Source: Spirochaetaceae bacterium (GTDB taxonomy: Bacteria > Spirochaetota > Spirochaetia > Treponematales > Treponemataceae). Taken from it: a stretch of 54,258 nucleotides of DNA. The position numbers and the translations under genes are program-made. Every line of letters begins with the position of its first letter. The first letter of the stretch is position 1. The notes below the pieces were generated by a model, which made no database searches, was not told the DNA's origin, and worked only from the letters and a program-made list of their open reading frames with translations. Shown here one piece after another: positions 1 to 54,258 of the stretch. The stretch spans positions 1 to 54,258 of the forward strand of contig JAGAAX010000030.1 of the NCBI GenBank assembly GCA_017614995.1, read 5' to 3'.

Positions 1-22
1 AATTTTTTTCAATTTTTTTTGA

Positions 23-58
23 GGGTGTGTTAATTCATGAAACACCCCCTGTTTTATA
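23..58 (+). terminator. Possible hairpin terminator at the window edge
   Basis: A six-base stem (GGGTGT at 23-28 with ACACCC at 42-47) is followed by CCTGTTTTATAAT. It could end transcription of a plus-strand gene lying before the window. The stem is short and the T-run broken, so the call is weak. Confidence 0.3.
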
Positions 59-76
59 ATTAATGCAGAACAATTG

Positions 77-148
77 TGAGGTGCTTATACGTCCACGTCA
101 AGACACGCTGCGCTTAAAGCCTTGACATGACCGTTTATGCATCTCTCA
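77..148. repeat. Imperfect 72-base inverted repeat before the first gene
   Basis: Bases 77-102 and 121-148 pair over most of their length, for example GTCAAG with CTTGAC at the inner end and TGAG with CTCA at the outer end, around an 18-base loop. The outer left part (72-87) is also a direct repeat of the ribosome-site region at 153-169 (AATT, then one variable base, then TGAGGTGCTTAT). This looks like a recombination scar or the boundary of a mobile cassette. No integrase or conserved attC core is visible. Confidence 0.5.
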
Positions 149-167
149 AAAAAATTATGAGGTGCTT

Positions 168-905
168 ATGAATAAAAACTGCATAATTCTGCATATTCCC
201 CATTCGTCTTTAGTTATTCCAAAAGAAGCTTTGCAGCAATATGACAAGAGCTTTCTTCAAGAAGAACTTCTGCTTATGACGGACAGATACACAGATGAAC
301 TGTTTTCTCTGCCCTATTCTTCCATCGTGTTTCCGTATTCACGTTTATTCTGCGACGTTGAACGTTTTAGAGACGACGCAAAAGAAGAAATGTTGCAAAA
401 AGGAATGGGCGCAGTTTACACAAGAACGCATAATAATATTGAATTCAGAAAACTCTTGCCGGAAGAAAAGCCCCGGATTTTGACCGGCTACTATGACGTG
501 CATCATCAGAGATTTGAACAGCTTGTAAGTGAAAAACTGAAAAAGTACAATGAGGCACTGATTATCGACTGTCATTCTTTCAATCCGTTTCCGCTGCCGC
601 ATGAAAATGACAAATCTGAAAGAGCAGATATTTGCATCGGTGCTGATGATTTTCATACAGATAAAAGGCTTGCTGAATATTTTAGAACCAGCTTTGAAAC
701 TAAAGGCTATACTGTTAAAATTAATTCGCCGTTTGCAGGCTCGATTGTTCCATTGAAATATTATGAGAAAAACAAAAATGTGCAGTCTGTTATGATTGAA
801 CTGAACCGGGCATTGTATATGAACGCTAAAGGCGAAAAACTTGAAAATTTTGAGAAACTCAAAAATGACATCGCAGACATTATTTGCGGATATAGCGTAA
901 AATAA
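168..905 (+). CDS. N-formylglutamate amidohydrolase family protein
   Basis: A 245-residue cytoplasmic hydrolase of the N-formylglutamate amidohydrolase family. Known members remove formyl groups from N-formylglutamate or related N-acyl amino acids. Visible family marks are the N-terminal HIPHSS segment (a metal-ligand region), DRYTDELF, a DVERFRDD stretch after the conserved SRLFCD, and IDCHSFNP in the middle. I place the start at ATG 168 with GAGG at 159-162. A GTG at 162 would overlap that ribosome site. No histidine-degradation genes are nearby, so the true substrate is open. The next gene follows after 19 bases and is probably co-transcribed. Confidence 0.8.
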   Translation: MNKNCIILHIPHSSLVIPKEALQQYDKSFLQEELLLMTDRYTDELFSLPYSSIVFPYSRLFCDVERFRDDAKEEMLQKGMGAVYTRTHNNIEFRKLLPEEKPRILTGYYDVHHQRFEQLVSEKLKKYNEALIIDCHSFNPFPLPHENDKSERADICIGADDFHTDKRLAEYFRTSFETKGYTVKINSPFAGSIVPLKYYEKNKNVQSVMIELNRALYMNAKGEKLENFEKLKNDIADIICGYSVK

Positions 906-924
906 TATTATTAAGGAGGCTACT

Positions 925-1596
925 ATGGACATTTCAGAAGAAAACAAAACTTATATTGAAAATGTATTAAACTGGACATTTTCAGGAAGCCGGTTCTATT
1001 ACCGCGATACAAATGAGGACTTAAATGTTGAAAACATATATAAAGCCGGAAAGATTATTAAAGCCGGTTTTTTCATCGATGCTTCATTAAACGCAAAAAA
1101 GCCTGACAGCAGGATACGTTTTATAATTGGCTCTGCTCATGCCGCAGAAATATACAAGACTGATTTTTGTAGTCCATTTACACGAGAATGTGAATTGTGC
1201 GTTTTTCATCCAAATTCATTTTTCAAAATAATGGATATTTATAAAGTCAAAGAACAGTATCAAATTTTCTTATTTCACATTCCGCTGCATGGTATCCCAA
1301 TTCTCGAAAATGCTTCGTTTAATTTTAATAACGAAAACACAACTGATTATTTTGTTGAACGTGCCAGAGCTAGTTTTGATGAAAAATTGAAAATGGATAT
1401 AGACGAAAAACTAGAATCTCCTAAATGGAAAAAACGGACTAATGATCCTGTCGGTATAAAAGCAGACGGTTCTTTGTTTCCACCAGTCTTTGAACTTTCT
1501 GGAAATAGTAAAATTGACAATCTGGAAATGAACTTTAGAAAAATAGCCGGCGATTTAGACCCGTTAAATCTACCTACAAGGGAGGAAATGAAATGA
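925..1596 (+). CDS. Hypothetical protein, 223 residues
   Basis: I do not recognise this protein. It is soluble, with no signal peptide or membrane segment, and rich in Asn, Phe and Lys like its AT-rich neighbours. A strong ribosome site (AAGGAGG) precedes ATG 925. The stop codon overlaps the ATG of a truncated HAD-type reading frame (ATGA at 1593-1596), so the two were probably translated together before that gene was cut. The C-terminal part (KKRTNDPVGIKADGS) is hydrophilic and has no motif I can name. Confidence 0.6.
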   Translation: MDISEENKTYIENVLNWTFSGSRFYYRDTNEDLNVENIYKAGKIIKAGFFIDASLNAKKPDSRIRFIIGSAHAAEIYKTDFCSPFTRECELCVFHPNSFFKIMDIYKVKEQYQIFLFHIPLHGIPILENASFNFNNENTTDYFVERARASFDEKLKMDIDEKLESPKWKKRTNDPVGIKADGSLFPPVFELSGNSKIDNLEMNFRKIAGDLDPLNLPTREEMK

Positions 1597-1688
1597 AACT
1601 TTATATAGATATGGACGGCACACTTTCTGGAAGGATAAACCGGATAAATCAACACCACATCCTGCCAAAACCACAGGATGCGGTGTAA
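1593..1688 (+). pseudogene. Truncated HAD phosphatase start
   Basis: The first eleven codons encode MKLYIDMDGTL, the HAD nucleophile motif DxDGT. This is almost the same as the start of the complete HAD gene at 3215 (KLYLDMDGTL), and the DNA is also similar there. After that the homology stops and the frame runs through a hairpin to TAA at 1686. GGAGG at 1581-1585 serves it. It is best read as the 5' stump of a second copy of the deoxyribonucleotidase-like gene, cut by recombination at about 1627. Confidence 0.65.
1653..1685. repeat. Strong hairpin at the truncation of the HAD fragment
   Basis: Twelve-base arms at 1653-1664 and 1674-1685 pair with one mismatch around a nine-base loop. No T-run follows, so it is not a classical terminator. 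It lies just beyond the point where the HAD fragment loses homology, so it may mark the junction. Confidence 0.55.
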
Positions 1689-1709
1689 AATACTTTAAGT
1701 GAGGTAATT

Positions 1710-1895
1710 ATGGCAGAGTACATGGATTGTGAATATACAGAGTATGACGTTAAACACAGCAAAGACCCTATTCCAACTTATGATAAAGACAGGGCTGAAA
1801 AAGTCATAAAACGCAGTGAAGAAATAAGTAAAAGAAAACTGACAGAAGAAGAAAAAGACAGAATCAGGAAAAGCTATAAATACATCGGTAAGTAA
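1710..1895 (+). CDS. Small hypothetical protein, 61 residues
   Basis: A short, highly charged protein with a Tyr/Asp-rich N-terminus (MDCEYTEYDV) and a Lys/Glu-rich helical C-terminus (RSEEISKRKLTEEEKDRIRK). GTGAGG lies eight bases before ATG 1710. It sits alone between a truncated gene and the EEP phosphoesterase gene, on the same strand as both. No family is recognised. Its composition is compatible with a small regulatory or antitoxin-like protein, but nothing proves that. Confidence 0.5.
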   Translation: MAEYMDCEYTEYDVKHSKDPIPTYDKDRAEKVIKRSEEISKRKLTEEEKDRIRKSYKYIGK

Positions 1896-1997
1896 GGAGT
1901 AGCTGAAGGCCGCTATATTTTTTGTCAAGCAACAATAAATAGACCTGTTCGGAAACTCGGATGGTCTTTGAACAAGACTAATAATTCGGAGGAAAAT

Positions 1998-2693
1998 ATG
2001 AAAATAATTATCTGTAATACAGAATGGGCTAGTGGAAAACGCCAAGAACTTTTAAACGAGATAATATTTGGACTGAATCCAGATATTGTATGCGCTACAG
2101 AAATTAGAGAAAATTTTTTCCAGAAGCAAGGACATATAATTTATTCAGAATCAGATTATGGATATAACACAAAAGGAAGATACAAAGTAAGTTTATGGAG
2201 TAAGAATCCTTGGGAAAAGGTAAAACAAACCCTTGTTTCCGCACCATCAGGACGGTTCATATCAGGTTTTACTGATTTTAATGGACAATCTGTCGGTATT
2301 ATTGGCGTTTGTATTCCATGGAAATCTGCTCATGTATCTACAGGCAATAAAAATCGAAAAATATGGGAAGACCATATTTCATATATCAATGCATTGGAGA
2401 GCTTTTTAAATTCTACAAATGGTATATACAACTTTATCTGTGGAGATATGAATCAACGCATTCCCAGAAAAACTCAACCAGACACTGTATATGATAAGCT
2501 AATAAATGTTTTTTCTAAATATAATGTTATAACATCAGGAAATCTTGCAAAACTCAATACACAGGTTATTGACCACATTGCACTAAGAAATTTTAAGGCA
2601 AAGGAAGTCTATGGTATTTCAAGAATTCAAAATGATTTAGAACTAACAGACCATGACATAGTTGTTGCAGAAATTGAAAGGGATATAAAATGA
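1998..2693 (+). CDS. Endonuclease/exonuclease/phosphatase family protein
   Basis: A 231-residue metal-dependent phosphoesterase of the EEP fold (the DNase I / exonuclease III superfamily). The expected motifs appear in order: CNTEWA near the N-terminus, CATEI with the metal-binding Glu, a central GDMNQRIP (the GDxN motif), and a C-terminal TDHDIV matching the (S/T)DH motif. There is no signal peptide, so it probably acts on nucleic acid or nucleotides in the cytoplasm. I start it at ATG 1998, behind CGGAGG at 1987-1992, rather than at an upstream TTG. The exact substrate is unknown. Confidence 0.75.
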   Translation: MKIIICNTEWASGKRQELLNEIIFGLNPDIVCATEIRENFFQKQGHIIYSESDYGYNTKGRYKVSLWSKNPWEKVKQTLVSAPSGRFISGFTDFNGQSVGIIGVCIPWKSAHVSTGNKNRKIWEDHISYINALESFLNSTNGIYNFICGDMNQRIPRKTQPDTVYDKLINVFSKYNVITSGNLAKLNTQVIDHIALRNFKAKEVYGISRIQNDLELTDHDIVVAEIERDIK

Positions 2694-2756
2694 AAAACTT
2701 AAAAAGTTTATAGCAGAAATCATTTGCAGAACAGGAAGCTAAATTACGGGGGGCTT

Positions 2757-3185
2757 ATGAAAGAAAAACCAGAATGGAAACAGCTTAAAGACGAAAAAAG
2801 CGTATTACTCTACGAAGGTTTCACATTATTCAATAAGCCTTATGGAAACGGAAGGACATTCTTTTCAAACGGAAATGTATATCAGAAAGGCGAATTTGGC
2901 ATCAAAGGACTTCTAAAAGGAAAAGAATACTATTCGTCTGGGAAAGTTCGATTTGAAGGAACTTTCAAAATTTGTTATGGATATGGCCCCAACTTTCCTG
3001 TTGAAGGTAAATGCTATAATGAAAAAGGCGAGCTTTATTATGAAGGTGAAATCTCCTGTTCTTTTGGAGGCGTTGGCTATCGGACTGTAAGAATACCAGC
3101 CGAATACGGTCCGATACCTCAAAATGACAAACCGGATATTTGCTATTTTATGTGGGAAGACGAGGAAATGCTCAAAGGCAGATAG
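2757..3185 (+). CDS. MORN-repeat-like protein
   Basis: A 142-residue protein with MORN-like repeats of the form Y-x-G/NG-x(2)-Y-x-KGEF, seen as FFSNGNVYQKGEF, YYSSGKVRFEGTF, YNEKGELYYEGEI and a C-terminal acidic tail. Such antitoxin-like or structural repeats form beta-hairpins that bind proteins or lipids. The start at ATG 2757 uses a G-rich ribosome site (GGGGGG) and shares the leader GGCTTATGA with the genes at 168 and 3215. There is no signal peptide. The partner is unknown. Confidence 0.6.
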   Translation: MKEKPEWKQLKDEKSVLLYEGFTLFNKPYGNGRTFFSNGNVYQKGEFGIKGLLKGKEYYSSGKVRFEGTFKICYGYGPNFPVEGKCYNEKGELYYEGEISCSFGGVGYRTVRIPAEYGPIPQNDKPDICYFMWEDEEMLKGR

Positions 3186-3214
3186 TTTTCATTTGAATAA
3201 TTATGGAGATGCTT

Positions 3215-3703
3215 ATGAAGAACTTGAAACTTTATCTTGATATGGACGGCACACTTGTGGATTTTATTTCTCAAGTCAACAAGTACGGTTTCTGGCGGAA
3301 AGACAAACAAAACAAGGTAGACTGGAACAAAGTTATTGCAAGAGGCCCGGAGTTTTGGAATGAAATGGACTGGATGCCCGGTGCAGAGACTGCATTTGAA
3401 AAGATGCAGAAAATGGCGGCAGACGGTCTGCTTGAGCTTTATATCTTGAGTTCCATTGACTTTGACGAAGGGCGCGAAGGCAAAAAAATGTGGATAAAAT
3501 CACATACGGATTTTCCGCTTGAAAAAGTGATATTCTGTCTTGAACCCGAATATAAAGCCCAATGGGCAGATGCAGATTCATGGCTAGTTGACGACCGTAA
3601 AAAGTCGCTTGAGCCTTTCAAGTCAGCCGGCGGAAACGTGATTGAGTTTACAGGAAACTGGAAAGATGTTCTCCAACAAATTAAGGAATTATGCCGGAAA
3701 TAA
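3215..3703 (+). CDS. 5'(3')-deoxyribonucleotidase-like HAD phosphatase
   Basis: A 162-residue HAD-superfamily phosphatase resembling the 5'(3')-deoxyribonucleotidase (NT5C) group. The nucleophile motif DMDGTLVDF is at residues 8-16. A middle LSSID carries the motif II Ser region, and LVDDRKKSLEPF near residues 130-141 supplies the acidic motif IV. Family members dephosphorylate dNMPs or similar small phosphates. GGAG at 3205-3208 points to ATG 3215 over the two in-frame ATGs just upstream. A truncated copy of its first codons lies at 1593. Confidence 0.75.
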   Translation: MKNLKLYLDMDGTLVDFISQVNKYGFWRKDKQNKVDWNKVIARGPEFWNEMDWMPGAETAFEKMQKMAADGLLELYILSSIDFDEGREGKKMWIKSHTDFPLEKVIFCLEPEYKAQWADADSWLVDDRKKSLEPFKSAGGNVIEFTGNWKDVLQQIKELCRK

Positions 3704-3705
3704 TA

Positions 3706-3762
3706 TGACAGTTTTTGTAGATTTTATGTTACAATAAGAAAAGAATTTATGTACATATGTAC
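3706..3762 (+). promoter_or_regulatory. Possible promoter and palindrome before the DUF262 gene
   Basis: TGACAG (3706-3711), an 18-base spacer and TACAAT (3730-3735) resemble a weak housekeeping promoter. A perfect 12-base palindrome, GTACATATGTAC (3751-3762), follows in the leader and could be an operator. This would give the DUF262 gene its own transcription start. Confidence 0.35.
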
Positions 3763-3806
3763 TACAAAAACACCATCAACAAAATGAACAAATAGGGATA
3801 ATAACT

Positions 3807-5627
3807 ATGGAAGCACAAGGACAACCTTTAAGATTTTTATGCGATGAACAAATTCTAGAAATACCGTTTTTCCAACGTGCATATGTCTGGAATGATGAGA
3901 ACTGGAAAGATTTATTGGAAGATTTATTAAGAACTTCTGGAAGTCACTTTTTAGGTTCTATAATTCTAAAATACGCAAATGCACGAGCCGCAACTGCAAA
4001 AAAAGCTATTGTAATTGATGGACAACAACGCCTTACTACATTAAGTATTCTTATTAAAGCTCTTTATGATTCTATTGAGAATAAGAAAACGAAACTAATT
4101 AACGATGCTACAGAAGCATTATTTTATACTCTAAAATCCTCGGATTCAAATTATCTACTTTCGATTAAGCATTCACATAATGATACCGAACAATTTCAGG
4201 AAGTAATGGGAACTGTCGTAGACGGCGAAATTCAATCGCCGGTGCTTAATGAATTAGATAAAATTAATGAAGAAGATCCTAGACAATTAATTAAACGTTG
4301 TTATAAGTTTTTCTATACTCAACTAATGAACATCTCAAATGATGAAAGAATTGACCTTTGGGATAATTTGTTTGATAGAAACAATAAGATTCTTGTTGTA
4401 ATTGACCTTGATGACAATGATCAGGAACAAAAAATATTTGATACTATCAACAGTTCTGGAGTACGGCTTACTTCAACAGATATAATTAAAAATGCTTTAT
4501 ATCAAAAACTTATAGAAATTACAAAAGATTCTGAAAAGATTGCAGAATATTACAAAAAGACTTGGGCAGAAACATTTGAAAAAGATGATGACATTGTAGC
4601 TTATTGGAATACTGAAAAATCTATTGGTCGTTTAATGCGCCAAAACAGCGAATTACTGTTACAGACAGTCGCAATCATAAAAGGTATTTTTGATTTAGAG
4701 AAAAAGCATACAATCCAACAATTAGCAGATTTATACAAAACTGAAATAGAGAATTACACAGAACAACAGCTTTATGATTTTATCGATGAAATTACTGGCT
4801 ATGCAAGAATCTATAAGGAACATATTCCTGATTTCAACAGTAAAGAAAATTTTGAATATAAGAATGATGACCTTGAAGCTGTTGAATTAAGAGTTATGCA
4901 CATTCTTGATAAAAATGATATTTCGACTTTTAATCCTTACATCATTTATATTTTCAAAACTTACGAAGGACAGGATTCTGTTATTATTGAAAAATTACGA
5001 GAGATTGAAAGATATGTAATGTGCTACCTTATTACCAAAACTGCAACCAAAAACTTCAACAAAGATTGTACAACTTTTATTAATGATAAAAATGGTAATG
5101 AAATTAAGAAACGAATTGATGAATTCTCTAATGCTCAATTAAAAGCAGGAATATCGGAAAATGTTTCTAACAAGCTTGGTGCAGAAATTCTTTTCTGGAT
5201 TGAACTCAAGAGAAGACTGGAACCAAAATATGATACAAAAACGCTTCAATTCAATTATCAGCTTGAACACATTATGCCACAGAAATGGGAAACAAATTGG
5301 AAATGCGTACCATATGTTGATGATAATGGTAAAGAGTTGCCAGATGATGATGAATCAAAAAAGCGAAGATATAAGAAAGTTTATTCTCTTGGTAATATGA
5401 CTTTGCTTAATGGTCGTTTGAATGCTTCTATAAGTAACAATAATTTCAAAATGAAAATGGAAGGTGAAGGTAAAAAGAAGGGCGTGATAAAATATTCTTC
5501 TCTTTCTGTTACAAAAGATGACCTCGTTGAAAATATTTACAATCAAAATAAGCAATGGAATGAGCAGTCAATTTCCGAACGTGAAAATTATCTTGGAAAA
5601 GAAGTTGTAGAACTTTGGGGAAATTAA
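3807..5627 (+). CDS. DUF262/DUF1524 (GmrSD-like) nuclease-type protein
   Basis: A 606-residue two-domain protein. The N-terminal DUF262 domain shows IPFFQRAYVW (residues 19-28) and DGQQRLTTL (71-79), the motif linked to NTP binding and hydrolysis in GmrS-like proteins. The C-terminal DUF1524 HNH-type domain shows LEHIMPQKW (about 486-494) and NMTLLNGRLNASISNNNF (about 530-547), matching the H-x-x-P...N...N pattern of the nuclease site. Known relatives include modification-dependent (type IV) restriction enzymes and other anti-phage proteins. Both active-site motifs look intact. The following gene starts four bases after the stop, so they form a unit. Confidence 0.8.
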   Translation: MEAQGQPLRFLCDEQILEIPFFQRAYVWNDENWKDLLEDLLRTSGSHFLGSIILKYANARAATAKKAIVIDGQQRLTTLSILIKALYDSIENKKTKLINDATEALFYTLKSSDSNYLLSIKHSHNDTEQFQEVMGTVVDGEIQSPVLNELDKINEEDPRQLIKRCYKFFYTQLMNISNDERIDLWDNLFDRNNKILVVIDLDDNDQEQKIFDTINSSGVRLTSTDIIKNALYQKLIEITKDSEKIAEYYKKTWAETFEKDDDIVAYWNTEKSIGRLMRQNSELLLQTVAIIKGIFDLEKKHTIQQLADLYKTEIENYTEQQLYDFIDEITGYARIYKEHIPDFNSKENFEYKNDDLEAVELRVMHILDKNDISTFNPYIIYIFKTYEGQDSVIIEKLREIERYVMCYLITKTATKNFNKDCTTFINDKNGNEIKKRIDEFSNAQLKAGISENVSNKLGAEILFWIELKRRLEPKYDTKTLQFNYQLEHIMPQKWETNWKCVPYVDDNGKELPDDDESKKRRYKKVYSLGNMTLLNGRLNASISNNNFKMKMEGEGKKKGVIKYSSLSVTKDDLVENIYNQNKQWNEQSISERENYLGKEVVELWGN

Positions 5628-5630
5628 TAT

Positions 5631-6050
5631 ATGTACGAACAAGTAACCGCATATCTAAGAAAACTCAAACCAGCTCACTGGAAATATCCTGAAAAGCAAG
5701 GAGATGGATCACATGAAAATCCGTACATTGCAGGCTGGCCAGAATACGATGAAATCACAAGTGAGTTTATGCACAAGATGTATAAGTTTGTTCCGAATGG
5801 GGGCAAGAACTATGACAAAGTTATCTACGAAAACACAGATCTTGATTGTCAAGGTGATTTAACAAAAGTTGATGTTTCAAAAATTGGCGGAGACATAATT
5901 TTATATATGATTTTTTCCCTTGTCCGTGGCGAGCGCTTCAGCGACGGACTGTTTGGAAGTTATGTTACAAATGGAACTCTGGATAAATGGCTCAACAGAC
6001 TTAAAGAAATTGATGAGAAATCCAATTACAATCAAGGAGCGTTACCATGA
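5631..6050 (+). CDS. DUF6508-like hypothetical protein
   Basis: A 139-residue protein resembling the DUF6508 family by its closing pattern of RGERFSDG followed by a GTL...WLNRLKEID segment. Its function is unknown. It starts four bases after the DUF262/DUF1524 stop and ends overlapping the next start (ATGA), so it is translationally coupled on both sides and may help the nuclease-like partner. There is no signal peptide or membrane segment. The family call is from memory of the motif and is moderate. Confidence 0.55.
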   Translation: MYEQVTAYLRKLKPAHWKYPEKQGDGSHENPYIAGWPEYDEITSEFMHKMYKFVPNGGKNYDKVIYENTDLDCQGDLTKVDVSKIGGDIILYMIFSLVRGERFSDGLFGSYVTNGTLDKWLNRLKEIDEKSNYNQGALP

Positions 6051-6130
6051 ACAATTTTCTCGGACAAAACAAAGCAGATGATTTATTCTTGATTCAAATA
6101 CGCTTGTTTCGTCTTGCTCAAGATAAATAG
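6047..6130 (+). pseudogene. Truncated reading frame after the DUF6508-like gene
   Basis: A 27-codon frame (MNNFLGQNKADDLF...) starts at ATG 6047 inside the preceding stop (ATGA) and has a good ribosome site (AAGGAG at 6034-6039). It stops at TAG 6128. The strong start signals and early stop suggest the stump of a third gene of this operon, with the rest deleted. The product is not recognisable. Confidence 0.4.
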
Positions 6131-6248
6131 AATATTGACGGAGAAAAATGCAGCGAGATTTTTGGGGGATAGCTTTAAAAAAAGACTGCCACGGTCCCTG
6201 GCACTGCAAAGCAGGAGAAAGGATAACGTGGCTTACTGTTTGAATATA

Positions 6249-6257
6249 TGGTATAAT
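6249..6257 (+). promoter_or_regulatory. Extended -10 promoter for the Abi-like gene
   Basis: TGGTATAAT matches the extended -10 consensus TGnTATAAT exactly. No good -35 box lies 17 bases upstream, as is usual for extended -10 promoters. Transcription would start near 6264, leaving a short leader with AAGGA before ATG 6283. Confidence 0.6.
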
Positions 6258-6282
6258 GAGCTAAAAGTCAAGGAATTAAAAA

Positions 6283-6954
6283 ATGGACATAAATACTTTC
6301 AACAGCTTAAAGAAATCAATTTCAGAAGAACGGCTTGCTGTTTACCGTGCTGATGGCGTTGATGATACAACAGCGATTGCAAGATACATTTATAACATTG
6401 CTCTTTGTAAAAGTCTTTATCCTCTAATTAACATTTTTGAAATCAGTTTAAGAAATGGTATCGATAAAGCTCTTGAAAATTACTTTAATCAGCCGGACTG
6501 GAATAATGTAATTCAGCTTCAGCAGACTGAAGTTATGATGATAAATGATGCTCTGCTTAAAATAAAAAGACAGGGCAAAAGATACAGCCACGGGAGACTT
6601 GTCGCTGAACTTAGTCTTGGATTCTGGGTAGCCCTTATGGGAAGGAAGTACAATAATCAGGGTTTTCAGTTTGCTGTGATTAAAAGCTGTCTACATGGCT
6701 GTCCTTCTAATCAAAAGAGTTCCGCTGCAATCCAGAAGAATCTTACCGAAATCCGCTTTTTAAGAAACAGAATTGCACACCATGAACGCATTGCACACTG
6801 GAAAGACCTTAAGCAGAAACATGATTTGATTTTGGATTTTATTAAATGGCTTAATCTTGATATGTATAAAATAGCCCTCGAAAAAGATACATTCGACGAA
6901 GTGTATAATAATGGTGTAGCTCCATTTATTACTTTTGTGAATGATAAATTGTAG
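6283..6954 (+). CDS. Abi-like HEPN-domain protein
   Basis: A 223-residue protein of the Abi-like group (AbiD/AbiF type). The hallmark is FLRNRIAHHERI at about residues 162-173, an R-N-x(3)-H HEPN motif that in related proteins forms an RNase site. The N-terminal half (NIFEISLRNGIDKAL) is also typical. Known relatives abort phage infection by RNA cleavage. It has its own extended -10 promoter and lies directly after the DUF262 operon, which supports a defence role. The HEPN residues look intact. Confidence 0.75.
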   Translation: MDINTFNSLKKSISEERLAVYRADGVDDTTAIARYIYNIALCKSLYPLINIFEISLRNGIDKALENYFNQPDWNNVIQLQQTEVMMINDALLKIKRQGKRYSHGRLVAELSLGFWVALMGRKYNNQGFQFAVIKSCLHGCPSNQKSSAAIQKNLTEIRFLRNRIAHHERIAHWKDLKQKHDLILDFIKWLNLDMYKIALEKDTFDEVYNNGVAPFITFVNDKL

Positions 6955-6985
6955 AACGATATGCTTATTGCAGATTGCTTCAAGG

Positions 6986-7056
6986 TAAGCAAAAAGCGAC
7001 GCTTTTCGCCGAACCATCTCTATTCGTAGGTTAAGCTGCTGCGAAAAGAACTCAGC
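6986..7056 (-). repeat. Inverted copy of the intergenic repeat family
   Basis: Read on the minus strand, this stretch gives CTTTTCGCAGCAGCTTAA, then a variable spacer, then GGCGAAAAGCGTCGC (6996-7010) and TTTTTGCTTAC. The same order appears in both tandem units at 24870-25157. The core is also a near-perfect 10-bp hairpin. It lies between the Abi-like gene and the cysteine desulfurase promoter. Confidence 0.65.
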
Positions 7057-7085
7057 TTGTTGTTTTCGGGCTATTTCAGTAGAAT
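7057..7085 (+). promoter_or_regulatory. Promoter for cysteine desulfurase, predicted leaderless
   Basis: TTGTTG (7057-7062), a 17-base spacer and TAGAAT (7080-7085). Six bases separate the -10 box from ATG 7092, so transcription should begin at or next to the start codon. No Shine-Dalgarno site is present, which agrees with a leaderless message. Confidence 0.55.
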
Positions 7086-7091
7086 AGGCGC

Positions 7092-8297
7092 ATGAGTTCA
7101 GACATTGATTTTAGCGGCTATTTTGACTGGGCGGCTACTACACCGCCAGACACAGCTATTTTACAAGATTCACTTAACAGAACGGCTGAATGTTTTGCCA
7201 ACCCTTCCAGCGTGCACAAGGCAGGCTTGAAGGCAAAAGAGCTGCTCGGCGAAGCGCGCACAAGATGCGCAAAAGCGCTCGGCGTTGCAGCAGACACTTT
7301 GATTTTTACTTCCGGCGGAACAGAAAGCGACCACTGGCCTATTCTTTCGCTCTTGCAGAGACCGCGGACAAAATCGGCACAGCAGCAGGGCAACATCATC
7401 ATTTCTGCAATTGAACACCCTGCAATCAGAGAAATGTGCGAGAGCATTAAAAACTTAAACTATGACATAATTTCCGTTAAGCCTGAAAAAAACGGAATTG
7501 TTGACGCGGAAAAAATGCTTGAAAAGGTGAACGAGGACACCCTTCTCGTATGTCTTATGGCTGTCAACAACGAAACCGGCGCGGTTCAGCCTGTCCATCA
7601 GGTTGCAGACGGTCTTATAAGGCGGTGTCAGGGCAAGCGTAAGCCCAAATTTCATGTTGATGCTGTTCAGGCTGCCGGCAAGATTCCGCTGCAACTTTCG
7701 CACCCGGGCATAGACAGCGCGGCTATAAGCGCGCACAAACTGCGCGGACCTAGAGGCATCGGGCTTTTGTACCTTGCAAAGCGTCAGGAATCATTTTTGC
7801 GCGGCGGCGGTCAGGAAGGTGGCTTACGCGCAGGCACAGAAAATGTTGCTGGTGCTCTTGCGCTTGCAGCCTGTCTTGAGAAATACGTTATAAGCCCAAA
7901 CAACAGCGCAAGATACAGCGCACAGCTTGAAACTACAGCGCAGTTTGTAAAAGACATTTCAGTTTTGAAAGGCTGCAAAATTATTCCAGAAATGCGCACC
8001 GGCTTATCAGCAGAAGAAAGCGCGGAGCTTTTTTCGCCATGGATTGTACAGGCTTCTTTTGACGGCATTCCGGGCGAGGTTATGGTGCGCGCCTTAAGCG
8101 AAAAAGGTTTCAGCATTTCTACAGGTTCTGCATGTTCTGCAAAAAAGCTTTCAAGACCAATCCTTGAAGCGATGGGCATAAAAAAAGAACAGGCTTCTAC
8201 CGCGGTGCGTTTTTCTTTTGGCGCAGAAACAACAGCAGAAGCCACAAACGCCCTTATTCAGGCTTTAACCGAAATAAGGGCGTTGTTTAAGATTTAG
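7092..8297 (+). CDS. Cysteine desulfurase (NifS/IscS-like)
   Basis: A 401-residue class V aminotransferase-fold PLP enzyme that would take sulfur from L-cysteine for Fe-S cluster or tRNA thiolation. The PLP lysine is K216 in SAHKLRGPRG, the PLP region FTSGGTESD is near the N-terminus, and the persulfide Cys is C348 in TGSACSAKKLS. Length is normal for IscS/NifS. No iscU or other Fe-S gene adjoins it, so I give no symbol. Its 3' end overlaps the convergent DUF4349 gene by four bases. Confidence 0.9.
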   Translation: MSSDIDFSGYFDWAATTPPDTAILQDSLNRTAECFANPSSVHKAGLKAKELLGEARTRCAKALGVAADTLIFTSGGTESDHWPILSLLQRPRTKSAQQQGNIIISAIEHPAIREMCESIKNLNYDIISVKPEKNGIVDAEKMLEKVNEDTLLVCLMAVNNETGAVQPVHQVADGLIRRCQGKRKPKFHVDAVQAAGKIPLQLSHPGIDSAAISAHKLRGPRGIGLLYLAKRQESFLRGGGQEGGLRAGTENVAGALALAACLEKYVISPNNSARYSAQLETTAQFVKDISVLKGCKIIPEMRTGLSAEESAELFSPWIVQASFDGIPGEVMVRALSEKGFSISTGSACSAKKLSRPILEAMGIKKEQASTAVRFSFGAETTAEATNALIQALTEIRALFKI

Positions 8298-9325
8298 TTT
8301 TTCGGCTTGTCGGTATTTTCTTTTGTTTTTGCAGATTTCTTTCCGGCTAAAGCAAACAGCTTTCTTACAAGCCCAAGTCTGCCAAAGCAGATGAAATACA
8401 GCAGTGCTGCTGCAAGCACAAACGGCACAGCATAAACTACAAAATAGAAGATTCCCACTAAGAAAGAAGCCAAAAACTCAAGTGCATCTGCCCAGAACTG
8501 AGAGAACTTTTTGCCCACGTTTGGATAAGTAAAGCCCTGTTCTGTCGTGTTCGGCGGCAGCGATGCGTCAAAATATATTGTCGCAAAATCAATCTGATTT
8601 GAAAGCCGTCTGAACTGACCTTCCATTGATTCAATTTCACCCTGAACATCGTTTAATTCTCGCTCAATAGAAAGCATGTCCTCGATTTTTGGAGCATTCT
8701 TCAAGTAAGATTCAAGCCTTTCGCGCAAAATCTTTCTTGTTTCAAGTCTTGCAGAAAGGTCAAAGAACTGCTCTGTTACGTCCTGTGTAGAAACTGAACG
8801 GTTGTTGAGTGTGCCCAAAGAAGAGCCTTCTTCAAAAGCCTGATTGAATCTGCTCTGCGGAATTCTTGCAACTACGTTGAGGTATCTTCCACTTATAGAG
8901 CTGCTTGTTATGTAGCCGCCGAATTTTTCAACCCAGCCTGCAACGTTTTTTTCTGTTTCTGTCAAATCAGTAACCTGAACAGAAATATTGCCTGTGTAGA
9001 TTAATTTTCTTGCACCCTGAACGGCTTCGCCCTGTGCTTTTGAACCTGATTCAGCCATGTAATCGTCAACTGCAAAGTCGGCGGCTTCTTCAACAGCAAA
9101 GCCCGCTGCTTTTGACATTACGGCGGCAGGCGCAGCCTGTTTCATGTTTATGGCTGATGTAGATACAGCACCAAAATCTGCTTCTGACCTATAACCGGCT
9201 TTTTTTGCGCTACAGCTTACAAAAGATGCGGCACCGCTTAAAATAACAACAGCAAGTACAAGCACACAGAATAAAGCCTGAAATAAAGACTCATGTTCCT
9301 TGATTTTCTGGAATATTTTGTTCAT
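8294..9325 (-). CDS. DUF4349 membrane/lipoprotein
   Basis: A 343-residue envelope protein of the DUF4349 family. An N-terminal hydrophobic segment (about 16-36) ends in FVSC, a possible lipobox with Cys38. A low-complexity Ala-rich linker follows. The DUF4349 core runs from about 110 to 275 and includes KLIYTGNISVQVTDL and a coiled-coil stretch (IEDMLSIERELNDVQGEIES). A strong transmembrane helix (about 290-318) and a basic tail complete it. The start at ATG 9325 follows AGAGGA. Its role is unknown; the topology suggests an anchored periplasmic coiled coil. Confidence 0.75.
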   Translation of the reverse strand: MNKIFQKIKEHESLFQALFCVLVLAVVILSGAASFVSCSAKKAGYRSEADFGAVSTSAINMKQAAPAAVMSKAAGFAVEEAADFAVDDYMAESGSKAQGEAVQGARKLIYTGNISVQVTDLTETEKNVAGWVEKFGGYITSSSISGRYLNVVARIPQSRFNQAFEEGSSLGTLNNRSVSTQDVTEQFFDLSARLETRKILRERLESYLKNAPKIEDMLSIERELNDVQGEIESMEGQFRRLSNQIDFATIYFDASLPPNTTEQGFTYPNVGKKFSQFWADALEFLASFLVGIFYFVVYAVPFVLAAALLYFICFGRLGLVRKLFALAGKKSAKTKENTDKPKN

Positions 9326-9433
9326 AAAATCCTCTTTTAAATTGTTTAATATTGAAACAACAAAAAAACTAAAAGTTACAGCACACATAAACAACCAAGG
9401 TACAGTATGCAAGGCATTACAATGTGATTTTAC

Positions 9434-9524
9434 TTGGCGGAAATCCGTTACTTGCGTCCGACGTCCTGCTCGCATGGCAAAGCCATGAGGCAGTCCGCGT
9501 CCGCAATTCACTACTTTCCGCCAG
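9434..9524. repeat. 91-base imperfect inverted repeat
   Basis: Arms of about 45 and 43 bases meet at a perfect core, CATGGC-AAA-GCCATG (9473-9487). The outer ends also pair (TTGGCGGAAA with TTTCCGCCAG). The outermost 14 bases (9433-9446) recur exactly at 41630-41643, and the sequence before them is similar there too, so this is a dispersed element. Confidence 0.6.
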
Positions 9525-9530
9525 AAAATA

Positions 9531-9748
9531 CAATCTAGATGTACACATACAAGAACCTGCGTAGGCGCGTTTTGCTTTGGGATTAATCTTTGTTTTTGTA
9601 ATAATCCCGCAAAACTGCCGAGTTTGCGAAGCAAACTCGTAGCGGAACGCAGATTAAACTATAATTGTAAAGCCGACTATGTGCGTTCCCGATTTGCGGA
9701 ACGAAATATGCCGAGAGCAGGTTCTTGCCTGCTACAATTTCTAGATTG
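9531..9748. repeat. 218-base palindromic element with terminal inverted repeats
   Basis: The ends CAATCTAGA (9531-9539) and TCTAGATTG (9740-9748) are perfect inverted repeats. Inside them CAAGAACCTGC (9550-9560) pairs with GCAGGTTCTTG (9717-9727). Nested hairpins include a GTTTTGC/GCAAAAC stem, a CGAGTTTGC/GCAAACTCG stem (9619-9639) and GGAACGCA/TGCGTTCC. It carries no gene. It looks like a small non-autonomous (MITE-like) element belonging to the palindrome family seen elsewhere in the window. Confidence 0.6.
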
Positions 9749-9788
9749 ATTTTTCATGCTAAAGCGGAACATAAACAGCGTTCTCATG

Positions 9789-9817
9789 TAGACACATACC
9801 CCAAAAGATTGTATATT
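9789..9817 (+). promoter_or_regulatory. Promoter for the GH94 phosphorylase
   Basis: TAGACA (9789-9794), a 17-base spacer and TATATT (9812-9817) form a good housekeeping promoter. The start would be near 9824, with AGGAG in the leader before ATG 9851. Confidence 0.6.
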
Positions 9818-9850
9818 CGCAACGTAAGTATTTAAATTAGGAGTATCACT

Positions 9851-12277
9851 ATGCAGTACGGACATTTTGACGATGAGCACCGCGAGTATGTTATTACCAA
9901 CCCGAAAACGCCGGTAAAGTGGATTAACTATGTTGGAACACTTCAGTTCGGCGGTTTTCTTGACCACACAGGCGGTTCGCAGCTTTGCAAAGGCGACCCT
10001 GCCTTAAACCGCATTACTAAATACATTCCACAGCTGCCAGCAGGTGAATTTAAAGGCGAAACAGCTTATGTCCGCGTGCGCAAAAACGGACAGTCTGCAA
10101 AAGATGCGCAAGTTTTTTCTCCATATTTTGTGCCTACGCTTATTAAGCCGGACAGCTTTGAATGCCGCGTCGGCATGTACTATACACGCTGGGTATGCAC
10201 TTTCGGCAGCCTGAAATTCGATATTCTTGCGTTTATTCCGCGTGGCGGCAGCGAATTAATCCGCCAGTATACAGTCACAAACACAGGCAAAGAGCCGCTT
10301 AAAGTTGAGCTTATTCCTGTTGTGGAATTTTCTCATTTTGATGCGCTTAAACAGCTTACAAATGCTGACTGGGTTCCGCAGACAATGCAGAGCCATTCAA
10401 TTGAAACAAAGAGCGGAAACGCTGCAATTGCAGCTTATGCCTACATGAAGCGCGACATGGGCGTAAACGTCTTTTCTGCAAACGTAAAGGCTTCTTCTTT
10501 TGAAACAGACCGCAAGCGTTTTTTGGGCGACAACGAATACGGCACATGGCAGAATCCGCTTTCGCTTAAAAACGAGGAACTTTCTTCTATAAATGCTGTG
10601 CGTGGCGACACTATTGCGTCTTTCATTCTGCCTATGGGTGAAATTGCACCGGGCAAGAGCAGCACAGTAATTACACAGCTTGCACAGGTTGACCGCCTTG
10701 ATTTGGCAGCAGCCGCAACAGAAAAATACACAACCACAGAAGCCGTAAAAAAAGCTTTTGACGAGCTTTCAAGCTTCTGGGACAAGTACCTTTCAGTTAT
10801 AAAGGTAAACACACCGGACGCAGCTTTCAACTCTATGCTGAACCTGCACAACCCGAGACAGTGTTTTACAACAAAAACATGGTCGCGCTATCTTTCGCTT
10901 TATCAGCTCGGCTACGGTTCAGACAGAGGAATCGGCTTCAGAGATTCTTCGCAGGATGTAATGGGCGTTATTCCGCAGATTCCAGACGAAGCACGCGAGC
11001 TTATCGAAAAGCTGCTTTCTGTTCAGAGCACTGACGGTTCGGCATATCATCAGTTCAACCCGCTTTCAATGGTTGCAGGCAGGGGCGATTCTCTTGAATA
11101 CGAGGACAGACCGCATTTTTATTCAGACGACCAGCTTTGGATTGTTCTTGCGGTTAGCGCATATATAAAAGAGACCGGCGACTACGAATTTCTTAAAAAG
11201 CAGATTCCTTTCTACGAGAAGGATAAGGCTGAAAAGCCGCTTGAATCTGGCACAGTCTACGAGCATTTGCAGCGCGCCGTTAAGTTCACGCACGAGAACT
11301 GCGGCAAGCATGGCATTCCGCTTTTGGGCTTTGCCGACTGGAACGATACAGTAAACCTTCCGGCTGGTGCAGAAAGTCTTTTTACAGCAAATCTTTACGG
11401 CTGGGCACTTCTTGAACTTGCAGAGCTTGCAGACTTTAAGAACGAAAAAGACAATGCCGAAAAATGGCGCGGCTGGTACAATGACATGAAAAAAGCTGTG
11501 CTTGATTCAGCATGGGACGGCGAATGGTTTGTACGCTACTTTGACGACAAGGGTGAGCCGTTAGGTTCAGCTAAAAACGAATACGGCAAAATCTGGCTCA
11601 ACGGCCAGTCTTGGACAATTCTTTCTGGCTTTGCAGCAGACACAGACAAAGGCAGAAAAGCAATGGATTCTGTCAAGAAGTATCTTGCAACTGACAAGGG
11701 CATCAAGCTTTCTTGGCCGGGCTACAAGGGCTACGACAGAGAAAAGGGCGGCGTCACCACTTATCCGCCTGGAGCAAAAGAGAACGGCGGAATCTTCCTC
11801 CACCCTAACCCATGGGCAATTATCGCAGAGACAATTCTCGGCGACGGCGACCAGGCTTTTACATACTATCAGCGCATTAACCCTGCCGCCAAAAATGATT
11901 CAATTGACGAATACGAGTGCGAGCCGTACTGCTACGCGCAGAATATTCTCTCAAACGAGCACCCGAACTTCGGCTTGGGCAGAAACTCTTGGCTTTCTGG
12001 CACATCAAGCTGGACTTATCAGGCTTCGACTAAGTACATTCTTGGAATCAGACCTGAACACACAGGCCTCCGCGTAGAGCCTTGTATTCCAAAAGCATGG
12101 AAAGGCTTCACCGTTGAAAGAACCTGCCGCGGCGCAATCTACAAAATCACCGTAAAGAACACAAGCGGCGTTTCTAAAGGCGTTAAGTCTATCAAGCTTG
12201 ACGGAAAAGCAATAGACGGCACAATCGTTCCATGGCAGAAATCCGGCACGACACACACCGTCGAAGTCGAAATGTAA
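9851..12277 (+). CDS. Glycoside hydrolase family 94 phosphorylase (cellobiose phosphorylase-like)
   Basis: An 808-residue cytoplasmic GH94 enzyme, the length typical of cellobiose phosphorylase, which splits a beta-glucan disaccharide with phosphate into glucose-1-phosphate and a sugar. The N-terminus MQYGHFDDEHREYVI and the segments GFRDSSQDVMG, DGSAYHQFNP, TYPPGAKENGGIF and SWLSGTSSW all match the cellobiose phosphorylase pattern. The catalytic acid is D496 in FADWNDTVNL. A ribosome site (AGGAG) and a clear promoter precede it, and a strong terminator follows, so it is a single-gene unit. Exact substrate (cellobiose, laminaribiose or similar) is not settled. No transporter adjoins it. Confidence 0.85.
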   Translation: MQYGHFDDEHREYVITNPKTPVKWINYVGTLQFGGFLDHTGGSQLCKGDPALNRITKYIPQLPAGEFKGETAYVRVRKNGQSAKDAQVFSPYFVPTLIKPDSFECRVGMYYTRWVCTFGSLKFDILAFIPRGGSELIRQYTVTNTGKEPLKVELIPVVEFSHFDALKQLTNADWVPQTMQSHSIETKSGNAAIAAYAYMKRDMGVNVFSANVKASSFETDRKRFLGDNEYGTWQNPLSLKNEELSSINAVRGDTIASFILPMGEIAPGKSSTVITQLAQVDRLDLAAAATEKYTTTEAVKKAFDELSSFWDKYLSVIKVNTPDAAFNSMLNLHNPRQCFTTKTWSRYLSLYQLGYGSDRGIGFRDSSQDVMGVIPQIPDEARELIEKLLSVQSTDGSAYHQFNPLSMVAGRGDSLEYEDRPHFYSDDQLWIVLAVSAYIKETGDYEFLKKQIPFYEKDKAEKPLESGTVYEHLQRAVKFTHENCGKHGIPLLGFADWNDTVNLPAGAESLFTANLYGWALLELAELADFKNEKDNAEKWRGWYNDMKKAVLDSAWDGEWFVRYFDDKGEPLGSAKNEYGKIWLNGQSWTILSGFAADTDKGRKAMDSVKKYLATDKGIKLSWPGYKGYDREKGGVTTYPPGAKENGGIFLHPNPWAIIAETILGDGDQAFTYYQRINPAAKNDSIDEYECEPYCYAQNILSNEHPNFGLGRNSWLSGTSSWTYQASTKYILGIRPEHTGLRVEPCIPKAWKGFTVERTCRGAIYKITVKNTSGVSKGVKSIKLDGKAIDGTIVPWQKSGTTHTVEVEM

Positions 12278-12297
12278 TTTTTCTGGGAATATTTCAG

Positions 12298-12337
12298 GGC
12301 AGAAACAGCGCAAGCAGACTGTTTCTGCCTTTTTTTT
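12298..12337 (+). terminator. Rho-independent terminator after the GH94 gene
   Basis: A perfect 11-bp stem (GGCAGAAACAG at 12298-12308 with CTGTTTCTGCC at 12319-12329) is followed by eight T residues. This is one of the clearest terminators in the window. Confidence 0.9.
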
Positions 12338-12456
12338 GTATCAAGAGTATTTTCAAGTTTTCTAGAATTCAGCTTAAAGTCAAGGCATTTTTCTCTAATC
12401 AGATTTTAATCTTAGGCATGTTACAAAGTTTATTTAAGCATGTTTAACGGATAACT

Positions 12457-15426
12457 ATGAAACGACATACAATTTTTTCATTATTTATTCTTACAGTTTG
12501 CGCAGCATTCAATTTGTCTGCACAAGCAAAAACGATTCAGCCACGAATCAAAATGAGCGCCGGAACTGACGGAAAAGCAATCCGGCTGTCGAATCTTTCT
12601 ATTGATATTGCTGTAACCGGCAATATTGCGACAACAACTTACGACATGATTTTCACAAACAGCTCAAACCGCATTTTGGAGGGCGAATTTGAGTTTCCGC
12701 TTGATAACGGGCAAACTGTTTCACGCTATGCCTTGGACATCAACGGAAAACTTCGTGAAGGCGTAGTCGTTGAAAAAGAAAAAGGCCGCCAGGTCTTTGA
12801 GACAATTGTACGCAAAAACATTGACCCGGGTCTTGTCGAAATGACTTCTGGCAATAACTTTAAGACAAGGGTTTACCCTATTCCGGCAAACGGTTCAAGA
12901 CGCGTCGTAATTGCATACGAGCAGGAGCTTAAAACCGTAAACGGAAACCGCACATACATTCTGCAGCCGCTTACAGACGAAACTATAGACACTTTTGATT
13001 TTTCTATAAAAGTGCTCAATTCATCGTTTAAGCACGAAAACGGCGGCTCTTCATCTTTTGAGACAATTTCTTTTGAGGACTGGAACAATTCATACAATGC
13101 CCATGTCAAAAAAGAAAATTATAAGCAGACAAAGCCGCTTATGTTCTCTCTGCCGACAACAAAGACTGATAATACTTTTGTTCAGACGCTTGGAACTGAC
13201 ACATATTTCTACTATTACACGCCGGTAGAAGCAAAGACCCGCGACAAGAAGCTTCCGTCTAAGCTTACTGTTCTCTATGATGTTTCTGCTTCTTCAGCAA
13301 AACGCGACAAGACAAGAGAATTTGCTCTTCTTGAAAAATACATTGCGGCATGTAATGCAAAAAACATTACAGTTGTAACTTTCAGCAACGAAGTGCACCA
13401 GACAAAGACATTTAACTCTGCTGCCGCGGTCAAAGAATTCCTTGAAAAGCAGGAATTTGACGGTGCAACAAATTTCAACGCACTTGACTTTGCATCTCTC
13501 TCAGCTAAAGCTGACGAAGTTCTGCTTTTTTCAGACGGAATGAACACATGGGGAAACAGCATAACTTTATCTGGAAATTCCAAAAAGTTTGAATCTTCTG
13601 CGCCTGTTATAGCCGTAAATTCATGCGCCTCTGCAAACCATTCTCTGCTTACAATGCTCTCGTCTAAGAACAACGGCGTATACATAGACCTCTGCTCAAA
13701 GACAGACGAAGAAGCGTTCTCAATGCTAACAAAAGAAACTTACAGACTTCTCGACATTGAATACGACGGCACAAAATTCAGCAGCGTCTACCCTGAAAAG
13801 GGCGCAGCCGTAAGCGATGTATTCTCAATGTCAGGGCTTCTCAAGAAAAAAAGCGGAACAATCAAGCTTGCTTTTGGCTACGGCAAAGAAGTTACAGACC
13901 GCATAAGTGTTGACATTTCAGCTGTAAAGGGAATTGAAGCCGACAACGTACAGCGCATGTGGGCACAGAAAAAGATTGAGAACCTTTCAGTCTTTTACGA
14001 CGACAACAAAGAAGAAATCATAGAGCTTGCAAAGAAATTCAATATTGTTACGCAGGACACTTCTTTGATTGTTCTTGACAATGTTTCAGATTATGTGCGT
14101 TACGGCATAACTCCACCGGCAGAGCTTAAAGACGAATATGACAGACTTGTACGCTCTGGCAGCAAGACACCTGCCAAAGACGGAATTCCGAATTCGGTTT
14201 ATAGAAACTTTGAAGCCTTTAAAACATGGTGGAACACTTCATTAAAGGAATTCAAAGAGAAGAAAAAGCAGAAAAAATCTAAGGGCGAATGGAGTGGAAC
14301 AGGTTTCAATCCTCCTGTTTACAGCGAAGCCGAAGCTATGGCGATGAATGCACCAGTTTACAACGACATGGCTGGTGACAGCTTAATGCTAATGGAAGCA
14401 GCTCCGCGTACTATGAGAGCCGCAGCACCGGCAGCCGCAAATACTATGGCTTTACAAGAAAGCGTTGCAAAGTCAGACGATTCTGATGTCCGCGACGGTA
14501 GAAGTCTTTCTTCAAAAATTGAGCTTCAGACATGGTCGCCTGACAACGACTATCTTAAAAAGCTTAAGAAAACTTCGACAGAGAATATGTATTCTGTTTA
14601 TCTTGAGCTTAGAGCGCAGTATTCGGCTTCGCCAGCTTTCTTTATGGAAGTTTCGGACTATTTCTTTGAAGAAGGTCTTGAAAAAGAAGCTTACCGCATT
14701 CTGTCTAATCTTGCTGAAATGGAAACAGAAAATTCTGACATTCTGCGTGCATTGGGCAACAAACTGATTGAACACAAAGATTACGCAAATGCAATCTGGG
14801 TTTTTAGCAAGCTGACAAAAATCAGAAGCGAAATTCCGCAGTTCTACAGAGATTTGGCAATGGCTTACCACTACAACGGCGAAAACCAGCAAGCTGTAGA
14901 CACACTCTGGTACATGGCTTCTAAGGCATGGGACAACCGCTTTGAAGAGATTCAGCAGATTGCGCTTAACGACATGAACAGCATAATCGCGCTTAACGAC
15001 AAAAAATCTAAGCTTGATACGTCAAACATTGACAAAAAGCTTATGGAAAATTTCCCTGTAGACATAAGAATTGTGCTTACATGGAATACCGACAACTGCG
15101 ACATTGACTTGTGGGTAACAGACCCTGACGGCGAAAAGTGCTTCTACCAGAACAAACTGACTGCCAACGGCGGCCACATGTCAAGAGACTTTACGCAGGG
15201 TTACGGACCTGAAGAGTTCTGCATAAAAGAAGCGCCGGAAGGCACATACAAGATTGAAGCAAACTATTACGGCACATCAAGTCAGAAGATGCTTCAGCCG
15301 GTTATTGTGCAGGCAGAAGTCTTTACAAACTTTGGGCGCAAAAACCAGAAGCGCGAAGTCTTAACGCTTCAGCTTGATTCTGTTAAAGGCGTGTTCACAA
15401 TCGGAACAATAACATTCAAAAAGTAA
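12457..15426 (+). CDS. Exported VIT/von Willebrand A domain protein with DUF2135
   Basis: A 989-residue secreted or periplasmic protein. A Sec signal peptide covers about residues 1-25 (ending LSAQA). A VIT domain follows (about 35-165, with EGEFEFPLDNG). The vWA domain begins near 268 and has the MIDAS motif DVSAS at 275-279. A linker and TPR-like helices (about 700-850) precede a C-terminal DUF2135 domain (about 868-985, DIDLWVTDPDGEKCFY). VIT-vWA proteins bind metal and other proteins at the cell surface; the client is unknown. It stands between two terminators as its own unit, with only a weak ribosome site before ATG 12457. Confidence 0.8.
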   Translation: MKRHTIFSLFILTVCAAFNLSAQAKTIQPRIKMSAGTDGKAIRLSNLSIDIAVTGNIATTTYDMIFTNSSNRILEGEFEFPLDNGQTVSRYALDINGKLREGVVVEKEKGRQVFETIVRKNIDPGLVEMTSGNNFKTRVYPIPANGSRRVVIAYEQELKTVNGNRTYILQPLTDETIDTFDFSIKVLNSSFKHENGGSSSFETISFEDWNNSYNAHVKKENYKQTKPLMFSLPTTKTDNTFVQTLGTDTYFYYYTPVEAKTRDKKLPSKLTVLYDVSASSAKRDKTREFALLEKYIAACNAKNITVVTFSNEVHQTKTFNSAAAVKEFLEKQEFDGATNFNALDFASLSAKADEVLLFSDGMNTWGNSITLSGNSKKFESSAPVIAVNSCASANHSLLTMLSSKNNGVYIDLCSKTDEEAFSMLTKETYRLLDIEYDGTKFSSVYPEKGAAVSDVFSMSGLLKKKSGTIKLAFGYGKEVTDRISVDISAVKGIEADNVQRMWAQKKIENLSVFYDDNKEEIIELAKKFNIVTQDTSLIVLDNVSDYVRYGITPPAELKDEYDRLVRSGSKTPAKDGIPNSVYRNFEAFKTWWNTSLKEFKEKKKQKKSKGEWSGTGFNPPVYSEAEAMAMNAPVYNDMAGDSLMLMEAAPRTMRAAAPAAANTMALQESVAKSDDSDVRDGRSLSSKIELQTWSPDNDYLKKLKKTSTENMYSVYLELRAQYSASPAFFMEVSDYFFEEGLEKEAYRILSNLAEMETENSDILRALGNKLIEHKDYANAIWVFSKLTKIRSEIPQFYRDLAMAYHYNGENQQAVDTLWYMASKAWDNRFEEIQQIALNDMNSIIALNDKKSKLDTSNIDKKLMENFPVDIRIVLTWNTDNCDIDLWVTDPDGEKCFYQNKLTANGGHMSRDFTQGYGPEEFCIKEAPEGTYKIEANYYGTSSQKMLQPVIVQAEVFTNFGRKNQKREVLTLQLDSVKGVFTIGTITFKK

Positions 15427-15453
15427 AGATAAAAAGTTAAAAAAATGGAACGG

Positions 15454-15493
15454 GCACCCCGCGGCTGAAGATTCAGTTTCGGGGTGCTTTGTT
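15454..15493. terminator. Bidirectional terminator between convergent genes
   Basis: GCACCCCG (15454-15461) pairs with CGGGGTGC (15480-15487), followed by TTTGTTTTT on the plus strand. On the minus strand the same stem is followed by a T-rich run, so it can end both the VIT/vWA gene and the glycerol operon. Confidence 0.85.
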
Positions 15494-15494
15494 T

Positions 15495-15881
15495 TTAATT
15501 GACGGTCTGCAAAAGAGGTGCGTCTGCACATGCGACAACCTGCACGCCTGTACCGAGCAGGTCGTAAAGCAGAACATCACCGCGCTTTATTGGTGCCTTG
15601 CATTTTGCGCGGCGGATAACTTCCATAGCTTTTAACAGCATGTCTTTGGGAATTTCTCCGGCTGTTTTGACCGGCACAAGTTTAAGGCTTGAGCCTGTTA
15701 CAGCTATTGTTGTGGTCAGCGTTCTTGTCGGAAACGTAAGTTCTTTTTTTGCGTATTCTTCGCCGCGCCGGCAGTTATTGCCTGTTACAGAAGAAACAGC
15801 GAAAAGCCCGTCTTTTTCTTCGCCTGTTATTTCAAGGCTACAACCCATCGGGCAGATAATGCATGTAAGATATTTCTTCAT
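15495..15881 (-). CDS. DUF1667 domain protein of the glycerol operon
   Basis: A 128-residue protein of the DUF1667 family. The N-terminal TCIICPMGCSLEI carries a CxxC-x(3)-C type cluster, and a further Cys lies in GNNCRRGEEYA. These Cys residues are likely to bind a metal or Fe-S centre. It is the last gene of the glpK operon and overlaps the preceding oxidoreductase stop at 15881. In Firmicutes and spirochaetes this family regularly accompanies the GlpA-like dehydrogenase and FAD oxidoreductase, so it is probably a small electron-transfer subunit. Confidence 0.8.
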   Translation of the reverse strand: MKKYLTCIICPMGCSLEITGEEKDGLFAVSSVTGNNCRRGEEYAKKELTFPTRTLTTTIAVTGSSLKLVPVKTAGEIPKDMLLKAMEVIRRAKCKAPIKRGDVLLYDLLGTGVQVVACADAPLLQTVN

Positions 15882-17200
15882 CAGTCTATATCCTCCTCAG
15901 GCAGCTCAATCGAAACAGTTACAGAATCTTTAATCTTTTCAAGCTGGGCTTTATTAAGCTCAATAACCTGCATTTCGCCGGGGCGCACAATTCTGCGCTT
16001 TGCAGAGCATATGCGTTCTGTTCCGCTTGAAACGACAATCTGCACGTCGCGGTACACGTCTGTAACGCGGAACATAATAGAAGCTTTTTCGTGGTCAAGC
16101 GAGTCTATGTACTGCGGCACAGTATAGCGCACGCGGTTTGCGCCCCTAACAGGAATTCTAAGCCGCGCTTTATGCTCCTTGCGCTTTACATAAGCCGCAG
16201 CCTGTGCGCCTGCTCGCAGACTTTCTGCTGTAACAAAATCTACAAGGTCATGTACATGAACGGTGTTGCCGCATGCAAAGATTCCGTCTATCGAAGTTTC
16301 CATCGTTTCGTTTACAACAGGCCCTGAAGTTGCGGCATCTATGGCAACACCACATTCTGTAGACAATTCATTTTCAGGAATAAGCCCGACAGAAAGCAGC
16401 AGCGTATCGCACTCGATGTAGCTTTCTGTGCCGGTTTTTGGCTTACGCTTGCTGTCAACTTCAGAAATAGTAACGCCTTCAAGCCGCTGCTTTCCATGTA
16501 TTTTTGTAATTGTATGCGAAAACTTAACAGGAATATTAAAATTCTCCACGCATTGAACCATGTTGCGCGCAAGCCCTGCCGAAAACGGCATTACCTCGCA
16601 GATAAGCTTTACCTCTGCCCCTTCTAGCGTAAGGCGGCGCGCCATAATCAAGCCGATGTCGCCAGAACCGAGAATTACAACCTTTCTGCCGGGCAGATAG
16701 CCTTCAATATTGACAAAACGCTGCGCCGCACCCGCTGTAAAAATACCGGCAGGGCGCTCGCCAGGAATTACGAGCGCACCGCGCGTGCGTTCGCGGCAGC
16801 CCATAGAAAGCACAAGAGCCTTTGTCTTTATAAAGAGCAGACCGTCCTCTGTGTTAATCGCCGTAACAAGCTTGCTGCCGTCCTCAAGCTTTTCTATAGA
16901 AAGCACAGTCGTGTCTGTCTTATATTCGATATTGAGCTGCTGCACTTCTGAAACAAAGCGCGCGGCGTATTCTGTGCCGGTCAATTCCTCGCCAAAATGG
17001 TGCAAGCCAAAGCCGTTGTGTATGCACTGAAGCAGAATGCCGCCAAGTCTTGTATCGCGCTCTAAAAGCAGCAGCTTTTCAACACCGTTTTTGCGCGCCT
17101 CAATGGCAGCCGCAAGCCCTGCCGGGCCGCCGCCCACAACGACAATTTCATATTCAAGTGAAACCGACTTTTCGCCGGAATTTAGTTTTTTCTCATTCAT
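15881..17200 (-). CDS. FAD-dependent pyridine nucleotide-disulfide-type oxidoreductase (glycerol operon)
   Basis: A 439-residue flavoprotein. The FAD-binding Rossmann motif VVVGGGPAGLAAAIEA lies near the N-terminus. A second dinucleotide site, VILGSGDIGLIMARR, is in the middle, and GIFACGNTVHVHDLVD forms the late FAD contact. It lacks the redox CxxC of disulfide reductases. Known relatives work with a GlpA-type dehydrogenase to pass electrons from glycerol-3-phosphate. The start at ATG 17200 follows GAGG and overlaps the upstream stop by eight bases, showing coupling. Confidence 0.8.
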   Translation of the reverse strand: MNEKKLNSGEKSVSLEYEIVVVGGGPAGLAAAIEARKNGVEKLLLLERDTRLGGILLQCIHNGFGLHHFGEELTGTEYAARFVSEVQQLNIEYKTDTTVLSIEKLEDGSKLVTAINTEDGLLFIKTKALVLSMGCRERTRGALVIPGERPAGIFTAGAAQRFVNIEGYLPGRKVVILGSGDIGLIMARRLTLEGAEVKLICEVMPFSAGLARNMVQCVENFNIPVKFSHTITKIHGKQRLEGVTISEVDSKRKPKTGTESYIECDTLLLSVGLIPENELSTECGVAIDAATSGPVVNETMETSIDGIFACGNTVHVHDLVDFVTAESLRAGAQAAAYVKRKEHKARLRIPVRGANRVRYTVPQYIDSLDHEKASIMFRVTDVYRDVQIVVSSGTERICSAKRRIVRPGEMQVIELNKAQLEKIKDSVTVSIELPEEDID

Positions 17201-18692
17201 GATGAACCTCGTCTGTGCTACGTGTTTTGTCGCAAAGCACATAAGAACAGCCACCTTTCTTTGTAACTTCAATCATAGGAATTTTCAGCTCGCGGCTGAT
17301 GATTTCTGTAACACGCGGCGAGCAGAAACCGCCCTGACAGCGCCCCATTCCGCTTCTTGTGCGCCTTTTTACGCCGTCTAAATCAGAAGCGCCTATAACA
17401 GAATGAACCGACTGAACAATTTCGGCTTCGGTTATCATCTCACAGCGGCAGATAATGCGGCCGTATAATGCGTTTTCTTCTATAAGCTCGGCTTTTCTTG
17501 AAGCAGAAGCGCGCGCAAAGCTTTCAATGCCTTTACGCACAGGCACAAAGTCCTGGTTTGGTGTAAGAACAAGTCCTTCCTTTTGCAGAAGTTCTGCAAC
17601 ATAAACGCCGATTGCAGGCGCGGCAGTTAAGCCCGGCGAAGCAATGCCGCCGACTGTGATAAAGCCCCTGACCGTTGAATCTTCTTCTATTATAAAGTCG
17701 TTTACAGGCACAGGCTCTTTGTCTGAACCGGTAAAAGCCAAAGCGCGTACACCTGCAAAAGAGTTTATGATATTTCTTCTAGGCAGGTCTGGAATTGTTC
17801 TGCATGCTGTATCAAAGACAAGTTGCTGACCTTCCTGCGTTGTGGCAGTTTCGTCAACAGAGTTTACAGAATCTGCGCTAGGCCCGACCAGAATGTTTCC
17901 GTCTACCGTAGGCGTTACAAGCACGCCTTTGCCAAGCTTTGAAGGCGGCTGAAACAAAACGTGACTTGCAAGCTGGTGGCAGTTGCTGTCAAGCAAGCAG
18001 TATTCTCCGCGACGCGGCTTTGTTATAAAAGCTTTTGCGCCTGCCATTGCATTTATTCTGTCTGCATAAAGCCCGGCGGCATTTACCACAAAGCGCGTCT
18101 TAATGCTGCCCTTTGCAGTCTGAACTTCAAAAAGCTCTGTTTTGTCAGCTTCAACAGCTTTTGTAATTGCACGCACCTGACTATTAAGATAAAGCTTTAC
18201 ACCGTTCTGAACGGCATTTTCCGCAAAAGCCCATGTCGCCTGATACGGATTTACAATTCCGGCTGTAGGTGCAAAAAGCGCGGCACAAGCTTCATCAGAA
18301 ATATTAGACTCAAGCTTTTTAAGCTTCTCCTGCTCAATTATGCAGAGTTCCTTTACGCCGTTAGTTTTGCCCCTTGCCAAAAGCTTTTCAATATGCGCCC
18401 TGTCTGCATCACTAAAAGCAATGACAAAAGAGCCTGTCTGCTTAAAGTCAAAGTGAAGCTTCTGTGCAAGCTCCGGGTACATTTCCGCGCCTTTTACGTT
18501 GAGCTTTGCCATTAGAGTGCCCGGCTCAGGGTCATAGCCTGCATGAATTATGCCCGAATTTGCCTTTGAAGTTCCGCAGGAAACATCGTTCTCTTTTTCG
18601 AGAATGCACACATTCAGCTTGTATTTGCTTAGTTCGCGAGCAATGCACGAACCGACGACGCCTGCACCAATAATTGCAACATCAAAAATCAT
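17193..18692 (-). CDS. GlpA-type glycerol-3-phosphate dehydrogenase with BFD-like Fe-S domain
   Basis: A 499-residue FAD enzyme predicted to oxidise glycerol-3-phosphate to dihydroxyacetone phosphate. The DAO fold starts with VAIIGAGVVGSCIARELSKY and CGTSKANSGIIHAGYD. The C-terminal bacterioferritin-associated ferredoxin-like [2Fe-2S] domain shows IICRCEMITEAEIV and GMGRCQGGFCSP, giving the expected four Cys. Its ATG overlaps the glpK stop (TAATG), and it is followed by the FAD oxidoreductase and DUF1667 partners. This arrangement is the common glycerol respiration module. GlpA is the closest name. Confidence 0.85.
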   Translation of the reverse strand: MIFDVAIIGAGVVGSCIARELSKYKLNVCILEKENDVSCGTSKANSGIIHAGYDPEPGTLMAKLNVKGAEMYPELAQKLHFDFKQTGSFVIAFSDADRAHIEKLLARGKTNGVKELCIIEQEKLKKLESNISDEACAALFAPTAGIVNPYQATWAFAENAVQNGVKLYLNSQVRAITKAVEADKTELFEVQTAKGSIKTRFVVNAAGLYADRINAMAGAKAFITKPRRGEYCLLDSNCHQLASHVLFQPPSKLGKGVLVTPTVDGNILVGPSADSVNSVDETATTQEGQQLVFDTACRTIPDLPRRNIINSFAGVRALAFTGSDKEPVPVNDFIIEEDSTVRGFITVGGIASPGLTAAPAIGVYVAELLQKEGLVLTPNQDFVPVRKGIESFARASASRKAELIEENALYGRIICRCEMITEAEIVQSVHSVIGASDLDGVKRRTRSGMGRCQGGFCSPRVTEIISRELKIPMIEVTKKGGCSYVLCDKTRSTDEVHHE

Positions 18693-20215
18693 TATTTTGC
18701 CTCTTCCCATTCAAGTGAACGTGAAACTGCCTTTTTCCAACCGAGACAGCATCGTTCCCGTTTTTCTTCTGACATTGAAGGCTCAAAAATCTTCTGGGCT
18801 TTCCAGCAGGCTTTAAGCTCATCTGTATTTTTCCAGAAACCGACGGCAAGTCCTGCAAGAAATGCAGCACCAAGCGCGGTTGTCTCAACATTCTGCGGTC
18901 TTATTACAGACGTTTTAAGCAGGTCAGACTGAAACTGCATCATCACATCGCTTACGCACGCGCCGCCGTCAACTTTAAGAGATTCAAGCGGTCTGCCTAA
19001 GTCTTTTATCATACAGTCGATTACGTCCTTAACCTGAAAAGCAATGCCTTCAAGAGCGGCGCGGCAGACATGCGCCTTTTTAACGCCGCGCGTAAGCCCG
19101 ATTAACGTGCCGCGTGCGTACATATCCCAATAAGGCGAAGCAAGCCCGGTAAAGGCAGGAACAAGATACGCGCCGTTTGCGTCTTCTACAGATTCGGCGA
19201 GCATATCGCACTCGTGTGCAGTTGAGATAAGCCCAAGCTCGTCGCGGAGCCACTTGATTACAGCACCGCCCATAAAGACGCTGCCTTCCAAAGCGTATGT
19301 AACTTTTCCGTTTAAGCCGAGCGCAATTGTTGTAAGAAGATTGTGCTTAGAAACGACAGGCTTTTCACCTGTGTTAAGCAGAAGAAAGCAGCCTGTGCCG
19401 TAAGTGTTTTTTGCAGTACCTTCATCAAAACAGCCCTGTCCGAAAAGCGCAGACTGCTGGTCGCCTATTGCAGAAGCAATCGGCACTTCAAAGCCGCAGA
19501 CCGCTTTTGATGTTGTGCAGTAAACTTCGCTTGAGTTTTTCACTTCCGGCAGAATACAGCGCGGAATATTCAAAAGCTTAAGGATTTCATCGTCCCATTG
19601 GAGCGTATGAATATTGAAAAGCATTGTACGGCTTGCGTTGGTAACGTCTGTTACATGCGCCTTGCCACCAGAAAGCTTCCATATAAGCCATGTATCTATT
19701 GTTCCGGCAAGAATTTCGCCGTTTTCGGCTCTCTGTCTTAGGCCTTCAACGTTCTCCAAAAGCCATGCAATTTTTGTGGCCGAAAAATATGCGTCTATAA
19801 TCAGACCTGTCTTGTCTCTGAAAAAATTTGTCTTCTGTTCCGCAATCAGTTTGTCGCAGATTGCACTTGTACGGCGACACTGCCACACAATTGCGTGATA
19901 AACAGGCTTTCCGCTAGATTTTTCCCAGAGAACAACGCTTTCTCTCTGGTTTGTTATGCCGAGAGCAGCAATTTTTCCGGTCAGTTCTTCAACGGAACAT
20001 TTGCTGTCCTGGCTTGCAAGTTCAATAATTTCTTTGAGTACATCAAGCTGACTGTTGAAAAGCTCTTCTGCATCATGCTCTACCCAGCCCGGTTTCGGGT
20101 AATATTGCGTAAATTCTCTGCTTCTTGAAAAAAGAGGCTGTGCTTTTTTATTGTAGATAATCGCCCTTGATGACGTTGTTCCCTGATCAAGCGCGATAAT
20201 AAAGTCTTTTTCCAT
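18692..20215 (-). CDS. glpK: Glycerol kinase
   Basis: A 507-residue FGGY-family kinase that converts glycerol to glycerol-3-phosphate with ATP. Family marks include IIALDQGTTSSRAIIYN at the N-terminus, VLWEKSSGKPVYHAIVWQCRRT, GTIDTWLIWKLSGG, AIGDQQSALFGQ and the late DGGACVSDVMMQFQSD. Length matches E. coli GlpK. The start is ATG 20215 behind GGAGG. It is the first gene of a four-gene glycerol operon that channels its product directly to the dehydrogenase. A TATACT -10 box lies upstream (20251-20256 on this strand) without a clear -35, which suggests an activator. Confidence 0.95.
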   Translation of the reverse strand: MEKDFIIALDQGTTSSRAIIYNKKAQPLFSRSREFTQYYPKPGWVEHDAEELFNSQLDVLKEIIELASQDSKCSVEELTGKIAALGITNQRESVVLWEKSSGKPVYHAIVWQCRRTSAICDKLIAEQKTNFFRDKTGLIIDAYFSATKIAWLLENVEGLRQRAENGEILAGTIDTWLIWKLSGGKAHVTDVTNASRTMLFNIHTLQWDDEILKLLNIPRCILPEVKNSSEVYCTTSKAVCGFEVPIASAIGDQQSALFGQGCFDEGTAKNTYGTGCFLLLNTGEKPVVSKHNLLTTIALGLNGKVTYALEGSVFMGGAVIKWLRDELGLISTAHECDMLAESVEDANGAYLVPAFTGLASPYWDMYARGTLIGLTRGVKKAHVCRAALEGIAFQVKDVIDCMIKDLGRPLESLKVDGGACVSDVMMQFQSDLLKTSVIRPQNVETTALGAAFLAGLAVGFWKNTDELKACWKAQKIFEPSMSEEKRERCCLGWKKAVSRSLEWEEAK

Positions 20216-20292
20216 TTTTTCCTCCGTAATTGACATGCGGCAATGCACTAAGTATACCACGGTTTTGAATTACGGGGGAAAAAATGATTCAT

Positions 20293-22680
20293 TTATTTGC
20301 CGAACACAAGAGCGACAACTTCTTCCATGCGTGAAACTGGATGAAAGGTCAAGCCCTTCTTAACGTGCTCTGGAATATCGTCCAAGTCGCGCACATTCTG
20401 CTTTGGAATAAGAATATGCTTAATCTTGTTGCGCTTAGCCGCTACGGTCTTTTCTTTTAAGCCGCCGATTGGAAGCACCTGACCTGTAAGCGACAATTCG
20501 CCTGTCATTGCAAGATTTGGCTTAATCGTCTTATTTTTGATAAGCGAAAGCAGGGTTGTAGCCATCGTTATACCGGCAGAAGGGCCGTCTTTCGGCGTTG
20601 CACCTTCTGGAATATGAAGATGAATCGTGTTCTTGTCAAACCATTCGGCATCAGCCAAACCGTTTTCGATTGCGTAGCGGCGTACCCAGCTAAGCGCAAT
20701 TTCGGCAGATTCCTTCATTACATCGCCCATCTGACCTGTAAGCTTGAACCCTTCTTTGCCTGCAAGCGCGACAGCTTCAATTATAAGCGTGTCGCCGCCC
20801 ATGCTTGTCCAAGCAAGACCAATTGCAGTACCAGGTCTGTCAGCCTTTTTGATTTCTTCCTCATCAAAGACAGGGTTGCCGAGATATTTCTTAATGTCTT
20901 CGGCTGTAAGCTCTCTTTTTGCAGAAAGAACGGCATTGCGTGCCTCATCGGTTTCAGCAGAAAGATACTCGTCAGAGGTCAAAAGCTCTGTCGCAATTTT
21001 GCGGTGAATCTTATCAAGATTTTTCTCAAAATTGCGCACACCAGATTCTCTTGCGTAGCTGTTTGCAATAAGCAGGAGCATTTCCTTTGAGTATTTTATC
21101 TGGCTCTTTTTAAGACCGTTGCGCTCAAGGCTTCGCGGGATGAGATATTTCTTTGCAATTTCAACCTTTTCCTGATCGATGTAGCCCGAAAGATTGATGA
21201 TTTCGGCGCGGTCAAGAAGCGGTCCTGGTATTGAGTCAAAAGAATTTGCCGTCAAGATAAACAGAATGTCAGAAGCGTCAAACGGCAGATCAAGATAATG
21301 GTCTCTGAACGCAACATTCTGCTCCGGGTCAAGCACTTCAAGCAATGCAGAAGCCGGGTCACCCTGATAAGACGAACCCATTTTGTCGATTTCATCAATG
21401 AGGAAAACAGGGCTCTTAGATTTAGTTATCTTCAATCCCTGTATGATTTTACCCGGCATTGCGCCTATGTAAGTGCGCCGGTGTCCCTTAATTTCAGCTT
21501 CATCGCGCATACCGCCGACTGAAAACCGGAAGAAAGGCTTGTTCATTGCATTTGCAATTGAACGGCCGACACTCGTCTTGCCTACACCTGGCGGGCCGAC
21601 AAGTAATATAATAGAACCTTTTGAGTCTTTTTTAAGGCGGCGCACCGCAAGATATTCAATTATGCGCTTTTTAACATCTTCAAGGCCGTAGTGGTCGCTT
21701 TCAAGAATTTTCTTTGCTTTCTGCAAGTCATATTCTTCGGGCTTTGGTTCACCCCAAGGCAAAGCGGCAATTGTCTCAAGATAATTTCTCGAAATCATGT
21801 ATTCGCTAGAATTCGGATCCATAAGCGCAAATTTTTCAAGCTCAGAATCAACGGCTTCTTTTATTTCGCCTTCAAATTTGAATGCGTCAAGCTTCTCTTT
21901 GAATTTCTGATAGTCAGAGCTTTTAGCGTCAACAGCCATGCCGAGCTCTTCTTTAATGGCTTTGAGTTCTTCTCTCAAGAAGTAATCTCTCTGGCTTTTT
22001 TCAATGCGGTCGTTTATTTCATTCTGAATACGCTTTTGAATGCGCAGAAGCTCCTGCTCTTTTTTGATGAACACAAGAACCTGCTCCATGCGCTGGCGCA
22101 CATTCTGCATTTCAAGAATGCGCTGCTGGTCGTCTTTTTCAACATTCAGAATAGAAGCGATAAAATCCGCAACTTTGCCCGGGTGGTCAATATTCACAAT
22201 GTTCAGGCGCATTTCTTCTGAAAAAAGCGGATTGTTTTCAGAAATTTCCTTCATTTCGCTTAGCAAGGCACGCGTCAGAGCTTTTACTTCAAAAGTATCG
22301 TCCTCTTCGTCCTCAAGATATTCAACAAGAGCCACAATCGGCGCTTTTTCAGAAAGAACCTTGCGGATTTTGAATCTCTTGATTGTTGAGATAAAAATAT
22401 TGACACCGCCGTCAGGCAGATTAATCTTTTTAACAATGCGTGCGGCTGTTCCCACCGAATGTAAATCGGCGGCAGACGGAGATTCGACATCGTTTTTAGT
22501 CATAACCACGCCGATTAAGCCGTCAGAAGCGGCAGCCGTCTCAACAACATTTGTGTCGTCAACGGAATTAATCATCAGCGGTGTAAAAATACCCGGAAAA
22601 ATAGGCCGTCCTGACAAAGGAATAATACTAAGTTTATTTGAAAGGGTCTGGTCTACAGTAGCAAGATTGGGTTCAGACAT
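20293..22680 (-). CDS. lon: ATP-dependent protease Lon
   Basis: A 795-residue cytoplasmic AAA+ serine protease that degrades damaged and regulatory proteins. Domains in order: an N-terminal LON substrate-binding domain (about 10-200), a helical region, the AAA+ module with Walker A GPPGVGKTS and Walker B VFLIDEIDKMG, and the protease domain with catalytic Ser in PKDGPSAG and Lys in GGLKEKTVAAKR. A ribosome site (AGAGG) precedes ATG 22680. No CIRCE-type heat-shock operator is visible upstream. It stands apart from the glycerol operon. Confidence 0.95.
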   Translation of the reverse strand: MSEPNLATVDQTLSNKLSIIPLSGRPIFPGIFTPLMINSVDDTNVVETAAASDGLIGVVMTKNDVESPSAADLHSVGTAARIVKKINLPDGGVNIFISTIKRFKIRKVLSEKAPIVALVEYLEDEEDDTFEVKALTRALLSEMKEISENNPLFSEEMRLNIVNIDHPGKVADFIASILNVEKDDQQRILEMQNVRQRMEQVLVFIKKEQELLRIQKRIQNEINDRIEKSQRDYFLREELKAIKEELGMAVDAKSSDYQKFKEKLDAFKFEGEIKEAVDSELEKFALMDPNSSEYMISRNYLETIAALPWGEPKPEEYDLQKAKKILESDHYGLEDVKKRIIEYLAVRRLKKDSKGSIILLVGPPGVGKTSVGRSIANAMNKPFFRFSVGGMRDEAEIKGHRRTYIGAMPGKIIQGLKITKSKSPVFLIDEIDKMGSSYQGDPASALLEVLDPEQNVAFRDHYLDLPFDASDILFILTANSFDSIPGPLLDRAEIINLSGYIDQEKVEIAKKYLIPRSLERNGLKKSQIKYSKEMLLLIANSYARESGVRNFEKNLDKIHRKIATELLTSDEYLSAETDEARNAVLSAKRELTAEDIKKYLGNPVFDEEEIKKADRPGTAIGLAWTSMGGDTLIIEAVALAGKEGFKLTGQMGDVMKESAEIALSWVRRYAIENGLADAEWFDKNTIHLHIPEGATPKDGPSAGITMATTLLSLIKNKTIKPNLAMTGELSLTGQVLPIGGLKEKTVAAKRNKIKHILIPKQNVRDLDDIPEHVKKGLTFHPVSRMEEVVALVFGK

Positions 22681-22789
22681 ATTACCTCTTTTGGTGCTTT
22701 TGAAAGCATGTTTTTCCTATATATCTAATATCCTAATTTTTTCTGATAAAGGCAAATACTTTTTTTGATTATTTGACCGGGCGGCTCTA

Positions 22790-23731
22790 TCACTTCTGCT
22801 CTATTGAGCCGGGCTGAAGTGTCATAGCGTTCAGCGCACCGCACTTTATGCCCTGTCTTACAGCCTCTTCAAAACCGCCTGTTTCTGCCAAGACCGAAGC
22901 AAAGCCCGCCGCAAAAGCGTCTCCGCACCCGATTGTGTTTACAATCTTTTCAGAAGGAATACATTTCGAATCTATGCTCAAAAAGCTTTTGCCGTCAAAG
23001 GCTAAAACCGGCTCTTTTCCGCGCGTAATTACAGACATAAGCCCGTACTGTGCAAAAATTTCAGCAAGCAGCGTCTTTATCTGATTTTCTGAAAGCGGCG
23101 CGCCCTGCTCCGCAAAAAACGTTTCGTGTAATTCCTGTATATTGGGCTTTATCACCACCGGCGGCTCACCGGCTTTTACCGGCTCTTTGCGCAGAGCATC
23201 AAGCAGCGCGCGTAAGTCTGCGCCCCTTATATCAAGCACAAGCGGCACATTGCAGCGGTGCGCTTTCAGTGCAATCTCTGCAAAAAGAGAATCTCTAAAA
23301 CCCGGCGCCTTGCTGCCCGAAATTACAAGCGCGTCTATTTTTGTGGAATTATCAGCAAAAAGGCGGTCAAAAGCTTTAATAAGCTCAGCTTCAGTTTCTG
23401 GCTCTACTTTATTGCCGCTTTCTACAAGCTCGGTTACGCAGTTTTCTTCTATTAAGGTCGTGCAAGTTCTTGCCCTTGCAGTTGTACCAACGGCAAGCAG
23501 CTCTATTTTCAGCTTTTCAAGTTCAGCCTTAAACCAAGCCTTGTCTTCTTTTGCAAGCTGTGTAATGTGAAGAACCTGCCTGCCTAGCTGTGACAAAACG
23601 CGGCTTACGTTTATGCCCTTGCCGGAAACGTCGGTAAAATTCTTTTCAGAACGGTTCACTTCGCCGAGGTTTATTCTTTTAAAAAGAAGCGTCTTTTGAA
23701 TTGTAGGATTTAGACAGAGAGTTACAAACAT
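22790..23731 (-). CDS. PfkB-family sugar kinase (1-phosphofructokinase-like)
   Basis: A 313-residue ribokinase-fold enzyme resembling 1-phosphofructokinase or tagatose-6-phosphate kinase. The N-terminus VTLCLNPTIQKTLLF and GKGINVSRVLSQLG fit that group. The C-terminal catalytic base is the Asp in IGCGDAFAAGF. It would phosphorylate a sugar phosphate with ATP. No PTS gene is adjacent, so the substrate is open. There is no Shine-Dalgarno site before ATG 23731, only a pyrimidine run, and tRNA-Pro ends 42 bases upstream on the same strand. Confidence 0.8.
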   Translation of the reverse strand: MFVTLCLNPTIQKTLLFKRINLGEVNRSEKNFTDVSGKGINVSRVLSQLGRQVLHITQLAKEDKAWFKAELEKLKIELLAVGTTARARTCTTLIEENCVTELVESGNKVEPETEAELIKAFDRLFADNSTKIDALVISGSKAPGFRDSLFAEIALKAHRCNVPLVLDIRGADLRALLDALRKEPVKAGEPPVVIKPNIQELHETFFAEQGAPLSENQIKTLLAEIFAQYGLMSVITRGKEPVLAFDGKSFLSIDSKCIPSEKIVNTIGCGDAFAAGFASVLAETGGFEEAVRQGIKCGALNAMTLQPGSIEQK

Positions 23732-23773
23732 AAAAAAAGAAAAAGCTTAAAGGAAGCCTACGTAATTGTTTCA

Positions 23774-23850
23774 GTCGGGCAAGCGGAATTCGAATCCGCG
23801 ACCCCAAGTCCCCCAGACTTGTACGCTAACCAGCTGCGCTATTGCCCGAC
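23774..23850 (-). tRNA. tRNA-Pro (anticodon GGG)
   Basis: On the minus strand the acceptor GTCGGGC pairs with GCCCGAC, the D-arm reads GCGCAGCTGGTTAGCG, the anticodon stem CAAGT/ACTTG holds the loop CTGGGGG (anticodon GGG) and the T-arm is GCGGATTCGAATCCGC. CCA is not encoded. The discriminator position would be T, which is unusual for proline. A weak hairpin plus T-run lies between it and the kinase start. Confidence 0.9.
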
Positions 23851-24067
23851 AAAACCAACTACGCAAGTTTTCTTTATGCAAGACAACATACCAATAAAAG
23901 ATTGCCTTGTCAATTCAGTAAAAACTGAAAGGTTTATGGCTTTATACAAACATGCAGCCATGTATACTCTAATCTAGGTTTTGCCCAGAATTGTAAAATC
24001 TTCAAGACTTATTCCAGAAAAGTACAAAAAAATTCAAAACAAAACTGATAGTAAAGCGGAGGTACTT

Positions 24068-24883
24068 ATGAGTTACATTAAACCGTTTGAAGAACTCTGC
24101 TTTTACGATGATTTCATGTTTGGCGTTGTGATGCAGGACAAAGACATTTGCAAAGAAGCACTTGAGTGTATGCTTGGCTTTAAGATTGACCACATCGAGT
24201 ATAATGAGCCGCAGAAAACAGTTGCACCTCTTTATACGGCTCACGGAATCAGGCTCGATGTGTACGTCAAGGACAGCAACCGCATTTATGATGTAGAGAT
24301 TCAGAACAAAGACGAGCATGACATCGGTAGAAGAACTCGATATTATCAGGGTATGATGGACGTGGATTCGCTTTTGAAGGGGCAGGACTACAGCGAGCTG
24401 AAAGAAAGCATCGTAATCTTTTTGTGCAGATTCGACCCTTTCAAAAAAGGTATTCCGTGCTATACTGTAAGACGTACGTGCAAGGAAGATTCATCTGTAT
24501 TTATTGATGATGCGGCCATCGTTCAGATTTTCAACTGTACGGCGTATGACAAAATCAAAAACAAGAGTTTGCGCGCTTTCCTCAAGTTCGTGCAGACAAA
24601 TATGGCAGAATCAGATTTTACGCGGAGGCTTGATGACATGGTAGAAACACAGAAGAAAGTGGAAGAGCTGAAAAAGACATATCTTTCGTGGAGCCTGCAC
24701 GACAGCGATGTACGCAGAGAAGGCAAGCGCGAAGGCTATGAAGAAGGCCGCTCTGAAGCTAAGCTTGAAGCAGCGCGGAATATGCTTTTGACAAATCTCG
24801 GTACAATAGAGCAAATTGCAGCTGTTCAAGATCTTCCGCTTGAAACTGTACAGCAGCTTGCTGAAGAGCTCTTTTCGCGGTAG
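24068..24883 (+). CDS. Rpn/PD-(D/E)XK nuclease family transposase-like protein
   Basis: A 271-residue protein of the Rpn/PD-(D/E)XK putative transposase group. The N-terminus FYDDFMFGVVMQD is typical. The nuclease core shows RLDVYVKDSNRIYDVEIQ, that is D-x(n)-ExQ of the PD-(D/E)XK fold, at about residues 68-86. The C-terminus is a charged coil with repeated REGKREGYEEGR. Related Rpn proteins are nucleases that promote RecA-independent recombination. GGAGG precedes ATG 24068. The stop codon lies inside the first unit of a tandem non-coding repeat, which may be its target. The catalytic residues look intact. Confidence 0.8.
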   Translation: MSYIKPFEELCFYDDFMFGVVMQDKDICKEALECMLGFKIDHIEYNEPQKTVAPLYTAHGIRLDVYVKDSNRIYDVEIQNKDEHDIGRRTRYYQGMMDVDSLLKGQDYSELKESIVIFLCRFDPFKKGIPCYTVRRTCKEDSSVFIDDAAIVQIFNCTAYDKIKNKSLRAFLKFVQTNMAESDFTRRLDDMVETQKKVEELKKTYLSWSLHDSDVRREGKREGYEEGRSEAKLEAARNMLLTNLGTIEQIAAVQDLPLETVQQLAEELFSR

Positions 24884-25157
24884 CCTAATCTACAAATAAA
24901 GCTTATCTGGCGAAAAGCGCCGCTTTTGCTTACGCAAAACCGGCATCTTATGTACACCAGTCCCCCAAAACAGACCTTGTGCACCATCTTTCAAGTTTTG
25001 TGCCAAGCGAAACTCTTTTCGCAGTAGCTTAATCTTATATTGAAGTTCATACGGCGAAAAGTGTCGCTTTTTGTTTACACAAAAACCGACAGTCTTTGTA
25101 CACCAGCCCCAAAAGCGCGCTCTTGTACATAATCTTTCAAGTTTACGCGAAGCGGAA
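24870..25157. repeat. Two tandem units of about 144 bp after the Rpn-like gene
   Basis: Unit 1 (24870-25013) and unit 2 (25014-25157) both begin TCTTTTCGC and continue with (A/G)GTAGC(C/T)TAATCT, then GGCGAAAAG(C/T)G(C/T)CGCTTTT, then a TTGTACACCAGCCCC-like stretch and TTTCAAGTTT. Unit 1 starts inside the last codons of the nuclease gene. The units are diverged but clearly homologous over their whole length. A third, inverted copy of the first half lies at 6986-7056. Confidence 0.75.
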
Positions 25158-25243
25158 ACTTGCAGCGGTGGCGTTTTGCATTGGAATTAATTTCAATTTA
25201 GACCATCTAGCAAAACGCCAAGTTTCCGTAGAACGGAAACTTG
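25138..25243. repeat. Palindrome cluster: two CAAGTTT hairpins flanking a GGCGTTTTGC hairpin
   Basis: Hairpin A is 25138-25162 (CAAGTTTACGC with GCGGAAACTTG, one mismatch). A stem GGCGTTTTGC (25170-25179) pairs perfectly with GCAAAACGCC (25210-25219). Hairpin B is 25219-25243 (CAAGTTTCCGT with ACGGAAACTTG, perfect). The same building blocks, in different order, occur in the element at 9531-9748. Confidence 0.75.
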
Positions 25244-25512
25244 TAAATGATACACATATTATTTAATCTAATTCCGTAGAATAAACTTTTGCGCACTCGA
25301 AATGCGTACTCCGCTGCCCTCTCGCCTTTGTGCATCAGCGTAAAAATCAGCCTGTGTGGCATTATTGTAATTGAGCCGCTACCACCAACGAATGTTTCTG
25401 TGCTTGTACCGTTTCAACAGAAAAAGCTCTGCATTTCTGTTGATAAACATAATGGAGTTGAATTTGTATAATCTGAAAGATGAGCATTATTAGTTTCCAA
25501 AATACTTTAAAA
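25244..25512. other. Intergenic stretch without a supportable gene
   Basis: This stretch joins the palindrome cluster to the minus-strand membrane protein gene. It holds no ribosome site with a convincing frame. A 60-codon plus-strand frame exists (25289-25471) but has no start signal and no recognisable product. It may contain decayed gene fragments. Confidence 0.4.
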
Positions 25513-26010
25513 TTAACTAATACTATCATCATTTATTTCATTAAGCTTATATTTTTTATACAAATATGAAAAAGCATTTCTATAAATAGACTCTATAGAA
25601 ATCCAGTAAACAAAAGGTACTAGAAAAGCTGCGATATTAAATAAAAAATTATTAGAGAATCTTTTGCTAAAAAATTGCACAGATTTTTCTAACCATATAT
25701 TCCCCCAATTTCCGAACCAAAAGAAAAAGATAGTAACAACAAAAAAGGAATAAAAAAATAATCTGATACCTAATTTTAGATACATAAGTATTCTTTTTAT
25801 ATTTTTCTTTTGGTTAGTATTTAATTCAACTATTAACAGTGGGTCCGTTTTTTTGATTTTCAAAAACAAAAAGAAAAATATAATCCCTATAGAAAGAATT
25901 AATACATAAACAAGAACTTTATTTATATTGTTTAATCCAAGAAGAAATAATGACATAGTTAAAAAAGCTATTACAAGAATATTTCCATAGATTACTTTTA
26001 TTTCCTGCAT
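25513..26010 (-). CDS. Membrane protein, putative immunity partner of the Rhs module at 26072
   Basis: A 165-residue, very AT-rich, strongly hydrophobic protein with about four transmembrane segments (near residues 10-27, 32-51, 83-99 and 124-140) and a charged C-terminus. It has AAGGAAG before ATG 26010 and lies 61 bases after an orphan Rhs tip with a unique tail. Immunity genes normally occupy this position in rhs loci, and multi-span immunity proteins are known for membrane-targeting toxins. No family is recognised, so the role is inferred from position. Confidence 0.55.
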   Translation of the reverse strand: MQEIKVIYGNILVIAFLTMSLFLLGLNNINKVLVYVLILSIGIIFFFLFLKIKKTDPLLIVELNTNQKKNIKRILMYLKLGIRLFFYSFFVVTIFFFWFGNWGNIWLEKSVQFFSKRFSNNFLFNIAAFLVPFVYWISIESIYRNAFSYLYKKYKLNEINDDSIS

Positions 26011-26071
26011 TTTATTTCTTCCTTAATAACTTCTTTTGATGATAAACAATAAATTAAAACAATCGTCTTTT

Positions 26072-27388
26072 TCATTTTGAACAAACTCCAGGAATACCTT
26101 TAAAGCCAATATATTTATTGCCAGAACCATAAAAGTTAATATTCTTAAATGTAACATTACCGGCATTTGCTGAATTATTACTGCTTTCCTGAAAAGATTC
26201 TGGATTAGCATAATTTATTTCGTTATTGCTTAGTATTGAATCTTTAAGAAATTTTGTTGTTGTTGTGCCAATTATTTCATCTTTCAAGCCATCTTTTAAA
26301 ATTTGCAAAGTATTACTAGGTAATGGGGAAGGGTAAGCAATATTAAAGAGTCCTATCATAATACATCCTATAGTACCATTCATCCAAGCATTTCTCATAT
26401 CCGTTTCTAGAGATTGTCTATTCTGAAAATTAAACATCAATTGAGATGTCATACTTCCTGACATTCCTCCTATCACATTACTAAGTAACATTGCACTTTC
26501 AGGAGTTTCTCCATTTCGCAAAGGAATTTGTGAAATACCTCCAGAAATAAAACCTCCTATAAATCCGCCTGTAGTTGCATTAATACTTTGATTCACATTA
26601 AATTCAAATTTTCCTGTCTTTGCAGCGTTTGCCGTTTGAACAAATGCATCAACCGCAAATGCAGATAAAGATGATTTAAAAGCATTCTTCAACATATTAA
26701 TAGCAGTTTTTCCAATTGTTTTTGAAACTCCTGTAAAACCTGATAATAATAAAACCATATCAAAACTAGGTTTTTCCATATTTGGAAAATCTTTATTCGA
26801 CATTCCTAAATAATATGAAATAGTATCGTATCTATATATTATTCCATTTGGATTATCTGCAAAATGTTGCTGTATTTGTTCCCAAGAATATTGACTCTGC
26901 AATCCCAAATTTTTATCATATTCTTCTCGAGTAAGTGTAGAATTATTCCAAGATTCCAATCCCAATGGGTCTACATAATTCACAGGGTCATTGACTACAT
27001 AGCTGAACCAGTTTGAGCCGTCTCTAATCGGGTCGATTGAGGTGAATCTTGCGCATACAGGGCTGTAATCTCTAAAGCCGTAGTCATACAAGCCTGTGCC
27101 AACATCATAGACTTTGCCGCAGTAGCCGAAACCTATGTCATTCTCAAGGTTGCCGAGATATGGACTGCCAAAAGCATCATAACTGTAATCAGCCTGAACT
27201 GTGCCGTATTTGTCTGTAACATTGCGCACACTGCCCAAGATATCTGTGCCAAAATAAGAAGTTCCGCTGTCATTAGTCATAGCCACAGGCTCGCCGTAGC
27301 TGTACAAGACATACTCGCTGTTCGGGCGGCTGCGCGTTTTTGCACTACTTGTAGAAGAAACTGCATTTGTGCCGTTTTTCACTCTCAT
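26072..27388 (-). CDS. Orphan Rhs C-terminal module with unique toxin-like tail (1)
   Basis: A 438-residue protein that starts directly in the Rhs core-associated domain. Residues about 20-145 read YSYGEPVAMTNDSGTSYFG, YDAFGSPYLGN, GLYDYGFRDYSPVCARF, and end with DPVNYVDPLGL, the usual boundary before a toxin domain. The remaining 290 residues are not recognised and include Gly/Ala-rich hydrophobic stretches (GGFIGGFISGGISQIP). The frame stays open upstream of ATG 27388 (through GKTRKGVNPTK) to about 27470, so it is a piece of a longer rhs gene. Without its beta-cage it cannot be a complete delivered toxin. Confidence 0.75.
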   Translation of the reverse strand: MRVKNGTNAVSSTSSAKTRSRPNSEYVLYSYGEPVAMTNDSGTSYFGTDILGSVRNVTDKYGTVQADYSYDAFGSPYLGNLENDIGFGYCGKVYDVGTGLYDYGFRDYSPVCARFTSIDPIRDGSNWFSYVVNDPVNYVDPLGLESWNNSTLTREEYDKNLGLQSQYSWEQIQQHFADNPNGIIYRYDTISYYLGMSNKDFPNMEKPSFDMVLLLSGFTGVSKTIGKTAINMLKNAFKSSLSAFAVDAFVQTANAAKTGKFEFNVNQSINATTGGFIGGFISGGISQIPLRNGETPESAMLLSNVIGGMSGSMTSQLMFNFQNRQSLETDMRNAWMNGTIGCIMIGLFNIAYPSPLPSNTLQILKDGLKDEIIGTTTTKFLKDSILSNNEINYANPESFQESSNNSANAGNVTFKNINFYGSGNKYIGFKGIPGVCSK

Positions 27389-27471
27389 TTTAGTTGGGTT
27401 TACTCCTTTTCGAGTTTTGCCTTGTAAAGGTCTACCAAGAAGCAGATCTTTACTTAAGAAAAAATTAGCTG

Positions 27472-28077
27472 CTAGTTAGAATTAGCCCAAAAATTATCTT
27501 TTAGCTTCTTTGAAAAAAGCATTCCATAATATTCGTCAGTTTCAAAATTACCAGCATAATTAAAGAAGTCTGAATCCTTATAATACATATTACTTCTTTT
27601 TGAACGATCTTGAGGTGTCTGTTCTGCAATTTTTTCAACAAGTTCCAAAAGCTTTTCGTAGTTATTGATATAATCATCAATAGAATTCAACGGTATATTT
27701 AGCAATGCAGAATATGCAATTAATTTGTAGGATAAAAAATCAACACGCCTAGCTGATTCTTTAAAAAATAACCAATCCCAAGTAAAGTACTGTCCTATCA
27801 TTCCAATATTACAAATATTGTTATTTACCAAATCATTTTCTGTACAGGATTCAATGCAAATTCGCCCGTTATTTTTAAGAATAATAAAAATTTCCCAAGC
27901 AAAATCTTTGTGTTCCAAATAATGAAGTTTTACAGATTCAACATTAGGATTTTCTAAAATTCTAGCTTCCATTCTTGCTTTTATTTCGTTAAGTTGCTGC
28001 TCTTTTTCTTTTTTACCGCCAGCAAAGCAATAAAATATAGAAAGAACAAATATAAAAATTAATACTAGTTTCTTCAT
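27472..28077 (-). CDS. Exported protein, putative immunity partner of the Rhs module at 28074
   Basis: A 201-residue protein with a signal peptide (MKKLVLIFIFVLSIFYCFA, cleavage near residue 19-20) and a charged mature start (GGKKEKEQQ). The rest is mixed alpha/beta with no family I recognise. Its ATG overlaps the stop of the upstream Rhs tip (ATGA), so it is translationally coupled to it. Position and coupling argue for an immunity protein that acts in the periplasm or envelope. The gene is AT-rich compared with the metabolic genes nearby. Confidence 0.55.
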   Translation of the reverse strand: MKKLVLIFIFVLSIFYCFAGGKKEKEQQLNEIKARMEARILENPNVESVKLHYLEHKDFAWEIFIILKNNGRICIESCTENDLVNNNICNIGMIGQYFTWDWLFFKESARRVDFLSYKLIAYSALLNIPLNSIDDYINNYEKLLELVEKIAEQTPQDRSKRSNMYYKDSDFFNYAGNFETDEYYGMLFSKKLKDNFWANSN

Positions 28078-29108
28078 TTTGTGCTACATCCTGATTTTGC
28101 ATAGTAGTTTCCATCATTACTGATTATCATATTTTTATACGCACCTATTGTATTAAGAAAGTTATCTTTATTTTTCTCTTTTTCATGTCTTTCAGCACGC
28201 CGATTAACTTCGTTTGCTGAATAGTAGCCGTATAATTCGTTATATTCTTTATACGGCTGTTTCTCACCTTCAGAACGATAATTATTTTTAATGGATGTTA
28301 CCATATTATCAATAGCAATTCCGATGTTTGAAAAAGTTTTCATAACATTTCCTAATCCATTCATTACGATAGTTCCTAGTGATGGCATGATGCTATAAGT
28401 GCCGTTTGAACGAGCTTCTACATACACTTTACTACCTGACCATGTTTTATAAATTGCTCCATCAGGTAAATCAACAGCATCAAGCGGAATATTATTAGAT
28501 TTAGTTAATGACGTATTTGCATATACTTTTAAATAGTTGTTGTCAAAACTAGCCGTTTCTACGGAATTGGTTTTAGTTGTAACTGTCTGCGATGATTCTG
28601 AATTCAGATAAATATAGGGTGATGCATTCGGTACTTTTGCAACATATATAACTTCTCCAGGAACATTCTTCAGAGCATTATTGATTTCATCAACAATCGT
28701 AAATAGACCCAAATAGTCTTTATAGTTTACCGCATCATTCATACAATAGCTGAACCAGTTACTTCCATCTCGAATCGGGTCAATCGTCGTAAAACGTGCA
28801 GAAACTGGCGAATAATCTCTAAAGCCGTAATCATACAAGCCTGTACCGACGTCATAGACTTTGCCGCAGTAACCGAATCCTATGTCATTTTCTAGATTAC
28901 CCAAGTAAGGACTGCCGAACGCGTCATAGCTGTAATCTGCCTGTACTGTGCCATATTTGTCGGTCACGCTTCTGACACTGCCCAATATGTCTGTGCCAAA
29001 GTATGACGTGCCGCTGTCATTTGTCATAGCCACAGGCTCGCCGTAGCTATACAAGACAAACTCGCTGTTCGGGCGGCTGCGTGTTTTGGCTGTTGAACTT
29101 GTTGACAT
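28074..29108 (-). CDS. Orphan Rhs C-terminal module with unique toxin-like tail (2)
   Basis: A 344-residue protein. Residues 1-130 are nearly identical to the Rhs core of the module at 26072, including AKTRSRPNSE and GLYDYGFRDYSPV. The boundary motif is altered to DAVNYKDYLGL, losing both prolines of DPxNxxDPxGL. The tail (about 210 residues, ending NYYAKSGCSTK) is unrelated to module 1 and unrecognised. The ATG lies two bases after the stop of a truncated Rpn gene and has no ribosome site, so it is either coupled to that gene or silent. Confidence 0.7.
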   Translation of the reverse strand: MSTSSTAKTRSRPNSEFVLYSYGEPVAMTNDSGTSYFGTDILGSVRSVTDKYGTVQADYSYDAFGSPYLGNLENDIGFGYCGKVYDVGTGLYDYGFRDYSPVSARFTTIDPIRDGSNWFSYCMNDAVNYKDYLGLFTIVDEINNALKNVPGEVIYVAKVPNASPYIYLNSESSQTVTTKTNSVETASFDNNYLKVYANTSLTKSNNIPLDAVDLPDGAIYKTWSGSKVYVEARSNGTYSIMPSLGTIVMNGLGNVMKTFSNIGIAIDNMVTSIKNNYRSEGEKQPYKEYNELYGYYSANEVNRRAERHEKEKNKDNFLNTIGAYKNMIISNDGNYYAKSGCSTK

Positions 29109-29110
29109 GT

Positions 29111-29806
29111 TTATTTCAATAATTCTACATCAATTTCAGCAAAATCGGCTGCTTCCTGTGCAGTGTGTCCCATATCCATATATTTCTTTGCAAGAACTAT
29201 TTTCCCTTTTTGTTCGCCTTCTGCACGACCTTTAGTTATACCTTCTTTCAGCCCACGCTCAAGTCCTATGTTTTCAGCAGCACTTAAGCCTGAACGGATG
29301 TCGCGCTCAAACATTTCCTGCCGAAACTGTTCAACCCACAAGTCTTGGTTTGCACTTATTGAAGAAAGTGATTGTTTTGCGTTCATGAGCCCTGCCTCCG
29401 TTTCAGTTAATTTCTGTATAACCCTTGTCTTTTTAGGATTATCAGCTTCTTTCAAGAAAATCGCCCAGTTTTCTAAAGCTGTGTTCTTTTCAATGCTATT
29501 CTCAAGCTTGGTGACTTTTGGCAGCTCAATAAAAATGATATTGAGTGTGTTTGAAAGCTCGCGGTTGTCTGCTGTGCGCATTGCGTACCGGCTGACTGCA
29601 TCATTTGAGCTTTTGTCAAACACAAAATCAAGCACCATAATCTGATAGACCTTCGGAGCTTTTTCCCAAGTGTCGCCTTTCTTGAGATAAGTTGTTTCAA
29701 GCCTTGCAACCTGATATTCTGCGCGCTTGCCATAATCGTATTTCTGGTTAAACGCCATCACGGGTTTGCGTTTAGGCTTATTCTTCAAAACACGACTGTT
29801 CGGCAA
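29111..29806 (-). pseudogene. 5'-truncated Rpn/PD-(D/E)XK transposase-like gene
   Basis: The sequence matches only the middle and C-terminal parts of the Rpn family: KRAEYQVARLETTYLKKGD, then YQIMVLDFVF, then IIFIELPKV, then a charged GLERGLKEGITKGRAEGEQKG tail. The N-terminal nuclease core with its D...ExQ residues is missing. The first ATG is 29758, with no ribosome site; the frame is open to a TTG at 29806. A 24-base palindrome begins seven bases beyond, so the deletion endpoint lies at the palindromes. It belongs to a different subfamily from the intact gene at 24068. Confidence 0.7.
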
Positions 29807-29812
29807 ACCCTG

Positions 29813-29960
29813 CTAATTTGCGCAAGCGCAAATTAGTAAAAGATTTGTGTATCTTAAAAAATCAGTTTATGTACCTTCTTACCAAGTTTTCGCTTGCGAA
29901 AACTTGCAGGGAACGCAAATAAAGCTATTTTTTATGTTTATCATAAACGCGTTCCCGGCG
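29813..29960. repeat. Palindrome cluster at the Rpn truncation point
   Basis: CTAATTTGCGC-AA-GCGCAAATTAG (29813-29836) has a perfect 11-bp stem. CAAGTTTTCGC-TT-GCGAAAACTTG (29883-29906) also has a perfect 11-bp stem. GGGAACGC then pairs with GCGTTCCC about 30 bases later. The order CAAGTTT hairpin followed by a GGAACGC hairpin is the same as in the element at 9531-9748. Confidence 0.75.
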
Positions 29961-30027
29961 CACCGCTTTTCATCTGTGCAAGATATTCATCTTGGCTGTT
30001 GTAAATATTTATGTTCTTATTCATCAT
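29941..30027 (-). pseudogene. Short 5' gene stump beside the palindromes
   Basis: A 28-codon frame (MMNKNINIYNSQDEYLAQMK...) opens at 30027 and stops at 29943, just inside the GGGAACGC hairpin. It faces the same way as the decapitated Rpn gene and could be the remains of that gene's start, or of another gene. There is no ribosome site. Assignment is uncertain. Confidence 0.3.
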
Positions 30028-30116
30028 ATAACATATATTGTTTAAAAATACAAATTTTTGTGCGTTTTTGAAAAAAAAGTGATTTTTTTTACAAAAAAAT
30101 TTAAAAAACACTGTAA

Positions 30117-30224
30117 TTTAACCGCATTGACGGCATACAGAACTACACTTACAATGAAAACGGTGAATTAAAAAACAAGAAAGACTTTGAGGGCAATGTG
30201 ACCGTAGCGAAGTTGTTACAATAA
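30117..30224 (+). pseudogene. 3' remnant of a plus-strand gene
   Basis: The frame opens after a stop at 30114 and reads IDGIQNYTYNENGELKNK, then DFEGNVTVAKLLQ, ending at TAA 30222. It has no start codon or ribosome site. A strong plus-strand terminator follows 32 bases later, as expected for the end of a real gene whose 5' part is gone. The NENGEL pattern recalls YD or MORN-type repeats, but the family is not certain. Confidence 0.4.
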
Positions 30225-30255
30225 AGACTGAATAGCTGTTCATTTAAACTGACAT

Positions 30256-30305
30256 GGGGCGGACAGGCTTAACCCAAAGGAGAGCCTGCCCGCCCCTTTT
30301 TCTTT
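30256..30305 (+). terminator. Strong Rho-independent terminator
   Basis: A 14-base arm (30256-30269) pairs with 30283-30296 with one internal mismatch, followed by TTTTTCTTTA. It serves the plus-strand remnant at 30117. It lies beyond the GtrA stop on the other strand, so it may also insulate that gene. Confidence 0.85.
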
Positions 30306-30322
30306 ACATTAAGCATCATCTT

Positions 30323-30841
30323 TCATTTTTTCTTGAACACTATCAGTTTGCTGATTATGTAGTTTGTAACGATTACGACTACTTGGGCGGCTAGTTTTAC
30401 TATCATTGTGTTGAAGCCGAGCCATGTGATGAAGACGGCGATTATCAGCTCTTCAAGGAAAAGCGTAAAAAGCCTGCCGCCAAAGAAGCTGACAAGCTGC
30501 TTGATAAATTCAGCGGCTGTGTCAACGTGACCGTCAAAAACCCAGGTTCTGTTGGTAAAATACTGATAAAGCACGCAGACAATCCAGCAAATTATGTTGT
30601 TGACAAGCTCGTTTATATGAAAGCATTTGTCTATGGCGGCAAAAAGAATTATATTCAAGAAAAATGCGGTTCCGCCAAAAAAGAGATAAAGCAGCGCCTC
30701 TTTGTATTTCTTGTAAAATGGCTCAAATATATTCAAGACCGGCAGATGCATCAGTTTGTCAAAAATATCTTTTTTTTCAGGCTGCAAGTTCTGGTCGTTC
30801 TGCTCAAGCTGGTCGGCAAGTTCGTTCAATTCGTCGTTCAA
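30323..30841 (-). CDS. GtrA-like membrane protein
   Basis: A 172-residue GtrA-family inner-membrane protein. After an acidic, Gln-rich N-terminus, four hydrophobic segments follow (near residues 44-62, 70-88, 107-131 and 138-158). The family marks are YLFFGGTAFFLNI, a central YFTNRTWVF and a C-terminal NYIISKLIVFKKK. Known members help flip lipid-linked sugars used in glycosylating surface polymers. I start at TTG 30841, six bases after GGAG, rather than at TTG 30853, which overlaps that site. No glycosyltransferase adjoins it. Confidence 0.8.
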   Translation of the reverse strand: MNDELNELADQLEQNDQNLQPEKKDIFDKLMHLPVLNIFEPFYKKYKEALLYLFFGGTAFFLNIILFAAIDKCFHINELVNNIICWIVCVLYQYFTNRTWVFDGHVDTAAEFIKQLVSFFGGRLFTLFLEELIIAVFITWLGFNTMIVKLAAQVVVIVTNYIISKLIVFKKK

Positions 30842-30990
30842 ATTAGTCTCCAAACGTTTTACATTTTTTCAGTCTGTTAAAGCATACAGCAAAACAGGCA
30901 AAGTTTCCACCTTTTTCTAAAGAACTATACATCTGCCGCCGATATAAAACGAAAGGGGCGAACTATGCCCATTTCACAAGGATTTGGTAA

Positions 30991-33939
30991 ATGAAAAAAA
31001 GACGGTTTTTTACAATAATTATTTCTTCAATATTAATTCTGACAATGTTTTCTTCTTGCGTATCAGGAGCAATTGCGGGCGTTATGGCACCTACAGCGGC
31101 AGCTTTTATTGCCAGCGGAATTTTAGGCATAGGCGACGTGCCTGAAAAAGTGCCCGAAGAACCTGCACCGCCAAAACCGGTAGAAGACGACAGCCATCCT
31201 GTTCCAACATTGCAGGGCGACCCGGTTGCAAAAAACACAAACTCTGACGCAGAAACATTTACAAATCCTCAAGTAAAAAATAATTCAGATGATGATTTTG
31301 TCTACGAAGACGATGACGACGATTTCTTTTATGAAACAGACACAACACCGTCTGCAAGCACAAGCACAAAACCGGCAGAATCTGCTGCAACGGCAAAATC
31401 AAGCGGAACTGAAACCGACTTAAACTCAAAGTTTAAGCCATCTACAAACGGCACAGACGCAGCCAGCACAACAGACACAACAGGCGCTGCGAAAACGGCG
31501 GCTACAAGCATAGCTACAGCAACAACTCCGGTAAATACAGAAAAATACACAAGTGACTGGAATGTAATCAACCTGATTCTTGCAGGAAGAGTTGAAGAAG
31601 CAAAGCAGGAATTAGACCGCACAAAAGCATATAATCAGACTGACAAAAACGGCTACAGTTCGCTTCATGCGGCGGCAATGGCAAACAATGCAGAGCTTGT
31701 TACATGGCTTATTGCGCGCGGCGCAGATACGGAACAGAAGAACAATCTCGGCGATACGCCTGTTTTTACAGCAATACGCTATTATTCAGCAAATGCAGCA
31801 CAGGCATTGGTTGACGGCGGCGCAGATTATTTTGCAAGAAACTCTGAAGGCAAAATGGCATTTTCAGCCGGAATTGAAAAAGACAAATGCTTTTATCCGG
31901 TTTTCATTATTCAGCCTGTAGGAGAAGTACGCGACATAAGAGGGCAGAACATCGTCCACTATTTTATAAAGAACGATGACATTGACGGCGCGGCATTATG
32001 TATTGAACGAGACCTTAACCTTGACATAAGAGACAACAACGGTCTGACGCCGCTTGCCCTTGCCTACACAAATACAGAAAGCCCAACAAGCGCAGCTCTT
32101 GCCGCCGCCCTCATTCTTGCCGGTGTTTCACCAATCAGGGGCGACTTTGAATATTTTGAGAACACCGTAAAAACAAGAAATGCACGCCAGACTTTTGAAG
32201 ACGACCAGACTGCGCTTCATCTTGCTGTTGTAAGAAACCACTACGGCATAGCAGACTATCTTATTTCATGCGGCTCGCTTCTTGACGCACAGGACATTTC
32301 GGGCGCGACACCGCTTCACCTTGCTGTACGTTACGGCAGACTGAATCATGCGAAGCTTCTGCTTGAAAAAGGCGCAAATGTAGACGCATGTGACTCAACA
32401 TTAAAGACTCCGCTGCTTATAACAGCGCCAAAAGAAGCACAGGACGACATTTACACACTGCTTCTTGAGCATAAGGCCGACACTTCAGCACAAGACATTT
32501 TCGGCGACAATGCACTGCAAATTGCCACACTCGGCGGCATGTCAAGCAGCCTTGTTATAAGACTGATTAACGCAGGAGCCAGAGTTAATGCTGCAAACAA
32601 AAAAGGTCTTACACCGCTTGCACAGGCTGTTGCTTTAAAAAACGTAGAACACATCAAGATTTATTCAACTCATGGTGCAGACATTTTTGCAGCAGACATA
32701 AACGGCGAATCTCCTTTAACAAGATGCCTTAGAGATGGAAATATTCTTAAGATTCTTGTAAATGCATCAAACTTGAAAGTCACAGACGCTTACGGCAACA
32801 CACCGCTTCATATTGCGCTTGAGCATAAGGCAACAGCCGGAAGTGTACGCTATCTTCTTGATGCAGGAATTGCCGTTGACGTTGCAAACTGTTACGGCGA
32901 GACACCGCTTTTTAGTGCGACTAAATCTGACAACTACCAGGGCGTTCAGCAGCTTATAAAGGCAGGCGCAATCAAAAACATTACAGACAATCAGGGCAAC
33001 ACAGCATTACACGCCTGTGTAAGATGGGCAGCAGAAAAAAGCTGTGCAAAGCTGCTCGCCGCCGGTTATGATGTAGACATCAAAAACCAGTCTGGCAAGA
33101 CACCGCTTGCAGAAGCTGCACGTCAGAACAGAATTGAAATAATGAAGCAGCTTATTGCTAAAGGCGCAAACTTAAACTCACAGGATGTTACAGGCAAAAG
33201 CATTCTGATGGACGCAATTCAGTGCAAGAATCCGGTTGCGGCTTCGCTTCTGCTTAAAAAAGGCGCAGACCCAACAATCGTTGACGTGTACGGCAGAAAC
33301 GCCTTCCACGAGGCAACAACAACAGAACTTGAAGAGCTTATTTCGCTTATTCAAAAGACAGGCGTCAGCCCGCTCTCTACAGATTTGCATGGCAAGACGC
33401 CGTTCGGCATTATCATCAGAAAGGGCGACAAGCTTATTCAGTCAACATTGGGAACAAACCGCAATATTGTAGACGTAAACAAGAACAATCCGCTGCATAT
33501 CTCCGTAATTGAAAATGCGCCGCTTTCGGTCTTTGAGCTTTTAGTTAAGCTCGGCTATGATATAAACGCAAAGAATAATAGCGGAAAAACACCTGTTCAG
33601 CTTGCAGTATCTGCCGGCATGAATGACGCTGTTAAATATCTTTTGAGCTGTGGTGCTGATGTTTTTGCTATTGATTCAACAGGCGCTAACGCTGTTACAA
33701 CTTCAATAACAGATAATCCGTCTGTGCTTATTGATATTCTTAATGCAAACAAGAATAAAACTGACGCAAACGGAAACACAGTGCTTCATTATGCGGCACA
33801 ATGCGCAGATTCAAATGTTCTTTCTGTTCTTATGCAGTACGGCGCAGACAAAAACGCCAAAAATAAAAAAGGCGAGACAGCGGCTGACATTGCACAAAAC
33901 TTCAATAGACCGGCTGATATAATTCAGATTCTTAGATAA
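30991..33939 (+). CDS. Large ankyrin-repeat lipoprotein
   Basis: A 982-residue envelope protein. A signal sequence with a relaxed lipobox (FSSC, Cys23) is followed by a Pro-rich stretch, an acidic patch (DDDFVYEDDDDD), and a Ser/Thr-rich linker to about residue 185. About 20 ankyrin repeats fill the rest, with repeated forms such as TPLHLAVRYGRL, GNTPLHIALEHKA and GNTVLHYAAQ. Ankyrin arrays bind proteins; the partner is not known. AAGGA precedes ATG 30991. A bidirectional terminator follows. Confidence 0.85.
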   Translation: MKKRRFFTIIISSILILTMFSSCVSGAIAGVMAPTAAAFIASGILGIGDVPEKVPEEPAPPKPVEDDSHPVPTLQGDPVAKNTNSDAETFTNPQVKNNSDDDFVYEDDDDDFFYETDTTPSASTSTKPAESAATAKSSGTETDLNSKFKPSTNGTDAASTTDTTGAAKTAATSIATATTPVNTEKYTSDWNVINLILAGRVEEAKQELDRTKAYNQTDKNGYSSLHAAAMANNAELVTWLIARGADTEQKNNLGDTPVFTAIRYYSANAAQALVDGGADYFARNSEGKMAFSAGIEKDKCFYPVFIIQPVGEVRDIRGQNIVHYFIKNDDIDGAALCIERDLNLDIRDNNGLTPLALAYTNTESPTSAALAAALILAGVSPIRGDFEYFENTVKTRNARQTFEDDQTALHLAVVRNHYGIADYLISCGSLLDAQDISGATPLHLAVRYGRLNHAKLLLEKGANVDACDSTLKTPLLITAPKEAQDDIYTLLLEHKADTSAQDIFGDNALQIATLGGMSSSLVIRLINAGARVNAANKKGLTPLAQAVALKNVEHIKIYSTHGADIFAADINGESPLTRCLRDGNILKILVNASNLKVTDAYGNTPLHIALEHKATAGSVRYLLDAGIAVDVANCYGETPLFSATKSDNYQGVQQLIKAGAIKNITDNQGNTALHACVRWAAEKSCAKLLAAGYDVDIKNQSGKTPLAEAARQNRIEIMKQLIAKGANLNSQDVTGKSILMDAIQCKNPVAASLLLKKGADPTIVDVYGRNAFHEATTTELEELISLIQKTGVSPLSTDLHGKTPFGIIIRKGDKLIQSTLGTNRNIVDVNKNNPLHISVIENAPLSVFELLVKLGYDINAKNNSGKTPVQLAVSAGMNDAVKYLLSCGADVFAIDSTGANAVTTSITDNPSVLIDILNANKNKTDANGNTVLHYAAQCADSNVLSVLMQYGADKNAKNKKGETAADIAQNFNRPADIIQILR

Positions 33940-33962
33940 CAGCAGGCTTTATAAAAAATAAA

Positions 33963-33993
33963 AGGCTGTCCAATTCTGGGCAGCCTTTTTTTT
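33963..33993. terminator. Bidirectional terminator between the ankyrin gene and trpR
   Basis: AGGCTGTCC pairs with GGGCAGCCT (one wobble) and is followed by eight T residues on the plus strand. On the minus strand the stem is followed by TTTTATTTTTT. It ends both convergent genes. Confidence 0.9.
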
Positions 33994-34006
33994 CAGAGCT
34001 ACTACT

Positions 34007-34309
34007 CTACTCTGACTGAGACGCTTTAAATTCTTCAAGAACTTTTTTAAAAGCACTTCCGTCTTTTTTAAGTTCGCGCGAACCACGTGTAATTTTACAA
34101 AGGCTCATATTATAGTTCTTTGCAATTTCACGCTGTGTCGTACCGCGGTCAATTTCACGAACCAAAAGCCAACGGTTTGCAATATCGATAACTTCTGCTT
34201 CTGTCAGCAGACATTCAAGAAATTCCTGCATCTTTTTAGGAGTATCGATAAGTGTCAAGGCTGTGCACAATTCTTTCAAGCATTTCTTAGTATTTTTGTT
34301 GCATTCCAT
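34007..34309 (-). CDS. trpR: Trp operon repressor family protein (TrpR)
   Basis: A 100-residue all-helical DNA-binding protein. The helix-turn-helix reads TQREIAKNYNMSLCKITRGSRELKK; the ITRGSxxLK end is the TrpR signature, as opposed to the YerC/YecD type. The upstream helix LLTEAEVIDIANRW fits the TrpR fold. With bound tryptophan it should repress the trp operon at 47-54 kb, which carries a palindrome at its transcription start. The -10 box TATACT lies six bases before ATG 34309 and no ribosome site exists, so the message is probably leaderless. Confidence 0.85.
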   Translation of the reverse strand: MECNKNTKKCLKELCTALTLIDTPKKMQEFLECLLTEAEVIDIANRWLLVREIDRGTTQREIAKNYNMSLCKITRGSRELKKDGSAFKKVLEEFKASQSE

Positions 34310-34315
34310 AAATTA

Positions 34316-34321
34316 AGTATA
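34316..34321 (-). promoter_or_regulatory. -10 box of leaderless trpR
   Basis: TATACT on the minus strand is separated from ATG 34309 by the six bases TAATTT. The -35 region is poor (TGGTAT at 34339-34344). The arrangement predicts transcription starting at the ATG. Confidence 0.5.
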
Positions 34322-34378
34322 CATAGCTTTGTTAAAAAATACCAGAAGAATTTAGTTTTTTTGCATTTTTTACATTTT

Positions 34379-35209
34379 TTAAGCGTCTTTTATAGCGAAA
34401 AAATTTCTGCCGTTTTCTGTAACAAGCTTTGAAAGCAAATCAACAGGCATTTGCAGACTTCCGGCAACAAACTCATAAGTATGCTTGATTAAAAGCGGCG
34501 TGTTCGTCTTGCCCCTGAAAGGCATTGGTGCTAAATAAGGCGCGTCTGTCTCTAAAAGCAGCAGGTCTTTCGGAATATAGTTCAAAAGCTCTATATTCTG
34601 CTCTTTTTGCGCACCCTTGACGAACGTTATTGTGCCCGAAAAGGAAATATAGCAGCCCAAATCAAGAAAGGCCTTTGCAGCTTTTTTATCATAAGAATAG
34701 CAGTGAATCACAACTTTGTCGTGATTTCCGTTTTTAAGCACACTATAAGTCTCTTCAAAAGCGTCGCGTGAATGAACTATAAGCGGCAAATCATATTTTT
34801 TGGCCATTTCAACCTGCGCCGCAAACAGTTCTTCTTCTGCCGCCAAATGCTGTCTGCCAGATTCAGGCGGATTTTCTCGTCTGTCAAAACCGCACTCGCC
34901 TAAGGCACAGATGTCTTGTGCATGTTCTTTAATCAGCTTTTCTAATTTTGTGCAGACTTCTTTACGGTTTTCTACATCTTGTTTTGAAGGCCATATTCCG
35001 GCTGAAAAATAGAGAAAACTGCTTGTACCGACGGCTTGTTCTGCTATTTCTTTCAGCTTTATACGCTCAAAAAAGTCGTCAACTTCTGTGCCGATATCGA
35101 CTAAAAACGCGCCATTATCCTCTTTGCTGTAGTATTCTTTGAAAAAATCTGCAAGTGCAATTTCACGCTGCTGCATCATAGCCAGGTGGCAGTGTGTGTC
35201 TGTAAACAT
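34379..35209 (-). CDS. TatD-family metal-dependent hydrolase/DNase
   Basis: A 276-residue TIM-barrel metal enzyme of the TatD family. Metal ligands appear as DTHCHL at the N-terminus, ALGECGFD, PLIVHSRDA, VVIHCYSY and the C-terminal LLETDAPYL. Known members have 3'-5' exonuclease activity and take part in DNA repair. Length is normal. The gene is probably transcribed alone; the tRNA-Leu gene runs in the opposite direction just upstream. Confidence 0.85.
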   Translation of the reverse strand: MFTDTHCHLAMMQQREIALADFFKEYYSKEDNGAFLVDIGTEVDDFFERIKLKEIAEQAVGTSSFLYFSAGIWPSKQDVENRKEVCTKLEKLIKEHAQDICALGECGFDRRENPPESGRQHLAAEEELFAAQVEMAKKYDLPLIVHSRDAFEETYSVLKNGNHDKVVIHCYSYDKKAAKAFLDLGCYISFSGTITFVKGAQKEQNIELLNYIPKDLLLLETDAPYLAPMPFRGKTNTPLLIKHTYEFVAGSLQMPVDLLSKLVTENGRNFFAIKDA

Positions 35210-35212
35210 AGC

Positions 35213-35241
35213 TTGACCAAACCCTTTAATTCTTATATTAT
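35213..35241 (+). promoter_or_regulatory. Promoter of tRNA-Leu
   Basis: TTGACC (35213-35218), a 17-base spacer and TATTAT (35236-35241). The start would be near 35248, 14 bases before the mature tRNA. Confidence 0.6.
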
Positions 35242-35261
35242 CTCTATGTCTTTATCGACGT

Positions 35262-35349
35262 GCCGGAATGGTGGAATAGGTAGACACAAGGGACTTAAAA
35301 TCCCTCGGCAATTCAAACGGCCGTGCCAGTTCGATTCTGGTTTCCGGCA
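35262..35349 (+). tRNA. tRNA-Leu (anticodon TAA)
   Basis: The acceptor GCCGGAA pairs with TTCCGGC, with A as discriminator. The D-loop has GGTAGACA, the anticodon stem GGGAC/ATCCC-type region holds loop CTTAAAA with anticodon TAA, a long variable arm (CGGC...GCCG) is present as expected for leucine, and the T-arm carries GTTCGATTC. CCA is not encoded. Confidence 0.95.
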
Positions 35350-35381
35350 CATACATCCTTTTTAATGTATAGCTCTTCAAA

Positions 35382-35413
35382 AAAAGCTTCAAATCATTCG
35401 ATTTGAAGCTTTT
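35382..35413. terminator. Bidirectional terminator after tRNA-Leu
   Basis: AAAAGCTTCAAATC and GATTTGAAGCTTTT pair perfectly around ATTC. T-runs follow on both strands, so it ends tRNA-Leu on the plus strand and the rpsP operon on the minus strand. Confidence 0.85.
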
Positions 35414-35438
35414 CCATTTTTTCAAATTAAGAAAATAT

Positions 35439-35924
35439 TTATTTTGTCTGACTGAACTTTGAAGCTATATCAGTGCGCCAGTCAGCCTTTTTTTCGCGGT
35501 CTTCCCACTCGATTATTCTTTCTATTTTGAAATGACGTAAATCATGGGGATTCTCAAAATATACTACACCGAATCTTCCCTGACCTATATATGTGATTTT
35601 TTCGTTTTCATTTAATTTTTCTGAATCATTGAGCTTTTTCAAAACACAGTCAAAATGAACAGGCTGAAGTGTATCCCTGTCGCTCATTGCAGAAGGCAAA
35701 TCGTATATAGGTTCGCCGCAATATGCACAATTCGGGGTATCCAGTCTTGGTGATTCAACAGGTGAATCTTTTAAATTTGACTTAAATGATTTCTGTTCAG
35801 TATTTTTATGATTTTCACGTTTATTAAACCGGCTGTGTTCTTTACCAGCGTTTTTTTTAGTCTGGTTAGAATGTCGTCCTGAAAATGACTTACCGAAATG
35901 ATTTCCAGAATTATCTTGCGCCAT
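35439..35924 (-). CDS. Conserved hypothetical protein with a zinc-finger-like motif
   Basis: A 161-residue protein. The N-terminal 60 residues are basic and low-complexity (Lys, Asn, Ser, His), like a disordered RNA- or DNA-binding tail. A treble-clef-like motif follows: CAYCGEPIYDL and, about 20 residues later, PVHFDCVLK, giving C-x2-C...H-x2-C. The C-terminal part includes GQGRFGVVYFENP. It overlaps the upstream gene by 14 bases and is the last gene of the rpsP operon. Its operon partners suggest a link to translation or envelope functions; no family name is known to me. Confidence 0.65.
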   Translation of the reverse strand: MAQDNSGNHFGKSFSGRHSNQTKKNAGKEHSRFNKRENHKNTEQKSFKSNLKDSPVESPRLDTPNCAYCGEPIYDLPSAMSDRDTLQPVHFDCVLKKLNDSEKLNENEKITYIGQGRFGVVYFENPHDLRHFKIERIIEWEDREKKADWRTDIASKFSQTK

Positions 35925-36099
35925 AAAAACTTTGTCCTTGTGTCAGTTTCTTATCTATCACGAGATTGTTGCTCAAAACCTGTGCAATACGCTGAATTGC
36001 ACCGTCTATATAAGCCGGATCGTGTATTTTTGTCTGTAATTCTGCGACACGCGCTGAACGTTCTGCTTTTGCAGCAGCTTTTTTTGATACAGAACTCAT
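35911..36099 (-). CDS. Small hypothetical protein, 62 residues
   Basis: A short helical protein: an Ala/Lys-rich start (SKKAAAKAERSARVAEL) followed by IDGAIQRIAQVLSNNLV. Its ATG overlaps the YraN stop (ATGA at 36096-36099) and its own end overlaps the next gene, so it is embedded in the operon with coupling on both sides. That makes it a real gene although no function is recognised. Confidence 0.65.
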   Translation of the reverse strand: MSSVSKKAAAKAERSARVAELQTKIHDPAYIDGAIQRIAQVLSNNLVIDKKLTQGQSFYGAR

Positions 36100-36464
36100 A
36101 AGGTCTCCGAAAAAGCATTCTCTATGTGGTAAATCTCATCATACCCAGGCATATCAAGGGCAATTAAATCAAAACGCACATAGCACTCATTATATTGTCG
36201 ATGTTCTGCAAGGAAACATTTAGCCGTTTTAATTATTCTTTTTTGCTTCTGTTTTCCCACAGCCTGAGCAAGACTGAAAAAGTCACCCTTAGGCCAGGTC
36301 TTAACTTCAACAAAAACAACGGTTTCGTCCTTGCAGACAATTATATCCACTTCGCCAAATCTTGAACGGTAATTCCGCACAAGAACTTCATATCCGGCGT
36401 CCGCCAAAAACTTTGCGGCACGCCCTTCACCATCATTTCCTATCTGTTTATTCGAGCTTTCCAT
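36096..36464 (-). CDS. yraN: YraN-family (UPF0102) nuclease-like protein
   Basis: A 122-residue protein of the UPF0102/YraN family, a Holliday-junction-resolvase-like fold. The pattern GEGRAAKFLADAGYEVLVRNYR then GEVDIIV and VFVEVK gives the family's E...D...ExK site. The start at ATG 36464 fits the family length; an upstream ATG at 36479 is possible. It overlaps the HD-GYP gene by 17 bases. The function in cells is not established for the family. Confidence 0.85.
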   Translation of the reverse strand: MESSNKQIGNDGEGRAAKFLADAGYEVLVRNYRSRFGEVDIIVCKDETVVFVEVKTWPKGDFFSLAQAVGKQKQKRIIKTAKCFLAEHRQYNECYVRFDLIALDMPGYDEIYHIENAFSETL

Positions 36465-37680
36465 GCAAATCTTTTGCATCTAAGGCACGCACAATAAAAA
36501 GCTTGCGCATATTCTCAAGCTTCAGAACAGGGCCAGTATTGTTCTGAAATTTCTCGCCTTCTGCCGAAATAAGAATCCGTATATCCGGCCGCAAAGGAGA
36601 TGAATCATTTCCCTGAACGACACGCCCGATAGAAGAATCGCTTAAAAGCACAAGCGAGCCAATCGGGTAAACGCCCATACACTGAATGAAAGCGCGGACT
36701 ACTTCCGGCGAAAAGTGCCGTCCGTTATCGCTTATCAAAATCTTCATTGCTTCGTAACCGAGCATAGAAGTACGGTAAGCTTTTTCTGTAATCATAGCTT
36801 CAAATGCGTCTGTTACAGCAAGAATTGCAGCACCAGTGCTTATCTCGTCTTCTTTCATTCCGCGCGGATAACCCTCGCCGTTCCAATGCTCGTGGTGCTG
36901 GCTTATCATGTCAGTAACTTCAGAAGGACAATGAAGCAGCGCACTTGCCATTCTTGCGCCTTCAATTGTATGCATTTTCAGTTTTGAAAATTCTTCTGGA
37001 ATCAGTGACGCCTTCTTTTTGATAAGCGATTCAGGCATAATAAACATACCGATGTCGTGAACAAGCGCGCCTGTTACATAAAGCTTTATCTTTTTGGGCG
37101 AAATGCCCATTTTCTTTGAAATGAGATATGTCAGAATAGCAGAATCAACGGCTGCCTGCGCAAAATCGTGCTTTTTGACTTCGCCCATAAGCAGAAAGCC
37201 TGTTACAAAGCTCGCGTTCTTCTCAATCAGGCTGTAGAGCTGCTCCGAAAGGCTCTCAACATACTGAACAATATCAGCTGAAGAGTCGGCGCGGATTGAC
37301 TCAATAATCATGCCCATTGCAGAAATCAGCTCGCAATAGCTTATAAACAGAGGATTCTCATCAATAGGACCGACATAACTTTCTGACAAATCATCTTCAT
37401 TATTATGTGGAACTGCAAATGCACCCGAAGAAGTTGTCTCTTCAGTTTCAAGCTCCTCAAGCTCTTCCGGCGAGCCTAACAGCTCGTCAAGGTCAATTGA
37501 GGCTTTCGGAAGCAGTTTTCCGTATGTAACCACATAAGGAATGTGCCAGCGCTGCAATGTTTCAAGATGAAATTTTCTTATCGGCTTTTTTTCTGCCAGA
37601 AACATGTGCTTTCCGTCATCAAAAAACACTGGAGCTGAAAATTTCATACCAAGTTCAAGCAAATCACTGTTAATTTTGTT
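36448..37680 (-). CDS. HD-GYP domain protein (cyclic di-GMP phosphodiesterase-like)
   Basis: A 410-residue protein. The N-terminal 130 residues are unassigned and acidic in the middle (PEELEELETEETT). The HD-GYP domain covers about residues 170-345 and keeps HDIGM, HTIEGAR, the HHEHWNGEGYPRG block and DAFEAMI. These are the metal and substrate ligands of known c-di-GMP phosphodiesterases. The start at ATG 37680 overlaps the FlhB-like gene. Position after two flagellar-type genes suggests control of motility. Confidence 0.8.
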   Translation of the reverse strand, partial: NKINSDLLELGMKFSAPVFFDDGKHMFLAEKKPIRKFHLETLQRWHIPYVVTYGKLLPKASIDLDELLGSPEELEELETEETTSSGAFAVPHNNEDDLSESYVGPIDENPLFISYCELISAMGMIIESIRADSSADIVQYVESLSEQLYSLIEKNASFVTGFLLMGEVKKHDFAQAAVDSAILTYLISKKMGISPKKIKLYVTGALVHDIGMFIMPESLIKKKASLIPEEFSKLKMHTIEGARMASALLHCPSEVTDMISQHHEHWNGEGYPRGMKEDEISTGAAILAVTDAFEAMITEKAYRTSMLGYEAMKILISDNGRHFSPEVVRAFIQCMGVYPIGSLVLLSDSSIGRVVQGNDSSPLRPDIRILISAEGEKFQNNTGPVLKLENMRKLFIVRALDAKDLHGKLE

Positions 37681-37927
37681 CATCACGCATCCTGAGCAAA
37701 AATGCAAAAATTCCTGCTATAACTTCATAAGTTTCCGGCGGAATATAATCACCGATTTCATACAACGATAGAATTTCTGCCGTCAAATCTTCTTTAACTA
37801 AATATACAGAATTTTCTTCGGCTATCTCGATAATCCGTTCGGCATAGTCACCTTTGCCTTTAGCGACAATAAAAGGAGCTTCAGCCCCGTCGGGGTAAGA
37901 AAGCGCGACCGCAACTTTTTTGCTCAT
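37670..37927 (-). CDS. FlhB C-terminal domain-like protein (YlqH/FhlB type)
   Basis: An 85-residue protein matching only the cytoplasmic C-terminal domain of FlhB. It contains VALSYPDGAEAPFIVAKGKG, AEENSVYLVKEDLTA, and IPPETYEVIAGIFAFLLR. The NPTH autocleavage motif is absent, as in free-standing YlqH/FhlB proteins. In other bacteria these can partly replace the FlhB switch domain. It sits directly after the FliK-like gene, just as ylqG-ylqH follow rplS in Bacillus. Overlaps couple it to both neighbours. Confidence 0.8.
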   Translation of the reverse strand: MSKKVAVALSYPDGAEAPFIVAKGKGDYAERIIEIAEENSVYLVKEDLTAEILSLYEIGDYIPPETYEVIAGIFAFLLRMRDEQN

Positions 37928-38985
37928 GCTTCCTCATCCACTCCTTTTATGAACAGCCTGCTGTCAACAAAGTATTCATCAAGAAGATTCTTGTCATAAA
38001 CAATTTCAAGGCTGCGCCCCTCAGCAGCAAAAATGTTCTCAAGAATCTCCGTAAAACGTCCCACCTCGTTTTCTGAAACTTCGGGTTCAACAGCATAACG
38101 AATTACAAATACCCTATGCATATTTTTCGGCGGAAAAAATTCAAAAATCAAGGATTTTTCATTATTTTTAGCATTTATATAAAACTTTTTAACAGAATGA
38201 ATTGACTTATCCAAAAGCAGCCTGATATTGCCCTGCCACAAGGTTTCATTCATTTCCTTTTCAAAAGGAAGCACAATCCAATGGGTGTTCTCGTTACCGA
38301 GATGATTGGACAATGTAAGAAGCCCTTTTTTTGCTTTTAAAACCGCTTCCGGGTTCTGATAGAGCAAGTCTAAAAACGAGCCGGTCGCACTATTAAGCTG
38401 ACCGTCTGAAATGTTTTTTGATTTCTTTTTTTTAGCTGAATCGTCAAAAAGTGAGAATATTTCATCAATAGCTTCATCGTCAGGCTCTATGCCCTTTGAC
38501 TTAAGAAAAGCTGCAATTTCAGCCATTTTTGCCGCTTTTGAACCGAATTTCTTTGCTTTTTTCTGTAATGCCTGAAGCTCGTCCTTTGTGAAATACGCGC
38601 CGTTCTCGCGCATAAACTGAAGGAGTTTCAGCGAAGTCTCGTCGGCAGCAAGCCCGAACGCAGAGCACATAGAAGCGAATAAAGCCTGTGTATTGTCTGC
38701 AACCTGAAAGGCTTCAGCCGTTTCAGCTTTTACCGGAATAAGATTAACGTTTCCGTTTGCAATTTTAAGCTGCGCTTTGAAAGAATCGCCCTGCTTTAAG
38801 CCGCCCGCAATTTTAGAATCAGCCTCAAATACATTGCCTGCAAAAGAAACAAGCATTTTTCCGTCCGGTTTCTGCCCCAAAACCCTGACAAAAACAAAGC
38901 CGCCATCCTTCAAAGCAGTTGTTGAAGAAAGAGCGGCTTTATCTAAAGAAATGTGTGTAACTGCGCGTGTAGAAATGTCTGCCAT
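37924..38985 (-). CDS. Long hypothetical protein, FliK/YlqG-like
   Basis: A 353-residue protein with two parts. The N-terminal region (about 25-85) has beta-rich repeats such as GGFVFVRVLGQKPDGKMLVSF. A Lys-rich linker near 190 leads to a C-terminal domain (about 225-345, with HWIVLPFEKEMNETLWQGNIRLL) that resembles the FliK C-terminal fold. Its gene overlaps the FlhB-like gene by four bases. In Bacillus the equivalent pair is ylqG-ylqH. The FliK link is inferred from layout and weak similarity. Confidence 0.6.
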   Translation of the reverse strand: MADISTRAVTHISLDKAALSSTTALKDGGFVFVRVLGQKPDGKMLVSFAGNVFEADSKIAGGLKQGDSFKAQLKIANGNVNLIPVKAETAEAFQVADNTQALFASMCSAFGLAADETSLKLLQFMRENGAYFTKDELQALQKKAKKFGSKAAKMAEIAAFLKSKGIEPDDEAIDEIFSLFDDSAKKKKSKNISDGQLNSATGSFLDLLYQNPEAVLKAKKGLLTLSNHLGNENTHWIVLPFEKEMNETLWQGNIRLLLDKSIHSVKKFYINAKNNEKSLIFEFFPPKNMHRVFVIRYAVEPEVSENEVGRFTEILENIFAAEGRSLEIVYDKNLLDEYFVDSRLFIKGVDEEA

Positions 38986-39024
38986 TATGCGGCCTTTCTA
39001 CACACACAAGAACAGCTGCTAAAA

Positions 39025-39381
39025 TTAGTCAGCTTTTTTTGTGATAAGCTCTTTAATTTTTGCATCTTTACCGATTTTATCGCGGATGTAATAAAGCTTA
39101 GAGCGGCGTACTTTACCAGGACGTACAACCTCAACTTTAGCAATGCGCGGTGAGTTGATCGGAAAAACACGTTCAACGCCTACACCGTAAGAGTTCTTGC
39201 GAACAGTGAAAGTCTTTGAAACGCCTGCACCTTTAATGCAGATAACCAGGCCTTCGTAAACCTGAATGCGTTCTGTTTTACCTTCAATAATTTTGAAGTA
39301 TACTTTTACAGTATCACCAACTTTGAAAGGTGCAATGTCATCTCTAGTTTGAGCAGCTTCGATAGTCTTAATTATGTCCAT
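39025..39381 (-). CDS. rplS: 50S ribosomal protein L19
   Basis: A 118-residue ribosomal protein of normal length located at the 30S-50S interface. Typical segments are [31 protein letters not shown] and [15 protein letters not shown]. The start at ATG 39381 follows CAGGAG and overlaps the end of trmD by 14 bases. It lies in the conserved order rpsP-KH-rimM-trmD-rplS. Confidence 0.97.
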
Positions 39382-40171
39382 CTTTGTCTCCTGTTTCTTC
39401 TAGAATGCGTTTTTTACGCTTCTTTTTTGGCTGAGCCACCGCAAATCCGGTCAGCTCGCCTATCATTAACTCAGCTTCTTTCGAAAGAGTTCCGGCCTGC
39501 CGTGCAGCCGCAATTAAATCCGGCCTGACCGCAAGAGTTTTTGCCAGTCTCTGTTTCAAGCGCCATTTACGGATATTCTCGTGATGGCCTGACAAAAGCA
39601 CTTCCGGCACACGCATGCCTTTGTAGACTTCCGGCCGCGTATACTGCGGATATTCCAAAAGTCCGTCAGAATAACTTTCCTCGTCCAACGATTCACTGGA
39701 AATTACACCGTCAATAAGGCGGTATACTGTATCGATTACCACAAGAGCGGCAATCTCACCTGATGACATTACATAATCTCCGATAGAGATTTCGTCATCA
39801 ACACGTGAATCAATAATTCTTTGGTCGATACCTTCGTATCTTCCACAAATTAAGACCAAATCAGTTTCCTGACTTAATTCCTGCGCAAGTTTCTGTGTAA
39901 GAGGCTTTCCTGAAGGCGTTACATAAACAACGCGCTTCTTCCAAGACTCTACAGAATCAAGGGCAGCTCCGAGGGTTTCCGGCAGCATAAGCATTCCAGC
40001 CCCACCCCCGTACGGGTTATCGTCACAAGTTTTATGTTTATCAAAAGCAAAATCTCTGATATTCACCAAGTCGTAGGCAATAATTCCCTTTTCTACAGCC
40101 TTAGCCATTATTGAACTTTCAAAAAAGGCTTTAGGTATTTCAGGGAACAAGGTCAGCACATGGAATTTCAT
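39368..40171 (-). CDS. trmD: tRNA (guanine-N1)-methyltransferase
   Basis: A 267-residue SPOUT-class enzyme that methylates G37 of certain tRNAs with S-adenosylmethionine. Visible signature parts are [11 protein letters not shown] at the N-terminus, [31 protein letters not shown] and the knot segment [15 protein letters not shown]-terminal Lys/Arg extension ([11 protein letters not shown]) is slightly longer than usual. It follows rimM after three bases. Confidence 0.97.
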
Positions 40172-40174
40172 AGA

Positions 40175-40756
40175 CTACTCCAGAATCCAGAGGTGCATCA
40201 GCTGTGCGGTTTTGTGCTCCAAATCAATGCTTCCGATAAATTCATTCCTAAAAGGAATTAATCTGGTTTTCGCATTGTTTCCGCCATAACCGGCAAAGCT
40301 CTCGGACAAGGAAACCTCCAAAAGGTAACCGGCTCCGCCTTCCATTACGCTTGTAATCGTACCTATTTCAATAGGCGCAGTCTTCGCTGCACACCCGTCT
40401 TGCCCGCTATAAATAAGCGTGCATTGTTTTAGATCTTCGACATAGTACTCACCCTCTTTTAAAGGACAAGCCTTGTCACGCGGCACAACAATTTCCCAAT
40501 TCCGGTACTTTGCAGCATCTTCCGGGCTGTTAATGCCTGCACATTTCATTAGCAGATTAGAAACACAACCTTCTACAGATTCAACAGCAAAAAGCTTTTC
40601 TGTATTTCCGTTCCGCAAAGTAACTTCTGTAAGCTGTGCGAAATGTTCGCTTTCGCCTGAAGTACTTTCCACTTTGAATTTACCCGTTAAGCCGTGCGCT
40701 TGACGAATAATCCCTACAACAAACTGCTGATTTGATGTACCAGAGCGCTGCTCCAT
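40175..40756 (-). CDS. rimM: 16S rRNA processing protein RimM
   Basis: A 193-residue 30S assembly factor. The N-terminal RimM domain reads VVGIIRQAHGLTGKFKVES, and the PRC-barrel region begins near EGEYYVEDLKQC and ends with LIPFRNEFIGSIDLE. It is slightly longer than typical members. Its start overlaps the stop of the KH gene by one base. Confidence 0.92.
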   Translation of the reverse strand: MEQRSGTSNQQFVVGIIRQAHGLTGKFKVESTSGESEHFAQLTEVTLRNGNTEKLFAVESVEGCVSNLLMKCAGINSPEDAAKYRNWEIVVPRDKACPLKEGEYYVEDLKQCTLIYSGQDGCAAKTAPIEIGTITSVMEGGAGYLLEVSLSESFAGYGGNNAKTRLIPFRNEFIGSIDLEHKTAQLMHLWILE

Positions 40757-40989
40757 CAGTCAAGGATTTCCAGCGTGTAACGCTTTCCGGTTTTTCCGGC
40801 AGAAGCACTCAACACAGTACGCAAAGCCTTAGCAATACGACCGTATTTTCCGATTACTTTACCGATATCAGCTTGTGCAACTCTAAGTTCAAGAACTGCA
40901 CCCTTTTCACCTTCAACCTCGTTTACTGAGACAGCCCCGGGATCATCGACCAGTGATTTGGCTAAATATTCAATCAGGTCTTTTTCCAC
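40756..40989 (-). CDS. KH-domain RNA-binding protein (KhpA-like)
   Basis: A 77-residue protein made of a single KH domain. The start MEKDLIEYLAKSLVDDP is typical for this family, and the GKVIGKYGRIAKALR segment holds the RNA-binding GxxG loop (GKYG). Such proteins (also called YlqC or KhpA) bind RNA and affect cell size or ribosome-linked processes. The gene always sits between rpsP and rimM in this layout. Confidence 0.93.
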   Translation of the reverse strand: MEKDLIEYLAKSLVDDPGAVSVNEVEGEKGAVLELRVAQADIGKVIGKYGRIAKALRTVLSASAGKTGKRYTLEILD

Positions 40990-41007
40990 CCCTACACTCC
41001 TCGAAAA

Positions 41008-41253
41008 TTAGATATGAAAGTTCTTTTTGTTGAAAATCTTACGAACTGTGTCTGTTGGCTGTGCACCAACGCCAATCCAGTAGCGTGCTCTTTCTTCGTT
41101 GAAAGAAATCTGATTTTCTTCTTTTTCAATAGGATGATATACACCGATTTCTTCGATAGTAGTACCATCACGAGGTTTGCGAACGTCCTGAACTACGATG
41201 CGGTAGAAAGGGCGGCCTTTTGTTCCAAACTTCTTAAGTCTGATTTTAACCAC
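41008..41253 (-). CDS. rpsP: 30S ribosomal protein S16
   Basis: An 81-residue ribosomal protein of normal length. It has [19 protein letters not shown] at the start and [12 protein letters not shown] in the middle. I take GTG 41253 as the start, behind GGGAG. It is the first gene of a ten-gene operon that runs through ribosome maturation to YraN and two small unknowns, and it has a good promoter upstream. Confidence 0.96.
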
Positions 41254-41299
41254 TTGGATACTCCCAAAATTTATTTTACCCTAAAAAGGTTCATTCTTT

Positions 41300-41328
41300 T
41301 TTATACAAAAAACAGCATAAAAAGTCAA
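41300..41328 (-). promoter_or_regulatory. Promoter of the rpsP operon
   Basis: On the minus strand, TTGACT (41323-41328), a 17-base spacer and TATAAA (41300-41305). The start would be near 41293, leaving a leader of about 40 bases. Confidence 0.8.
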
Positions 41329-41384
41329 TATTTGCGTTTCACAGTAAGCTTTTTCTATATTTTTAGGTTAAACTAGTGAAACGC

Positions 41385-41566
41385 CAAGTTTTTGCTCGCA
41401 AAAACTTGAAAGATAATATAAAACTTTATTCTTCATTTAATCTACAAAACAAGCTTAACCAGCAAACCCGCCAAGTTTCACCTTGCGGTGAAACTTGATA
41501 GATTGGCAACAGGATGCATTATACAAATTCTTGAGATTTCGCGAAGCGAAATCGACGCTTTTCGCC
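41385..41566. repeat. Palindrome cluster between rpsP and the histidine-phosphatase gene
   Basis: CAAGTTTTTGC-TC-GCAAAAACTTG (41385-41408) and CAAGTTTCACC-TTGC-GGTGAAACTTG (41472-41497) each have perfect 11-bp stems. GATTTCGC-GAA-GCGAAATC (41535-41553) and an inverted CGACGCTTTTCGCC core (41553-41566) follow. All belong to the repeat family at 7, 9.5, 25 and 29.8 kb. No gene lies here. Confidence 0.75.
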
Positions 41567-41630
41567 TGTTAAATCTTTTCTAAGGAACTGACTAAAGCGA
41601 AAAGAGAAAAGCATAGATGTGTAATTCTGC

Positions 41631-41658
41631 TTGGCGGAAATCCTTTTTCTGTTATAAT
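41631..41658 (+). promoter_or_regulatory. Promoter of the histidine-phosphatase gene, predicted leaderless
   Basis: TTGGCG (41631-41636), a 16-base spacer and a consensus TATAAT (41653-41658). Six bases separate it from ATG 41665. The -35 box lies inside a 14-base sequence shared exactly with 9433-9446, so a repeat fragment appears to supply part of the promoter. Confidence 0.65.
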
Positions 41659-41664
41659 AGACCT

Positions 41665-42282
41665 ATGAATATTTACAATAAAACAATCATAACAGTTCAG
41701 CACACCCAGTCGGTGCATCACACAAACGGACACGCCGGTGCCTGGGGAGACTGGGACCTTACCGAACTTGGACACGAGCAGGCCCGCAACATTGGAAGGT
41801 TTTTGAAAAACGAAGGCTGTGGCCAAGGATACATTATGTATGCCTCTGATTTAAAACGTGCAGCCCAGACTGCAGAAGAAATTGGAAGCCTGCTTGGACT
41901 TAAACCTGTTTTTAATCAGTTGATTCGCGAAGTAAATGCAGGGGCTGGAAACGGTAAACCCTGGGACTGGTATGATGCACATAAAATCCCACAGACAAAA
42001 GAATATGATTTAGACTATCGCCCTTTTGAAGATGCAGAATCTGACAGAGATTTGTGGCAGCGTATTTACCCGTTTTATAAAGAAATTATTTCAAACGAAC
42101 AGGAACGCATTCTTATAGTTTCGCATGGTACGGCGCTGAGTTTTCTTCAGTCAATGCTTATGGGGCAGACGCTGGAAGCCCGGATGTACCACAGATTTAA
42201 TGGTGCATCCGGTTCAGTGTCTCGATTTGAAATTAATAAAGACAGATATGTAACTGCGAAGTATATTAACAGGCAGGTGTGA
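41665..42282 (+). CDS. Histidine phosphatase superfamily protein with altered motif
   Basis: A 205-residue protein of the phosphoglycerate-mutase-like fold. Retained features are LTELGHEQARNIGRFL, YASDLKRAAQTAEEIG, a REVNAG Glu region and the second catalytic His in IVSHGTALSFLQ. The first motif is VQHTQS instead of the usual RHGE(T/S): the catalytic His stays but the phosphate-binding Arg is Gln. It may therefore have changed activity. Its end overlaps the convergent AraC-type gene by 17 bases. No ribosome site precedes ATG 41665. Confidence 0.75.
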   Translation: MNIYNKTIITVQHTQSVHHTNGHAGAWGDWDLTELGHEQARNIGRFLKNEGCGQGYIMYASDLKRAAQTAEEIGSLLGLKPVFNQLIREVNAGAGNGKPWDWYDAHKIPQTKEYDLDYRPFEDAESDRDLWQRIYPFYKEIISNEQERILIVSHGTALSFLQSMLMGQTLEARMYHRFNGASGSVSRFEINKDRYVTAKYINRQV

Positions 42283-43174
42283 TAGTTATCTTATCTGCCA
42301 GTTCTTGATAATTGTCTTTTACCCAACTCTGAAGTTTTTCTTTACTGAAAACCGGGTCTTCAAAAATCACGGAATCTGGTTTTAGAATTATCTGAGTTCC
42401 GTGCTCAATTTCAGAATCATTTGTTTTTGCAGTAAGTGCGTGCTGTGGAACTCCGCGAACATAATCCTGCCGGTAAATATTTCCGTTTCGCCAGACTGTA
42501 ATCTGCAAAGATTCACTCAAGGAATTAACAAGCTTAAGTTCATCTAAAGGAAGGTCGCCCATGCGAGCGTACTCAACCTTTGTAATGGGCTTTCCCGAAA
42601 AAAGATTCTGCAGAACTTCCTCGTGAACTTCACCGCCATCATCCAGCTTGATTCCGCGACCATCATCAAAAATACTGATAGTGTTATCGCTCAGTAAACG
42701 CAGCTCAATTTTTGAACAAAAGCCAGCCGAAAGTTCTTCAAAAGAATTACCAAGAATCGTGTAAATCATTTTATGCATATCATCAACTAAACTCATTTTT
42801 GTATTCTCCTGTGAAATGGTTTTGGTAATTGCAGGAATCCCAACTTCCGGAACGCTGTAGTCCTGCAAATAATTTTTTATAACCTTAGGAGAAGAACCAA
42901 AAAGCTTCTGAAACGATCTTGTAAACCCTTCGTGCGATTCAAAGGAATACTTCATGGCAACATCTATCACCTTCATATCAGCAAGCAAATCCTTTATGGA
43001 ATACTGCAGCTTTCTGATTCGTACGTAACCGGTAAGCGGCATTCCAAAATCACTCATAAATTTTCTGCTGAGGTAATAAGGACTGTAGCCCATAAAGTTT
43101 GAGAGCTCTTTTAAATCAAGTTTGTTTTCAATGTGAGTTTCAATGTATTCTAACAGCGGGGTAAAATCATCCAT
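42266..43174 (-). CDS. AraC-type HTH fused to a degenerate GyrB/ParE-like ATPase domain
   Basis: A 302-residue fusion. Residues 1-105 form an AraC/XylS double HTH (LKELSNFMGYSPYYLSRKF, then AMKYSFESHEGFTRSFQKLF). Residues about 130-285 match the GHKL domain of GyrB: MHKMIYTILGNSFEEL, ISIFDDGRGI, LVNSLSESLQITVWRNG, YRQDYVRGVPQ and GTQIILKPD. The catalytic Glu of GyrB (in YEVVDNS) is Thr here, and the glycine-rich lid (GGLHGVG) is replaced by GDLPLDELK. ATP hydrolysis is therefore unlikely; the domain may be a ligand sensor. AAGGAG precedes ATG 43174. Confidence 0.8.
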   Translation of the reverse strand: MDDFTPLLEYIETHIENKLDLKELSNFMGYSPYYLSRKFMSDFGMPLTGYVRIRKLQYSIKDLLADMKVIDVAMKYSFESHEGFTRSFQKLFGSSPKVIKNYLQDYSVPEVGIPAITKTISQENTKMSLVDDMHKMIYTILGNSFEELSAGFCSKIELRLLSDNTISIFDDGRGIKLDDGGEVHEEVLQNLFSGKPITKVEYARMGDLPLDELKLVNSLSESLQITVWRNGNIYRQDYVRGVPQHALTAKTNDSEIEHGTQIILKPDSVIFEDPVFSKEKLQSWVKDNYQELADKITITPAC

Positions 43175-43264
43175 TGCTTTTGCTCCTTTTCTTAAGTTTA
43201 TAAGATAATTTTACCGGGAAAGTGCGGTCTGTTCTTGATATTATTTGTCATAAAGTTTATTGCT

Positions 43265-43486
43265 TTAATTTTCTTCGCGGGTTTCTTTTAATGCAGACAT
43301 AATATCTTCGTGACGGATATCGTATAAGGTTTTTATTCCATCAAAAGGAGAACGGTTTGATTGTTCAGGTAAAATTTTAAACATAGAACCGTCTGCTCTT
43401 TTTACGAAAACACAGCCATCATTTTTTGATTTTTCAAGAACTGTAGCAAAATTTTGTCGTGCTTCTGAATATGTCATTACAAGCAT
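43265..43486 (-). CDS. Antitoxin of Phd/YefM type
   Basis: A 73-residue protein with a Phd/YefM-like N-terminus (TYSEARQNFATVLEKSKN, then VFVKRADGS), the part that binds DNA and dimerises. The C-terminal half (about 45-73) should wrap the toxin. It overlaps the PIN gene by ten bases and follows it, the reverse of the usual antitoxin-first order. A GGGGG ribosome site lies before ATG 43486. Confidence 0.75.
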   Translation of the reverse strand: MLVMTYSEARQNFATVLEKSKNDGCVFVKRADGSMFKILPEQSNRSPFDGIKTLYDIRHEDIMSALKETREEN

Positions 43487-43866
43487 ACAACCCCCTGCTT
43501 AACAGCATTTGTTTGCATTCCAGAATCCATAGAGAACAATGGCAGTGATAATTGTTTTGCTACAGAAATGTAATACGCATCATAAGCATAAGATTCTGTT
43601 TCTCCTGCTATAACAATTGCATTAGTAATATCTGGTTCCACAAGTCGTATCGGGATTCTTGCAAATTCATGATAAACTGCTGCTCCGTCAAAAACAGACA
43701 ACAGTTTTCGTTTGATTAGTTTACTCACCGCATTCCCAACTTCATAAGGCAAACAGGCAGGTGAAACCAATCCGTTATCAGAAACCTTTTCCACAACAAG
43801 ATTCTTACCTTGCTGATTCAAGAGAAACTCTAAAATGCAAGATGCATCTATAACTATATCTGTCAT
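43477..43866 (-). CDS. PIN-domain toxin (VapC-like RNase)
   Basis: A 129-residue PIN-domain protein. The acidic residues of the metal site appear as IVIDASCILEFL (first Asp), PYEVGNAV (Glu), ESYAYDAYYISVAKQ (second Asp) and LFSMDSGM (third Asp). VapC-type relatives cut tRNA or rRNA. It is the first gene of a two-gene operon with the Phd-like antitoxin. The -10 box lies six bases before ATG 43866 and there is no ribosome site, so the message is probably leaderless. Confidence 0.8.
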   Translation of the reverse strand: MTDIVIDASCILEFLLNQQGKNLVVEKVSDNGLVSPACLPYEVGNAVSKLIKRKLLSVFDGAAVYHEFARIPIRLVEPDITNAIVIAGETESYAYDAYYISVAKQLSLPLFSMDSGMQTNAVKQGVVCL

Positions 43867-43872
43867 AAAATC

Positions 43873-43901
43873 ATTGTACTATTGTACAATTTACAAGTCA
43901 A
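43873..43901 (-). promoter_or_regulatory. Promoter and operator palindrome of the PIN/Phd operon
   Basis: On the minus strand, TTGACT (43896-43901), a 17-base spacer and TACAAT (43873-43878). A perfect palindrome ATTGTAC-TATT-GTACAAT (43873-43890) covers the -10 box and part of the spacer, which is suited to autorepression by the Phd/PIN complex. The -35 box includes the stop codon of the upstream GNAT gene. Confidence 0.75.
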
Positions 43902-44350
43902 GATTTTAAAACATATTCCATGAAAACATCTGCATACTGATTGTCATTGTATCTTTCAATATGTTTAAACCCATATTTTTCGTACAGTCTTAAAGCATCT
44001 GTGTATTTTGACATAGAATCAAGCACAATCCGCTTGTATTCTCGGCTTCTTGCGTAATCAACTGCCTGATTAAGCAGCCTGTAGCCAAAGCCTTTTCCAC
44101 GTATTTCTCTGGATAAGTAAAGTGCTTTTAATTCAGATGTGTTTTCATCAATTCTCTTAAGAGCCGCAGTTCCGGCGACATTTCCATCTTTTAAAAGACA
44201 CCAGAAACAGTCAAACTCTTTTTCGATATTATTATAAAAAGAATGGCGGCCTTCGGGCTCAAATGTTTTTCCAATCTCACAGAAACACTTATCCGTAAAC
44301 TTAAAAACATCGTCCTTTAGAGATTCGCTATAAAGAATAATCTGCTCCAT
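43898..44350 (-). CDS. GNAT-family N-acetyltransferase
   Basis: A 150-residue GNAT enzyme. The acetyl-CoA-binding motif A is ELKALYLSREIRGKGFGYRLL, shown here as the R-G-K-G-F-G pyrophosphate loop, followed by DYARSREYKRIVLDS and LYEKYGFKHIERY (motif B). The substrate is unknown. It follows the TIGR04076-like gene after 21 bases, and its stop codon lies in the -35 box of the PIN operon. Confidence 0.8.
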   Translation of the reverse strand: MEQIILYSESLKDDVFKFTDKCFCEIGKTFEPEGRHSFYNNIEKEFDCFWCLLKDGNVAGTAALKRIDENTSELKALYLSREIRGKGFGYRLLNQAVDYARSREYKRIVLDSMSKYTDALRLYEKYGFKHIERYNDNQYADVFMEYVLKS

Positions 44351-44371
44351 AGTTTCTGCTGTCTTAATTGA

Positions 44372-44737
44372 TTAAACAGTCTGATCCGGATAATCCCAGA
44401 ATTTGCCTTTGTGGAAATTCTCGTTTCCGAGCGGTTTTGCCGTAAGCTTGAACATAACACAGCCGTCGGGGCAGACGATAGTTTTTGTGTACTTGCTGTC
44501 ACCGCCAAGATTTTCCAAATCGCCGCCGCTTCTTATGGCTTCCATTAAAGGATAAAGCATCATCATTGTTTTGGAGCAGATGCCGTAACCGTTCTGATTT
44601 ACCGGACAGCCGTAGGTGCATTTATATGTGTCGCCTACTTCTTCACCATTCCGGCAATAGCGTTCAGTGTGGTCGCCATGCAAAAATCCTGTTACTTCCA
44701 CTGTAAATTCGTATTCTTCATCGTACCATTTTTTCAT
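44372..44737 (-). CDS. TIGR04076-like hypothetical protein
   Basis: A 121-residue Cys-containing protein resembling the TIGR04076 family, whose function is unknown. Marks are GEEVGDTYKCTYGCPVNQNG, then SKTMMMLYPLMEAIRSGG, and a late IVCPDGCVMFKL. AAGGAG lies before ATG 44737, inside the end of the HAD gene three bases upstream, so the two are coupled. No signal peptide is present. Confidence 0.7.
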   Translation of the reverse strand: MKKWYDEEYEFTVEVTGFLHGDHTERYCRNGEEVGDTYKCTYGCPVNQNGYGICSKTMMMLYPLMEAIRSGGDLENLGGDSKYTKTIVCPDGCVMFKLTAKPLGNENFHKGKFWDYPDQTV

Positions 44738-44740
44738 TGT

Positions 44741-45367
44741 TCAAACTCCTTCAAATTCTCTTTCAAACAAACCTGTCAGTTCATCTATGCTGTCAACAAT
44801 ATAATCCGGTCTTTTACTTTCATCGTCTATGCGCTGATATTTTGAAAACTCATGGCGAACCCATATTGTTTTCATGCCTAATTTCTTTGCCGGAACAATA
44901 TCATTATCCAATCTGTCTCCTATCATTACGGCTTCTTCCGGTTTGCATTTTGCCTTATCAAGAGCCATAGTAAATATCTTCAAATCAGGCTTTGCAACCC
45001 CTGCTTCGGCTGAAGCAATAACAACATCAAAATATTGCCCAATACCCCAATTATCAATTCTGTCCTGCGTTCCCAATGACTGGTTTGCAATAATTCCAAG
45101 CTTGTATTTGCCATATAAGCTTGAGAGCACACTAGGAACGGCTTTATACAGCTTTTCCAAACTGTTGTCCCATTCCGGCAAAACAACTCCATAAGCTTTG
45201 GCTGCTGACCCGATAGGTGTCGGGCTTTTTTTTGCTTCCTCATAAACCCTGTTCATAAACTCATCAGGCGAAATATTTAATTGTCGGATTGCGAATTCAC
45301 ACCTGCTTTTATATACATCGATTTCATCAACTAAGGTTGCGCCAAGATCAAAAAAAATCCATTTCAT
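44741..45367 (-). CDS. HAD-superfamily hydrolase
   Basis: A 208-residue HAD phosphatase-like protein. Motif I is FFDLGATLVDE, with Gly in place of the second Asp as in some subfamilies. Motif II is IIANQSLG, motif III is the Lys in VAKPDLKIF, and motif IV is VMIGDRLDNDI. A small cap domain lies between motifs I and II. I start at ATG 45367, eight bases after AAGGAG, rather than at GTG 45376. The substrate is unknown. It belongs to the accessory operon running from 46446. Confidence 0.8.
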   Translation of the reverse strand: MKWIFFDLGATLVDEIDVYKSRCEFAIRQLNISPDEFMNRVYEEAKKSPTPIGSAAKAYGVVLPEWDNSLEKLYKAVPSVLSSLYGKYKLGIIANQSLGTQDRIDNWGIGQYFDVVIASAEAGVAKPDLKIFTMALDKAKCKPEEAVMIGDRLDNDIVPAKKLGMKTIWVRHEFSKYQRIDDESKRPDYIVDSIDELTGLFEREFEGV

Positions 45368-45372
45368 AAAAA

Positions 45373-46446
45373 TCACTCCTTATGCTGCATTTTATTTCTC
45401 CATGTTTCAAGGCGTTTCAAGCCTTCGTCGATGTCGCAGCCGAGAACATCCTGAACTTTCTGGAATTTTTCATTCTGGTGCATGAAATCCATGACTTTCA
45501 TAAATTCTTTTTTGCCGTATTTCTGAATGAACAAGCCAAGAACTCTTACAGCGTTTGTTTCTTCGTCGAGTGCGTAGAAGCCTTTATGACAGTTGTAAAG
45601 CTCTTTACATTCGTAGCAGCCGTCTATGCCCTTTTGTTTGCAGCAGGCTGTATTCGGGCACACGCCATCCGGTGATTCAGTTGCATAAGAACAGGTGTTG
45701 TACACCGTTCTGCACGAGCCGCACCATTCCGTTAAAAAACAGTGCTTGCAGTAAAGTCCGCAATAGGCAATTTGATCTACGCCTTTTTTTGCTTCCTGGC
45801 AAAGCTTGTTTTTAATGCGCCGCATCGCCTCAACATGCATAATCCAGTGGCGCGAAAACGGCATCTGAATCAAGCCTTTTACGCTCTTTCCGCACCAGTA
45901 GTCAATCAGCCAGACGGCGCTTTCATCGGAACTCACACTCTTGCTATCAACTAGCCGTTGTTTATCCGCGTCAGAAAACTGCTTTTTCAAATCTGCAAAT
46001 TGCAACCCTTGCAAAAGCGCATTTGTTGATTCCATAACAGCCTTGCAGTATTCATAAAGTGCTTTGATATTCAGCTTCTTTGAAAACTCTGCCATTGCCT
46101 CACCGTCAAGCTCGTTGCCGGTTGTAATAAGCGGGCTTTGAGTTTTTGCCTGCCAGCCGTTTTCAAAAACCTGCCTGTCCTGCAAAATCAATGTATGTGC
46201 GACAATATCCTCAATGCGGAAAACATGCCAGAGCGACCATGCAAGACTTGTACAATGATTTCCTTCGCCTGAACCAAACGGCATCTGATAAAAGGCCTGT
46301 GCCGGGAACGTATTCACAATAGCAGTTATCTGCTCAAACAAGCTTCTGCGCAATTCAATAAGAGCTTTTATTCCGTCTGAAAACGTGCTTTCCTTTGCAA
46401 TCAGCGTCTGCATTTTCTTATTTTTTTCTGACCATTCTTTATCCAT
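45373..46446 (-). CDS. DinB-like domain fused to Cys-rich DUF3795
   Basis: A 357-residue fusion. Residues about 20-220 look like a DinB-type four-helix bundle, with metal-ligand candidates in SLAWSLWHVFRIEDIV and SRHWIMHVEAMRRI. Residues about 225-300 are Cys-rich (YCGLYCKHCFLTEWCGSC, then CPNTACCKQKG and CYECKEL), matching the DUF3795 zinc-binding domain. Each half is known alone in many bacteria; the role of the pair is not. GAGG precedes ATG 46446. It heads the run of HAD, TIGR04076-like and GNAT genes. Confidence 0.7.
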   Translation of the reverse strand: MDKEWSEKNKKMQTLIAKESTFSDGIKALIELRRSLFEQITAIVNTFPAQAFYQMPFGSGEGNHCTSLAWSLWHVFRIEDIVAHTLILQDRQVFENGWQAKTQSPLITTGNELDGEAMAEFSKKLNIKALYEYCKAVMESTNALLQGLQFADLKKQFSDADKQRLVDSKSVSSDESAVWLIDYWCGKSVKGLIQMPFSRHWIMHVEAMRRIKNKLCQEAKKGVDQIAYCGLYCKHCFLTEWCGSCRTVYNTCSYATESPDGVCPNTACCKQKGIDGCYECKELYNCHKGFYALDEETNAVRVLGLFIQKYGKKEFMKVMDFMHQNEKFQKVQDVLGCDIDEGLKRLETWRNKMQHKE

Positions 46447-46489
46447 AAAAGCCTCTCATTTTGATTTACTATTTTGCATATTATCTCTT

Positions 46490-47080
46490 TCAGCTTAATA
46501 CTTTGCGCATAACAATCTGATCATTGTTTCTTGAAACTTCTACAAATCCTGCTTTTTGATAAAGCCGTAAAGGGCCTTGATAATCAAAGTCATTCCGTTT
46601 ATTAGAAAGCTTGGCATATCCTTCTACAGCCACAAAGCCTTTTGATTTTGCATCTCTACAAACTCTGTCAATAAATGCAGAAGCTATGCCAATTCCCCTA
46701 TATTCAGGTGCAATTTCAAAACAAACAATGGAAATTGTTTTTCCGCAAGTATTAGTTCTCGCAAATTCTGGAACAAACCCTGCATAGCTTTCTATATCAG
46801 CCGCATTGCACCATCCAATAGCAAGTTCGCCGTCATAAGCCAGATAGCCGTTAATCTTGTTCTTATTCAGCATTTCTACTGCATATTTGCGCAGTGTCTC
46901 TTTTACGCCATTTTCCTTAAATTCGCTGACCATCTGCTTAATATTTTCTTCATCCTGATTAGCGGATGTACAATAACAAGGCCCGTTAGGGTTCTCATCT
47001 GTAAACGCACGATTATCGAAAAAGTCTAGATAATCATCATTCAATTCAGAAGTTAATTGCTTGATTATAATTGTTTTCAA
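46490..47080 (-). CDS. GNAT-family N-acetyltransferase
   Basis: A 196-residue acetyltransferase. Family marks are DYLDFFDNRAF and PNGPCYCT at the N-terminus and the acetyl-CoA loop in IAPEYRGIGIASAFID, followed by RLYQKAGFVEVSR. I take TTG 47080 as the start, behind AAAGGA; an ATG at 47107 gives nine more residues but lacks a ribosome site and extends past the family's usual start. The gene lies directly after a truncated uvrA-like reading frame, whose promoter may drive it. Confidence 0.75.
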   Translation of the reverse strand: MKTIIIKQLTSELNDDYLDFFDNRAFTDENPNGPCYCTSANQDEENIKQMVSEFKENGVKETLRKYAVEMLNKNKINGYLAYDGELAIGWCNAADIESYAGFVPEFARTNTCGKTISIVCFEIAPEYRGIGIASAFIDRVCRDAKSKGFVAVEGYAKLSNKRNDFDYQGPLRLYQKAGFVEVSRNNDQIVMRKVLS

Positions 47081-47103
47081 TACGGTTTCCTTTTTTGAAT
47101 AAA

Positions 47104-47220
47104 TCATAAAATATACAAACAAGAGAATTTCTTCTCCCAAAGTTTATTCTTGGGAATTGTGACATCAAAATGTTTGAGATTGCGGATTCTTGCGCTTTTT
47201 ATTTCAACTTTTTGTTTCAT
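47104..47220 (-). pseudogene. UvrA-like 5' gene remnant
   Basis: A 38-codon frame opening with MKQKVEIKSARIRNLKHFD and VTIPKNKL. This matches the start of UvrA-type ABC excinuclease proteins, where it is followed by the Walker A region (TGxSGSGKSS). Here the homology stops just before Walker A, and the frame ends at TGA 47104-47106. The rest of the gene is missing. It overlaps the region before the GNAT gene, which has replaced the body. Confidence 0.6.
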
Positions 47221-47227
47221 CAGTTTG

Positions 47228-47236
47228 ATTATAGCA
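47228..47236 (-). promoter_or_regulatory. Extended -10 promoter of the uvrA-like remnant
   Basis: On the minus strand, TGCTATAAT matches the extended -10 consensus exactly. ATG 47220 lies seven bases downstream, a nearly leaderless layout. It probably now transcribes the GNAT gene. Confidence 0.6.
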
Positions 47237-47280
47237 CAAGAAATCCGTTTGTGTGTTAAAAAAGGAAAACAAATATCTGA

Positions 47281-47306
47281 CTGCCGGCTCTTTTGCAGAC
47301 CGGCAG
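47281..47306 (-). terminator. Terminator of the trp operon
   Basis: On the minus strand, CTGCCGG and CCGGCAG pair around a 12-base loop, followed by a broken T-rich run (ATATTTGTTTTCCTTTTTT). It lies 13 bases after the trpA stop. Confidence 0.65.
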
Positions 47307-47318
47307 ACTTAAAAGCTC

Positions 47319-48071
47319 TTACGCGCCGGTGATTTCGGCTGTCTTAGCCTTTATCTCTTCAAAGAGCTTTTCTTTGTTGTCTTTGTTTTGAGTGATTATG
47401 CGCACAAAAACAGAACCGGCGACAACGGCATCAACTGAATCAGCAAGTGCGGCAGCCTGTTTGCCGGTTGAGATGCCGAAACCGCCGTAAATCTTTGAAC
47501 CGCCGGCACTTACCTTTTTCAGAAAGTTCAGCGTTTCATCATTGATTGTAGTGTCTGTGCCGGTAATGCCTGTTCTAAGCGCGGCGTAAATATACGGAAA
47601 ACCTGCTCCGGCAAGCTTTTTGAGCCGCTCGGCGCTCATGCTTGGCGCAGCAACAGGAATGTTTATCATTCCGTTTGCCTTGCACGCCGCTGTAAGACCT
47701 TCGTCAAAGTCAAACGGCAGGTCAGGTACAATCATTCCCTTTACGCCAACGGCAGCAGCCTTCTTGCAGAAAGCTTCAATTCCGGGCGTATAAACAAGAC
47801 TTCCGTAGCTCATTATGTAAATAGGAATTTCCGGGAATTCCTTGTGGATTGTCTCGATAAAGCGAAGTCCGTCCGCTGTCTTATAATGGCGCTCCAAAAC
47901 TTCGGTGCATGCACTCTGAATTGCAGGTCCGTCTGCACTCGGGTCGCTGAACGGAAGCTGAATCTCAAGTATATCTGCACCGCCTGCAATAAGGGCGCGG
48001 GCGGCTGTAAGTGCAAGTTCATCAGTCGGGTAACCTGCAACAAGATGTGACATTAGTTTTATTTTCTTCAT
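47319..48071 (-). CDS. trpA: Tryptophan synthase alpha subunit
   Basis: A 250-residue TIM-barrel enzyme that cleaves indole-3-glycerol phosphate to indole. The catalytic Glu and Asp correspond to E36 and D47 in ADILEIQLPFSDPSADGP. Other marks are GMIVPDLPFD, TGITGTDTTI and GGFGISTGKQ. I take ATG 48071 (MKKIKLMSH), eight bases after CGGAG; ATG 48095, which overlaps the trpB stop, would add eight residues. It is the last gene of the operon. Confidence 0.95.
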   Translation of the reverse strand: MKKIKLMSHLVAGYPTDELALTAARALIAGGADILEIQLPFSDPSADGPAIQSACTEVLERHYKTADGLRFIETIHKEFPEIPIYIMSYGSLVYTPGIEAFCKKAAAVGVKGMIVPDLPFDFDEGLTAACKANGMINIPVAAPSMSAERLKKLAGAGFPYIYAALRTGITGTDTTINDETLNFLKKVSAGGSKIYGGFGISTGKQAAALADSVDAVVAGSVFVRIITQNKDNKEKLFEEIKAKTAEITGA

Positions 48072-48094
48072 ATTATACTCCGAATTTTCAAGCA

Positions 48095-49363
48095 TCAGTT
48101 CATGCTTTTAGCCTGATGTATGTCTTTGTTGTCGTTCAAACGCTCAAGTTCAGCAGCGAGAAATTTTTTCCATTCTTCCGGGCGGAAAACAGGACAGGTT
48201 ATGAAAATGTCTTTGTCACCGCGCCCAGACATATTGACTATAATTGCCTTGTCTTTCGGCAGCGTAGGTGCAAGTTTGATTGCCTCTGCACCGGCATGGG
48301 CACTTTCCATTGCAAAAAGCACGCCCTCGTTTTTGGCAAAGAACAGAACCGCGTCCAAAGCTTCTTTGTCCAAAGCCGAAGTAAACTCAATTCTGCCTGC
48401 ATTGCCCAAAGCCGCAAGCTGAGGCCCGATTCCGCAGTAATCAAGACCTGCCGAAATAGAGCTTGTAGGAAGCGACTGTCCGTCTTCGTCAAGCAGAAAG
48501 CGCGACTTATAGCCCTGCATTATGCCCTCGCGGCTTGCGTTGCCGGTCATGCGGCTTGCGTTCTGCCCTACGCCCGGGCCAGTGCCGCCTGCTTCAACTG
48601 CAATAAGGCGCGGTGTTTTTCTGTCTATAAACGGACTGAAAAATCCGATTGAGTTTGAACCGCCGCCGCAACATGCAATCAAGGCAGCTACATCAAGCTT
48701 GCGCTCTTTTGCCTGCTTTTCAACCTCGCGGCCAATTATGCTCTGAAACTCGCGCACAATGTCAGGGAAAGGCGCAGGGCCTAATGCCGAACCGAGGCAG
48801 TAATGCGTTGTATCGGGGTTTGCAGCCCAGTCGCGCATCGCTTCGTTTACAGCGTCTTTTAAGGTGCGGCTGCCGCTTGTTACAGCATGAACTTTAGCAC
48901 CGTACATTTCCATTGTAGAAACATTCGGCTGCTGACGGCGCACATCTACTTCGCCCATGTACACAGTGCAGTCAAGACCGAGCTTTGCGCAGGCGGCGGC
49001 GGTTGCAACGCCATGCTGACCGGCGCCGGTTTCCGCGATTATGCGTTTTTTGCCCATGCGCTTTGCAAGAAGGCACTGCCCTATTGCATTGTTGATTTTG
49101 TGTGCGCCGGTATTTGCAAGCCCTTCAAGCTTAATATAAATCTGCGCGCCGCCCAAAAGCTTTGTTGCAGTTTCAGCAAACAGAAGCGGCGTTTCTCTTC
49201 CTATATAGTCTCTTTGAATTGTATTGAGCTCCTGCAAAAAAGCAGAATCTGCCATTGCTTCTTTGAAAGCAGTTTCAAGCTCGTCAAGCGGGCGGCGCAG
49301 AACTTCTGCAACATATTTTCCGCCGTATTCATTGAAAAATCCATTATCTGAATGTGTCATCAT
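48095..49363 (-). CDS. trpB: Tryptophan synthase beta subunit
   Basis: A 422-residue PLP enzyme of the TrpB1 type that joins indole and serine. The PLP lysine is K89 in GAHKINNAIG. The phosphate-binding loop is CCGGGSNSIG, and ETGAGQHG lies near the active site. It is slightly longer than the E. coli protein. ATG 49363 overlaps the trpCF stop (ATGA); the second ATG at 49360 is better spaced from GGGAG and equally possible. Confidence 0.97.
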   Translation of the reverse strand: MMTHSDNGFFNEYGGKYVAEVLRRPLDELETAFKEAMADSAFLQELNTIQRDYIGRETPLLFAETATKLLGGAQIYIKLEGLANTGAHKINNAIGQCLLAKRMGKKRIIAETGAGQHGVATAAACAKLGLDCTVYMGEVDVRRQQPNVSTMEMYGAKVHAVTSGSRTLKDAVNEAMRDWAANPDTTHYCLGSALGPAPFPDIVREFQSIIGREVEKQAKERKLDVAALIACCGGGSNSIGFFSPFIDRKTPRLIAVEAGGTGPGVGQNASRMTGNASREGIMQGYKSRFLLDEDGQSLPTSSISAGLDYCGIGPQLAALGNAGRIEFTSALDKEALDAVLFFAKNEGVLFAMESAHAGAEAIKLAPTLPKDKAIIVNMSGRGDKDIFITCPVFRPEEWKKFLAAELERLNDNKDIHQAKSMN

Positions 49364-50883
49364 ATTCTCCCTAAAAAGCAGGTAACTTTTTTTGCGTCTT
49401 TTATGCCCGGCTCTTTCTCAAGGCTCGAAACCAAATCTACTAATTCCGGTTTATAAGTCTTTTTGATGCGCCTTATGTTATCAAGGCTTAAGCCGCCCGC
49501 AATCCACAGTCTGTATTTTTTTGCAATTTCCGAAAGAAGCCCTTCGTCTATTGTCTTGCCTGTTCCGCCGATTTTGTCTTGGGTCTGTGCATCAACAAGA
49601 ATGCGCGGTTCGCCGAGCACTGCAAGCTCATCAAGCTTTTTTATGTCGTCAGCGCAAGAAATATTGACAGCGCAATAATGCGGAAGCTCCGCAAGCTCAC
49701 TGTTCTCAAGAAAAGCTTTTGCTGCTTCATACGTATGAACCTGAATAACGTCAAGCACGCCTTCGCGCACAAGCTTGTACGCTTCTTTTGCAGCTTCACT
49801 TTCAGGCTCTACGATTACACCGGCAAATTTCGGCGGCACAACGCACCGGCTTTTTACAGCTTCGCGGATTTCACGGATTTTCTGTGCGCTTACGTTGCGC
49901 TTTGACTTTGCCCAGATTATAAAGCCGAGCAAGTCAGCGCCATTTTCAGCCGCAAGAACAGCATCTTCAATGTTTGTATTTCCGCAGATTTTTACAAACG
50001 GCTTCTGCTTTTTTTCTTCAATATTAGAAGCATAATCAAGCCAGAATCTGCCGTTTGCGTTCAGGCTTGTGCCTTCAAAAGCCTTTATAAAAGCATCCGC
50101 TTTTGCCGGGTTTTTCGCGGCAGCTTCACCTAAAAGAATGCCTGAAAAGCCCATGCTGCCTGCAAAAGCCGCCGCATTGCCAGAAAGAATTCCACTTTCA
50201 AAGACAACTCTTGCGTCAGCGTCAATTGCGCGGATTTTGTTCAGCATAACGGCAGGCACAAGCATGTCAATTGAAAAATTCTTTAAGTCGCGGCTGTTTA
50301 CACCGCACACAATATGCTTGTGATTCACTTGGCGCATTACATATTCAAGCTTTTTAAGGTCTTTGTCCTTGCGGATTTCGATTAAAGCACTGATACCGAG
50401 CGACTCTGCCTTTTTTGCCATTGCAAGCATTTTCTTTGCAGAAAGAATGCGCGCAATCAAAAGAACCGCGTCTGCACCGGCTTTATACGCAAGTTCAACT
50501 TCTTTTTCGTCAAGCAGAAAGTCTTTGCGGAGCACAGCCGGACCTTGCAGGCCGGTTTCGCTTTCAAATGCGTCAACAGCGGCGCAGACTTTCATCAAGT
50601 CATCGAGTGTGCCCTTAAAGTAGTTTTTCTCTGTAAGGCAGCTAATTGCGCGCGCGCCGTTTTTGGCATATTCATACGCGGTTGCATAAGAATCAAGTGA
50701 CGGCGCAATGTCGCCCTTGCTTGGGCTTGCGCGCTTTACCTCAAGAATCGCGCCGCGTTCCGCAAGAAAAGGATGCACTTTGCGCGTTCTTTCAGCCGGA
50801 ATTTTACAGCCGTATTCAAAGCCCAAAAGCTTAATGTCTTTTTTGCGCTTTGTAACAATTTCTTTAAGAATGTTCTTCGACAT
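49360..50883 (-). CDS. trpCF: Fused indole-3-glycerol phosphate synthase / phosphoribosylanthranilate isomerase
   Basis: A 507-residue bifunctional enzyme for steps 3 and 4 of the pathway. Residues 1-260 are TrpC (ILEVKRASPSKGDIAP, LRKDFLLDEKEV, ALIEIRK, CGVNSRDLKNF). Residues about 295-507 are TrpF (FVKICGNTNIEDAVLAAENG, IQVHTYE, KIGGTGKTIDE, WIAGGLSLDNI). The fusion has the same order as in enteric bacteria. It follows trpGD after 12 bases. Confidence 0.95.
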   Translation of the reverse strand: MSKNILKEIVTKRKKDIKLLGFEYGCKIPAERTRKVHPFLAERGAILEVKRASPSKGDIAPSLDSYATAYEYAKNGARAISCLTEKNYFKGTLDDLMKVCAAVDAFESETGLQGPAVLRKDFLLDEKEVELAYKAGADAVLLIARILSAKKMLAMAKKAESLGISALIEIRKDKDLKKLEYVMRQVNHKHIVCGVNSRDLKNFSIDMLVPAVMLNKIRAIDADARVVFESGILSGNAAAFAGSMGFSGILLGEAAAKNPAKADAFIKAFEGTSLNANGRFWLDYASNIEEKKQKPFVKICGNTNIEDAVLAAENGADLLGFIIWAKSKRNVSAQKIREIREAVKSRCVVPPKFAGVIVEPESEAAKEAYKLVREGVLDVIQVHTYEAAKAFLENSELAELPHYCAVNISCADDIKKLDELAVLGEPRILVDAQTQDKIGGTGKTIDEGLLSEIAKKYRLWIAGGLSLDNIRRIKKTYKPELVDLVSSLEKEPGIKDAKKVTCFLGRI

Positions 50884-50895
50884 TCAGACACCGCC

Positions 50896-52494
50896 TTAAG
50901 CTGCCTTGCTTGCTTCAAGAATTTCGTTGAGCTTGGCAAGTGTTTTGCCCGAATCAAGCGCATCAAGAGCCATTTTGAAGCCGTCCTCAAAAGACTTTGC
51001 CTTGCCTGTAAGATAGAGCACAGCAGCCGCATTCAAGCCTACAGCATTTCTAATTGTCTTTCTACCCTTGCCGTTCATTATCTCAAGTGCAAGAGCGGCA
51101 TTTGTCTTGCCGTCGCCGCCGAGAAGCTCATTCTCGTCTGCGTCTGTAATGCCGAATTTTGCAGGGTCAATTATATATGCGTGTTCGCTGCCCTTTTCGT
51201 CAATCTGATAAACGTGGGTCAAAGCGCATGGCGAAATCTCGTCGTAGCCGTCGTCTGAGCAGACAACCATAACGCGCTTTGCACCGAGCGATTTTGCGGC
51301 GTGTGCATAATCTTTTAGCAGAGACTTTGAGTAGACACCAAGCACCTCGTATTCGGCGCGTGCCGGGTTCAAAAGCGGGCCTAAAATGTTCATAATTGTC
51401 TTGATGCCGAGTGCTTTTCTTACCGGTGCTGCAAAGCGCATTGCCGCATGGTAAACAGGAGCCATAAGAAAGCCGAAGTTTGTCTGTTCTATAAGACGGG
51501 CTGTTTTTTCAGGGCTTGCCATAATGTTTATGCCGAGATTCTCAAAAAAGTCAGCCGCGCCAGATTTAGAGCTTACGGCTCTGTTGCCATGCTTTGCCAT
51601 AGGCTGACCGCAGCTTGCGGCAACAATTGCGGCAAGCGAAGAAATATTGAAAGAACCTTTGCAGTCACCGCCTGTTCCGACGATTTCAGCAAGACCTTTT
51701 TTGCTGCATTCAAACGGTGTGCGCTTCAAAAGCAGTGTTCTTGCACAGCCAATCATCTCGCTTGTTGCCGGGCCTTTTGCAGCCATTGCCGTAAGAATTG
51801 CTGCCATAACGGCAGGCTCCATATTTCCGTCTGTAACATATTCCATAAAAAGTGCAGCCTGATCTTCAGACAAGTCTTTTTTCTCAATAAGCTGATTCAA
51901 AAATGCGCTTACATTCAGGTTGTCGCGGCGGTATTTCAAGAAAGCCTGAATAAGTTTCTGGCAGTTTTCGCTTGCAATGCTTTCCGGGTGAAACTGAATG
52001 CCCTCAATAGGCATTGTCTTGTGGCGGATTCCCATAATGTCGCCGTCATCTGCGCGGGCTGTAATCTCAAATTCTTCTGGCAGTGTAGATTCGTCAATGA
52101 CAAGCGAATGATAGCGTGTAAATTTAACCCGCTTGCCCATTGTTCTGAAAAGCCCGCGGCCGTCAAGGTTGATTTCCTCAACAATGCCATGCTTGATGAA
52201 TTTGGCCTTTATAATCTTTGCACCGAATGCTTCGGCAATTGCCTGATGTCCGAGACAAACACCAAGAACCGGGATTTTTCCTGCAAAATAGCGGATTGCC
52301 TCTTTTGAGATTCCGGCTTCAGAAGGATTACCCGGGCCAGGTGAAACAACAAGATAATTCGGGTTCATCGCCGCAAGCTCTTCAACCTTATATTCGTCGT
52401 TGCGCACAACGCGGATTTCTTCGTCAGTAGCTTCCTTGAAAGCCTGAACTACGTTAAAAGTAAAACTGTCGTAATTATCAATAAACAAAATCAT
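50896..52494 (-). CDS. trpGD: Fused anthranilate synthase glutaminase / anthranilate phosphoribosyltransferase
   Basis: A 532-residue bifunctional enzyme, nearly the same length as the E. coli TrpGD fusion. Residues 1-190 are the glutaminase: SPGPGNPSEAG, nucleophile C80 in GVCLGHQ and the HPES triad region in IQFHPESI. Residues about 200-532 are TrpD: GTGGDCKGSFNISS, AKHGNRAVSSKSGAADF and NPARAEYEVLGV. AAGGAG precedes ATG 52494, 26 bases after trpE. The glutaminase would supply ammonia to TrpE. Confidence 0.95.
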   Translation of the reverse strand: MILFIDNYDSFTFNVVQAFKEATDEEIRVVRNDEYKVEELAAMNPNYLVVSPGPGNPSEAGISKEAIRYFAGKIPVLGVCLGHQAIAEAFGAKIIKAKFIKHGIVEEINLDGRGLFRTMGKRVKFTRYHSLVIDESTLPEEFEITARADDGDIMGIRHKTMPIEGIQFHPESIASENCQKLIQAFLKYRRDNLNVSAFLNQLIEKKDLSEDQAALFMEYVTDGNMEPAVMAAILTAMAAKGPATSEMIGCARTLLLKRTPFECSKKGLAEIVGTGGDCKGSFNISSLAAIVAASCGQPMAKHGNRAVSSKSGAADFFENLGINIMASPEKTARLIEQTNFGFLMAPVYHAAMRFAAPVRKALGIKTIMNILGPLLNPARAEYEVLGVYSKSLLKDYAHAAKSLGAKRVMVVCSDDGYDEISPCALTHVYQIDEKGSEHAYIIDPAKFGITDADENELLGGDGKTNAALALEIMNGKGRKTIRNAVGLNAAAVLYLTGKAKSFEDGFKMALDALDSGKTLAKLNEILEASKAA

Positions 52495-52520
52495 AATAAG
52501 CTCCTTGCCTTTCAGGCTTT

Positions 52521-53969
52521 TTATTTTGTCAGCGTATCAATCAATGCGCCAAGTTTTTCGCAAGTTTCTGTAAATTCGCGTTCCGGGTTTGAATCGTAGA
52601 CGATGCCGCCGCCAGCCTGCAATGTGTAGACATTGCCTTTGTGGAATGTTGAGCGGATTGTAATGCAGAAGTCCAAATCACCGTTGTTCTGAATGTAGCC
52701 GACTGCGCCCGCGTAGAAGCGTCTTTTTGTCTTTTCAAGTCCGCTTACGATTTGAATTGCGTTGATTTTCGGTGCGCCCGAAACTGTACCTGCCGGAAAC
52801 GATGCACGCAAAACTTGAATCGGTTTTACGCCTTCCTGCACGATTCCTTCTGTATTTGAAACAATATGGATTACATGAGAGAAAAGCTCACATTCCATAA
52901 ACTGCGGAACAGTTACAGACTTTTCTTTGCAGACTCTGCCGAGGTCGTTTCTTGCAAGGTCAACAAGCATCAGATGCTCTGCCCTTTCTTTCGGGTCAGA
53001 AAGCAGCTTGTTCATAAGCTGTTCGTCTTCAGCCTGATTTTTGCCGCGGTGAATTGTACCCGCAATCGGATGAATACTTGCTTTGCCGCCGCGGACGCGC
53101 ACAAGGCTTTCAGGCGAAGCACCTGTCAGTTCAAAATCACCGAAATTGATGTAGAACATATAAGGGCTTGGGTTTACTTTGCGGAGCTTTCCGTAGACTG
53201 TAAGAGCGTCAGCCTTGCACTCAATCTGAACGCGGCGGCTTGGCACAGCCTGAATCAAATCGCCTGCAATAATGTGCTTTTTGAGCGTCTCGACTTTGGC
53301 GATGTACTCTTTTCTTGATTCTTCAACATCTGTAAGCATTTTGTACTCAAAATGTGTGGCAGGTTCTTCAACATAAGAAAAGTCCATGTCTGAGAGTCTG
53401 CGCTCCAATTTTGCCATTGCCTCTTCAAGGTCAATCTCGTGCTCGTTGTAGTTGAAGCCGAAAATGTGCATTGTTTCTGTAAAGTGATCAAAGATTATGT
53501 AGATATGGCCTACAACAAAGCAGCTTTCCGGCATGTTAAGCTCGTCTTTCTGCTCATAGAATCTGATGTTGTCGCAGTTGCGCGCAAATTCGTAGCTCAA
53601 ATAGCCGAGACCGCTTGTCGGCACAGGTATTTCAAGATTGTGCAGCGACGAAGGTATTTCGTTCTGTTCTGCTACATAAAGTGCCGCGTCAAGAATGTCG
53701 GCGCTCTTTTTTCTGCCGATTGCGTCAAGGCTGACAACATTTGAATCGTCAAACGGCTTTCTTTTTCCGTCTATAAGAAAAGCTATGCCGTTGTCGTCCT
53801 GAACAATTTTGAATGCCTCTTCTGTCATCAAAATCGAAAAGCGTTCTCTGCCTTTTGCAAAGCTTGCAGACTCAAGAATTGCTGTTGCCTTGATTTTTCT
53901 TGCAAGTGAATAAGGTGTATATCTTTCGCTCGACATACATTTATATAAACCGTCGCAATGTTTTTCCAT
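52521..53969 (-). CDS. trpE: Anthranilate synthase component I
   Basis: A 482-residue chorismate-using enzyme. Catalytic-region motifs are LTGASPESLVRV, AGTIHRGK, LVDLARNDLGRV and GTVSGAPKI. The N-terminal ILESAS (residues 31-36) matches the LLES motif that binds tryptophan for feedback inhibition. It is the first gene of the operon, with GGAG before ATG 53969 and a near-consensus promoter upstream. The leader is only about 50 bases and holds no attenuator peptide. Confidence 0.95.
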   Translation of the reverse strand: MEKHCDGLYKCMSSERYTPYSLARKIKATAILESASFAKGRERFSILMTEEAFKIVQDDNGIAFLIDGKRKPFDDSNVVSLDAIGRKKSADILDAALYVAEQNEIPSSLHNLEIPVPTSGLGYLSYEFARNCDNIRFYEQKDELNMPESCFVVGHIYIIFDHFTETMHIFGFNYNEHEIDLEEAMAKLERRLSDMDFSYVEEPATHFEYKMLTDVEESRKEYIAKVETLKKHIIAGDLIQAVPSRRVQIECKADALTVYGKLRKVNPSPYMFYINFGDFELTGASPESLVRVRGGKASIHPIAGTIHRGKNQAEDEQLMNKLLSDPKERAEHLMLVDLARNDLGRVCKEKSVTVPQFMECELFSHVIHIVSNTEGIVQEGVKPIQVLRASFPAGTVSGAPKINAIQIVSGLEKTKRRFYAGAVGYIQNNGDLDFCITIRSTFHKGNVYTLQAGGGIVYDSNPEREFTETCEKLGALIDTLTK

Positions 53970-54004
53970 AATTCAATTCTCCAAATAGTATTTAATTTCT
54001 TTTT

Positions 54005-54021
54005 ATAGTAACTGTTTCTAT
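54005..54021 (-). promoter_or_regulatory. Candidate TrpR operator
   Basis: A 17-base near-perfect palindrome, ATAGAAACAGTTACTAT on the minus strand, pairs ATAG/CTAT and AAC/GTT with only one mismatched position per arm. It covers positions about +1 to +17 of the predicted trp transcript. The half-site ATAG is one base from the enteric CTAG. A TrpR gene is present in the window, so it is the natural ligand. Confidence 0.55.
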
Positions 54022-54028
54022 GATTAGA

Positions 54029-54057
54029 AGTATATAAAACCGGAATAATTCTGTCAA
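54029..54057 (-). promoter_or_regulatory. Promoter of the trp operon
   Basis: On the minus strand, TTGACA (54052-54057, perfect), a 17-base spacer and TATACT (54029-54034). The start would be near 54022, at the edge of the operator palindrome. Confidence 0.9.
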
Positions 54058-54148
54058 TAGAAATATGCAAAAAAGATAGAAAATTTTGTTCTTTTTTATA
54101 GAAATTACATTTGCAGGTAATAGCCCGAATTTCGAGTTTCAGTAAAAA

Positions 54149-54177
54149 TTTACAAAAAAAGCGTAAACCTTTAAAAT
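54149..54177 (+). promoter_or_regulatory. Promoter for the plus-strand gene at the window end
   Basis: TTTACA (54149-54154), a 17-base spacer and TAAAAT (54172-54177) form a good housekeeping promoter, divergent from the trp promoter. Confidence 0.65.
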
Positions 54178-54214
54178 TTGTTTTGCCCAACAAAAAAATC
54201 AAAGGGATACGCTT

Positions 54215-54258
54215 ATGTATGAACAAATTTTATCTTTAGTAACTTTATTTTTCAAGAG
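54215..54258 (+). CDS. Start of an unidentified gene cut by the window end
   Basis: AAAGGG lies before ATG 54215, and a promoter lies at 54149. The visible codons read MYEQILSLVTLFFK, a hydrophobic start that could be a signal or membrane segment. Too little is present to identify it. Confidence 0.5.
   Translation, partial: MYEQILSLVTLFFK

Follow-up and report, generated by a model that had tools for sequence, protein, structure and literature searches.

Hairpins of the window and their occurrence in related genomes

What kind of element are the short palindromes that recur between the genes of this DNA, and how do they keep their fold while the letters of their stems change? We analysed the window, meaning the whole stretch of 54,258 nt, together with related genomes, and the element is a real family of short palindromic repeats in the Treponema family, mosaic in build and BIME/REPIN-like. 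A sequence-only reading had listed five CAAGTTT...AAACTTG hairpins, and all five were located (25138-25162, 25219-25243, 29883-29906, 41385-41408 and 41472-41497) with the inner stems that it gave, including the single mismatch at 25138. The related CGAGTTTGC stem at 9619 was found as CGAGTTTGC-gaa-GCAAACTCG (9619-9639), as were the GGCGTTTTGC and GGAACGC stems at 25170/25210, 9644/9683 and 29910/29949.

The CAAGTTT hairpins, called module B below, are far above chance: the window's own genome (G000, 3.05 Mb) contains 71 matches to the pattern and none to its reversed control. Seven congeners were searched; four of them contain 67, 172 (G003), 34 and 28 copies and the other three 1-2. Among 197 sampled genomes of the order the pattern is high solely in the family to which the window belongs, in which individual genomes from several further genera carry 20-90 copies, and it stays at background in the remaining families. 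Confinement to one genome would have counted against the earlier reading; the hairpins occur in four congeners and several genera.

Other observations were made during these searches. In a genome from another family of the order (G136) the reversed control GTTCAAA...TTTGAAC gave 62 matches, and this genome seems to have a hairpin family of its own. In another Treponema genus (G192, G201 and G149) the CAAGTTT hairpin lies inside a long repeated element (L173:7352-7713, L174, L177 and L184) that looks like several hairpins nested within an outer stem. Several contigs of G003 (L051, L052, L053, L054, L058 and L059) end within tandem B arrays with a period of 78-83 bp; the assembly is interrupted at these arrays, and the counts probably fall short of the true copy numbers.

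Modules and composites

That the hairpins combine with other stems, as first proposed, was borne out, but the element had been understated, since each hairpin is one module of a larger composite. The unit is a hairpin with a variable stem and a conserved core (module A) next to a hairpin in which both stem and arms vary (module B). Module A is about 46 nt long, with a variable 7-11 bp stem ending YGC/GCR around a conserved core of about 32 nt, TAGcTTAATCTACAAAnnAAGtTTAATC, and the GGCGTTTTGC and GGAACGC stems are alleles of this one module. The stem alleles in a set selected for pairing were TTTTCGC (34), GTTTTGC (20), GGTTTGC (17), GTTTCGC (13) and GGTGCGC (6). Module B, a hairpin of 20-28 nt, abuts module A, and module C is a B-type hairpin with CGG-like arms.

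A MAFFT alignment of all A stem classes placed the stems in two registers, so the covariance model for A (R1) was built mostly from one stem class. With this model at least 139 A copies were counted in G000, at least 150 in G001, at least 101 in G006 and at least 96 in G007, with 12 in G003 and 1-3 in G002, G004 and G005. Contact with a B-type hairpin was seen for 83 of 104 A modules, and it is almost always confined to one side. The outer arms of B also vary in step in the window's own genome: at 87 A-B contacts CAAG was commonest (32), followed by CGAG (6), CCAG (6), and then CTAG and others. B is flanked mostly by gc or tg at the A side and by taa or aaa at the opposite side, and in 39 of 87 cases the word TGYACM lies no more than 24 nt after it, compared with 2 cases for a control word. 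Mismatches in B are few and mostly single, and the type seen at 25138 recurs in other copies in the same orientation.

Twelve facing composites of the form A-B-linker-B-A were found, 161-206 bp long (roughly 160-206) with linkers mostly of 33-46 bp. Longer arrays are repeated A-B units, and copies are found in either orientation. Different loci hold close copies, about 88-93% alike across 240-430 bp by all-against-all blastn. The modules of the window fall into five clusters (7002-7048, 9569-9689, 24871-25243, 29761-29957 and 41334-41604), listed here with the neighbouring features:

7002-7048, minus strand: solitary module A, stem allele CTTTTCGC (core and stem match; covariance model 56 bits)
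9399-9771, no strand: repeated segment enclosing the 9569-9689 composite (all-against-all blastn)
9569-9615, plus strand: module A, stem GTTTTGC, first hairpin of an A-B-A composite (core, stem)
9619-9639, plus strand: module B with CGAG arms, CGAGTTTGC-gaa-GCAAACTCG
9644-9689, minus strand: module A, stem GGAACGC (core, stem)
23981-24883, plus strand: Rpn-family gene (TIGR01784, PD-(D/E)XK; E 4e-34, 118.6 bits, cut-off 52.1)
24871-24917, plus strand: module A, CTTTTCGC, overlapping the Rpn stop codon (covariance model 63 bits)
24919-24945, plus strand: module C, GCCGCTTTTGC/GCAAAACCGGC (B-type hairpin)
24992-25014, plus strand: decayed B hairpin, caagttttgtgccaagcgaaact
25015-25061, plus strand: module A, CTTTTCGC (covariance model)
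25062-25091, plus strand: module C, TGTCGCTTTTTGT/ACAAAAACCGACA
25138-25162, plus strand: module B, CAAGTTTACGCgaaGCGGAAACTTG, one mismatch
25169-25220, plus strand: module A, long stem TGGCGTTTTGC
25219-25243, plus strand: module B, CAAGTTTCCGTagaACGGAAACTTG
29111-29806, minus strand: Rpn-family (PF12784) remnant, N-terminal part lost at the composite
29761-29957, no strand: complete facing composite A-B-linker-B-A (alignment with three uninterrupted copies)
29762-29810, plus strand: module A, GGGTTTGC (covariance model)
29811-29838, plus strand: module B with CTAA arms, TGCTAATTTGCG-caag-CGCAAATTAGTA
29883-29906, minus strand: module B, CAAGTTTTCG-cttg-CGAAAACTTG
29909-29956, minus strand: module A, GGGAACGC (core, stem)
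41334-41384, plus strand: module A, GCGTTTCAC/GTGAAACGC (covariance model)
41385-41408, plus strand: module B, CAAGTTTTTG-ctcg-CAAAAACTTG
41437-41471, plus strand: partial module A (3' half, ending GCAAACCC), then gc (model positions 14-38)
41472-41497, plus strand: module B, CAAGTTTCACC-ttgc-GGTGAAACTTG
41535-41553: B-like hairpin GATTTCGCgaaGCGAAATC, beside the 41558-41604 A module
41558-41604, minus strand: module A, CTTTTCGC (core, stem)

The array at 24871-25243 reads A-C-linker-(decayed B)-A-C-linker-B-A-B. Among the matches listed for the A-C junction word, 45 of 80 are in three spirochaete MAGs and the rest are single, chance-like matches in unrelated genomes. The segment at 9399-9771 has two other genomic copies, each 82% alike to it and 90% to each other, and the CGAG arms of its B module also occur near Rpn genes of a genome from another genus (G055). 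Folded as single-stranded DNA, two elements of the window were far better than their shuffles (z -7.7 and -6.7), the second being the composite at 29761-29957, which folds into separate hairpins.

Other features of the window were noted alongside the modules. A separate inverted repeat, TGGCGGAAATCCGTTACTTGCG...CGCAATTCACTACTTTCCGCCA, is present at 9435-9523 and in about ten genomic places, often near A/B elements. Two Rhs-core proteins (26072-27388 and 28074-29108) lie between the two Rpn loci, their DNA about 81% identical across some 380 bp, and a 982-aa ankyrin-repeat protein (30991-33939) comes after this region.

Covariation of the stems

Covariation was counted by scripts on fixed registers. 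The search for B fixed its seven outer bases only, and the inner pairs are therefore a fair test. Across 110 distinct hairpins of the family, pairs 8, 9, 10 and 11 were Watson-Crick in 82, 88, 84 and 80% of cases, against 34, 33, 35 and 54% with shuffled partners; each inner pair exceeded all 2000 shuffles, with several pair types at every position. For module A the first count had required pairing and was thus biased, so it was repeated on copies found through the core alone, with no stem demanded, and stem positions 3, 6 and 7 paired above all shuffles.

The stems covary well above shuffled controls within the window's own genome and across genera, which is the covariation that the sequence-only reading had proposed to look for. 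Its explanation, selection for a structure or repeated inverted copying, fares less evenly, as the covariation stands while selection as its cause is not established. Template-switch (quasi-palindrome) correction is a well-known process that could give the same covariation and matches the 'repeated inverted copying' of that reading; the covariation counts do not separate it from selection.

Position relative to genes

Clusters lie between genes in 53 of 55 cases, and many elements sit directly after stop codons. By simple ORF calling, the gaps holding clusters (n = 48) were 23 co-directional, 16 convergent and 9 divergent, compared to 102, 40 and 57 among all gaps of at least 60 bp (n = 199), so that convergent gaps are mildly favoured at the expense of divergent ones. 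In the flanks read of the listed copies neither strand shows a T run after the hairpin, which speaks against an intrinsic terminator, a G+C-rich hairpin followed by a T run. An Rfam 15 scan of the window returned two tRNAs only, with no family above gathering score for the hairpins.

Association with Rpn nuclease genes

The all-against-all comparison showed repeated genes of the Rpn ('recombination-promoting' nuclease) family beside the arrays, a link that had been missed from the letters alone. The genes neighbouring A/B elements are members of the Rpn/YhgA-like nucleases (PF04754, PF12784, TIGR01784), which are described as promoting RecA-independent transfer and as anti-phage toxins kept in check by fragments of their own C terminus (PMC5350276, PMC10327210). 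Of the 19 Rpn genes or fragments in G000, 15 have an A or B module within 1 kb, or 12 of 16 separate loci. The random comparison, segments of ten hand-picked 20-kb windows avoiding known matches, gave 1.5%; a fairer expectation from the genome-wide density of A is about 0.13 modules per Rpn neighbourhood. In G001 and G007, 13 of 20 Rpn neighbourhoods contain an A module. Strong hairpins number 7.3 per 10 kb near Rpn genes in G055 versus 0.5 in the control, and hairpins in G201 number 4.2 versus 1.25, while a hairpin excess was absent near the six Rpn genes examined in G009 (59 Rpn matches).

The contact is close at the 3' end of the genes. Of 35 Rpn genes checked, 9 (0.08 expected) have stem allele CTTTTCGC at the stop codon, always oriented alike, and the stop codon of the window's Rpn ORF (23981-24883) lies inside the first A module of the array. 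The rpn coding regions have been reported without identifiable flanking terminal repeats (PMC10327210), in contrast to this A module at the stop codon. At the 5' side no hairpin matching the element was found as a left end, only a conserved upstream motif. This motif, TTTTGTAAAATCTTTAAGAATTTTCGCAAA..GGTACAGAAAAAA, is shared by most of 29 Rpn genes examined in three genomes (for example at about 23981-24107 in the window and in L227, L041 and L266) and may be either a promoter/operator or a mobile Rpn unit's left end.

Two further observations concern the surroundings of Rpn genes. Extra copies of the Rpn C-terminal part directly follow some of them, downstream of the stop codons (L227, L268 and L222); these look like spare C-terminal cassettes and recall the small antitoxin homologs described for Rpn. 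A hairpin family CAGTTTGTTGC...GCAACAAACTG with the conserved middle ATGAAACTATATACGTGTCGC lies a few hundred bases upstream of several Rpn genes (L264:2054-2105, L266:2041-2092, L268:473-526 and L041:8641-8691).

One Rpn gene is interrupted by an element. The composite at 29761-29957 replaces the N-terminal ~225 bp of this gene, leaving the remnant ORF 29111-29806; both ends of the composite lie at the outer A-module stems, and short words are shared where the gene is broken. A target-site duplication was not observed, and as this single resolved insertion came with a deletion, a transposition event is not demonstrated. Apart from Rpn, we noticed no multicopy transposase in the set of longest repeats.

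G003, with its 172 B hairpins, has no TIGR01784 or PF12784 gene, and G123 and G127 (8 B hairpins each) have no TIGR01784 match. Ten genes adjoining sampled G003 sites were ordinary, and no candidate enzyme was found among the neighbours sampled. The link between Rpn and the element is solid as geography but, because G003 has the hairpins with no Rpn gene, Rpn as the mobiliser is a hypothesis. It is possible that Rpn genes and repeats share accessory islands for other reasons.

How the elements spread and are maintained

Our preferred reading, to which we give a probability of roughly 0.4, is that the A/B elements spread through folded DNA with Rpn as the likely partner. Here the hairpins, once folded, would be recognised by a cut-and-repair or copying mechanism that disseminates the elements at the DNA level, which would preserve pairing while the letters drift; with less certainty, the partner may be an Rpn-family PD-(D/E)XK nuclease in the role that RAYT/TnpA-REP plays for REP. 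In a fuller scheme Rpn would mobilise the repeats: the parent unit would be an Rpn gene whose stop codon carries an A hairpin, and the dispersed A-B composites would descend from it as non-autonomous derivatives. As a whole we consider this scheme unlikely. The same BIME-like repeat could also be moved by another enzyme, whether a transposase, a recombinase or host repair, with arrays acting as hot spots where Rpn genes get captured and closeness to Rpn reflecting hitchhiking. This we regard as a tangible possibility short of a probable one: G003, G123 and G127 carry hairpins without Rpn, the single interrupted gene suffered a deletion, with short words shared where it is broken, instead of a clean insertion, and CGTC-type REPs are likewise reported without a dedicated transposase (PMC3733652). 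However, general hitchhiking does not predict a contact as close as that in 9 of 35 genes, where an A module of fixed orientation meets the Rpn stop codon, and the G003 arrays yielded no alternative candidate.

Covariation alone would also fit hairpins that are structured RNA elements, kept for a role in transcripts such as 3'-end protection, processing or termination. The many copies immediately 3' of stop codons, the mild convergent excess (16 of 48 clusters versus 40 of 199 overall) and linker-B-A strand mismatches that would be G.U by 12 to 4 (not significant) lean that way, but the lack of a T run on either strand in the flanks read, the 9 of 48 clusters between divergent genes and the occurrence of both orientations and long arrays make this role rather improbable. 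We give little credence to old dispersed repeats whose arms are kept complementary by template-switch correction, with no structural selection. Such upkeep would suit the few, mostly single mismatches and changes that end as perfect Watson-Crick pairs, but conservation differs by position, with the CAAGTTT arms shared by several genera and the A core by different species although the inner stems are replaced, A-B order, spacing and the TGYACM word are kept (39 of 87 versus 2), and mismatches of the 25138 type are found repeatedly in a single orientation. Scattering of attC sites from the array of a chromosomal integron was considered since G000 carries a genuine integron integrase (G000:C28:36594-37529, L286; 420 bits, near a contig end); attC sites are hairpins kept by structure, and A modules at Rpn stop codons look cassette-like. 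No true A module of the known stem classes and no B hairpin lies around the integrase gene in G000 (about 5 kb downstream, to the contig end) or in G007, the attC sites of G055 are a different sequence of about 70 bp with AAC/GTT ends, and G001, G003 and G006 have the repeats with no integrase match above cut-off. We therefore reject an attC identity, which has next to no chance of being right, the A/B elements also being dispersed.

REP-like repeats are among the commonest bacterial repeats, and RAYT is their known enzyme. If the preferred reading of spread through folded DNA is true, a family that keeps its fold and changes its letters in genomes without RAYT, and whose location is tied to a different family of nucleases, would represent a second solution, independent of the first. 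It would also open a standing question to testing, namely the substrate of Rpn nucleases and the reason for the dozens of them in treponemes. Should Rpn be the mobiliser, the nuclease at the base of this REP-like system would have no relation to RAYT, and the Rpn family would gain a DNA substrate and its 'putative transposase' name a reason.

Comparison with known repeat systems

Several known systems invite comparison. BOX elements of pneumococcus are modular hairpins with a variable number of modules, and they resemble A/B in being modular hairpins, although the sequences are unrelated and we know of no stem turnover of the A/B type in BOX modules. The attC sites share hairpins in which structure counts over sequence, whereas A/B elements are dispersed and, compared with the attC sites of G055, their ends are without R''/R' boxes with AAC and GTT ends. 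CGTC-tagged REPs are REP-like and have been reported from Spirochaetes too, without a known dedicated transposase (PMC3733652); A/B differs from them in arms and tag. A CGTC-type REP, CGTCATTGCGAG, is present separately in G000 (L030 and other stretches).

The closest likeness is to REP, BIME and REPIN elements with their RAYT (TnpA-REP), whose design comprises inverted palindrome pairs, linkers, arrays, mismatches and an adjacent nuclease gene (PMC8266576, PMC3733652). Shared with A/B are short high-copy intergenic palindromes (71 B and at least 139 A in 3.05 Mb), inverted pairs across a linker (the 12 facing composites), tandem arrays, changing stems and a nuclease gene beside the repeats. 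A/B differs in having two hairpin types per unit and no GTAG tag at the hairpin ends, neither GTAG nor CGTC being present in the B flanks read, and in its neighbouring nuclease, a PD-(D/E)XK Rpn where the REP partner RAYT is a Y1 HUH enzyme. RAYT itself (Y1 transposase, PF01797) matched nothing in G000 or in five of the seven congeners, and was rejected as the partner since it is absent from G000. The first reading knew of no named element with these features; there is indeed no Rfam match, and no description of such repeats in Treponema was found in the open-licence literature, but the general kind is known. The A/B family thus appears to be undescribed and, by analogy, would work like a REP system, a likeness that does not by itself show membership. 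As the CAAGTTT hairpin is half of the A-B unit in a BIME/REPIN-like composite, the kind of element is a known one even if the family may not be.
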